A DNA stretch of 31,633 nucleotides from a virus, in IMG/VR virus record IMGVR_UViG_3300028025_000694, positions 1-31,633 of that record; one strand, written 5' to 3'. Shown here piece after piece: positions 1 to 31,633 of the stretch. Position 1 is the first letter of the stretch; the number at the start of each line of letters is the position of its first letter. Made by a program: the position numbers and the translations under genes. The notes beneath the pieces were generated by a model. That model ran no database searches. It saw only the letters and a program-made list of their open reading frames with translations, and was not told where the DNA came from.

Positions 1-104
1 ACTCTGATGGCCTCTGGTTGGCCAAGGATCGCTCTGGCAAGCTGGAGGCTTGGGAAGCGCCTGATCTGGGTGCAATCATTGCCAAGATCGGGGGCAAAGC
101 ATGA
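1..104 (+). CDS. Sak4-like recombination ATPase, C-terminal fragment
   Basis: Only the last 33 codons are present, in the frame starting at base 3 and ending with TGA at 102-104. The tail ends in a pattern (AKDRSGKLEAWE, then DLGAIIAKI) that I recognise from the C-termini of phage Sak4-like, RecA-type AAA ATPases, which pair and anneal single strands during phage recombination. The matching N-terminus with its Walker A motif starts at 31483 at the other end of the window, so both pieces probably belong to one gene of a circular or permuted genome. The next gene overlaps its stop (ATGA). Family assignment of this piece alone is weak; together with the other end it is fairly good. Confidence 0.6.
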   Translation, partial: SDGLWLAKDRSGKLEAWEAPDLGAIIAKIGGKA

Positions 105-505
105 CCGCCAAGGTATTGCCCAATGACATGAACGAGCTGGCCAGTATGTGGCTGGCTGCCAAGAAGCAGGAAGAAGATGCGACAGCGGATCGACGCGATA
201 TTGAAGACCACATCAAGAAGCTGGCAACCATTGCCGAAAACCTTGATGGCACAGAGACCGTCGAGCCTGGTCGATACGAGATCAAAATCGTTGGCCGCAT
301 CGACCGAAAAGTCGATGGAGACAAAGTGCAAGAGCTTGCCGCTGAGTTCGGTCTGACCGATCACTTGGCCAAGTTGTTTCGCTGGAAGCCTGAGATCAAC
401 ATGGCGATCTGGAAGGCAGCAGACGAGTCCATCACCAAGCCGCTTGCGGCTGCAATCACGGCCAAGCCTGGCCGCCCATCTTTCAAAATTATCCCCAAGG
501 AGTAA
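101..505 (+). CDS. Conserved phage early protein, unknown function
   Basis: This encodes 134 residues, soluble and charged, with no membrane segment. The first 50 residues look helical (rich in Lys, Glu and Ala). The rest has a pattern of short strands followed by a KP-containing stretch near residue 95 and a basic tail. It starts in an ATGA overlap with the Sak4-like ATPase, so the two are translationally coupled, and it lies 3 bases before the DUF669 gene. That position between a recombination ATPase and a likely ssDNA-binding protein suggests a role in DNA replication or recombination, but nothing in the sequence shows an activity. A Gam-like or accessory role cannot be excluded. Confidence 0.7.
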   Translation: MTAKVLPNDMNELASMWLAAKKQEEDATADRRDIEDHIKKLATIAENLDGTETVEPGRYEIKIVGRIDRKVDGDKVQELAAEFGLTDHLAKLFRWKPEINMAIWKAADESITKPLAAAITAKPGRPSFKIIPKE

Positions 506-508
506 ATC

Positions 509-994
509 ATGGCTTTTTTAAACGAAGAATTCAACGTCAACGAACTGCCCCAAGGCAATGGCAACTTTGAGCCGCTGCCTGCTGGCTGGTACACCGCCAC
601 CATCTCTCAGTCTGAGTTGAAGGCAACCAAGGCTGGCAATGGCCAGTACATCAAGTTGCGTTATGACATCACTGGCCCGAGCCATCAAGGTCGTGTGGTG
701 TTTGGCAATCTGAACATCAAGAACGCAAACCCCAAGGCCGAGGAGATTGGTCGCCAGCAGCTTGGAGACATCATGCGTGCGATTGGCTTGGCAAAAGTAA
801 CCGACACCGACCAGTTGATTGGTGGCCAGATCGCCATCAAGTTGGAGGTCAAAGAGGACGCTCAGTACGGTGCAAGCAATGAGGTCAAGGGCTTCAAGTC
901 TGTGTCCGGCAGTGCAGCGCCAGCTGCGGCCATTCCTCAAGTCCAAAGCAATTCTGCACCTGCCAAGGCCGCACCACCTTGGGCTAAGAAGTAA
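509..994 (+). CDS. DUF669-family protein, probable ssDNA-binding protein
   Basis: This 161-residue protein begins with an acidic stretch, then the pattern PLPAGWYTATI near residues 23-33, a strand-rich core (YIKLRYDITGP, residues 47-57) and a GQIAIKLEVKED strand near 108. It ends in a low-complexity Ala/Pro/Ser tail that closes with PPWAKK. This is the usual build of DUF669 proteins, which phages carry next to recombination and replication genes and which are thought to act as single-strand binding proteins. The disordered tail ending in a short conserved tip is also seen in SSBs. An AAGGAG site precedes the ATG. It follows the unknown 134-residue gene by 3 bases and is followed by a hairpin. 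Confidence 0.75.
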   Translation: MAFLNEEFNVNELPQGNGNFEPLPAGWYTATISQSELKATKAGNGQYIKLRYDITGPSHQGRVVFGNLNIKNANPKAEEIGRQQLGDIMRAIGLAKVTDTDQLIGGQIAIKLEVKEDAQYGASNEVKGFKSVSGSAAPAAAIPQVQSNSAPAKAAPPWAKK

Positions 995-996
995 GC

Positions 997-1033
997 AAAA
1001 AAATGCCCAGACTAGCGCGAACTGGTCTGGGCA
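997..1033 (-). terminator. Intergenic hairpin; terminator shape for leftward transcription
   Basis: A perfect 9-bp inverted repeat, TGCCCAGAC at 1004-1012 and GTCTGGGCA at 1025-1033, encloses a 12-base loop. Seven A residues sit directly before it (997-1003). Read leftward, this is stem plus T7, a textbook intrinsic terminator. Read rightward there is no T-run after the stem, so the early operon transcript should pass, with the hairpin left in the mRNA just before the ribosome site of the nuclease gene. No leftward gene ends here. Confidence 0.6.
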
Positions 1034-1055
1034 AACTCATCAAAGGAGAGACAAC

Positions 1056-2081
1056 ATGAAAATCCCTGAGCCAGATAATAGCATCCAGTCGTTGATTGAC
1101 AAGCACCATGAGGCCATTGCTGAGGTGCCTCGCCCACACCTTGGCGCCAGTACGCTTGGCCATGTGTGTGACCGGTGGCTATGGCTATCTTTCCGATGGG
1201 CTGTGCAGCCGAGCTTCCCTGGTCGCATCTTGCGCCTGTTCAGGCGTGGCCACCAAGAGGAGGCCAACATCATCAGCGACTTGCGTGCCATTGGCATCGA
1301 TGTGCGCAAGGTTTCTGCCCAGCACCGTGTCGACTTTGGCAGCCATGTGTCTGGCAGCATCGATGCGATCATTGACAAGGGTGTGCCAGAAGCGCCCAAG
1401 TCCAAGCACATTGCCGAGTTCAAGACCGCATCCAAAAAAGCATTTGATGATCTGGAGAAGAATGGCGTGGAGAAGTCCAAGCCTGAGCACTTTGTGCAGA
1501 TGCAGGTCTACATGGCTGGCACTGGCATTGATCGTGCGCTGTACTTGACCGTCTGCAAAGATGACGACCGCATCCACACCGAGCGCGTGAAGTTCGACAA
1601 AGATGTGGCAGGCAAGGCCATTGCTCGCGGCCAGCGCATTGCTTTGAGCGACCGCATGCCTGAGCCGATCAGCTCGGATGCGAGCTGGTATCAGTGCAAG
1701 TTCTGCGATGCGCATGAGTTCTGCCACCAGTCCAATACCACCAAGCATGTGAACTGCCGCACCTGCGCTTTGGCCACAGCAATGCCTGACTCAACTTGGC
1801 ACTGCGCCAAGTGGGATGCTGAGATTCCTTTGGATTCACAGCGCACTGGCTGCGAGTCGCATGTCCTGCATCCCGATCTGGTGCCTTGGAAGCGCATGGA
1901 TGGTCCAAACGAGTTCACCGCTGTGTATGAGATCAATGGCGTGAATCTAGCCAATGGCGATCCTGAGCAGGAAGGCGTTTGGGGTAGCAAGGAGTTGCTG
2001 GCCAATGCCGAGGCCTGCGCCAGCGGTGATCCTTTGATTGCTGAGATGCGCAAGGACTTTGGTGGAAGGATTGTGGGATGA
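1056..2081 (+). CDS. PD-(D/E)XK nuclease, Cas4/AddB-like with Fe-S cysteines
   Basis: This is a 341-residue predicted DNA nuclease. The PD-(D/E)XK core is visible: GSID at 100-103, EFK at 121-123, then Gln 148/150 in a QMQVYM motif. Cys 38 lies in the N-terminal part, and Cys 214, 217 and 223 form C-x2-C-x5-C after the core. That one-plus-three layout is the iron-sulfur arrangement of Cas4 and AddB nucleases. A further cysteine set (234, 237, 250, 266) follows and could bind zinc or a second cluster. The frame is open further upstream, but I chose 1056 because AAAGGAGAG lies just before it and the upstream part overlaps the DUF669 gene. It probably trims ends for the Sak4-like recombinase. 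Confidence 0.85.
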   Translation: MKIPEPDNSIQSLIDKHHEAIAEVPRPHLGASTLGHVCDRWLWLSFRWAVQPSFPGRILRLFRRGHQEEANIISDLRAIGIDVRKVSAQHRVDFGSHVSGSIDAIIDKGVPEAPKSKHIAEFKTASKKAFDDLEKNGVEKSKPEHFVQMQVYMAGTGIDRALYLTVCKDDDRIHTERVKFDKDVAGKAIARGQRIALSDRMPEPISSDASWYQCKFCDAHEFCHQSNTTKHVNCRTCALATAMPDSTWHCAKWDAEIPLDSQRTGCESHVLHPDLVPWKRMDGPNEFTAVYEINGVNLANGDPEQEGVWGSKELLANAEACASGDPLIAEMRKDFGGRIVG

Positions 2082-2227
2082 GCGAGTTCAAGTCTGTTTG
2101 GGTTCGATTTTTTCCACCAAGAAAAATTTGCGAAAAATTAGCTGTCTGTCAGTCTAAAAAATCACCAAGCTGTCCTGTTGGTGTGTGCAAATTGAAAAAA
2201 CCTGTAAAGGCTAAAAATGCTCCGTGA
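2078..2227 (+). CDS. Small basic Cys-rich protein (49 aa)
   Basis: A 49-codon reading frame fills the gap between the nuclease and the helicase. It starts in an ATGA overlap with the nuclease stop, and its own stop lies inside the first codons of the helicase. Four cysteines (18, 24, 32, 37) spaced C-x5-C-x7-C-x4-C suggest a small metal-bound fold. The protein is strongly basic, with Lys-rich ends. Its DNA is clearly richer in A and T than its neighbours. I do not recognise a family. Without this ORF the helicase would follow a 135-base gap, unusual in this tightly packed operon. Confidence 0.55.
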   Translation: MSEFKSVWVRFFPPRKICEKLAVCQSKKSPSCPVGVCKLKKPVKAKNAP

Positions 2228-3806
2228 CTACCAACAGCGCACCATCGACGAGCTGTACCGATGGTTTGAGGCTGGCAATGCTGGCAATCCTTGTCTGGTG
2301 TTGCCGACCGGCTCAGGAAAGTCGCACATTGTGGCTGCGCTGTGCAAGGATGCCCTGCAAAACTGGCCAGAGACTCGGGTGCTTATGCTCACCCATGTCA
2401 AGGAGCTGATCGAGCAGAACGCTGAGAAGATGCGCCAGCATTGGCCTGGTGCCCCGATGGGCATCTACAGCGCCAGCATTGGCCAGAAAGACTTGAGCGA
2501 GCCGATCACGTTTGCTGGCATCCAGTCGGTGCGCACCAAGGCGCGTGAGCTTGGCCACATTGATCTGGTGATCATCGATGAGTGCCACTTGGTCAACCAC
2601 AAGGACGAGGGTGGCTATCGCAAGTTGCTTGGCGAGTTAAAGGCCATCAATCCAAGCCTGCGCGTGATTGGCCTGACTGCTACGCCTTATCGTTTGGGGC
2701 ATGGCCTGATCACCGACAAGCCTGCGCTGTTTGATGATCTGCTCACGCCTGTCAGCATCGAGGAGCTGGTGTTCAAGGGTTATCTGGCCACGCTGCGCTC
2801 CAAGGTCACCAAGGCCAAGCTGGATGTGAGTGGCGTTAAGAAGCGCGGTGGCGAGTTCATCGAGTCCGAGTTGCAGGCCGCTGTGGATACCGACGACAAG
2901 AATCAGGCCGTAGTGCATGAGGTCATGGGCTTGGCCGGTGAGCGCAAGGCATGGCTGTTTTTCTGTGCTGGTGTGAAGCATGCCGAGCACGTGGCCGAAG
3001 TCCTGCGCCAGCATGGTGTGACCGCTGAATGCGTGACTGGCGAGACACCAAAGAAAGAGCGCGAGCGCATGTTGGCCGACTTCAAGGCAGGCCGTGTGCG
3101 TGCGCTGACCAATGCCAATGTGCTGACCACTGGCTTTGACTATCCCGACATCGATCTGGTGGTGATGCTGCGACCGACCATGAGCGCCAGTTTGTATGTG
3201 CAAATGGCAGGCCGTGGCATGAGGGTCAAGAGCCACACCGATCACTGCCTGGTGCTCGACTTTGCTGGTGTTGTCGAGTCGCATGGCCCGATCACCAATG
3301 TGCAGCCGCCCAAGAAGGGTGGCGATGGCAATGGCGAGGCACCAGTCAAGGTGTGCGATCACTGCGGTGAGCTGGTGCACATCTCGGTGATGCTTTGCCC
3401 TTCATGCGGTGAGCAGTTTCCTGAGCCAGTAAAAAAATCGATGGTGTTGCGTAATGACGACATCATGGGTCTGGATGGCCAAGAGCTGGATGTGACGAGC
3501 TGGACATGGCGCAAGCACATCAGCAAGGCCTCTGGCATCGAGATGCTGGCCGTGACCTACTACGGTGGCCTGAGCGATACACCGATCACCGAGTATTTGC
3601 CAATCATGCATGAAGGCTATGCAGGCCAGCGTGCAATGAGCCAGCTGCTGAGTATTGCCAACAGCGCCAGCATTGTGCCTGGTGGTCTGAATGTGAAGAC
3701 TCTGGAGGACATGGTGCAGAACATGAACATGGCCACGCCACCAGAGTGGATCGAGTATCGCAAGGACGGAAAGTTTTTTAGGGTAATAAAAAGGAGCTGG
3801 GAATGA
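2217..3806 (+). CDS. SF2 DEAD/DEAH-box helicase with zinc ribbon
   Basis: This 529-residue ATP-dependent helicase shows all main SF2 motifs: motif I PTGSGKS at 30-36, motif II DECH at 121-124, motif III-like TATP at 154-157, and motif VI QMAGRGMR at 329-336. After the second RecA-like domain, Cys 380, 383, 394 and 397 form a C-x2-C-x10-C-x2-C zinc ribbon, followed by a C-terminal domain of about 130 residues with no motif I can name. Such proteins resemble the UvsW/RecG-like or type III restriction helicase class and remodel DNA forks or R-loops in phage replication. The start has an AAAGG site and overlaps the end of the 49-residue gene. It sits among nucleases of the early operon. Confidence 0.9.
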   Translation: MLRDYQQRTIDELYRWFEAGNAGNPCLVLPTGSGKSHIVAALCKDALQNWPETRVLMLTHVKELIEQNAEKMRQHWPGAPMGIYSASIGQKDLSEPITFAGIQSVRTKARELGHIDLVIIDECHLVNHKDEGGYRKLLGELKAINPSLRVIGLTATPYRLGHGLITDKPALFDDLLTPVSIEELVFKGYLATLRSKVTKAKLDVSGVKKRGGEFIESELQAAVDTDDKNQAVVHEVMGLAGERKAWLFFCAGVKHAEHVAEVLRQHGVTAECVTGETPKKERERMLADFKAGRVRALTNANVLTTGFDYPDIDLVVMLRPTMSASLYVQMAGRGMRVKSHTDHCLVLDFAGVVESHGPITNVQPPKKGGDGNGEAPVKVCDHCGELVHISVMLCPSCGEQFPEPVKKSMVLRNDDIMGLDGQELDVTSWTWRKHISKASGIEMLAVTYYGGLSDTPITEYLPIMHEGYAGQRAMSQLLSIANSASIVPGGLNVKTLEDMVQNMNMATPPEWIEYRKDGKFFRVIKRSWE

Positions 3807-3958
3807 CAGTTGAAGAACAAATGAGCAGGATGCACAAACTCAAGGTTTGTGATGTGTGCAGTCGTGAGGCTGATCCACTTGGTGGTGTCAAGGTGCGCAC
3901 CAAGTGGCATTGCGCTCGATGCTGGGTCAAGCTGATGCAGCGGGGTAGCAAGTCATGA
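3803..3958 (+). CDS. Small zinc-finger-like protein (51 aa)
   Basis: This 51-residue protein has paired cysteines, C16-x2-C19 and C37-x2-C40, the spacing of a small treble-clef or zinc-ribbon fold. The rest is basic (many Lys and Arg), so binding to nucleic acid is plausible. It starts with ATG overlapping the helicase stop (ATGA), with AAGGAG just upstream, and its stop overlaps the next ATG in the same way. These couplings and the ribosome site make it a convincing gene despite its length. I cannot name a family. It may be an accessory factor for the helicase or nucleases on either side. Confidence 0.75.
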   Translation: MTVEEQMSRMHKLKVCDVCSREADPLGGVKVRTKWHCARCWVKLMQRGSKS

Positions 3959-4149
3959 GCCGACCACCAGAGCCACAATTCTTGGTTGACTACCGCGAGT
4001 GGGTCAAGGCCGGTCCACCAAAGTGCTGCCACACCTGCGAGATGTACGGCAACGATGGCCTGTGCACCGAGTTCTTCATGACACCGCCAGCCGAGTTTGC
4101 TGCCGAAGTGGATGCCTGTCCTAAGTGGGAGCCAGAATGTCCGTTCTAG
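3955..4149 (+). CDS. Small Cys-rich protein (64 aa)
   Basis: This 64-residue protein carries six cysteines. A KCCHTC group near residues 23-28, one Cys at 37, one at 55 and one at 62 suggest a metal-bound mini-domain. A W-P-rich end (CPKWEPECPF) is typical of small phage proteins of this type. It overlaps the 51-residue gene by ATGA, and its 3' end overlaps the nuclease gene that follows. A similar Cys arrangement is seen in a late gene at 17032-17433, but the two do not align well enough to call them related. Function unknown. Confidence 0.7.
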   Translation: MSRPPEPQFLVDYREWVKAGPPKCCHTCEMYGNDGLCTEFFMTPPAEFAAEVDACPKWEPECPF

Positions 4150-4499
4150 ACCGTATCCCAACCGAGCATGAAGAGCAGCGCGAGCTGGTGCGCTGGTTTC
4201 GCCAGACTTGGCCAGGCGTGCGCATCTTTGCCATTCCCAATGGTGGCGCTCGCAGTCCAGCCACCGCTGGCCGCTTGAAGGCCGAGGGTGTGTCTTCTGG
4301 CGTGCCTGATCTGTTCATTCCTGCTTGGAGGCTTTGGGTGGAGATGAAGCGCACTAAGGGTGGCAGCCTGAGTGCCGAGCAGAAAGACTGGATTGCATAT
4401 CTTGAAAGTGTGAGATTCTGTTGTATAGTGGGAAAAGGTGCTGATGATGCCAAGGGCAAACTTCAGGCCTTTTTTAACCAACACAAGGACAATTTATGA
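4137..4499 (+). CDS. VRR-NUC domain nuclease
   Basis: This 120-residue protein is a single VRR-NUC domain, a compact PD-(D/E)XK fold that cuts branched or flapped DNA, with possible Holliday-junction resolution in phages. Visible motifs are NGG at 35-37, GVPD at 55-58, EMK at 69-71 and Gln 82. Asp 58, Glu 69 and Lys 71 are the expected catalytic residues. A longer frame with GTG at 4125 exists, but the ATG at 4137 has a GGGAG site at the right distance. It overlaps the preceding small gene by 13 bases and the next by ATGA. It is the second of three nucleases in this operon. Confidence 0.88.
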   Translation: MSVLDRIPTEHEEQRELVRWFRQTWPGVRIFAIPNGGARSPATAGRLKAEGVSSGVPDLFIPAWRLWVEMKRTKGGSLSAEQKDWIAYLESVRFCCIVGKGADDAKGKLQAFFNQHKDNL

Positions 4500-4738
4500 G
4501 CACTCGGATTTATGTCGTCACCGACATTGAGACCAATCGCCATCGCCTGATTCGCGCTGGCAACCAAGCGCAGGCCATTCGCCATGCTGCTCAGACTCGC
4601 TTTGACATTGAGGTGGCTGGCCAAGAGGACTTGGTCAACTTGCTGACCAATGGCGTGCCCATCGAGCTGGCCGGTGGCCCTGCCACTGCTGACATGTTCG
4701 AGGAAGCTGCCATTGCCAATGCTGGAGGGACTGACTAA
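4496..4738 (+). CDS. Conserved phage hypothetical protein (80 aa)
   Basis: This is an 80-residue soluble protein. The first part (RIYVVTDIET, then LIRAGNQAQAIRHAA) looks like strand, turn and helix, with an acidic second half. Similar short proteins are common in proteobacterial phages beside VRR-NUC genes; I know of no assigned function. It starts in ATGA with the nuclease and its stop abuts the exonuclease start (TAATG), so it is coupled to both. No cysteines, membrane segment or known motif. Confidence 0.7.
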   Translation: MSTRIYVVTDIETNRHRLIRAGNQAQAIRHAAQTRFDIEVAGQEDLVNLLTNGVPIELAGGPATADMFEEAAIANAGGTD

Positions 4739-5157
4739 TGAAAATCTTTATTGATGGAGAGTGGAACAGCTACGGTGGCGAGTTGATTTCGATGGCGCTA
4801 GTTGCAGAAGATGGCCGCACATTTTATGAGGTGCTTGGTTGCGACAATCCTGATCCTTGGGTCGCTGAAAACGTGATGCCAAAACTTGGAAAACCATGGA
4901 TCACTATGGAAAGTTTGCAAGAGCAACTAGCTATTTTTCTTAATCAGTTCGACACAGTGCAGATCGTTGCCGATTGGCCAGAAGACATCATGTGGTTTTG
5001 CAAAGTGCTTATTACTGGACCAGGCACAAGATTAGACACGCCACCATTGATGATGGGCATTTTGCGTGTGGATACGATTTCAGAAAATCCACATAACGCA
5101 TTGGCAGATGCATTGGCTTTGCGCGATTGGTATTTTCCAGAAGGGAGTGACGCATGA
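4738..5157 (+). CDS. DEDDh 3'-5' exonuclease (Rv2179c-like / RNase T type)
   Basis: This 139-residue protein has the catalytic pattern of DEDDh exonucleases: Asp 6 and Glu 8 in DGEW, an Asp near 79-83 in VADWPED, and His 119 with Asp 124 in NPHNALAD. Its compact size fits the Rv2179c-like exoribonuclease group found in phages and bacteria rather than a polymerase proofreading domain. Likely substrates are RNA 3' ends or single-stranded DNA; the sequence cannot decide. Its base composition is more AT-rich than the genes before it. It shares one base with the preceding stop and overlaps the RHH gene by ATGA. Confidence 0.85.
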   Translation: MKIFIDGEWNSYGGELISMALVAEDGRTFYEVLGCDNPDPWVAENVMPKLGKPWITMESLQEQLAIFLNQFDTVQIVADWPEDIMWFCKVLITGPGTRLDTPPLMMGILRVDTISENPHNALADALALRDWYFPEGSDA

Positions 5158-5324
5158 CTACCTCAAAAATCAAAGACCGATACATGACCATTCGGTTGCC
5201 TGCCGACATCGAGATCGAGTTGCGCAAGATGGCCGAGCGCAACACGCGCACTCTGGCCGCGCAGATTCTGCACTGCGTCAAGATGGAATTGGAGCGCCAG
5301 CAAGCGCAGGAGACCAAAGCATGA
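5154..5324 (+). CDS. Ribbon-helix-helix (Arc/MetJ-like) regulator
   Basis: This 56-residue protein has a single short strand (YMTIRLP, residues 10-16) followed by two helices (IEIELRKMAERN, then a turn and LAAQILHCVKMELE). That is the standard RHH layout, in which paired strands from a dimer enter the DNA major groove. A Gln- and Lys-rich tail follows. The start at 5154 overlaps the exonuclease stop (ATGA) and has AAGGGAG upstream. It probably represses or tunes an early or late phage promoter; the divergent region at 31361-31482 and the promoter near 5979 are candidate targets. Confidence 0.82.
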   Translation: MTTSKIKDRYMTIRLPADIEIELRKMAERNTRTLAAQILHCVKMELERQQAQETKA

Positions 5325-5452
5325 AAAAGCAGATTCATATTAGCGTTGAGACATTGATGCATAAGTGGCCAGTGTTTGGAATTGGATTTGCCAATGGCGA
5401 GTTCTTTTTGTCGCTGTGGCTGGTGGATGTGCGCATGTGGAGAGGCTACTGA
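5321..5452 (+). CDS. Small conserved protein (43 aa)
   Basis: This 43-residue protein begins KKQIHISVETL and then has an aromatic, hydrophobic second half (GFANGEFFLSLWLVDVRMW). The second half is not long enough to be a clear membrane span and may be a small beta-hairpin. Both ends are coupled: ATGA with the RHH gene and TGATG with the next gene. Codon use matches the region. Function unknown; the context is regulatory and early. Confidence 0.6.
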   Translation: MKKQIHISVETLMHKWPVFGIGFANGEFFLSLWLVDVRMWRGY

Positions 5453-5940
5453 TGCAAAAAAAGAAGCGTCAGCAGCGGAGGAAGTACTACACCATCATGG
5501 ACGAGATGATGGCCAGTCCAACTGAGCCGTTGCCTGTTGCGCACCGCACGCACCAGCTCACCATGATGTATGAGGGTTTGAATGCTATGGAGACAGCCCC
5601 AACACCCACCACGGACGACTGGCGTGTGGTTTCCGATGCGGTCAACCTCATGGAGACGCTGGTGCTCGACATGAAGGTCTGCGAGGATTCTGGTGGCCTG
5701 CTGATGGATGCCATTACCGCTTTGGCAGTCGCTGGCAAGCGAAACAGGGCTGGTGGCACCATTCGTATGGATGGGGCTGGAATTCAGGCTGTACGCGCCC
5801 TTCTGCGCGACTATGCCGATCTTCTGGAAGTGTTGCCTGCTCGGGTAATGATTCGTTGCCATCGCCTGACCGAAAAACGACTGCATGACCTGCTCGATGG
5901 CAAGCGCAGGCCGCATGATGTGGAGATCACATCGATCTAG
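5452..5940 (+). CDS. Conserved phage hypothetical protein (162 aa)
   Basis: This 162-residue soluble, mainly helical protein starts with a Lys/Arg-rich segment, followed by SPTEPLPVAHRTHQL near 22-36, TTDDWRVVSDAVNLMETL near 52-69 and a GGTIRMDGAGIQAVRALL block near 103-120. I recognise this arrangement from Burkholderiales and other proteobacterial phages and prophages, where it has no known function. The reading frame is open further upstream, but the ATG at 5452 forms a TGATG overlap with the previous stop and has GGAGAGG upstream. It is the last large gene of the early operon before an internal promoter. Confidence 0.8.
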   Translation: MQKKKRQQRRKYYTIMDEMMASPTEPLPVAHRTHQLTMMYEGLNAMETAPTPTTDDWRVVSDAVNLMETLVLDMKVCEDSGGLLMDAITALAVAGKRNRAGGTIRMDGAGIQAVRALLRDYADLLEVLPARVMIRCHRLTEKRLHDLLDGKRRPHDVEITSI

Positions 5941-5953
5941 GGTTTGTCCCTAG

Positions 5954-5984
5954 TTGCATTGATTGTGGGATTTCGTGGTATAGT
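5954..5984 (+). promoter_or_regulatory. Putative promoter before the small membrane genes
   Basis: An extended -10 element, TGG followed by TATAGT, lies at 5976-5984. A TTGCAT hexamer at 5954-5959 could serve as the -35 with a long 19-base spacer. It stands in a 78-base gap, the largest in the early operon, and points at the two membrane-protein genes. The match is moderate. Confidence 0.4.
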
Positions 5985-6018
5985 GTGACCACATTAACCA
6001 ACCAGCAAGGAGCTGATC

Positions 6019-6183
6019 GTGAAACATTCAAACTTTGAAACACCTCGTAATTTTGCAGACTGCACATGGGTGCAGGGCTATGGCCGCGAGGAGCCGCTTT
6101 GGGAGCGCGTGGCAGGCTATGTGCTGGCCTTTGCCATTGGTGCTGGCTTGTCCGTTCTTTTGGTGGCATGGTGGTCATCGTGA
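6019..6183 (+). CDS. Small membrane protein, GTG start (54 aa)
   Basis: This 54-residue protein has a polar N-terminus (NFETPR, ADCTWVQGYGREEPLWERV) and one C-terminal membrane helix, about residues 32-52, ending in WWSS. The start is GTG, supported by AAGGAGCTGATC directly upstream. The same layout occurs in short genes of Burkholderiales phages that I recall, with no assigned role. It lies behind a putative promoter and overlaps the next gene by GTGA. Its topology suggests a cytoplasmic head anchored in the inner membrane. Confidence 0.75.
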   Translation: MKHSNFETPRNFADCTWVQGYGREEPLWERVAGYVLAFAIGAGLSVLLVAWWSS

Positions 6184-6365
6184 ACTGCTGCGAAAAGTAC
6201 GGAGACTGCAATCAAGGACGCAACTGTCCTCTGCGTGTTTCTCCTACTTTGCAGCCTTCAAAATTTAAGCGCCTGAGAAGGCGCTTTTTTTATTGGCTAT
6301 TGATCACAGTTTTTAGCCTGCTTTGGATGGCTTTCGTTGCGATCGTAGTGGCCACTTATGCGTAG
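6180..6365 (+). CDS. Small Cys-rich membrane protein, GTG start (61 aa)
   Basis: This reads 61 residues: a Cys-rich head (NCCEKYGDC, then QGRNCPLR), a basic linker near residues 24-35 (FKRLRRRFF) and a hydrophobic helix to the end. The GTG at 6180 overlaps the previous stop (GTGA); an in-frame ATG at 6168 is the alternative. Unusually, a complete intrinsic terminator (6267-6291) lies inside the reading frame and encodes the basic linker, so many transcripts would end before the membrane helix. The 3' end overlaps the convergent endolysin gene by 10 bases. Confidence 0.62.
   Translation: MNCCEKYGDCNQGRNCPLRVSPTLQPSKFKRLRRRFFYWLLITVFSLLWMAFVAIVVATYA
6267..6291 (+). terminator. Strong intrinsic terminator at the end of the early operon
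   Basis: AAGCGCC at 6267-6273 pairs with GGCGCTT at 6280-6286 around a 6-base loop, and a run of seven T follows (6285-6291). In the opposite direction the stem is followed by AAATTTT, so it may also stop the leftward late transcripts after the endolysin gene. It lies inside the reading frame of the 61-residue membrane protein. Confidence 0.85.
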
Positions 6366-6793
6366 GGTCTGGTGCCAGCCTTGTCAATGATCAGCGCTTG
6401 CTTGCGTGGGCTGGTGTCCTCGCTATTTGAGATGCTGATGTGGGTCCAGCGATCAAACTCACGAATGACTTGGTCGTAGCCAATGCCGCTGTCCACGATT
6501 TTGCGTACCACCTCGTCTGGTGTCATGCCTGGCACTTTAAAGTCGGCAGCGCATCCAGTCCGGTGCTGGCTGGAGTCTTTGCTTCCAACTGCATCATTGA
6601 CGAGCTTGGTGCGCAGGCCTGAGCTGATCATGATCGGCTTGCCGCCAAGCACCACCTTCACCTGCTCCAGAAAGTCTGCTAGGCGCGTCAGGTTGGCCAG
6701 CTCTGTGTCGTTGGGACTGTTGTCCCAGCCGTTGCGTTCTGCGGTCTCTGAGGCCGTAAGTTCTTCGAGTGTGAAGTGAGGTGTGAGGTTCAT
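6356..6793 (-). CDS. Endolysin, peptidase M15 (D-Ala-D-Ala carboxypeptidase-like)
   Basis: This 145-residue cell-wall peptidase cuts peptidoglycan cross-links at lysis. The M15 zinc site is visible: SQHRTGCAAD with His 77 and Asp 84, and WTHIS with His 118. The N-terminus (HFTLEEL) and the segment ISSGLRTKLVN before the first histidine are typical of the short M15_3 endolysins. It has no signal peptide, so it needs a holin. It is the last gene of the leftward late region, overlapping the holin gene by ATGA and meeting the early operon tail to tail. Confidence 0.9.
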   Translation of the reverse strand: MNLTPHFTLEELTASETAERNGWDNSPNDTELANLTRLADFLEQVKVVLGGKPIMISSGLRTKLVNDAVGSKDSSQHRTGCAADFKVPGMTPDEVVRKIVDSGIGYDQVIREFDRWTHISISNSEDTSPRKQALIIDKAGTRPYA

Positions 6794-7200
6794 TTTTTGC
6801 TCCGCATGTCTGCGAGTTTCTCAACAGTTCGGCCACCAAAGTAAGCCAAGAAGATAATCTGTCCCCACTGGCCAAGCAGCTGGACATAGGACTCTTGCGC
6901 GTTGTATCCGAAGGCCGACATCATGGTGAACACAAAATAGGCCACAAAAATGGCTATGAGGGCCATAGGCCGGATATTCTTGGAGAGCCAAGAGTCTGAC
7001 CCCATGTCTGCTGTCCATCGGTCTGTGACTGCTGTTTGCTCCACCTCAAATAGCTTGGTGTCGTTGGCCATCTTTGCCAGTTCACCGTCCTGCGCCAGCT
7101 TGGTCAGTTCCAGTTGCGCTTTGGCTTTGGCCTCTGGATCAGGAATGAGTTTGTCGATGAGCTTGCCACCAACATTCAGAAGTGCGTCGAGTGCGATCAT
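6790..7200 (-). CDS. Holin, GTA_holin_3TM-like
   Basis: This 136-residue protein has a long amphipathic N-terminal half (LDALLNVGGKLIDKLIPDP, then a charged helix to about residue 60). A conserved motif around residues 62-82 (RWTADMGSDSWLSKNIRP) leads into two hydrophobic spans at about 78-97 and 108-123. It ends with the basic tail KLADMRSKK. This is the build of the holin family named for the gene transfer agent holin. It forms holes in the inner membrane so that the endolysin can pass. ATGA overlaps on both sides place it in a lysis operon with the endolysin and a membrane-anchored protein. Confidence 0.85.
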   Translation of the reverse strand: MIALDALLNVGGKLIDKLIPDPEAKAKAQLELTKLAQDGELAKMANDTKLFEVEQTAVTDRWTADMGSDSWLSKNIRPMALIAIFVAYFVFTMMSAFGYNAQESYVQLLGQWGQIIFLAYFGGRTVEKLADMRSKK

Positions 7201-7808
7201 TGTTTGCTCCTTGAAAGCATGGTTGCTGCAATTTCCATCATGGTCCTTGCCACCTGAATGTCAGCTGGCTCATTATCCCAGCCAACAGTAATTTGGCCAA
7301 CAAACCTGTTAGGGTCAGGTGGGATGCTGATTCGGCAAGTGTATGTGACACCTTTGGCGATGTACCACAGGCCCATCTCGGATTGCGCTGATCGGTATTC
7401 ACCGCAAGGAATCTCGCTGGCCATCAGCCTGACAACATCAGCGTTGTTGGCTGCGTTCTGAGTAAACAGGCCAACATCAAGCCCATCATTGGTTTTGTCT
7501 CGACCTTCTTTGGTGTAGGCGCGGTGCAGCACTCGAGTTCCAAACATGGGATTAACTTTGAACACGGCCACAATGGTGGCGTTGGTAGTTTTGAACAAGT
7601 GGGCCGCAGCATCTTCCACCCTGTCCTCAACAATGCTTGGCATCTTCTTGGACTCTTTGTATGCACCCATCAGCAGCTCTTGGTTCTGCCAAACAAAGTA
7701 CCCAGCAAAGGCAAACACCGCCATAAGTATCAGTGCAAACAGCTTGAATGGGCTGTCCACATAAGACAGCACTTTGCTCAATATATCTGCTGGCTTTTCT
7801 TCGCTCAT
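7197..7808 (-). CDS. Membrane-anchored protein with GAF-like domain, lysis region
   Basis: This 203-residue protein has a short charged N-terminus, one membrane helix at about residues 21-41, and a soluble domain to the end. The soluble part (about 60-200) shows a GAF-like order: a helix, VAVFKVNP strand, long variable loop, a GLWYIAKGVTYTCRISI strand pair, GQITVGWDNE strand and a final long helix. I infer this fold from pattern alone. No signature residues for a known ligand are visible. It overlaps the holin by ATGA and the small upstream gene by ATGA. A role as holin regulator or lysis-timing sensor would fit, but is inference. Confidence 0.7.
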   Translation of the reverse strand: MSEEKPADILSKVLSYVDSPFKLFALILMAVFAFAGYFVWQNQELLMGAYKESKKMPSIVEDRVEDAAAHLFKTTNATIVAVFKVNPMFGTRVLHRAYTKEGRDKTNDGLDVGLFTQNAANNADVVRLMASEIPCGEYRSAQSEMGLWYIAKGVTYTCRISIPPDPNRFVGQITVGWDNEPADIQVARTMMEIAATMLSRSKQ

Positions 7809-7954
7809 AGTCCAATCATCCCAAGTAGTTTATTGACAACCTTGTCGGCAAGCTCGTCTGGCAAGAATTTGAGCAGGCCCAAGACATACCATGCAATGCA
7901 CATGCGCACGAAGACTTTGAGAAAAAGGTCAAATTGCTTTTGGTATTCATTCAT
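7805..7954 (-). CDS. Small hydrophobic protein (49 aa) in lysis region
   Basis: This 49-residue protein reads from ATG at 7954 and is coupled by ATGA at both ends. It has a charged start (NEYQKQFD), a hydrophobic stretch from about residue 9 to 30 (LFLKVFVRMCIAWYVLGLLKFL) that could span or lie along the membrane, and an amphipathic tail ending in GMIGL. It could be a holin partner or anti-holin. I do not recognise a family. Confidence 0.65.
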   Translation of the reverse strand: MNEYQKQFDLFLKVFVRMCIAWYVLGLLKFLPDELADKVVNKLLGMIGL

Positions 7955-8445
7955 CGCCCACAGCGCGTTCTAGCGCACAAGTCTTGAATCTCAGCAATAC
8001 CCCAACCGACTGCACCAAGAAGCATCACGATCACCACAATTCCAATGGCCCACGCCATCTGCTCGGCTTCATCTTCTTTGCGCTTTTTTTCTTCTTCTTT
8101 GGCTTGTCTGGCTAGATGAGCATCTTCAATGTCCATCTGTTGCTGGCGCTTTTTAATCTTGTCCCACACATCAGCGCGGCCAGTGGCTTGGAACAGCATC
8201 ATTAACTCTTGCTCGAAGCGCTTTGCCTCATCAAGCGCCATCTCGATTTGTAGCGCAGTGCCTAAGTTTGATTTGTTGCCAGAGCGTTTGGCCTCCAGCA
8301 TGGCTTTAGTGGCCACGCTTTTGGCATCAAACATCTTGGCAATAGATGGGGCCAAGCCAGCCAGATCATTTGCGACCTTGCTGGCTTTTTTTACTACGCT
8401 GATTGCACTTTGTAGTCCTGCTAGGGCTGTAATTGGGTCGATCAT
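7951..8445 (-). CDS. Coiled-coil protein with C-terminal membrane segment (164 aa)
   Basis: This 164-residue protein starts MIDPITALAGL and has helices in the first 60 residues. A long coiled coil rich in Lys, Glu and Gln follows at about 75-130, then one membrane helix at about 134-154 and a short tail. The frame is open a little upstream, but ATG at 8445 has AGGTAGAG in front, so I chose it. Its opening resembles that of the gp7-like ejection protein (PDPITAL), probably by chance. It may be a tail-anchored lysis or spanin-type component, or an internal virion protein. Overlaps with both neighbours mark it as part of the same operon. Confidence 0.75.
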   Translation of the reverse strand: MIDPITALAGLQSAISVVKKASKVANDLAGLAPSIAKMFDAKSVATKAMLEAKRSGNKSNLGTALQIEMALDEAKRFEQELMMLFQATGRADVWDKIKKRQQQMDIEDAHLARQAKEEEKKRKEDEAEQMAWAIGIVVIVMLLGAVGWGIAEIQDLCARTRCGR

Positions 8446-8582
8446 TTTCGCTCTACCTTTTTCCACTCAAGGCATACTACTTTGCGATTAAAAACATCAC
8501 CGGTCCATGCCCATCGGACGCATCTATATTCAGTTGATGAGGCTTGCGATAGCATTAAAGCAATCGCAAGTCCATATTTCAA
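8442..8582 (-). CDS. Small exported protein, TTG start (46 aa)
   Basis: Starting at TTG (8582), the frame gives a 46-residue protein with a signal-like N-terminus (KYGLAIALMLSQAS). A conserved-looking core follows with two cysteines, around YRCVRWAWTGD and RKVVCLEW. I recall similar short proteins in the lysis regions of proteobacterial phages. TTG lies in a TTGA overlap with the upstream stop; ATG at residue 10 of this frame is the alternative but would cut the signal. The GGAAG before TTG is closer than usual. It likely acts in the periplasm with a disulfide bond. Confidence 0.6.
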   Translation of the reverse strand: MKYGLAIALMLSQASSTEYRCVRWAWTGDVFNRKVVCLEWKKVERK

Positions 8583-8794
8583 TGCTTCCAATAACTTAGG
8601 AAGTAACCGACAACGGCAGAAGCGCCTGAGACCACAGTCATGCCAAACCAAAGGCCTCCACGACCTTTGTTGGCCAGCGCCACCAGTTCTTCGAGCTGGC
8701 GCTCGACCTTATCCATCTTTTTGTCCATGTCCTGAACTTTCTGCCAGAGCACGCCATATTTGACAAGGTCGATCTCGTTTCCTTCTACTGCCAT
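8579..8794 (-). CDS. Small coiled-coil membrane protein, XhlA-like
   Basis: This 71-residue protein has an N-terminal helix, a heptad-rich stretch (KVQDMDKKMDKVERQLEEL, about residues 19-37) and a C-terminal membrane helix at about 47-66 ending in SYWKH. The layout matches XhlA/haemolysin-type lysis accessory proteins. The frame opens further up, but ATG at 8794 has GGGAG at a good distance. It lies between virion genes and the lysis genes and overlaps the next gene. Alternatively it could be a holin of its own. Confidence 0.68.
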   Translation of the reverse strand: MAVEGNEIDLVKYGVLWQKVQDMDKKMDKVERQLEELVALANKGRGGLWFGMTVVSGASAVVGYFLSYWKH

Positions 8795-8811
8795 TGCGTC
8801 AGCTCCCAACA

Positions 8812-9165
8812 TTAAAGGCCTTGGCCTGGCGTGATGTACACAGTGGCCGCTGCGCTTGATAGGCCGCTGAAGTATGTGTCTTGGCTGAAACGCAAGATTT
8901 CAACTGCACCAGGCACCAGAACGATGGCTGCTGATGGTGTGCCGGCAATAGGAGCAACTGCGTTTGCTGTAGCCTCTGATGCGCTTGCACCAGTTCCCAA
9001 AAACACGGTTGTTGTTCCTGAGTTGATAAATCGATACTGGCCTGCATTCTGTGGATCAAACCTAGCGTAAACAGGCGCTTGAACGCCAGCAGGTGCAGAT
9101 GCGGCTGCCGCCACGACAGCGGTTTTACCAAGAGGCGTAAATGCAATTTGTGAGTTGGTGCTCAT
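8812..9165 (-). CDS. Small beta-rich virion-type protein (117 aa)
   Basis: This 117-residue protein has high Ala, Thr, Val and Gly, no cysteine and no charged clusters. An Ala-rich stretch near residues 15-30 is followed by alternating strands (ARFDPQNAGQYRFINSGTT, then VPGAVEILRF and VYITPGQG). This is the look of a capsid decoration or fibre-tip protein. It stands between the tail-fibre chaperone and the lysis region, so a role at the fibre is likely. It resembles the pair at 17444-18125 in size and style, but I could not align them convincingly. AAGGAA precedes the ATG. Confidence 0.68.
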   Translation of the reverse strand: MSTNSQIAFTPLGKTAVVAAAASAPAGVQAPVYARFDPQNAGQYRFINSGTTTVFLGTGASASEATANAVAPIAGTPSAAIVLVPGAVEILRFSQDTYFSGLSSAAATVYITPGQGL

Positions 9166-9176
9166 GATTAAATTCC

Positions 9177-9362
9177 TTAAATGTTAGATGGAGATTCAGG
9201 CCAGTTGATTTCATTAGGAAATCCTGTCTGTGCTGTTACATCACGCAATTTTTGGCGATATTCAGCCCAAGCCTGTTGATCAACTTGAGAGTCAGCAAGC
9301 TGAGTCCAGTCTGTGTATCGCAACAAGTCATTGCGATGTGATCTTGCTTCTTGTTCATTCAT
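9177..9362 (-). CDS. Phage tail assembly chaperone-like protein
   Basis: This 61-residue protein contains the typical run RNDLLRYTDWTQLADS near residues 10-25, then WAEYRQKLRDVT and FPNEINWPE. This pattern is shared by tail-fibre assembly chaperones found next to fibre genes. These help the fibre trimer fold and are not part of the virion. A TTG at 9368 is in frame, but ATG at 9362 has AAAGGA at a proper distance. It follows the 204-residue fibre gene by 2 bases, the expected client. Confidence 0.78.
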   Translation of the reverse strand: MNEQEARSHRNDLLRYTDWTQLADSQVDQQAWAEYRQKLRDVTAQTGFPNEINWPESPSNI

Positions 9363-9364
9363 GA

Positions 9365-9979
9365 TCAACGTCCTTTGAAGAGTCTTCGAACTGAGAAAGT
9401 CATGGACTGTGTTCCACCACTTTTCTGTTGGTATTCAAGATAACCAGCATTGATTCGTACATCAGCAACACCAGAGTTTGCACTGAAAGCAGTTCCACCA
9501 GTGCTTAATGGGATAAGAACACTTGCACTAGACGAGTAGTTCAAAAATCCAATTGCTTGGTAAGCATCAGTGGCTGCAATCGTCACATAGTATTGATACA
9601 GCGTGTTTGGCTCTAATGTACTCATCTGAACCACTTGACTGTATGTCGTCGTGTTTATATTCACAGAACCTGATGCAATAACCTGTGAACTCATCTCTCC
9701 ACCAAATGTCGCAACTCCTGACACTGATAGATCAACACCATTCAGGTTAGCACCGCCCTCGACTCGCTGCCAAACTGATCCATTGAACGTGGCCCAATCA
9801 CCTACACCCCAGTTGCTTATGCCATCAAGCGTTGTTGTTCCAGCAACCGAAACAACATAGTAGTCACCTTTGGCTCCAACACCAGATGCCAATGATGGCG
9901 TGTTGGTGCTGGCGTTCCATGTGCCTTTGTAATTTAGAGCACCGATTGCATTTGTGATCGATGAGACTGTTTTTAGCAT
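9365..9979 (-). CDS. Short tail fibre protein
   Basis: This 204-residue protein has an N-terminal region with NYKGTWNAS, then GAKGDYYVVSVAGTT and GVGDWATFNGSVWQRV (about residues 16-75). That block is widespread in phage tail fibres and appears to be a small carbohydrate-binding or collar fold. The C-terminal 120 residues are beta-rich (Ser, Thr, Tyr) and probably form the tip. It is followed directly by its likely chaperone. Beside a full tailspike this gives the phage a second receptor-binding candidate. AAGGAA precedes the start. Confidence 0.72.
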   Translation of the reverse strand: MLKTVSSITNAIGALNYKGTWNASTNTPSLASGVGAKGDYYVVSVAGTTTLDGISNWGVGDWATFNGSVWQRVEGGANLNGVDLSVSGVATFGGEMSSQVIASGSVNINTTTYSQVVQMSTLEPNTLYQYYVTIAATDAYQAIGFLNYSSSASVLIPLSTGGTAFSANSGVADVRINAGYLEYQQKSGGTQSMTFSVRRLFKGR

Positions 9980-9988
9980 GATGATTCC

Positions 9989-10246
9989 TTAGCAATCAAC
10001 TGCATCGACAAACTCTTCAAGAGTTTTCAAGTGTTCGTATGCTTGTTTGATGAAGTTTTGGCCATTCATATTTGGGACAAACTGAAACCCTTTTTGGGCT
10101 AACACTTGCGTGTCTTTTGCATAGTCCACATAGGCAGTAACAGATTCTTTTGTTCCGCTTACTGATTTAACTTTGATGTATGCGTCTTGAAAAGTATTTT
10201 CGAGACCAAAGTTATTTTTGAGAGAAATTGTTTTCTTGAGAGCCAT
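9989..10246 (-). CDS. Phage hypothetical protein, tail region (85 aa)
   Basis: This 85-residue protein has a strand-rich first two thirds (TISLKNNFGLENTFQDAYIKV, cut into repeated strands, then VTAYVDYAKD) and a helix at the end (FIKQAYEHLKTLEEF). The gene lies between the tailspike and the fibre, 12 bases after the tailspike stop. Small proteins of this pattern are common near phage fibre genes and have no known role. AAAAGGAAA precedes the ATG. Confidence 0.68.
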   Translation of the reverse strand: MALKKTISLKNNFGLENTFQDAYIKVKSVSGTKESVTAYVDYAKDTQVLAQKGFQFVPNMNGQNFIKQAYEHLKTLEEFVDAVDC

Positions 10247-10257
10247 GATTTTTCCTT

Positions 10258-12126
10258 TTAGAGAGTGATCAAACGATAACGGTAATGATTGAATGTTGTA
10301 CCAAGACCGTTTTTAATTAGGACGCGAATTACATCACCTGCCGACAACAGAGTGTTCAAAGTTGTGAACGACCAGTTGTCTCGATTAGCAGTTGTTGCAA
10401 ACAAAGTTGGATTCACATCGACTCCATTAATGTTGACAACCCAATAATCAGAAGCGCCACCACCAATCGATGTTGGATTGATACACCAAGAAATACCAAC
10501 CACTCGCATTTCACGCTGTGCGGTCAAATACTCAAAATCAGTGCTTCCTGTGATAACTGTGTACTCTGGGAAGTCATTTGAATAGTTGAAGTTTGAACCT
10601 GCACCATTCAAAGTGACACCGCCTGTAACTGCCGATGCTTCCAAATTATTAATCAGAGGCATTTCAACACGAGCGCTAGTAACGCTGCCACCAACTTCCA
10701 ATATCTCTGTCCACAAGTTTTGTGCAGTGTTGCCTTCTATACGCAATCGCAAAACTTCGCTGACATTGATTGCGGATGAAATATTTGAACAATCAATATT
10801 ATTGTTAATAATATTAAGGTAAGTTTTTGCAGAATTTACGGCTGTAATACATCTTGCATTTGTTGCCGTTCCACCCTTTGTGATGTAGTTATTGGAAACA
10901 GTAACTTCATTCATCTTGCCAGACAACAACACAGCATATTTTTTATGCGTATGAATGATGTTGCTGTCAATAATGATTCGTTTAGGGATTAACGTGCCAG
11001 CACCGGTCGATCCGTTGATGTATACGCCATAACCAAAATCGCCTGAAATGGTGTTGATGTTGTTGTTGTTTCGAAGGACATTGCTTGATATGACAATATC
11101 TTCGCAAAGATAGTTGAGTGAAATACCAGCAACGCAATCCTCAACAATGTTGCCTGTAATAACACCCCAACGGTTTGTCAGATTGCTGGATTCCACTTCC
11201 ACACCATACAACTTACCACTGCGAATCAGGTTGTTTGCAATGATGAAGTTTGTTGTACCGTTGTCACAAGCAATGGCTGACTGGTTTCCTATGTTTGTGA
11301 CTGTGTTGTGTGAGAAGTCAATCAGATCAGAATTGTCAACGCTAATCATTCCCCATGCAAACACGCCATCAATTTTGCAATGATGGACTTTTACGTTTGT
11401 ACAACCGTCAACATAAATACCAGTGTCACCATTTTGTGGATCATCTGGGTCAATTAAATTATTGCCTTGAATGAAAATATGAGAGATGTCAATGTTTTCA
11501 ACAGTTTGGCCAAAAATTGCACCACCCTTAGCGTAGCTGGTTGTAATCTGTGAAGATTCGCCAGCGCCCAAAAGATTGACATTGTTTTTTAGGTTAATAA
11601 CTGTGACCAAATACTCACCAGATGGGAAGTAAACAGTGCCGCCACCAGCGTCTTCTGCTGCGTCAATAGCTGCTTGAATCGCTGTTGTTGTATTGGTAGC
11701 ACCAGTGTTGTCAGCGCCAAAGTCTAAAACGCTCAATGTCTGAGCTAATTTTGCTTCGACATTAGTCTGCACCGCACCAGTAAATGGAGGGTCATAAACC
11801 ACATCTTGAGCATTGATGATATTTCCATAACGCTCAGTCGCAGCTGGTGCGCTATACACCAAACTACCATTGCGATTCTGCACTCGGATGCTGTAGTCGC
11901 TGTTGACATACAGGCGTGCAGGTGTTCCGCTGTTGGAAGGGTATCCTGCCAGTGTTCGGATTGGCTGTGTGGCCTGAATTGTCAGTGCAGCATCCCAATA
12001 CACATTGATCGGGTTGGTCTGTGGATTGAGGTTTTTTGTTCCAATCCAGATGTAGCCATTCTCAAGAGGCTGGCCATCGATGTCTGTGAAGATCGGGAAG
12101 GTTGGCTGAATGCTGAGTGCGGTCAT
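10258..12126 (-). CDS. Tailspike with P22-type head-binding domain and pectate-lyase beta-helix
   Basis: This is a 622-residue receptor-binding protein. Residues 1-110 match the P22 tailspike head-binding domain: FPIFTDIDGQPLENGYIWIG near 10-29, INVYWDAALT near 40-49 and NSDYSIRVQNRNGSLVYSAP near 75-94. Residues from about 133 carry the pectate-lyase fold opening (VLDFGADNTG, then TTAIQAAIDAAEDAGGGTVYFP). A repeated right-handed beta-helix with Asn-rich turns (NNVNLLG, NNLIRSG, SNNYI) runs to about 480. The last 120 residues form a separate beta domain. It probably binds and may cut a surface polysaccharide. The gene follows the ejection proteins directly, as expected in a P22-like late operon. 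Confidence 0.9.
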   Translation of the reverse strand: MTALSIQPTFPIFTDIDGQPLENGYIWIGTKNLNPQTNPINVYWDAALTIQATQPIRTLAGYPSNSGTPARLYVNSDYSIRVQNRNGSLVYSAPAATERYGNIINAQDVVYDPPFTGAVQTNVEAKLAQTLSVLDFGADNTGATNTTTAIQAAIDAAEDAGGGTVYFPSGEYLVTVINLKNNVNLLGAGESSQITTSYAKGGAIFGQTVENIDISHIFIQGNNLIDPDDPQNGDTGIYVDGCTNVKVHHCKIDGVFAWGMISVDNSDLIDFSHNTVTNIGNQSAIACDNGTTNFIIANNLIRSGKLYGVEVESSNLTNRWGVITGNIVEDCVAGISLNYLCEDIVISSNVLRNNNNINTISGDFGYGVYINGSTGAGTLIPKRIIIDSNIIHTHKKYAVLLSGKMNEVTVSNNYITKGGTATNARCITAVNSAKTYLNIINNNIDCSNISSAINVSEVLRLRIEGNTAQNLWTEILEVGGSVTSARVEMPLINNLEASAVTGGVTLNGAGSNFNYSNDFPEYTVITGSTDFEYLTAQREMRVVGISWCINPTSIGGGASDYWVVNINGVDVNPTLFATTANRDNWSFTTLNTLLSAGDVIRVLIKNGLGTTFNHYRYRLITL

Positions 12127-14517
12127 TTATTGGTTCTCCTGGTCAAATTGGCGCTCGGTCTGGGTTGCTGTCTGCAACCACTGAATCCTTGCATCCAACG
12201 CTTTTGGCAGTTTAGCTGCGTCTGCGAATTTCTGGAAGGATTGTGACATGGCTGTGCGACGAATACTAGCTGCGCTTGGTGTTCCCTTAGTCGCAGCTTC
12301 GATGGCAAGTTTCTGAAAGTTCTCATCAGCGAACAGTTTTCCTGCTGCTTTGAGTGAATCCTTGTTGCCTTGGGTCATGGCTCCAGTGATTATTGATGTG
12401 GCTGCGGCTGCAATAGGACCACCCATTGCCGCTGCACCAGTCAATGCGCCCTTGGACAACGTGCTCTCCATGACCTTACCGATCAGGCTTTCTGCCTGCA
12501 TGCCTTGCAGCAATGCTTGGTTTGCCTTTCCGGTGGTCAGGACATTGGCTCTGGCCTCTGTAACGCGCTTGGAGACCTCGAACAGGTCGCGCAATACGTC
12601 TGCCGAGTCTTTGCCAAGTGTGTCGACGATGGTTTTGTAGACTGGTGGGTTGGCACGCAGCTTGGGATAGAGGTCGGCAAACTCGGAGAATCCGAATCCA
12701 CCCTTTTCAGCGCCTCTGGCCGAGCGTGTGACGGATGCCAGTGCGGTGGCCAGTGTCTCTTTGCGCAAGTCTTCTGGAACGGTCTTGAGCAAGCGATTGA
12801 ACTCGCCAGCATCGCCCTTTGCCGCGCCAGTGATGGCTGTGCGCATCTTGTTGGCCACGCTGCCCTCGATGTCTTGGCCGAACGCATTCACGATGCGCTT
12901 GCCCAAGGCACGCTCTTTTGCATACAGCAGATTGGCCGCACGCAGTTGCTGGCGCAGTTCCTCACCACCAATGTTTCCAACGTTTGTCAGTTGATCGTCA
13001 GCCAGTGCCGCATACAGACGCTTGAGGTCTGCCTCGGCCATGCTTCCATATGGAGACTCCATCTTGTTGATGGCGTTTCCGATCAGTGTTTTCTCGCGCT
13101 TGAGTCGGCCATACGTAATGTTGCCTTCCTCGATCATCTTGGCCAGATTGCGCTCGGCTGCCGACATGCCTTTTTCGCCCACCTCGGCCTTGACGGTGTC
13201 AAGGGTTTCTTTGAGCTTTGGCAGGTCAACCACCGATGTCTTTGGCACCACTTCATCGACTGCGTTGTAGACCTTGCCTGCCTGCGCATTGAGGTCTGAA
13301 CGAGTCTTGGTCAATGAGTCCTTGATCTTTTGCGATACCACGCCTGGTGCGACTGCACCTTCGACAAATGTGGCATCGAATTGTTTGATCACATCGTCGG
13401 CCTTGTCCACGGCTTGCGTGACGGTGTTGCGCCATGCTGCCTCTGCCTCAGTGCCTGCGGCTGATCTTGTTAGGCCTGCGGCTGCGCGGACTTGTGGGTT
13501 GTCGCTGAACACATCGGCAGGCAGTTGAATGCCAAGCCGATCGGCTGCTTCTTTGGCTGCGACATTGACCTGAGCAAGATCGGCCAGCCGGTCGCGTGCG
13601 CCAGCCGAGCCGAAACCTGTGCCGGATGCCTTCTTGACCAGATTGCCAACTTCTTCCTCAGTAATCTCTGTCACCAATGGAGCCACTGCTGGTGCAGCTG
13701 GTGTGACTGGGACTTCTGGAACGGTTGGTGCTGCCTCTGGCATTGCTGCGGCCACTGGTGCTGCTGGAGGTGCTTCTGGAGCCATCGCTGTTCCCATTGG
13801 AGCGCCTGGTGCTCCTGCCGCTGGAGCAGGTGCTGGCGCTTTGCCTGTGACGCGCTGTACGCCCTTTTTGACAGCTTGGACTACCGGAGGTGCCACGCGC
13901 TGAATGATCTGTCCTGCTGGGCCTGTAGCGCCAGCCATAAGAACCTCTCCAGTGTCGAACTTGCCACCAGTGCCTGCTTGAGTTGCTTCGATGGCCGCTT
14001 GAGTTGCGCCACCGGCCACGACTGCACCAGGGATGGTTGCGGCTCGGCCTGCTGGTGTGAAGGCCGCAATGCCACCGACTGCGCGAGGGATATCACCCAT
14101 CGTGAAGCCTGGTGGGATTGCATATTCTTTTTGATCAACCGACGAGCGCAGTAAGTAGTTTCCCTTAGCGTCTTGGCGAACCTGAACACCAGGGAAGTTG
14201 GATTGCAGAATCTGCACCGTTTCCTTGGGATTGCTCAGGAGTGTGCCTAGAGCTGTTTTAAACGATGCCACGCTCATTTGATTGAGTTCAGGCATGCTTG
14301 TCCATTCTGGCAGTGCTTGAGTCTCAGGCGTTGCGCGTGCGCGGCCAGTGACCGACTCGGCAATGCTTTCCAAGAATCCCATTGGCTTTGGCTGTGATGC
14401 CGCCCATTGCTCAGGAGACATTGGAGCCGCAGCTGGTGCTGTGGCCGTAGGTGCAGGCGCAGGAGCTGCTGGTGCAGCCTGCTTAGTCTGTGATGCCAAC
14501 CATTCTTCTGGACTCAT
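12127..14517 (-). CDS. Large internal DNA ejection protein, gp16-like
   Basis: This 796-residue protein begins with two MSPE-E/Q-WLASQ-type repeats separated by an Ala/Pro-rich stretch. A globular part around 70-200 and another Ala/Pro linker near 230-290 follow. The second half is long and helical, with Ala- and Lys-rich coiled coils and a Gly/Ala-rich segment near 690-730 that could insert into a membrane. Position after the gp7- and gp20-like genes and before the tailspike equals gp16 of P22, which is packaged in the head and enters the cell envelope with the DNA. Sequence similarity to P22 itself is not evident. It overlaps the previous gene by ATGA. Confidence 0.75.
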   Translation of the reverse strand: MSPEEWLASQTKQAAPAAPAPAPTATAPAAAPMSPEQWAASQPKPMGFLESIAESVTGRARATPETQALPEWTSMPELNQMSVASFKTALGTLLSNPKETVQILQSNFPGVQVRQDAKGNYLLRSSVDQKEYAIPPGFTMGDIPRAVGGIAAFTPAGRAATIPGAVVAGGATQAAIEATQAGTGGKFDTGEVLMAGATGPAGQIIQRVAPPVVQAVKKGVQRVTGKAPAPAPAAGAPGAPMGTAMAPEAPPAAPVAAAMPEAAPTVPEVPVTPAAPAVAPLVTEITEEEVGNLVKKASGTGFGSAGARDRLADLAQVNVAAKEAADRLGIQLPADVFSDNPQVRAAAGLTRSAAGTEAEAAWRNTVTQAVDKADDVIKQFDATFVEGAVAPGVVSQKIKDSLTKTRSDLNAQAGKVYNAVDEVVPKTSVVDLPKLKETLDTVKAEVGEKGMSAAERNLAKMIEEGNITYGRLKREKTLIGNAINKMESPYGSMAEADLKRLYAALADDQLTNVGNIGGEELRQQLRAANLLYAKERALGKRIVNAFGQDIEGSVANKMRTAITGAAKGDAGEFNRLLKTVPEDLRKETLATALASVTRSARGAEKGGFGFSEFADLYPKLRANPPVYKTIVDTLGKDSADVLRDLFEVSKRVTEARANVLTTGKANQALLQGMQAESLIGKVMESTLSKGALTGAAAMGGPIAAAATSIITGAMTQGNKDSLKAAGKLFADENFQKLAIEAATKGTPSAASIRRTAMSQSFQKFADAAKLPKALDARIQWLQTATQTERQFDQENQ

Positions 14518-15848
14518 TTAGCCCCCACGGATTGCTTGTATGCCGCCCACTGAGCGTCAGAGAAGTTTGCAGGACGAGTGTAAGTTTGACCACCAACTTT
14601 GACGCTATTTGCTGCCGGTGCAGGTGGTGCACCAACTGGCGCTTGTTCTGTGGCCGAGTAGAAAATGTTTTCTGTGTTGAGGCCGTAACCCTTGGAGATG
14701 CGCTCAAGTCCTGTGCGGACTGTTTTCTCGCCTTCCAGTGCGCTGTTGTACAGGCCTTTTGCCTGACCTTTGAATGATTCGCGCTGTGATGGGCTGAGAC
14801 GCTGGCCAGTTGCCACCTTGTTGTAAATGTTCGTGATGCGCTCTGGCACACCAGCTGCATTCTGCGCTGTGGCAAATTCGCCCTCGCGCACCACAGAGCC
14901 TGGGTCCAACATTTTCATGTAGCCAAAGATCAGCGACAGATCGCCAACTGCGCTGTCCTCAGATGAGAGCACGCGACCATAGGCCGACTTGACTTCCTGA
15001 TATGGCTTGGTCTGGTCGTTGTATTCCTTGCGGAATTTTGTTTCCAACTCTGGTCGCTTATCAATAGGAATAATTCCAGCGCTCATTTGTTTGGCCTCAG
15101 CCTCTGCACGCGCAGCGTCTGCACCAGATTTTTTAGCCGCAGCATCAGATGCACGACGAGCTGCTTTGGCTTGCTCAATCTGTTCTTTTGTCAGGTTGAG
15201 GTCAGTCAATAATTTCTCAGGAGCAAACTTGGCTTCTTGTTCTTTAATGATCGCCTCATTGGTGAGTTTGATCATTTCATATGGTTGCTTTGCTTCTGCC
15301 CTGCTTGTTGACAATGTCTTGTCGACATTTTCAAGCAATTCTTTTCCACCAGGCAATGTCGCCATCATCAATCCAATGGTCGTTTGTGCACCAGTTGGAT
15401 TCATGTCGATCAGTTGCAGATAGGTTTCTGTTGCCTTGGCTTCTTGCTCACGACCTGAATTGCGGAATGCGTCTGCCTGCTCTTTGAGTAGGTTTTTTGC
15501 AATGTCAGTTTGGCCAGACTTCATAGCCGCATAAACTTGGCCAGACTGAGCCAGTCTATTTTGTTGTTGAGATGCTGACATCATGTCAAACGATTTGCGC
15601 ACGCTTTCTGCCTGATCTTTTGGAAGCATGGCAGAAACGCGAGCAAAGTCTGTTGCTGTTGCATTTGGATTGTTGAACAGAGTTGTGAGTTCTGTTTGTG
15701 CTGCTTTTGCTTGCTCAAGTGCTTGTGCTTTTGCCTGTGCTTCTGCACCAGCTGCGCCAAGTTTGAAGCCACCGAGTGCTGCCTCAAATGGGCTTTGCAC
15801 CTCGACTGCGTAGTTGATTGGTGCTTGGAATGGGTTAATGCCTGCCAT
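14514..15848 (-). CDS. Internal DNA ejection protein, gp20-like
   Basis: This 444-residue protein is Ala- and Gln-rich and almost wholly helical. A segment around 300-330 (LIFGYMKMLDPGSVVREGE, then QNAAGVP) is a hallmark I recognise in DNA ejection/injection proteins of P22-like and other podoviruses. A long coiled coil around 40-110 and 205-250 precedes it, and a Pro/Ala linker leads to a C-terminal NFSDAQWAAYKQ motif. The protein is packaged in the capsid and forms a channel for the DNA. It lies between the gp7- and gp16-like genes. AAGGAAAA precedes the ATG. Confidence 0.85.
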   Translation of the reverse strand: MAGINPFQAPINYAVEVQSPFEAALGGFKLGAAGAEAQAKAQALEQAKAAQTELTTLFNNPNATATDFARVSAMLPKDQAESVRKSFDMMSASQQQNRLAQSGQVYAAMKSGQTDIAKNLLKEQADAFRNSGREQEAKATETYLQLIDMNPTGAQTTIGLMMATLPGGKELLENVDKTLSTSRAEAKQPYEMIKLTNEAIIKEQEAKFAPEKLLTDLNLTKEQIEQAKAARRASDAAAKKSGADAARAEAEAKQMSAGIIPIDKRPELETKFRKEYNDQTKPYQEVKSAYGRVLSSEDSAVGDLSLIFGYMKMLDPGSVVREGEFATAQNAAGVPERITNIYNKVATGQRLSPSQRESFKGQAKGLYNSALEGEKTVRTGLERISKGYGLNTENIFYSATEQAPVGAPPAPAANSVKVGGQTYTRPANFSDAQWAAYKQSVGAK

Positions 15849-15860
15849 ATTATTTTCCTT

Positions 15861-16511
15861 TTAGAACCCGAAGCCCAAGCCAGCTTTGCCACCTGCACCA
15901 TACTGGAAGCCCAGCATTTGTGCAGGAAGATTGAAGAGTTGGCCATAAGCCTTGGCTTGGCCAAGTTCGCCACCAGCCAGAGCCGCACCTTGCTGAGATA
16001 GCAAGTTGGCCACATTGGTGCCTGATTCCATACCAGCAGCGCCAACACCAGCAGCAGATCGCTGACCCAATTGCGTCATGCCGCCCAAGCGACCATATTG
16101 TTGCTCGATGAGGCTTGATAAAAGCTGTGGTCGGAACTGAGCCAGTGCGCCTTGGATGTTTCCACCACGCAGACCACCAGTGGCCGATGCACGCTGGAGC
16201 AATGCTTCCTCGCCTTGATTGGCAAGTGCTTGGAATGTCTCGCCACCGCTGATGCGCTCAATTGCTGCACGTTCTGCCTCTGGCCCTTTGAGGCCAAGGA
16301 ATGCTTGCTGTGCTTCGAGTGCTGGCTGCCCTGCCTCAGTGTAAGGTTTAAGCAATTCACGCATGGCATCGAATTGCCTGCGTTGTTCTTCAATGCCTGC
16401 TTGTGCTGCGCCAGATTGAATGGCTGCTGCATCGCCAGCAGCGCTGGCCTGCATTGAGCTTCCGATGAGTTGGCTTCCACCAACGACTAGGGCTGTTATT
16501 GGATCAGGCAT
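15861..16511 (-). CDS. DNA transfer/ejection protein, gp7-like
   Basis: This 216-residue protein has an N-terminal small-residue helix (ALVVGGSQLIGSSMQAS), helices with GIEEQRRQFD near 40-50 and PYTEAGQPALEAQQAFLG, then FQALANQGEEALLQ and ASATGGLRGGN near 110-118. The tail is Gly/Ala-rich. This order is characteristic of phage proteins ejected with DNA, gp7 of P22 being the model. The start is well supported by AAGGAG. It overlaps the previous gene by 8 bases and is followed by the gp20-like gene, the same order as in P22. Confidence 0.82.
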   Translation of the reverse strand: MPDPITALVVGGSQLIGSSMQASAAGDAAAIQSGAAQAGIEEQRRQFDAMRELLKPYTEAGQPALEAQQAFLGLKGPEAERAAIERISGGETFQALANQGEEALLQRASATGGLRGGNIQGALAQFRPQLLSSLIEQQYGRLGGMTQLGQRSAAGVGAAGMESGTNVANLLSQQGAALAGGELGQAKAYGQLFNLPAQMLGFQYGAGGKAGLGFGF

Positions 16512-16953
16512 TGCCGAACTCCTTCATGTAGTCTTCAAATTTCTCGCCATATAACTCCATGACCAAGTGAGCATTCTTCGTGGCAAATCCTGGGCCATGC
16601 GTGAGCGATACGGCCATCAGAATTAGGTCATAGTAGCCTGCACGCCAGACAAATGATCTGGCATCGGCTTCACCGGCACGTTCTGCTTGGTCTGAGGCTT
16701 GCCACTTCAAGATCATTGCCGCAAGTAATGGCACAAGATGGTGGCTGTTTGTAATAAAAAATTGATTCTGGTGCATTCCCACCAGAGTGTTCCAGATGGT
16801 CGCATTCAGGTCTTTGCGCTCAACTGTGTCGCCATCGGCAACATCGTCAAACACCTGAATGGCATCGTAAACCATGACGAGCCATTCCACGACTGGCGCA
16901 GGCAGCAGAAGAACCCTTTGCAGGTTCTCTTTGAGCCAATCGATACCAGTCAT
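16504..16953 (-). CDS. Virion-module protein, gp14 position (149 aa)
   Basis: This is a helical protein of 149 residues from the chosen ATG at 16953, which has AGGAG 7 bases upstream; an upstream ATG at 17019 has no site. Short hydrophobic helices alternate with an acidic segment containing DDVADGD, followed by a conserved-looking NATIWNTLVGMHQNQFF and a His-rich turn. The tail has WRAGYYDLILMAVS. It occupies the place of P22 gene 14, just before gp7-like, so a role in DNA ejection or head completion is possible. I have seen similar phage proteins without a function. Confidence 0.7.
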   Translation of the reverse strand: MTGIDWLKENLQRVLLLPAPVVEWLVMVYDAIQVFDDVADGDTVERKDLNATIWNTLVGMHQNQFFITNSHHLVPLLAAMILKWQASDQAERAGEADARSFVWRAGYYDLILMAVSLTHGPGFATKNAHLVMELYGEKFEDYMKEFGNA

Positions 16954-17031
16954 GCGCAACTCCTGTTCAGGGTGAGCTGCTGGTGGCCCGATAGACTCAG
17001 CGCCTTTATTTTCCCACATTTTGGCATTTGG

Positions 17032-17433
17032 TCAATATTCCATTTCAAATTCACGTTCTTCCCATGCCTGGCATGAGCGCAGATCGTGGCAGATGAAGTC
17101 GAATTTGTTGCAGTAACCACGGAAACCAGCATCGGTATCCCACTCATTGCGAGGGATACGTTCCATTTTTGCCTGTGTCATGGTGCTGTTGTCGTAGTAC
17201 TCGCAGTTCGAGCAGCGACGACGACGAGCCTCTTTTTCGTCCACTTGCATGGCCTTTCCAAGCGCCATCCAGTATGTCTTGTTGGCCGTTGGCTCATTGC
17301 TTGGATTCTCAGGACCGAGCATCCAGTCATCGATCACCACTTGGGTGTTCTTTTTGTTCTCGGCTGTGCTGATGAATTCTTCCTCCATTGGTAGGCCAGA
17401 GAAGCCCTTGGGGATAACCATAAATTCTTTCAT
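17032..17433 (-). CDS. Cys-motif protein in the virion module (133 aa)
   Basis: This 133-residue protein begins with MKEFMVIPKGFSGLP and a polar first half, then a cysteine block: RRRCSNCEYY near residues 72-81, one Cys near 107, another near 115 and one near 121. Four or five cysteines in this spacing suggest a bound metal or iron-sulfur centre, unusual in a structural gene cluster. The acidic tail ends EEREFEMEY. AAGGAG precedes the start. It lies 10 bases after the paralogous pair of beta proteins. Function unknown. Confidence 0.7.
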   Translation of the reverse strand: MKEFMVIPKGFSGLPMEEEFISTAENKKNTQVVIDDWMLGPENPSNEPTANKTYWMALGKAMQVDEKEARRRRCSNCEYYDNSTMTQAKMERIPRNEWDTDAGFRGYCNKFDFICHDLRSCQAWEEREFEMEY

Positions 17434-17443
17434 GCTGTTCTCC

Positions 17444-17779
17444 TTAAGTGATTTCGCGGCCAGATGCGCGGATGGTCAGCGATGTTGCTGCGCTGGCAAT
17501 AGTTGAGATGAAACTGCCTGATTCCAGCGCTTGGCCAACCAACTCTGGGCAGGTGTATGTCTCATCGGGTGCAATGGCGCGTGTGTCCATGATCAAGTTA
17601 GACGCACCAGCTGTGCCACCACTTGTCACCAAGTTGACACTGATGGTCACATTGGTCGTGTTGGTGTTGGTGATCGTGAACTTGTCAATGATCGCTTTGC
17701 AGTTAGTCGCTGTGTACTGCGTTGTCTGTGTGGATTCGGCCTGTTTTGGTGGAATCAGCACCTTGATTGATACGGTCAT
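17444..17779 (-). CDS. Small beta-sandwich virion protein, paralogue B
   Basis: This 111-residue protein is rich in Thr, Val and Ile, with alternating strands: CKAIIDKFTITNTNTTNVTISVN, then SNLIMDTRAIAPDE, and a final SLTIRASGREIT. The next gene upstream (17790-18125) has the same length and the same strand order, including an I-x-NT motif and an LTIxASGxExT ending, so the two are duplicates. Such proteins often decorate capsids or fibre bases. The frame runs further upstream, but ATG at 17779 has AAGGAG at the right distance. Confidence 0.75.
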   Translation of the reverse strand: MTVSIKVLIPPKQAESTQTTQYTATNCKAIIDKFTITNTNTTNVTISVNLVTSGGTAGASNLIMDTRAIAPDETYTCPELVGQALESGSFISTIASAATSLTIRASGREIT

Positions 17780-17789
17780 TTCATTCTCC

Positions 17790-18125
17790 TTATGTGGCTT
17801 CGCCACCGCTGGCGATGATGGTTAGGCCAGCAGATGCTGCCTGAATTTGGATTGTGTCACCTGCGTTCAGCACCTCGACACCGTTGTATTGCAAGGCGTT
17901 GTTGCCTGGTACTGGAACATCGTATAGGAATGCATTGCCTGTGCCTGCCGAGCCTGCGGATGGCACGAAAAACACGCGCACATTGATGGCCGCTGCTGTG
18001 GTGTTGGCAATGCTGAATTCTTTCACAAGCGTGCGTGTGCTGGCCGGTACGGTGTACAGCGTGGTCACGCCTGTCGTGATGGCCGCTTGTCCAAGTTTTG
18101 TGGGTGTGATTACATCGAAAGCCAT
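17790..18125 (-). CDS. Small beta-sandwich virion protein, paralogue A
   Basis: This 111-residue protein has hydrophobic strands (TTLYTVPASTRTLVKEFSIANT, then AAINVRVFFVP, GNAFLYDVPVP and a closing GLTIIASGGEAT). It shares the fold pattern and ending of the next gene downstream (17444-17779), so I read them as a tandem duplication. It overlaps the upstream 341-residue gene by 16 bases. I expect a capsid decoration or neck protein; no catalytic feature is visible. Confidence 0.75.
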   Translation of the reverse strand: MAFDVITPTKLGQAAITTGVTTLYTVPASTRTLVKEFSIANTTAAAINVRVFFVPSAGSAGTGNAFLYDVPVPGNNALQYNGVEVLNAGDTIQIQAASAGLTIIASGGEAT

Positions 18126-19135
18126 GTGAGCACCAAGTTAGATTTAACAGAAGCTGGAAGGCTTGAAGCTGGCACTGGGCCGTTCTCCCAACGTAGTTGG
18201 ACTCCATCGTAAACGAGGACATCCCCATTTGTCGGTGTCGGTGCGTAAACATCAGAAAGCTGGCTGACCAATGGTTCGGCCTGAACTCTGACAAAAATAG
18301 AACCAGACCCTGCTGTGGCCGCATTGACAACAGCGGCAACAACCACATGAGGTGTTGGAGCTGTTGGCAAATTCTTTGTCAATCCACCAGCAAATGATGG
18401 GTTGTAGTACAGGATGTCACCGTCTGCCCAGACCTCACCATAAGGTGTGCCTGTGGTGTTAAATCCTCGCACCAAGCCAAAGCTGGAGACAAGACCAAAA
18501 CCATTCAGAGCAATCGCTTCTGCGGCCACACCCATAATGAGCTGACCATTTGTCAAGCCAGTCGATGGCTTTCCCTTGAGCACGCCAGAAGCACCTACCG
18601 ATCCATCAAACATCACCAGTTGGCCCTTGGCAATGGCTGCTGAGGCTTTGATGTAGTAGTACTGCGACTCGCCAATTGCTTGATTGACGTTTGGTGTCAT
18701 TTCAAGGTTTAGCGTGTAGCCACCATTCCAATGCATCCTGCCAACCTTCACGGCTGGCGATGGTGTGGTGGTGTTGAAGTCGATGTAATCGGTCACCACC
18801 GAATTGTTGTTTTCGATGACAGGTGCAGCGGCCAGCAGTTCAAGCGCTTGGGCCAATCGTGGAATGGCATCCAGTGCCTGTTGCACTTTGGCATTTAGTA
18901 CAGCATCCTCGACTGCTGTATCTTGTGCGAGTGCACTAAGTTGAGCTAGTGCCTCGTTTGCTGTCGCGGCTGCATTATCTGCCTGATAAAGAAAATCTAT
19001 ATCTGCAATGTTTTGAAGTTCATCTACAGTAGAAAACAACAGTTCAAACTGCCTGATCTGTTGCTGATCAGTCAAAAACTGCGCGAGCTGATCTCGCGTC
19101 AGGTTTAGTCTTTTTGATATAGGTGCGGTGGCCAT
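18110..19135 (-). CDS. Virion structural protein with helical N-terminus, gp26 position
   Basis: This is a 341-residue protein. The first 110 residues are helical and Leu/Gln/Ala-rich (LTRDQLAQFLTDQQQIRQFELLF, then repeated Ala-Leu helices). From residue 120 it becomes a beta-rich domain with Gly-rich turns (QYYYIKASAAIAKGQLVMFDG near 155, then a GQLIMGVAAEAIALNGFGLV block). It ends near a sequence resembling fibre-tip adhesives (LSDVYAPTPTNGDVLVYDG). It lies where P22 has gene 26, the tail needle, right after the gp10-like hub, but sequence similarity to the needle is not evident. Alternatives are a short fibre or a decoration protein. It shares one base with the gp10-like gene. Confidence 0.7.
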   Translation of the reverse strand: MATAPISKRLNLTRDQLAQFLTDQQQIRQFELLFSTVDELQNIADIDFLYQADNAAATANEALAQLSALAQDTAVEDAVLNAKVQQALDAIPRLAQALELLAAAPVIENNNSVVTDYIDFNTTTPSPAVKVGRMHWNGGYTLNLEMTPNVNQAIGESQYYYIKASAAIAKGQLVMFDGSVGASGVLKGKPSTGLTNGQLIMGVAAEAIALNGFGLVSSFGLVRGFNTTGTPYGEVWADGDILYYNPSFAGGLTKNLPTAPTPHVVVAAVVNAATAGSGSIFVRVQAEPLVSQLSDVYAPTPTNGDVLVYDGVQLRWENGPVPASSLPASVKSNLVLTWLSM

Positions 19136-20544
19136 CAGTATGCCAATGCCTCGATCTGGGCTTCAAGTCGGATGAATGATATGTGAGCATCGCTGTCGCC
19201 ACGAAAGCGCTGGATGCGCCAGTTGCGCATGTGGCCTTGTTGAAACCATGCCAGGCGCTTGTTGCTTCCTGTAGTTCCAACAGTGATGTAACGATCTTGG
19301 CTCCAAGATTTCCCATCTACAGAGTAGCTTGTGCTGATCTGTGGATTTGTTCCTAATTCAACGCTTCCGGTCAAACTGACCAGCTCCATCTCGTTGAATA
19401 TCGCGCCATTGCTTTCGTTGTAGACAATGAGTGTGCCAAATTCCCAGCGCACTTGCTGACCCCAGTGATGGCCAGTGTTTTGTACTAGATAGCCAATGGA
19501 ACTTGACTGAGGATCACCCACCAGCCACTTGTCATATGCCCAGACCATGTTGCGTGCTCGGTACTGCTCAAAGCCTGCCACGCTGGTTGTGAGCGTAAAC
19601 CAGACAGGCTCGCCCAATGCCTCAGATGCTGATGCGTCATAGACGATAGTGCGATCTGGAAGATGCACGTATAGATGCTGGTGGTTTTTGTCGTTGCGTG
19701 CTTCCAGTTTAGATGTGGCCAACTGTGCTTCTGTATATTGCAAGAGCAAGTTGTCGATCTCTTGCGTGCTGAGTTTTTGTGTAGTAGCTGCCGCGCCAAT
19801 GTAGATCGATGGCGCTTCATTGCGGCCACCACCCATGAACGCAATGCGCTCCAGATAGACGCAGCAGGCAAACGTGCCAAGCACGCCCTTTTGAATCTGT
19901 GCCCCATCAATGCGTGCGAATGGGAATAGTTCGCCACCAACGTTATCAAAAACCTCAATGGTGTTGCTATTAAGAGCATAAACCTCATTGCGAAGTTTTA
20001 GCAGTGCAACCACAGGATCAGGATCAGCTTCTGAGCTTCCATATTTCAGCGGATTGACAACAAGTGGGTCTGATAGTTCTGTGACGATCAAGTATTGACC
20101 ATCTGTGGTCATGAAGTATCCATCCACCCAGCAGAAGTCAAGCACTACACCAAGGTCTGGATCGGTGTTCTGAGCGAGGGTGCTGGTTGCTGGATTCCAA
20201 AAATACAGTCGGCCACCAGATGCAACAGCCAGTAAATCAAAACTGTAGTCAAATGTCACCAGCTCAGTTGTTGGACCACCAACATCTCCTAGAACAGTTA
20301 CAGCTCCAGTGCTTGACACGGAAACCAGCTTGGTGCCCATGACTCGGTAGCAGACTCCATTCCAGTTGATGCCGCCACGGTCAGTGCCTGGGCCTGTGCC
20401 ATTGGCCACAATGCCATCGCCTGGTCGCAGGAATCCGTTGCTGATGCCAGACTTCTTTGGCACCGGCACCATGTTGACAGGATAGGCTGTGCGCAACTCT
20501 GGTGTGTTGTCAGCGTAGATGCCGTTTAGGATTGGAATTTGCAT
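19135..20544 (-). CDS. Packaged DNA stabilization protein, P22 gp10-like (tail hub)
   Basis: This 469-residue protein is close in size to P22 gp10 (about 470), which forms the hub at the tail end and holds the DNA in the head. Features of the family are the opening IPILNGIYADNTPELRTAYPVN, cut by a turn, then KSGISNGFLRPGDGIV near 32-47. A repeated beta-propeller-like pattern (DGYFMTTDGQYLIV, NSNTIEVFDNVGG) and a GHHWGQQVRWEFGTLI stretch follow. It follows the gp4-like gene with two small genes in between, in the P22 order. Confidence 0.88.
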   Translation of the reverse strand: MQIPILNGIYADNTPELRTAYPVNMVPVPKKSGISNGFLRPGDGIVANGTGPGTDRGGINWNGVCYRVMGTKLVSVSSTGAVTVLGDVGGPTTELVTFDYSFDLLAVASGGRLYFWNPATSTLAQNTDPDLGVVLDFCWVDGYFMTTDGQYLIVTELSDPLVVNPLKYGSSEADPDPVVALLKLRNEVYALNSNTIEVFDNVGGELFPFARIDGAQIQKGVLGTFACCVYLERIAFMGGGRNEAPSIYIGAAATTQKLSTQEIDNLLLQYTEAQLATSKLEARNDKNHQHLYVHLPDRTIVYDASASEALGEPVWFTLTTSVAGFEQYRARNMVWAYDKWLVGDPQSSSIGYLVQNTGHHWGQQVRWEFGTLIVYNESNGAIFNEMELVSLTGSVELGTNPQISTSYSVDGKSWSQDRYITVGTTGSNKRLAWFQQGHMRNWRIQRFRGDSDAHISFIRLEAQIEALAY

Positions 20545-20547
20545 GGC

Positions 20548-20832
20548 TTACCACTTGACCTTGTTGGCCCAGTACGCTGCACTCATCTTGCCCTTGGCAA
20601 TGTTCTCAGCGTGCCTAGCCTTGAATGATTCTCGACGAGTTTTGTCTGCCTTTGACTCGCCTTCCTTCTTTGGAGACCCAGACACGCCCTGCTGACCGAA
20701 GCGAATTGTCTTCACTTGGTCACCAGCCTTGGCCACGACAACGTGGCTTTTGGTGGGATGCGATGGTGTGCGCTTTGGCTTGTTGTAGCCTTCCACACCA
20801 ACGCGAGCGAGTCTTGAGTCTTTAGTGGCCAT
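20548..20832 (-). CDS. Conserved small basic phage protein (94 aa)
   Basis: This 94-residue, strongly basic protein has a recognisable run KTIRFGQQGVSGSP near residues 41-54, then KTRRESFKARHAENIAKGK and the C-terminal SAAYWANKVKW. I have seen this block in many phages of Proteobacteria near structural genes; no function is assigned. It probably binds nucleic acid or sits inside the capsid. The ribosome site is weak. It lies 3 bases after the gp10-like gene in the genomic direction, and upstream of it in transcription. Confidence 0.75.
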   Translation of the reverse strand: MATKDSRLARVGVEGYNKPKRTPSHPTKSHVVVAKAGDQVKTIRFGQQGVSGSPKKEGESKADKTRRESFKARHAENIAKGKMSAAYWANKVKW

Positions 20833-20834
20833 GA

Positions 20835-21290
20835 TTATGCAATGCGATACCAGCTGTTTGTGGCCTGATAGAAGCGCATGCGGAAGAAGTCCTGCGCTGC
20901 CAGTGTGCTGGGTGCACCATAAGCATTGGCTGCGCCATTGAGCGCCAGCGTAAAGGCTGTGATCTGCTGAGTGGTTGTCACTAACACCTCAGTGCCATCA
21001 GGCGTTCCGGTGTTCAATGGCAGGGTGATTGTGCCGCTGGCCAGTGTGCCAGCAGGCTGGATGATCATCCACTGCTGTTCGCTGACTGGCGTTGGCACTG
21101 CCACGTTGAAGCCAGTGCCTGGTGTGAACAGGTTGGTGGCCACGGTTGGGGCCGCAAATGTAGCTTGGAAGTATTGCAGCAATGCGCTGACCGACATCTT
21201 TCGAGCATCGCCATTGTTCTGGTCGTAGACCGGAATCTGATTTGCACCAGAGACTTGGCTGATGCTTGAGAGTTGATTGATTTGTGGCAT
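20835..21290 (-). CDS. Virion structural protein, adhesin-like (151 aa)
   Basis: This 151-residue protein starts with a motif common to fibre or hub proteins (INQLSSISQVSGANQIPVYD, residues about 4-23, then ARKMSVSALLQYFQ). A beta domain follows with a GTGFNVAVPTPVSEQQWMII-type strand, GTLASGTITLP and a C-terminal FFRMRFYQATNSWYRIA. It probably forms a short adhesin or sits at the neck. It lies between the gp4- and gp10-like genes, where P22 has no gene, and has GAGGAACC upstream. Confidence 0.7.
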   Translation of the reverse strand: MPQINQLSSISQVSGANQIPVYDQNNGDARKMSVSALLQYFQATFAAPTVATNLFTPGTGFNVAVPTPVSEQQWMIIQPAGTLASGTITLPLNTGTPDGTEVLVTTTQQITAFTLALNGAANAYGAPSTLAAQDFFRMRFYQATNSWYRIA

Positions 21291-21299
21291 GTTGGTTCC

Positions 21300-21782
21300 T
21301 CAGTTGTATTCGAGTGGTCCGTCTTGACCGGCCAAGACTGGATCGTAGGGGCGCTGCAAGAATGGGTCGTCGTAGACGCGCCAAGGCTTGTTGCCTGCAC
21401 CGCTTGGCATCGTGCCAGGCATTTGTTGCTCCATTGGCATGGCCGCACGCGAGAGCAGGGTGTTGTAGGACTCCTTGGCCGTGGCCTTGGTATCTGGCAT
21501 GACCTGCTTACCATAACTTGGTGCCAGTTTAATTGCCAAGTTGGTGTAGATGGCCTCATTGGATGAGTCAGGCACGTTGGTCTGCTCATCGAGATCGCTG
21601 TCTTGGGGGCTGGATGGCAGTGGATAGCCCAAGCGAATGCCGAGTGCGTTCCATGCTGCGATCATGGTGTCCAGTCTGCGCAGGGCAGACTGCAACTGTT
21701 CTGGTGTCAGATCAAAGACGTAGGAGGCTAGGCCAATTTCCTCGAAGGCCTGTGTGACGAATTGGCGCTTTGTCCATCCCAT
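21300..21782 (-). CDS. Head completion / tail accessory protein, P22 gp4-like
   Basis: This 160-residue protein is close to P22 gp4 (166 residues), the first ring that attaches to the portal and closes the DNA in. It has the family opening WTKRQFVTQAFEEIGLA near residues 3-19 and ALRRLDTMIAAWNALGIRLGYPLP near 33-56, cut here by a turn. An EAIYTNLAIKLAPSYGK block follows near 76-92. P22 gp4 also has peptidoglycan-cutting activity; no catalytic residue can be assigned here. The start has AGGAG upstream, inside the end of the preceding gene region. Confidence 0.85.
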   Translation of the reverse strand: MGWTKRQFVTQAFEEIGLASYVFDLTPEQLQSALRRLDTMIAAWNALGIRLGYPLPSSPQDSDLDEQTNVPDSSNEAIYTNLAIKLAPSYGKQVMPDTKATAKESYNTLLSRAAMPMEQQMPGTMPSGAGNKPWRVYDDPFLQRPYDPVLAGQDGPLEYN

Positions 21783-21783
21783 G

Positions 21784-22230
21784 TCATTCTCCTGTTGTTT
21801 CCGATAGTCTGTCTTGGATCAATTGTCCCAGTTTTTTGTCTTTTGTGCGACCATCAAAACGAATTCCGAGTTCTGTGGCCTTGGCCTCAAGTTCCTCGCG
21901 TGTTGGTGGTGCATCTTCGCTGATCAACTCAGGCTCAGGTTCAGGCTCAGGAGCTGGCGCTGTTTTGATTTGATCACGCCAGTCCAATGGCTTGGCTGGT
22001 TTTTTTCTCTTGACTGGTTTCATTGCCCATTTTGGCTTTGGTTTGCCTGCTGGTGTGGCGTTTTCGCCTGCGGCTTCAATAGCCTCAGCAGATGATTCAA
22101 ACCATCCAGCATCGATCTTTTCGTCGAATTCTTCCTGCGTCTGGACGCTGATGTAGGTGTACGTGCCACCGCCTGGCTTCTTATAGATGCCTGGGCTTTT
22201 ATACAACATTGTGGGTAACGATACGCTCAT
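21784..22230 (-). CDS. Lys- and Pro/Glu-rich protein with HeH/LEM-like end (148 aa)
   Basis: This 148-residue protein has three parts. Residues 1-50 form a small domain (LYKSPGIYKKPGGGTYTYISV, with EEFDEKIDAGWFES). Residues 55-105 are a disordered linker rich in Pro, Lys and a PEPEPEPEPE repeat. Residues 110-141 look like a HeH/LEM-type helix-extended-loop-helix (REELEAKATELGIRF, then DKKLGQLIQDRL). HeH/LEM domains bind DNA or other proteins. Its place between the coat gene cluster and gp4-like suggests a role at the head or during packaging. Overlap with the next gene is ATGA. No family name. Confidence 0.68.
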   Translation of the reverse strand: MSVSLPTMLYKSPGIYKKPGGGTYTYISVQTQEEFDEKIDAGWFESSAEAIEAAGENATPAGKPKPKWAMKPVKRKKPAKPLDWRDQIKTAPAPEPEPEPELISEDAPPTREELEAKATELGIRFDGRTKDKKLGQLIQDRLSETTGE

Positions 22231-22400
22231 TTTTTTGCTTTCATTGGCTTGGCTGTCTTGGCAGATGCCACAAAAGCCGCCTTGGTTGGTGCACCCTTTG
22301 TGCCAGGCTTGCGCATGCGCTCAGGGGTTTTCCCTGCGGCCTTCTGCGCTGCAATTCTCTCGCGCTTGGCGTGAATGTTAGCGTAGAGGCCTTGTTTCAT
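22227..22400 (-). CDS. Small basic protein (57 aa)
   Basis: This 57-residue, very basic protein has KQGLYANIHAKRERIA near residues 2-17, then ERMRKPGTKGAPT near 27-39 and a Lys/Ala tail. I recognise this short gene from many phages, where it lies beside structural genes. It probably binds DNA or RNA; the function is unknown. It is coupled by ATGA at both ends to the 148-residue gene and to the next small basic gene, which supports its reality. Confidence 0.75.
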   Translation of the reverse strand: MKQGLYANIHAKRERIAAQKAAGKTPERMRKPGTKGAPTKAAFVASAKTAKPMKAKK

Positions 22401-22567
22401 TTCATGGCTTTCTTGGGCGCTTTGCTTGGCTTGCCTGCGGCCTTGGCTGCTTTGGTGGCCACATTCAAAGCGATGGCCACAGCCTGCTTCATAGGCTTGC
22501 CTGCTTTTTTCTCGGCCTTGATATTCTTGCCGATGGATTTGCTTGAGTAACCTTTTGTCAATGGCAT
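22397..22567 (-). CDS. Small basic protein (56 aa) after the coat gene
   Basis: This 56-residue basic protein opens with PLTKGYSSKSIGKNIKAE, residues 2-19, and KAGKPMKQAVAIALN near 21-35. The tail is Lys/Ala-rich. This block is common in phages next to the coat or scaffold gene. It is read after the terminator behind the coat gene, so it should be made at lower level. Start ATG at 22567 has AAGGAAA upstream; the longer frame starts inside the terminator and is unlikely. Overlap with the next gene is ATGA. Confidence 0.75.
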   Translation of the reverse strand: MPLTKGYSSKSIGKNIKAEKKAGKPMKQAVAIALNVATKAAKAAGKPSKAPKKAMK

Positions 22568-22588
22568 GGTAATTTCCTTTATGAGAAA

Positions 22589-22606
22589 GGGGGGCCGAAG
22601 CCCCCC
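22589..22606 (-). terminator. Hairpin terminator behind the coat gene
   Basis: Seven base pairs (GGGGGGC with GCCCCCC) close a 4-base loop that reads TTCG on the leftward strand, a very stable tetraloop. TTTCTC follows in the leftward direction. It stands 15 bases after the coat stop. Such sites are usual after major capsid genes, where partial termination keeps coat mRNA abundant and downstream messages lower. Confidence 0.75.
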
Positions 22607-22620
22607 GATCATTTCAGAGT

Positions 22621-23895
22621 TTAGGTCTGATTGAACAACAAGATGCCGGACATTTCAGGCTGCTTGTTGACCACACCGAAGAGGGTGTCCAAGCGATACT
22701 TGATTGTCATGCTGTCGATGTCGTAGAACTTCTGCATCACCAGCTCCACGCCCTGATCGGTGGTAGCACGCATCACTGCGGTGCCAGCATCGGATGGGAC
22801 TGCGTAGCGGCCAGGCAAGATTTCCAAGGCATCACGTTGCCAGAACACGTTGATGTTCGAGGCAGCAGTGTTGAGCCAGTTGATGTTGGCAGATGCAGAA
22901 GGAGTCACGATACAGTTTTTGTATTGTGCAGATGCATCGCTTGCAACTTGGTTGGAGATGATGCCAGGGCTGATCACCATTTGTGTGCCGTTGGTGATGC
23001 TGATGACACGGAATGTCTTCAACTGACCAGTGGACTGCTTGGTGATGTGATGCACTGCAACCACGCCATCGATCGTGAAGGCATCGCCAACAGCCACGCC
23101 AACAGTGTTGGACACTGTGACGGTCTGGTAGCGGTTGTCAACGTTGATCTGGCCGCCCACGGATGTGGAAGTAGCCTGTGGAACGAGGTAGTTGTTTGCA
23201 GAGTTCTGTGTGTCGATGGTAGTTGTACCACCAGCAGCAGCAGCAATGCGGTTTGCGTAGTCGAACTTGTAAGTGTCGAAGCCTGCGACCATGCCGACGA
23301 AGCTGCGCTCGTATGCACGATCAGACTTAGCGTTACCGAATGAACGGCTTGCTTGTGACAAGTTACCAGCCAGACCGTTGTAGTCGCGGCTGGACAAGCC
23401 CAAGAAGCGCTCATAGTCAGGAACGCCTTGCTCGTTCATGATGCTGTCGCACAAGGCCACGTCATCATAGTCACCGGCAGCAGTAGAGACTGGAACAACC
23501 AAAGTGCCTTGAGCAGCTGCGGTGTTCATGATCGCCACGTTGATGTCGGATGCGAGTTTTTGCTTGGCTGACTCACCCAGACGACCTTCTTGCAATGCGT
23601 CACGCAAGTCAAGAGTTGTCATGGTCCAAGGCACAGTCTTGCTGAAGCCAATGGTGGAGGGCACAGACAACTGAGTCATGTTCTGGTAAGAACCAGCGAT
23701 GGTCGTGCCAGGAGTGCTGTTGATGGATTGCGCCATGTAAGGCATTGGACGCCAGATCACGTTGTTGGTACGTGCCATTTCGGTCTGGTCTGTGTTGTAG
23801 ACCGAGACGTGACGTGACAGAACCAGCAAGTCCTGGAAACCTTCGAGGATGTCTTCAAACGCTACGCGTTCTTCTTTGGAAAAGCTATTGGCCAT
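22621..23895 (-). CDS. Major capsid (coat) protein, P22 gp5-like
   Basis: This 424-residue protein is close to P22 coat (430 residues). Recognisable features are EERVAFEDILEGFQDLLVLS near 7-26, NNVIWRPMPYMAQ near 44-56, and the strand and helix set around 90-130 (TMTTLDLRDALQEGRLGE). A helical spine precedes ERFLGLSSRDYNGLAGNL near 162-179. The insert after about 220 is Thr/Val-rich and resembles the P22 telokin-like insertion in place. The start has AGGAG upstream. It follows the scaffold gene by 25 bases, and a strong hairpin terminator lies just behind it. It forms the T=7-type shell. Confidence 0.9.
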   Translation of the reverse strand: MANSFSKEERVAFEDILEGFQDLLVLSRHVSVYNTDQTEMARTNNVIWRPMPYMAQSINSTPGTTIAGSYQNMTQLSVPSTIGFSKTVPWTMTTLDLRDALQEGRLGESAKQKLASDINVAIMNTAAAQGTLVVPVSTAAGDYDDVALCDSIMNEQGVPDYERFLGLSSRDYNGLAGNLSQASRSFGNAKSDRAYERSFVGMVAGFDTYKFDYANRIAAAAGGTTTIDTQNSANNYLVPQATSTSVGGQINVDNRYQTVTVSNTVGVAVGDAFTIDGVVAVHHITKQSTGQLKTFRVISITNGTQMVISPGIISNQVASDASAQYKNCIVTPSASANINWLNTAASNINVFWQRDALEILPGRYAVPSDAGTAVMRATTDQGVELVMQKFYDIDSMTIKYRLDTLFGVVNKQPEMSGILLFNQT

Positions 23896-23920
23896 GATGG
23901 GCTCCTAAATTAAAAAACTG

Positions 23921-24814
23921 TCATTTGGAAGCTGATCGCTTCTGCTGCTTGTACTGGATGACTTTCGTCATGTTGCCAGTGCGAGCCGCTTCTTCTCTCA
24001 GCCGTTCAAGGGTTGAGTCCACCGCCCCAGATACTCGGCCAGTTCCTGACACGATTCTCTCGGGTGGTGGGGCTGCCTTACGGTTGGTAACTTTCAATTC
24101 TTTCTCCAGTTTCGCTACCGCAAAGGCAAACTTTACGGGGTCTTTAATGTCGGACAGCTCTTTGGCCTTCTTTGGATTCTTGCCGAGTGCGTAGATGACG
24201 AGCGCAGGATTATCTGCACCTTGGAGCACCACGCCTTGCTGGGTGATGTTGAACAACTCTTGGGCCACGGCCTCAGCGTCTTCAAAATCTTTGACTCTCA
24301 GCTCGGCTTTCGCCTTGCCGTAGCCATCCAGTTTGGCTTGCCATGCTTTTTGCTGATTCATAACTTCAGCTTCTTGCTTGGCTTGAGCTTCATCGGCTTG
24401 TCGCTTGCGATCAAACCAAGTGGCCAGTGCTTCCTCGAATTTGTCAGCGTCATAGTCGTAATCTTCAAGGCTTGGCTTCTTGCCCAACACGACCGGCTTG
24501 GTCTCAGTCTGTGCGGTGCTTTGCAGCTTGCCCTGCAGTTCACGGTTTTGCCGTTGCAATTCTCTGTTCGTCTTACGCAGCTCGCGTACCCATTCAGGCG
24601 CATGAGTCTGTTCTTCGGGAGGTGGCGCTTCCTCACCAATGGATACGATCACCTCGTCGCTGTCGCCTTCGCCATCTTCGGTGCTCTGGTCATCGCCCTG
24701 GTCATCGATGGATTTGTGCTCATCGGTGGTTTGCTCAGTGCTTTGGCCTTCGTCCTCAACAACAATGGTGTCATCGTCTTGGTTTTCTTCTCCTGATACT
24801 GCCTTTGTGTTCAT
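23921..24814 (-). CDS. Scaffolding protein, P22 gp8-like
   Basis: This 297-residue protein (P22 gp8 has 303) has a very acidic first 65 residues (Asp/Glu/Ser/Thr-rich, disordered). A Glu/Gln/Arg coiled coil follows near 75-100 (RELRKTNRELQRQNRELQG), then a helical middle. The basic C-terminal tail, ending KVIQYKQQKRSASK, is the usual coat-binding hook. It directs coat assembly and leaves the head before packaging ends. It lies between portal and coat as in P22. The ribosome site is weak (GGGG 9 bases before ATG). Confidence 0.85.
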   Translation of the reverse strand: MNTKAVSGEENQDDDTIVVEDEGQSTEQTTDEHKSIDDQGDDQSTEDGEGDSDEVIVSIGEEAPPPEEQTHAPEWVRELRKTNRELQRQNRELQGKLQSTAQTETKPVVLGKKPSLEDYDYDADKFEEALATWFDRKRQADEAQAKQEAEVMNQQKAWQAKLDGYGKAKAELRVKDFEDAEAVAQELFNITQQGVVLQGADNPALVIYALGKNPKKAKELSDIKDPVKFAFAVAKLEKELKVTNRKAAPPPERIVSGTGRVSGAVDSTLERLREEAARTGNMTKVIQYKQQKRSASK

Positions 24815-24889
24815 CTTCTGACCCCATCAAACTCACCCATTAAGAACGGCTGGGTGGATGCCGTTTATCACATTCTCGCGCTTTTTCAT

Positions 24890-26173
24890 TCATCTTACAA
24901 CTGGTTGAATGATCTGGCCTTGCAAAATTTCTTGCACTGCCTCTGCATTTGTGAGCGCCATGTTCTGTGCGGTCTCGTCGACCTTACCCAAAGTCTCCAG
25001 CGTTTGAGCGCGTTTGAGCTCTGCGCTGGCCACGGTTTCGACGGTATCGGCTCTGGCTTTGGCTGCCTTGGCAGTTGCTTCCTCGGCTGCGGCTTGCAGG
25101 TACATAGCATTCGGGTCTTGAGGCTTGCCCTGCATTTCGGCCATGAGTTCTTCGGCTTCCATGTCGGTTGGCTTGACCACGCCCATGCGCAGGAGCTTCT
25201 TGCGGAAGTAGGCATTGGCATCGCCCACGCCTTCGCCTTCCATGTTCATCATGGCCATTGCGGTCAGCACCTGAGCTGTCTCTGGGTCTTGAGTGATCTG
25301 GAGCATGCCGGTTAAGGCGCGAACAGTTGCTTGGCGCTTTGTGCTGCTTGATGGTCCAACATCAGCGATCACATCGAATGTGGCACTACCAAGATCGTTT
25401 TCCATGACCACTGCACCAGTTTCCTGATCAATGCTTGGTTTCATCAGTTCCACAATGCCAGCTTCACCAGTTGGCGCAATGGTCTTCATCTTGCGCTTGT
25501 CTTCGGTATAGATATCCTTGGCCATCGACAACCAGATTTCACCGCATCGCTTCATGCCCTTGGCAAAGTTGCTCATGTAGATGAAGGCTTGGCCATCGAC
25601 TCGGGCCTGAATCATCTCAACGGCCTTGCCTGAGATGTTGCTGACCATCTTGTCTGCACCTGCTGGGTTGCCCAAGATGTCCTGCATGTCGGTTTCAGTG
25701 ATCTGCAAGAGTGCGGCCATTGCCGGTGGGATTGCTGCCGATCTGGTGTAGGCCACAGGGCCAGACACTGCCTGGTTGCCGTTCTGGTCTGTGATCGGGT
25801 TGATCAGCAGGTACGGATAATCTTTGAGGTTGTCCTCGGCCCACATGACTTGGTGGCCAGCGACCTGCTCAGGCGTAAGGATTGGCTTCTCGACTGAGGA
25901 CAAGGCACTGATCTCGCCCAGCTTGGACAGCTGCATGTTCTTGAGTCGCTGGGCATCTTTGGCCAGACGCACATGGCCCATGCATCGCTCGACGTTGTCG
26001 ACAAACCAGCGTTTGCCGTAGACGACCACGATTGGGATGCACTTGCCTGCAATGTAGCCTGCGTCTTCGAGAATTTTGCCGCCCGACATGATGTACTTGC
26101 GCACTCGCTTGGTCTTGATCTTGCGCTGGCGCACTTCGACTGTACCAACGGCTGCAAGAGTTTCTTCTAGCAT
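24890..26173 (-). CDS. Portal protein, C-terminal part (split gene)
   Basis: This 427-residue frame carries the middle and C-terminal part of a P22 gp1-like portal. After TLAAVGTVEVRQRKIKTKRV (residues about 5-24), there is YIMSGGKILEDAGYIAGKC and the well-conserved block around RWFVDNVERCMGHVRLAKDAQ, cut at residue 70. The helical C-terminal barrel region (Ala/Glu-rich) lies after residue 330. The N-terminal third is in the other frame (26167-26949); joined, the two give about 686 residues, near the 725 of P22. The ATG at 26173 overlaps the N-terminal ORF by 7 bases. Either one base is missing in the sequence, or the phage makes both parts by frameshift or reinitiation. Confidence 0.85.
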   Translation of the reverse strand: MLEETLAAVGTVEVRQRKIKTKRVRKYIMSGGKILEDAGYIAGKCIPIVVVYGKRWFVDNVERCMGHVRLAKDAQRLKNMQLSKLGEISALSSVEKPILTPEQVAGHQVMWAEDNLKDYPYLLINPITDQNGNQAVSGPVAYTRSAAIPPAMAALLQITETDMQDILGNPAGADKMVSNISGKAVEMIQARVDGQAFIYMSNFAKGMKRCGEIWLSMAKDIYTEDKRKMKTIAPTGEAGIVELMKPSIDQETGAVVMENDLGSATFDVIADVGPSSSTKRQATVRALTGMLQITQDPETAQVLTAMAMMNMEGEGVGDANAYFRKKLLRMGVVKPTDMEAEELMAEMQGKPQDPNAMYLQAAAEEATAKAAKARADTVETVASAELKRAQTLETLGKVDETAQNMALTNAEAVQEILQGQIIQPVVR

Positions 26174-26949
26174 TTCGCATTGTCAAAGTCAGCTTTGGTG
26201 TAGCGTTCTTCCTCACCTGTAATGGTTTGAAAAATGCGGATGGTCTCGGTCTTTTCTTCGACCTTGTAGTACTCGGCAACATAGACCACATCGGGTGTGC
26301 ACCAGTCGAACTCGTACTGGTGGATGATCTTTGGCCAGCTTGCTGGGTCATCACCCCATGTATCTTTGTAGGCCTGCTGAGTCATCGATGTGACGACAAA
26401 ACAGAATCTTGCATCTGCCTTATCTTGACGTTTGGCTTGCAAGTCAAAAAACACCGAGCTGTCAGCGTCGAAGATCGGCTCAATGCGAATGCGCTGGCGG
26501 TCGTCCTCTGGGTCTTCCTCGTTTTCGTAGACGGTGCGCAAGCGCCAGGCACCGATGCCACCACCGACCGCTTCCTCGAATGCGTTGTCGTAGGCTTCAT
26601 CGGCCACGGATGCCTGCTCGTCTGATCGGTACAGGCCATCGCAGACCTCGGCCAGTTTGTCGTTTTCAGAGCCATCTTTGGAGACGAAGTCAACGGTGAT
26701 GCGGTTGTTTCGGTATTCGTTGACCACTCGGATCACGGCCAGCATGATCTTGTTGACCTCGAACTTGGGTTTGTTCTCGTACTGGTCCCAGAGTGGGCCT
26801 TCCCACTGGCTGCCTGCTAGGGAGTAGAAGCGTCTGTCTTGCAGGCATTGCAAGCGCTCGTCGCGCAGTGCGCTTTGCACATCATCGAATTGCGCAAGGG
26901 CTTCGTCGTGCAGGTTCGCAAGGCGTTGATCGTTTGAGAGTCGGGCCAT
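26167..26949 (-). CDS. Portal protein, N-terminal part (split gene)
   Basis: This 260-residue frame carries the N-terminal third of a P22 gp1-like portal. It has DRRFYSLAGSQWEGPLWDQY near 38-57, KPKFEVNKIMLAVIRVVNEYRNN near 60-82, cut by a turn, and VGGGIGAWRLRTVYENEED near 127-145. It ends in YTKADFDNAKC then TAG (26167-26169), in the middle of the conserved sequence that the next frame continues with EETLAAVG. A start with GAGGATATAAC is good. Terminase lies directly before it. The break sits in a stretch of about 16 bases where the other frame is open, so the shift point is well fixed. The portal is the DNA port of the capsid. Confidence 0.85.
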   Translation of the reverse strand: MARLSNDQRLANLHDEALAQFDDVQSALRDERLQCLQDRRFYSLAGSQWEGPLWDQYENKPKFEVNKIMLAVIRVVNEYRNNRITVDFVSKDGSENDKLAEVCDGLYRSDEQASVADEAYDNAFEEAVGGGIGAWRLRTVYENEEDPEDDRQRIRIEPIFDADSSVFFDLQAKRQDKADARFCFVVTSMTQQAYKDTWGDDPASWPKIIHQYEFDWCTPDVVYVAEYYKVEEKTETIRIFQTITGEEERYTKADFDNAKC

Positions 26950-26976
26950 GTTATATCCTCATTTTGTGTGATTTTC

Positions 26977-28200
26977 TCACCATTTCTTTACATTTGGCAA
27001 TGGAGTGAATGTTGCAGGCTTCGTGATGGCCGATCGTCTCACACCTTCGCAGGCATAACGCAGGGCATCGATCACGTGGTTTTTCTTATCTTCGAGCACC
27101 GGCAAGATTTTGCCAGTCAATGGGTCTTGCTTGTAACTGTACAGCGTCAGCTCGTCAATGGTGTGGATGCATCGAGGGTGCACGACGATGTCGTAGTTCT
27201 TCAGGAACTCGATGCCTTCCTCGACCGACTTCGGACCCTTGACCGCTGTCATGATCTTGGGAAAGCCATTCTTTTTCATGTGGCTGATCGTCTCTGGCCT
27301 GGCTGAATCGGCCACGATTGGCCACTTCTCGGCCTCGGGCACCTGCATGAACAGCTCAGGTGTGTTGACGATCTCGCAGCCGACCATGTAGGCCTCGTAG
27401 TCGATGTAGAGCGTGCGGCCAATGATGTGGCATCGCACCAGCGTGGTCGGGTCGACTGCAAAGCCCCAGTCTGCACCGAGCCGGTGGATTGCGTCTGGTG
27501 GTGCCTCGAAGTCCTCAACGCGCCAGTTCTTGAACACCCTGGTGTTGCTGTTTGTGAGGTAGCTTCCCATCCAGACATGCTGATACTTGTCGGGGTCGCG
27601 CCTCTTGTCATACTCCATTTCGTCGCGCAGGACTTGTGGAAACCAAGGGTTGTCGGTGAAGTTGACCTTCAGGACTTGCGCGTCCTTTGGTGGTGTCGGA
27701 CCGCGCAGCAGGAAGTCGACAGGGTCGTTCTGCTGGCGCGGATTCCATGTAAACCACAGCTCGGAGTCTGGCTTGCGGATGGTTGGTCGCAGCAGGTCGA
27801 GACTGGTCTGGCTCAGGCTTTGAGCCTCCTCCACCCAAGCGCAGTCGTAACCTTCGAGCGACTTTATCGAGTCGGCTGTGTGGTTTTGCATGCCTTGGAA
27901 GATGATCATGCCATCGCCCTTCTTGGACTTGATCACGGCTTCTTGCACCTCGAAGTATGCGCCAGCGTTCATTTGCTCAATCTTAGTTTCGAGCAGGCGC
28001 TTGACGGACTGGTTGAGGGACTTCTGGATTTCACGCACGCAGACGCTTCTGCGCTTCTGGTCCATGATGTGGGCCTCGATCATCAGCTCGGCAAACATGT
28101 GAGACTTGCCAGAGCCTCGGCCACCCCAAGCGCCTTTGTATCGGCTTGGCTCTAGCAAGGGCAATGCCCATTCAGGGGTTGGAAGCTGTAGAACTGTCAT
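26977..28200 (-). CDS. Terminase large subunit (Terminase_3, PBSX/XtmB-like)
   Basis: This 407-residue packaging motor has an N-terminal ATPase with Walker A GGRGSGKS at 26-33 and Walker B AWVEEA at about 121-126. A C-terminal RNase H-like nuclease carries Asp 244 (ADWGFAVD), Asp 298 (VADSARPET) and Asp 378 (HVIDALRYACE). The motor packs the genome through the portal and cuts it. Its class is that of headful-type terminases. It overlaps the small subunit gene by ATGA and precedes the portal by 27 bases. Confidence 0.95.
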   Translation of the reverse strand: MTVLQLPTPEWALPLLEPSRYKGAWGGRGSGKSHMFAELMIEAHIMDQKRRSVCVREIQKSLNQSVKRLLETKIEQMNAGAYFEVQEAVIKSKKGDGMIIFQGMQNHTADSIKSLEGYDCAWVEEAQSLSQTSLDLLRPTIRKPDSELWFTWNPRQQNDPVDFLLRGPTPPKDAQVLKVNFTDNPWFPQVLRDEMEYDKRRDPDKYQHVWMGSYLTNSNTRVFKNWRVEDFEAPPDAIHRLGADWGFAVDPTTLVRCHIIGRTLYIDYEAYMVGCEIVNTPELFMQVPEAEKWPIVADSARPETISHMKKNGFPKIMTAVKGPKSVEEGIEFLKNYDIVVHPRCIHTIDELTLYSYKQDPLTGKILPVLEDKKNHVIDALRYACEGVRRSAITKPATFTPLPNVKKW

Positions 28201-28649
28201 GCCTTGACGACCACGCGCTCAATTCTTTGCACCAGGGGATTGTCTGGATCACCAGAAACTTCTAGTTTGTCGCCAAACTTCTTTGGGGCCAGCTTGGACA
28301 ATAGCCATTTTCGTGTGTCAACTTGCAGTCTGTGCTTTTGCACTGCCGCCCAGTCTTTTTTGCCATCAACGGCCACGCCAACGTCTTGATCGCTGATCTC
28401 CATGATCTCTGTGGCCATGCGTTCGATCAGGTCTTCCCTCGCGCGCGCGTAATTCTCCGCAAGGATAGCATCATCATCCACCCAGCGCGAGAAAGTGCTT
28501 TGAGGAACACCAGCTGCTTGACATGCTTTGAAGGCGCTCAGTCCGCCTCGCATTCCATCGAGCACCATCTGGCTGATCACAGCTCGGTCTTCACTGCCTG
28601 GCTTAGTTCGCTTAGTTGGAGTTTTTGTTTTTTGGTTTTTTGTGGTCAT
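28197..28649 (-). CDS. Terminase small subunit, Sf6 gp1/Terminase_2-like
   Basis: This 150-residue protein has a basic disordered start (Lys/Thr-rich) and a helix-turn-helix-like pair (SAFKACQAAGVPQSTFSRWVDDD, near 38-60, cut by a turn). A second helical part (NYARAREDLIERMATEIMEI) and an oligomerisation tail (RLQVDTRKWLLSKLAPKKFGD near 108-128) follow. The ring binds the packaging start site and feeds DNA to the large subunit. The longer frame has no ribosome site; ATG at 28649 has AAGGAAAG. It overlaps the 40-residue gene and the large subunit by ATGA. Confidence 0.88.
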   Translation of the reverse strand: MTTKNQKTKTPTKRTKPGSEDRAVISQMVLDGMRGGLSAFKACQAAGVPQSTFSRWVDDDAILAENYARAREDLIERMATEIMEISDQDVGVAVDGKKDWAAVQKHRLQVDTRKWLLSKLAPKKFGDKLEVSGDPDNPLVQRIERVVVKA

Positions 28650-28768
28650 GATTCTTTCCTTGCCAAATAAATCCAAACTGTAAGAAGCGCCAGCAACCAC
28701 CATTCATGGGTTGCACCAATTACAGCACCAGAAAACCAGATCATTAAATCGTGTTGATTTGTGGTCAT
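28646..28768 (-). CDS. Membrane micropeptide (40 aa) before the terminase
   Basis: This 40-residue protein has a short polar start (TTNQHD), a hydrophobic helix (LMIWFSGAVIGAT, residues 8-20) and a second one (WWLLALLTVWIYLA, residues 23-36). It closes with RKES. Both ends overlap neighbours by ATGA (the 60-residue gene and the terminase small subunit), which is strong evidence of translation in this operon. Two short spans or one kinked helix in the membrane are possible. Function unknown; the location, just before packaging genes, is unusual for a membrane protein. Confidence 0.6.
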   Translation of the reverse strand: MTTNQHDLMIWFSGAVIGATHEWWLLALLTVWIYLARKES

Positions 28769-28947
28769 TGTGTATTGTCCTTCATGTTTTCGATTCGCGC
28801 TAGTTTCATGGCATCTTTTAAATCCATCCTAAGTTGCTCGTTTGCGGCCTGCTCATCTTGAAGTCGGATGTAGACCTCGGTTGCAAACTTGGCCAGCGTG
28901 TCATGTTTCCATGTTGCGAAGTTTGGGGTTTCTCTTTGTTTGGTCAT
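28765..28947 (-). CDS. Small helical protein (60 aa), first gene of the late operon
   Basis: This 60-residue protein is helical and has a heptad-rich part (EVYIRLQDEQAANEQLRMDL, near 24-43), so it may form a small coiled coil. The opening includes ETPNFATWKHDTLAKFA, a motif I recall from short genes just before terminases in other phages. Ribosome site is weak (AAGAAA). It lies directly after the repeat-rich non-coding region, so its transcript may begin there. Overlap with the 40-residue gene is ATGA. Confidence 0.7.
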   Translation of the reverse strand: MTKQRETPNFATWKHDTLAKFATEVYIRLQDEQAANEQLRMDLKDAMKLARIENMKDNTQ

Positions 28948-28961
28948 TTTCTTGATCTGCC

Positions 28962-29164
28962 TGTGGATAACTTTTAACTAAGGGTTTTTACTAATACGTC
29001 ATGGAATTGATCCGCATCGCAAGGGAACTGGGAACACACCTAAAGGTGTGTGTTCCGTTCCGTTCCCGTTTTGCGCTGTTTTGCCAAGGGAACTGCGTTC
29101 CGTTTTTTTCCGTTCCGTTCCGTTGTTACCATTCTCAGACTGTGGATAAGTCTGTTGATAAGTC
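28962..29164. other. Candidate replication origin: DnaA boxes, GTTCC repeats, hairpin
   Basis: The gap between the primase-helicase and the late operon (28948-29166) holds two perfect DnaA boxes (TGTGGATAA at 28962-28970 and 29141-29149) and a third with one mismatch (29153-29161). Between them lie GTTCC units at 29052-29066 (three in tandem), 29097-29101 and 29112-29121 (two in tandem), and GGAAC units at 29024, 29031 and 29089. A hairpin joins GGAACACACC (29031-29040) with GGTGTG-TG-TTCC (29045-29056). An AT-rich stretch follows the first box (28968-28998). The set resembles bacterial and plasmid origins. It could also carry the late promoter; I see no clear -10/-35 pair. Part overlaps nothing coding. 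Confidence 0.6.
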
Positions 29165-29166
29165 AT

Positions 29167-31182
29167 TCAGCGCTCTGACTTTCTGATCATCATGACACTT
29201 GCTTGAGTGTCGTCAATCACGATCCAGCCATGCTCGAAGGACTCGATTATTTCAGCCACCAGCATGTCAGCGATGGGTTTTCCTGTCGCGCTTGGCTTGA
29301 TGTAAACCTTGGCTGAGGACTCGCTTACGTTCATTTTCTGCACCAAGTATTCCATCATGGCCGACCGGCTGAGGTAAGGCAAACCATTGCGTTCTTCGGC
29401 TCCTGACGACCACCAAGCGTTCTCAAAAGTCTTTCTGTGGCTGTCGATCTTGCTGTCTTTCTTGGTCACAGTTGGTGCTTGGGCTTGGACAATCACAGCG
29501 CTGGTCACTTGCTGGTCGTCTTCATCGCGCCAGCCTGGGATGGCCACTTGTTGCAGCTCAACGTGGATGGTCTCGGCCAGTTCTGCGTCTTTGGACTTGC
29601 GCTGCACGATCTGCATGGGCACGCCTTCTTTGCCTGGCACGATGCTGATCTCGATGTCCAGAGCGCCTCGCCATGCGCTTGAGCCTCGAGCTCTGTGCTG
29701 GGCTTCCTCGGCCACGCCTGTGTGGTGTACCAAGATCACCGAGCAGTTGAATTCCTGCATGAGTGCGTTGCATGCGTCCAGCATGGTCTTTGCATCTTGG
29801 GCTGAGTTTTCATCGCCTGAGAGGAATCGGTGCAGGGTGTCGACCACGATCACGCTGGGCCTGTCTTTCAGCATCCTTACTTGCTCGACAACTTTGAGGT
29901 ATCCGGTCGGGGTGTTTAGGTCGCATCCATCTTTGGAGAGCCACATGGCCAGCTTGCCTGCTTTGTGGTGGTGCTTCCAAGCTGCCACCCTGCCGCGCAG
30001 ACCGTGGTGGCCTTCGCCTGCCAGATAGACCACATTGCCTTGGCGCACTTTGTGTCCTGCCCAGTCTTCTGTTCCGCTGGCCATGCGTAGGCACCAGTCG
30101 AGCACCACGAATGTCTTGCCGCCACCGCTTGGGCCGTGGACCATCACCAGTGCTTGGGATTGAATCCACCGTTTGACGAGCCAGCTGATGGGGCTTGGCT
30201 GTGCGCAGAAGTCATCGGCTGGGATGAGCCAGTCGTCTTTGATTGGCATCAGCAGACCTGCCAGATCGTGGCCAGCCTGTGCATAATCGTTGGCATCACC
30301 GAGTATCGGAGGCATAACCATGCGTGCACCGTACTTGGCACTGGCCTGCTCTGCGTAGCGTTGACCGACACCGCTTTGGTCATGGTCTGCGACGATCACG
30401 ATGTCTTGAGTTGCTCCATACATTTCCCTGAGTGTGCCAGTGACCGGCACCAGATTGCTGGCGCTGTAGGCCACCACGACCGGCCTGTCGGTGGTTTCGT
30501 GGATTGTGGCTGCCGTTGCGAATCCTTCGGCCACGAACAGAGTGCCAGGCTCATCTAGTGAGCCTACCATCCAGAACTTTCCGCCTGTCTGACCGCCTGG
30601 GTGGTAGAGCTTGCCACCTTCGTGGTCGATGTACTGCAAGGTGGCCAGAGTTCCGTCTTCGTCGTAGAGTGGCAGCACAAGTCGACCGTCTCCTGTTGCC
30701 CTTGCACCATGCGTCTGAATGCCCTTCTTGGCCAAGTAGGGATGATCTGGAAGTGCTGCCTGTGCGCCTGTCCATATTTTCTCGACCGTGTCGCTGGCCA
30801 CTTGGTGCTGGCGCTCAAGAGCTGCGTCTCTGAGGGCTTTGGCTTCGGCCAGTCGCTTGGCGTGTGACATTTCCTCGGTCTGCGTGAGTTTTCGTCCTAC
30901 GTCTGCACGCCATGTCACTTCCATGCCTGCTCGCCAGCATCCGAATCGACCGGCTGGGATGCCATCACCAAACACCAGATACCAGCCTGGCTTGTCACCG
31001 TGGCCAGGTGCGCCTTTGGTGCCTGATTTAAATCGGTGAATCTTGCCATCCATAAGGATTTCCTCTGGTGGCTGAAGGCCTGCAGCACGCATTGCATCGA
31101 TGAGCTGCGCCTCTGGTGTTGCGACGAGTTTTTCGGGTGGTGGTGCCCAAGGTCCACCAAGGACTTTTGAGAGGTCAGCCAT
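29167..31182 (-). CDS. Primase-helicase: Toprim domain fused to RepA-like AAA ATPase
   Basis: This 671-residue protein joins a primase and a helicase-type ATPase. The N-terminal 200 residues form a primase-associated region (GDGIPAGRFGCWRAG near 72-86). A Toprim domain follows, with FVAEGF (Glu 219) and IVIVADHDQSG (Asp 266, Asp 268). The RepA/AAA_25-like ATPase has Walker A GPSGGGKT at 350-357 and Walker B VIVVDTLHRF with Asp 448. A HTG near 500 and an RGSSAWRGA near 512 are typical for this ATPase group. The C-terminal 130 residues may contact DNA. It loads or unwinds the fork and makes primers beside the candidate origin. It overlaps the HTH gene by 8 bases. Confidence 0.92.
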   Translation of the reverse strand: MADLSKVLGGPWAPPPEKLVATPEAQLIDAMRAAGLQPPEEILMDGKIHRFKSGTKGAPGHGDKPGWYLVFGDGIPAGRFGCWRAGMEVTWRADVGRKLTQTEEMSHAKRLAEAKALRDAALERQHQVASDTVEKIWTGAQAALPDHPYLAKKGIQTHGARATGDGRLVLPLYDEDGTLATLQYIDHEGGKLYHPGGQTGGKFWMVGSLDEPGTLFVAEGFATAATIHETTDRPVVVAYSASNLVPVTGTLREMYGATQDIVIVADHDQSGVGQRYAEQASAKYGARMVMPPILGDANDYAQAGHDLAGLLMPIKDDWLIPADDFCAQPSPISWLVKRWIQSQALVMVHGPSGGGKTFVVLDWCLRMASGTEDWAGHKVRQGNVVYLAGEGHHGLRGRVAAWKHHHKAGKLAMWLSKDGCDLNTPTGYLKVVEQVRMLKDRPSVIVVDTLHRFLSGDENSAQDAKTMLDACNALMQEFNCSVILVHHTGVAEEAQHRARGSSAWRGALDIEISIVPGKEGVPMQIVQRKSKDAELAETIHVELQQVAIPGWRDEDDQQVTSAVIVQAQAPTVTKKDSKIDSHRKTFENAWWSSGAEERNGLPYLSRSAMMEYLVQKMNVSESSAKVYIKPSATGKPIADMLVAEIIESFEHGWIVIDDTQASVMMIRKSER

Positions 31183-31360
31183 GCGTCACCTTGCGGCTTT
31201 CCAAGTAGTTGGACAGCGCCAGCAGGACTTTGTGGGTTGGATTTGCGTTGGGGTTGTCGCGCACTTGACGGATGGTGTTGTAGTGCACGCCAGTGGCTTC
31301 TGCCACCTTGACTGGCATTCGATCGGAGAGCGCGTCTCGTATCTGCTCTAGGGTCATCAT
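31175..31360 (-). CDS. Small helix-turn-helix regulator (61 aa)
   Basis: This 61-residue protein has a HTH pattern: MPVKVAEATGVHYNTIRQVRDN, cut at about residues 15-36, where VAEATGVHYNTIRQV gives the two helices and the turn. A short third part (HKVLLALSNYLESRKV) follows. It resembles Cro/CI-type or Bacillus-type small DNA-binding proteins. It starts next to the divergent promoter region (31361-31482), so it probably controls its own operon with the primase and the opposite Sak4-like operon. AAGGAAAA precedes the ATG. Confidence 0.8.
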   Translation of the reverse strand: MMTLEQIRDALSDRMPVKVAEATGVHYNTIRQVRDNPNANPTHKVLLALSNYLESRKVTHG

Positions 31361-31482
31361 GTTTTTTTCCTTTGTTGAAAATATTTATTGCGATGTGTGG
31401 ATATTACACTAAAAAATGGTTTATAGTTACGTCACACCTCGAACTGATTCCCAGACGGAGGTGCAAAAAATAGGAGAGCCAA
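31361..31482. promoter_or_regulatory. Divergent control region between HTH gene and Sak4-like gene
   Basis: This 122-base non-coding region separates two divergent operons. For the rightward one, TATAGT at 31422-31427 is the best -10 match; no good -35 is visible. Inverted near-copies, CGATGTGTG (31391-31399) and CACACCTCG (31433-31441), lie on either side and could be operator half-sites. TGTGGATAT at 31396-31404 differs from a DnaA box by one base. A TAGGAG site lies before the ATG at 31483. Confidence 0.5.
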
Positions 31483-31633
31483 ATGGCTATCAATTTGAAA
31501 TCGACCGGCAGCTTGTCTGCCAATGGAGTGAAGTTGTTGGTGTACGGACAAGCCGGTGCTGGTAAGACCACGCTGGTTAAGACCCTGCCCAATGTGATCG
31601 TTCTTAGTGCCGAGGGTGGCCTGCTGTCCATTC
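31483..31633 (+). CDS. Sak4-like recombination ATPase, N-terminal fragment
   Basis: The first 50 residues are present before the window ends. They carry Walker A GQAGAGKTT at about 22-30 and a following strand with NVIVLSAEGGLLSI, which is typical of phage Sak4-like, RecA-fold annealing ATPases. TAGGAGAG lies just before the ATG. The C-terminus of such a protein is at the start of the window (1-104). A complete member has roughly 200-270 residues, so the two ends (83 residues) leave some 120-190 residues unseen. It acts in recombination-driven replication with the DUF669 protein and the Cas4-like nuclease. Confidence 0.8.
   Translation, partial: MAINLKSTGSLSANGVKLLVYGQAGAGKTTLVKTLPNVIVLSAEGGLLSI

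Follow-up and report, generated by a model that had tools for sequence, protein, structure and literature searches.

A probable replication origin with iterons, a dyad and DnaA boxes beside the primase-helicase gene of an uncultured phage family

Introduction

The alpha protein of satellite phage P4 unites a Toprim-type primase, a helicase and a C-terminal winged-helix domain that binds the origin repeats (as summarised in PMC4234260). For pRN1 ORF904 and Bordetella phage BIP-1/BPP-1, a stem-loop origin lies directly downstream of the gene for a primase-helicase with a C-terminal winged helix; the sequence of the stem varies while its pairing is kept, the proteins carry an archaeo-eukaryotic primase and an SF3 helicase, iterons are absent, and no specific binding could be demonstrated in the case of pRN1 (PMC4234260). 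The plasmid origins P1 oriR and RK2 oriV hold iterons that serve the plasmid's own initiator, together with host DnaA boxes, the position and orientation of which matter, and P1 has two DnaA-box arrays (PMC4980987).

We examined a 31.6-kb IMG/VR phage contig with a P22-like portal and coat module (IMGVR_UViG_3300028025_000694; positions 1 to 31,633, the whole stretch analysed, hereafter the window). It also encodes a tail spike with a pectate-lyase-like beta-helix (10258–12126, minus strand) in a region of unusually low GC content (ca. 0.39 vs 0.52). The proposed origin is a gap that directly follows the first of two neighbouring genes:

29167–31182, minus strand: primase-helicase, 671 aa, with Toprim_3, AAA_25 (RSF1010 RepA-like) and a C-terminal winged-helix-like domain (Pfam/PHROGs)
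31175–31360, minus strand: HTH protein, 61 aa, encoded upstream of the primase-helicase and rejected as reader of the iterons

As in P4 alpha, primase, helicase and C-terminal winged-helix domain occur in one protein, judged from a predicted topology for which the fold matches are weak. The helicase of P4 alpha belongs to SF3, whereas that of the window phage is not of SF3 type but has a RecA-fold AAA_25 domain of the RSF1010 RepA/T7 gp4 type. Unlike in P4, moreover, DnaA boxes flank the proposed origin and the iteron sequence varies widely between relatives. With P1 oriR and RK2 oriV the locus shares an array of short direct and inverted repeats and DnaA boxes beside a putative initiator gene, but here helicase and primase are part of the proposed phage initiator and the array has a central dyad. 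A RepE/TrfA-type Rep was not found: the adjacent protein carries Toprim_3 and AAA_25, and the HTH protein does not track the iterons. The stem-loop just after the primase-helicase gene and its compensatory stem changes recall pRN1 and BIP-1, although the window phage has Toprim and AAA_25 domains as well as iterons. A RepA-type helicase, iterons and short origin stem-loops are also found in RSF1010, where, however, RepA, RepB' and RepC are three separate proteins instead of one fused protein, which in the window phage is accompanied by DnaA boxes. The proposed origin combines a P4-type self-initiating primase-helicase with P1-/RK2-type DnaA sites, and it fits none of these families by itself, since an SF3 helicase and a RepE/TrfA-type Rep, which define them, are missing. 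No description of it was found in a search of the open-access literature.

DnaA boxes in the window and its relatives

Three DnaA boxes lie inside the 219-base gap 28948–29166, between the stop of the primase-helicase gene and a 60-aa ORF:

28962–28970, plus strand: DnaA box, distal, third in gene orientation; perfect TGTGGATAA, in most relatives at about +197 from the gene stop
29141–29149, plus strand: DnaA box, second in gene orientation; perfect TGTGGATAA, position kept in relatives
29153–29161, plus strand: DnaA box, first in gene orientation; TGTTGATAA, with one mismatch in the window and perfect in most relatives

The original prediction had reported two perfect boxes and a near-copy at these positions next to the primase-helicase gene, the last two in a 12-base tandem unit (TGTGGATAAGTC, then TGTTGATAAGTC), and had held the pair to be beyond chance; all of this is borne out. 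The two perfect boxes are the only ones in the whole 31.6-kb window, for which a Markov-1 model predicts 0.145, and the probability of two within 210 bases anywhere is about 1.4e-4. A further near-box, TGTGGATAT, was noticed at 31396–31404 within the divergent promoter region (31361–31482) between the genes of the HTH protein and a Sak4-like protein.

A search of viral contigs with the primase-helicase yielded 80 loci with 81–99% identity, in which the boxes are kept, as had been anticipated. In ca. 650 kb of these related loci 192 of the 197 perfect boxes occur less than 300 bases from the stop of the primase-helicase gene, where they are about 1000-fold denser than elsewhere. Of the remaining five, three are the same trio, displaced by a foreign insert in locus L023. 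This insert of ca. 950 bases with an acyltransferase-like gene (L023:6200–7150), 86% identical to a Rhodoferax MAG, separates the box/iteron element from the stop of the primase-helicase gene and represents either an insertion or an assembly chimera; if the contig is sound, it hints at a freshwater Burkholderiales host.

The boxes are found at +6, +18 and about +197 after the gene stop, with spacings of 11–12 bp and then 178–181 bp (165–167 in six loci). Their count over 78 gaps is 162, compared to a mean of 0.27 and a maximum of 24 for 200 permuted 9-mers, and the 9-mers present in most gaps are the DnaA box and its shifted neighbours. Among 49 aligned loci the distal box is near-invariant as AAAAGTTATCCACAG. 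The match to the R-type DnaA box TTATCCACA thus both exceeds chance and is kept in relatives. A 55-aa ORF over the gap (28999–29166) was rejected as coding, since in relatives usually no frame stays open and the changes in box spacing are not divisible by three.

Similar geometry is found farther away. In L159 (64% identical) boxes occur at 0, 12 and 225, and in L221 (78% identical) all three are on the opposite strand (13, 24, 205) with the same geometry and GACCC-type repeats; its sisters L219, L220 and L224, also with GACCC-type repeats, have a perfect box pair ca. 181–192 apart on that opposite strand. Overall, DnaA boxes are limited to one clade and a few outliers, and many relatives are without any.

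Two further features of the site gave less support. The AT-rich stretch noted beside the box at 28962 is real in the window, where 28971–29005 is 69% AT and the 45 bases from 28962 rank in the top 1.1% for AT, but it is not kept: the corresponding region averages 51% AT in relatives, and only an A7 tract, at 29103–29109 in the window, is conserved. The stretch is, therefore, unlikely to be a conserved unwinding element. GC skew is uninformative for the site: the window and five longer relatives show no clear or consistent turn, and the skew tracks gene direction.

Iterons and dyad between the boxes

The space between the boxes holds a T7/A7 tract as well as nine GGAAC/GTTCC pentamers and a dyad, the last two of which formed no part of the original prediction:

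29024–29035, plus strand: two GGAAC iterons (29024–29028, 29031–29035), inverted relative to the tandem trio and kept as GTTNCCAGTTNCC in relatives
29034–29051, no strand assigned: dyad with 7-bp arms ACACACC/GGTGTGT and apex TAAA (TTTA on the minus strand); stem changes complementary in relatives
29052–29066, minus strand: three GGAAC iterons in tandem, repeating every 5 bases (minus strand GGAACGGAACGGAAC); relatives have GTAACGTAACGTAAC or other sequences here
29089–29121, no strand assigned: four more GGAAC iterons (29089–29093, 29097–29101, 29112–29116, 29117–29121) around the A7/T7 tract

Read on the minus strand, the dyad is ACACACC-TTTA-GGTGTGT, with flanks that run into inverted GGAAC copies. 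The A7/T7 tract (29103–29109) is conserved, CGNAAAAAAACGNAA being kept in 49 loci. The single strand folds better than shuffled sequences (z = -2.8), and the dyad stems take 25 forms among 98 loci with mostly complementary changes. Judged from this pattern, the symmetry of the stem is under selection; a cruciform and a palindromic binding site would both fit.

The layout, i.e., tandem repeats, stem, TTTA or TATA apex, complement of the stem and inverted repeats, is common to many loci. The repeat sequence itself varies by relative (GGAAC, GTAAC, GCAAC, CCCCT, GACCC, GGACA, GGTAC, GTTCA and others). In L007, 97% identical to the window in the primase-helicase, GTAAC replaces GGAAC through most of the array, and some arrays, those of L024 and L038 among them, retain the other repeat type in one copy or a few. 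Among 169 loci, 117 have their most repeated place in the gap; many of the others have CCCCT types, which the filter excluded, or belong to a clade without this gap. Box-free distant relatives keep repeats after the same gene, and frequently a dyad as well: GTTCA in Alteromonas phages XX1924 and PB15, GTACA in Idiomarinaceae phage 1N2-2, GGGAC in Salicola phage CGphi29 and GGAAC in L250 (71%). In the clade of L118–L157 and L248–L260 neither iterons nor a dyad follow the primase-helicase, the next genes follow directly, and the recognition segment of the C-terminal domain (see below) is longer; the origin of this clade should, therefore, lie elsewhere. At the DNA level the element had no match in annotated phages, and no prophage copies were found in named genomes.

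In L015 and L054, small CCTTTAGG/CCTATAGG-like palindromes occur downstream of the gap (compare the dyad apex, 29041–29044). Similar ones are present near the origin in several relatives and could represent a separate operator, e.g., for the small HTH protein.

The C-terminal domain of the primase-helicase and the repeat type

The primase-helicase resembles RSF1010 RepA by sequence and, outside its C-terminal domain, T7 gp4 and RepA by fold. Two parts of its tail are of interest for the repeats:

29170–29454, minus strand: C-terminal winged-helix-like domain (AlphaFold), residues 577–671, proposed iteron reader
29278–29331, minus strand: putative recognition segment, residues 618–635, holding 622, 626, 632 and 633; best predictor of iteron type (tree test, partial correlation)

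From an input alignment consisting of the window and IMG/VR loci, AlphaFold predicted the last 101 residues as helix-strand-helix-helix-helix-hairpin-helix with a pLDDT of 93. Residues 622 and 626 are placed on a helix (621–627) after a turn, with 632–633 just behind it. The fold matches of the domain are individually weak (best E 0.11), and among the best are many winged-helix DNA-binding proteins (BusR, CRP-family regulators, CggR, CadC and MntR); comparison with PDB sequences gave no credible match.

When window-type GGAAC loci are set against their nearest GTAAC relatives, all fully separating protein columns fall within residues 622–663. Residue 626 (codon for V626 at 29305–29307 in the window) is the best of 671 columns for distinguishing GGAAC from GTAAC (0.985 bits, 70 loci), followed by 633 and 632. 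It is V in 29 of 30 GGAAC loci and Q in 32 of 40 GTAAC loci, the remaining eight being distant loci with M, L or R. Locus L064 has T at this position and, together with these M, L and R residues, indicates that the code extends beyond 626. Reading of the T:A pair of GTAAC by glutamine would be ordinary protein-DNA chemistry. On a tree built on residues 1–560 the repeat type switched at least nine times on supported branches, and a change at residue 626 accompanied eight of nine independent pairs with none opposed (p = 0.008).

Such an association could also arise if recombination swapped the 3' end of the gene as one block with the gap, in which case it would have no functional meaning. Because the gene end coding for the C-terminal domain adjoins the gap, linkage accounts for some of the association, and the comparison of L007 with the window (98.4% identity in residues 1–560, 87.8% in the last 82, and a different iteron) is what block exchange would give. 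However, across 115 loci with many repeat types it is the similarity of segment 618–635 that correlates best with that of the repeats (partial correlation 0.26, reached in 0 of 300 permutations), compared to 0.11 for 601–617 and about zero for 636–651 and 652–668. The latter lie nearer to the repeats, which argues against mere linkage. Furthermore, L038 and L073 (GTAAC) share their last 82 residues with L024 (GGAAC) except for V626Q, A632S and T633P, and the pairing of Q626 with GTAAC recurs in relatives of 48–65% identity. We consider linkage as the sole explanation, therefore, to be unlikely. The upstream HTH protein was rejected as the iteron reader because it is identical in the pairs window/L007 and L024/L038, whose repeats differ. 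It seems, from this covariation, that the repeats are read by the tail domain of the neighbouring primase-helicase.

Origin model

The site had been proposed as a phage origin driven by host DnaA. The first half of this proposal is well supported by the conserved position, the box geometry, the iteron array, the dyad and the primase-helicase domain that tracks the iterons; the second, as worded, is not, since the boxes are clade-limited, the iteron/dyad module exists without them and the iterons track an initiator-like domain of the phage itself. Based on comparative sequence data, we estimate a probability of roughly 0.8 that 28948–29166 is a replication origin bound by the phage's own primase-helicase as initiator, with host DnaA in a helper role. 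The C-terminal winged-helix domain would bind the GGAAC iterons that flank and enter the dyad, as the covariation suggests, and the bound copies may assemble and distort or extrude the dyad, or open nearby DNA. The RepA/T7-type helicase ring and the Toprim primase, identified from their domains, would then be placed on the opened DNA. The conserved boxes, two close together on one side and a single one ca. 180 bp away on the other, are presumably bound by host DnaA, which may assist as in the P1 or RK2 plasmid origins, either looping the region or opening it. In evolution, the iteron sequence and the putative recognition residues have changed together while the box positions stayed.

Alternatively, DnaA alone could recognise and open the region as at oriC, with the primase-helicase loaded later and the repeats and dyad of secondary importance. 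Three boxes in strict geometry, found almost nowhere else in these genomes, and the rise of a similar geometry in other lineages would fit such a role. Nevertheless, L250 (71%), Alteromonas phage PB15 and Idiomarinaceae phage 1N2-2 have the iteron/dyad module without DnaA boxes, an oriC-like orisome would be expected to have more than three boxes, and neither the lack of conservation of the AT-rich stretch nor the covariation of the iterons with a phage protein is in line with it. We regard this scenario as improbable; from the same sequence comparisons, host DnaA is more likely a clade-specific helper.

The gap could also serve transcription, as an operator or terminator between early genes with DnaA as transcription factor and a repressor on the repeats. 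DnaA can regulate promoters, the gap lies between co-directional genes and its hairpins resemble terminators. Yet a search of the gap for terminator-like hairpins gave none on the minus strand, which is the transcribed one, on which ground the dyad was rejected as a terminator, and the only promoter match beside the gap is weak. The nearby HTH protein stays identical where the iterons differ, and the recognition residues are in the primase-helicase, so that a role in transcription control is very unlikely. That the boxes soak up host DnaA and thereby stop host replication, as perfect consensus boxes in a multicopy genome might, is hardly credible for only three boxes at one fixed place, phased around iterons and missing from many relatives.

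Implications

The proposed origin bound by the primase-helicase joins two known designs in one phage origin, i.e., the self-initiating primase-helicase and the DnaA-assisted iteron origin. For a large uncultured phage family (413 candidate loci in one scan) it provides a likely origin together with the residues that would choose it. The matched variants of repeat and recognition helix form a natural panel, directly testable, for how an initiator and its origin may shift specificity together with function kept. We tentatively raise the possibility, still rather doubtful, that these are private origin-initiator pairs: on at least nine supported branches the iteron array would have been rewritten along with a change of two or three recognition residues (626, 632, 633), so that phages or satellites in a co-infection could not draw on one another's replication protein, with the host DnaA docking sites fixed. 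If this were true, the pairs would act like plasmid incompatibility types.
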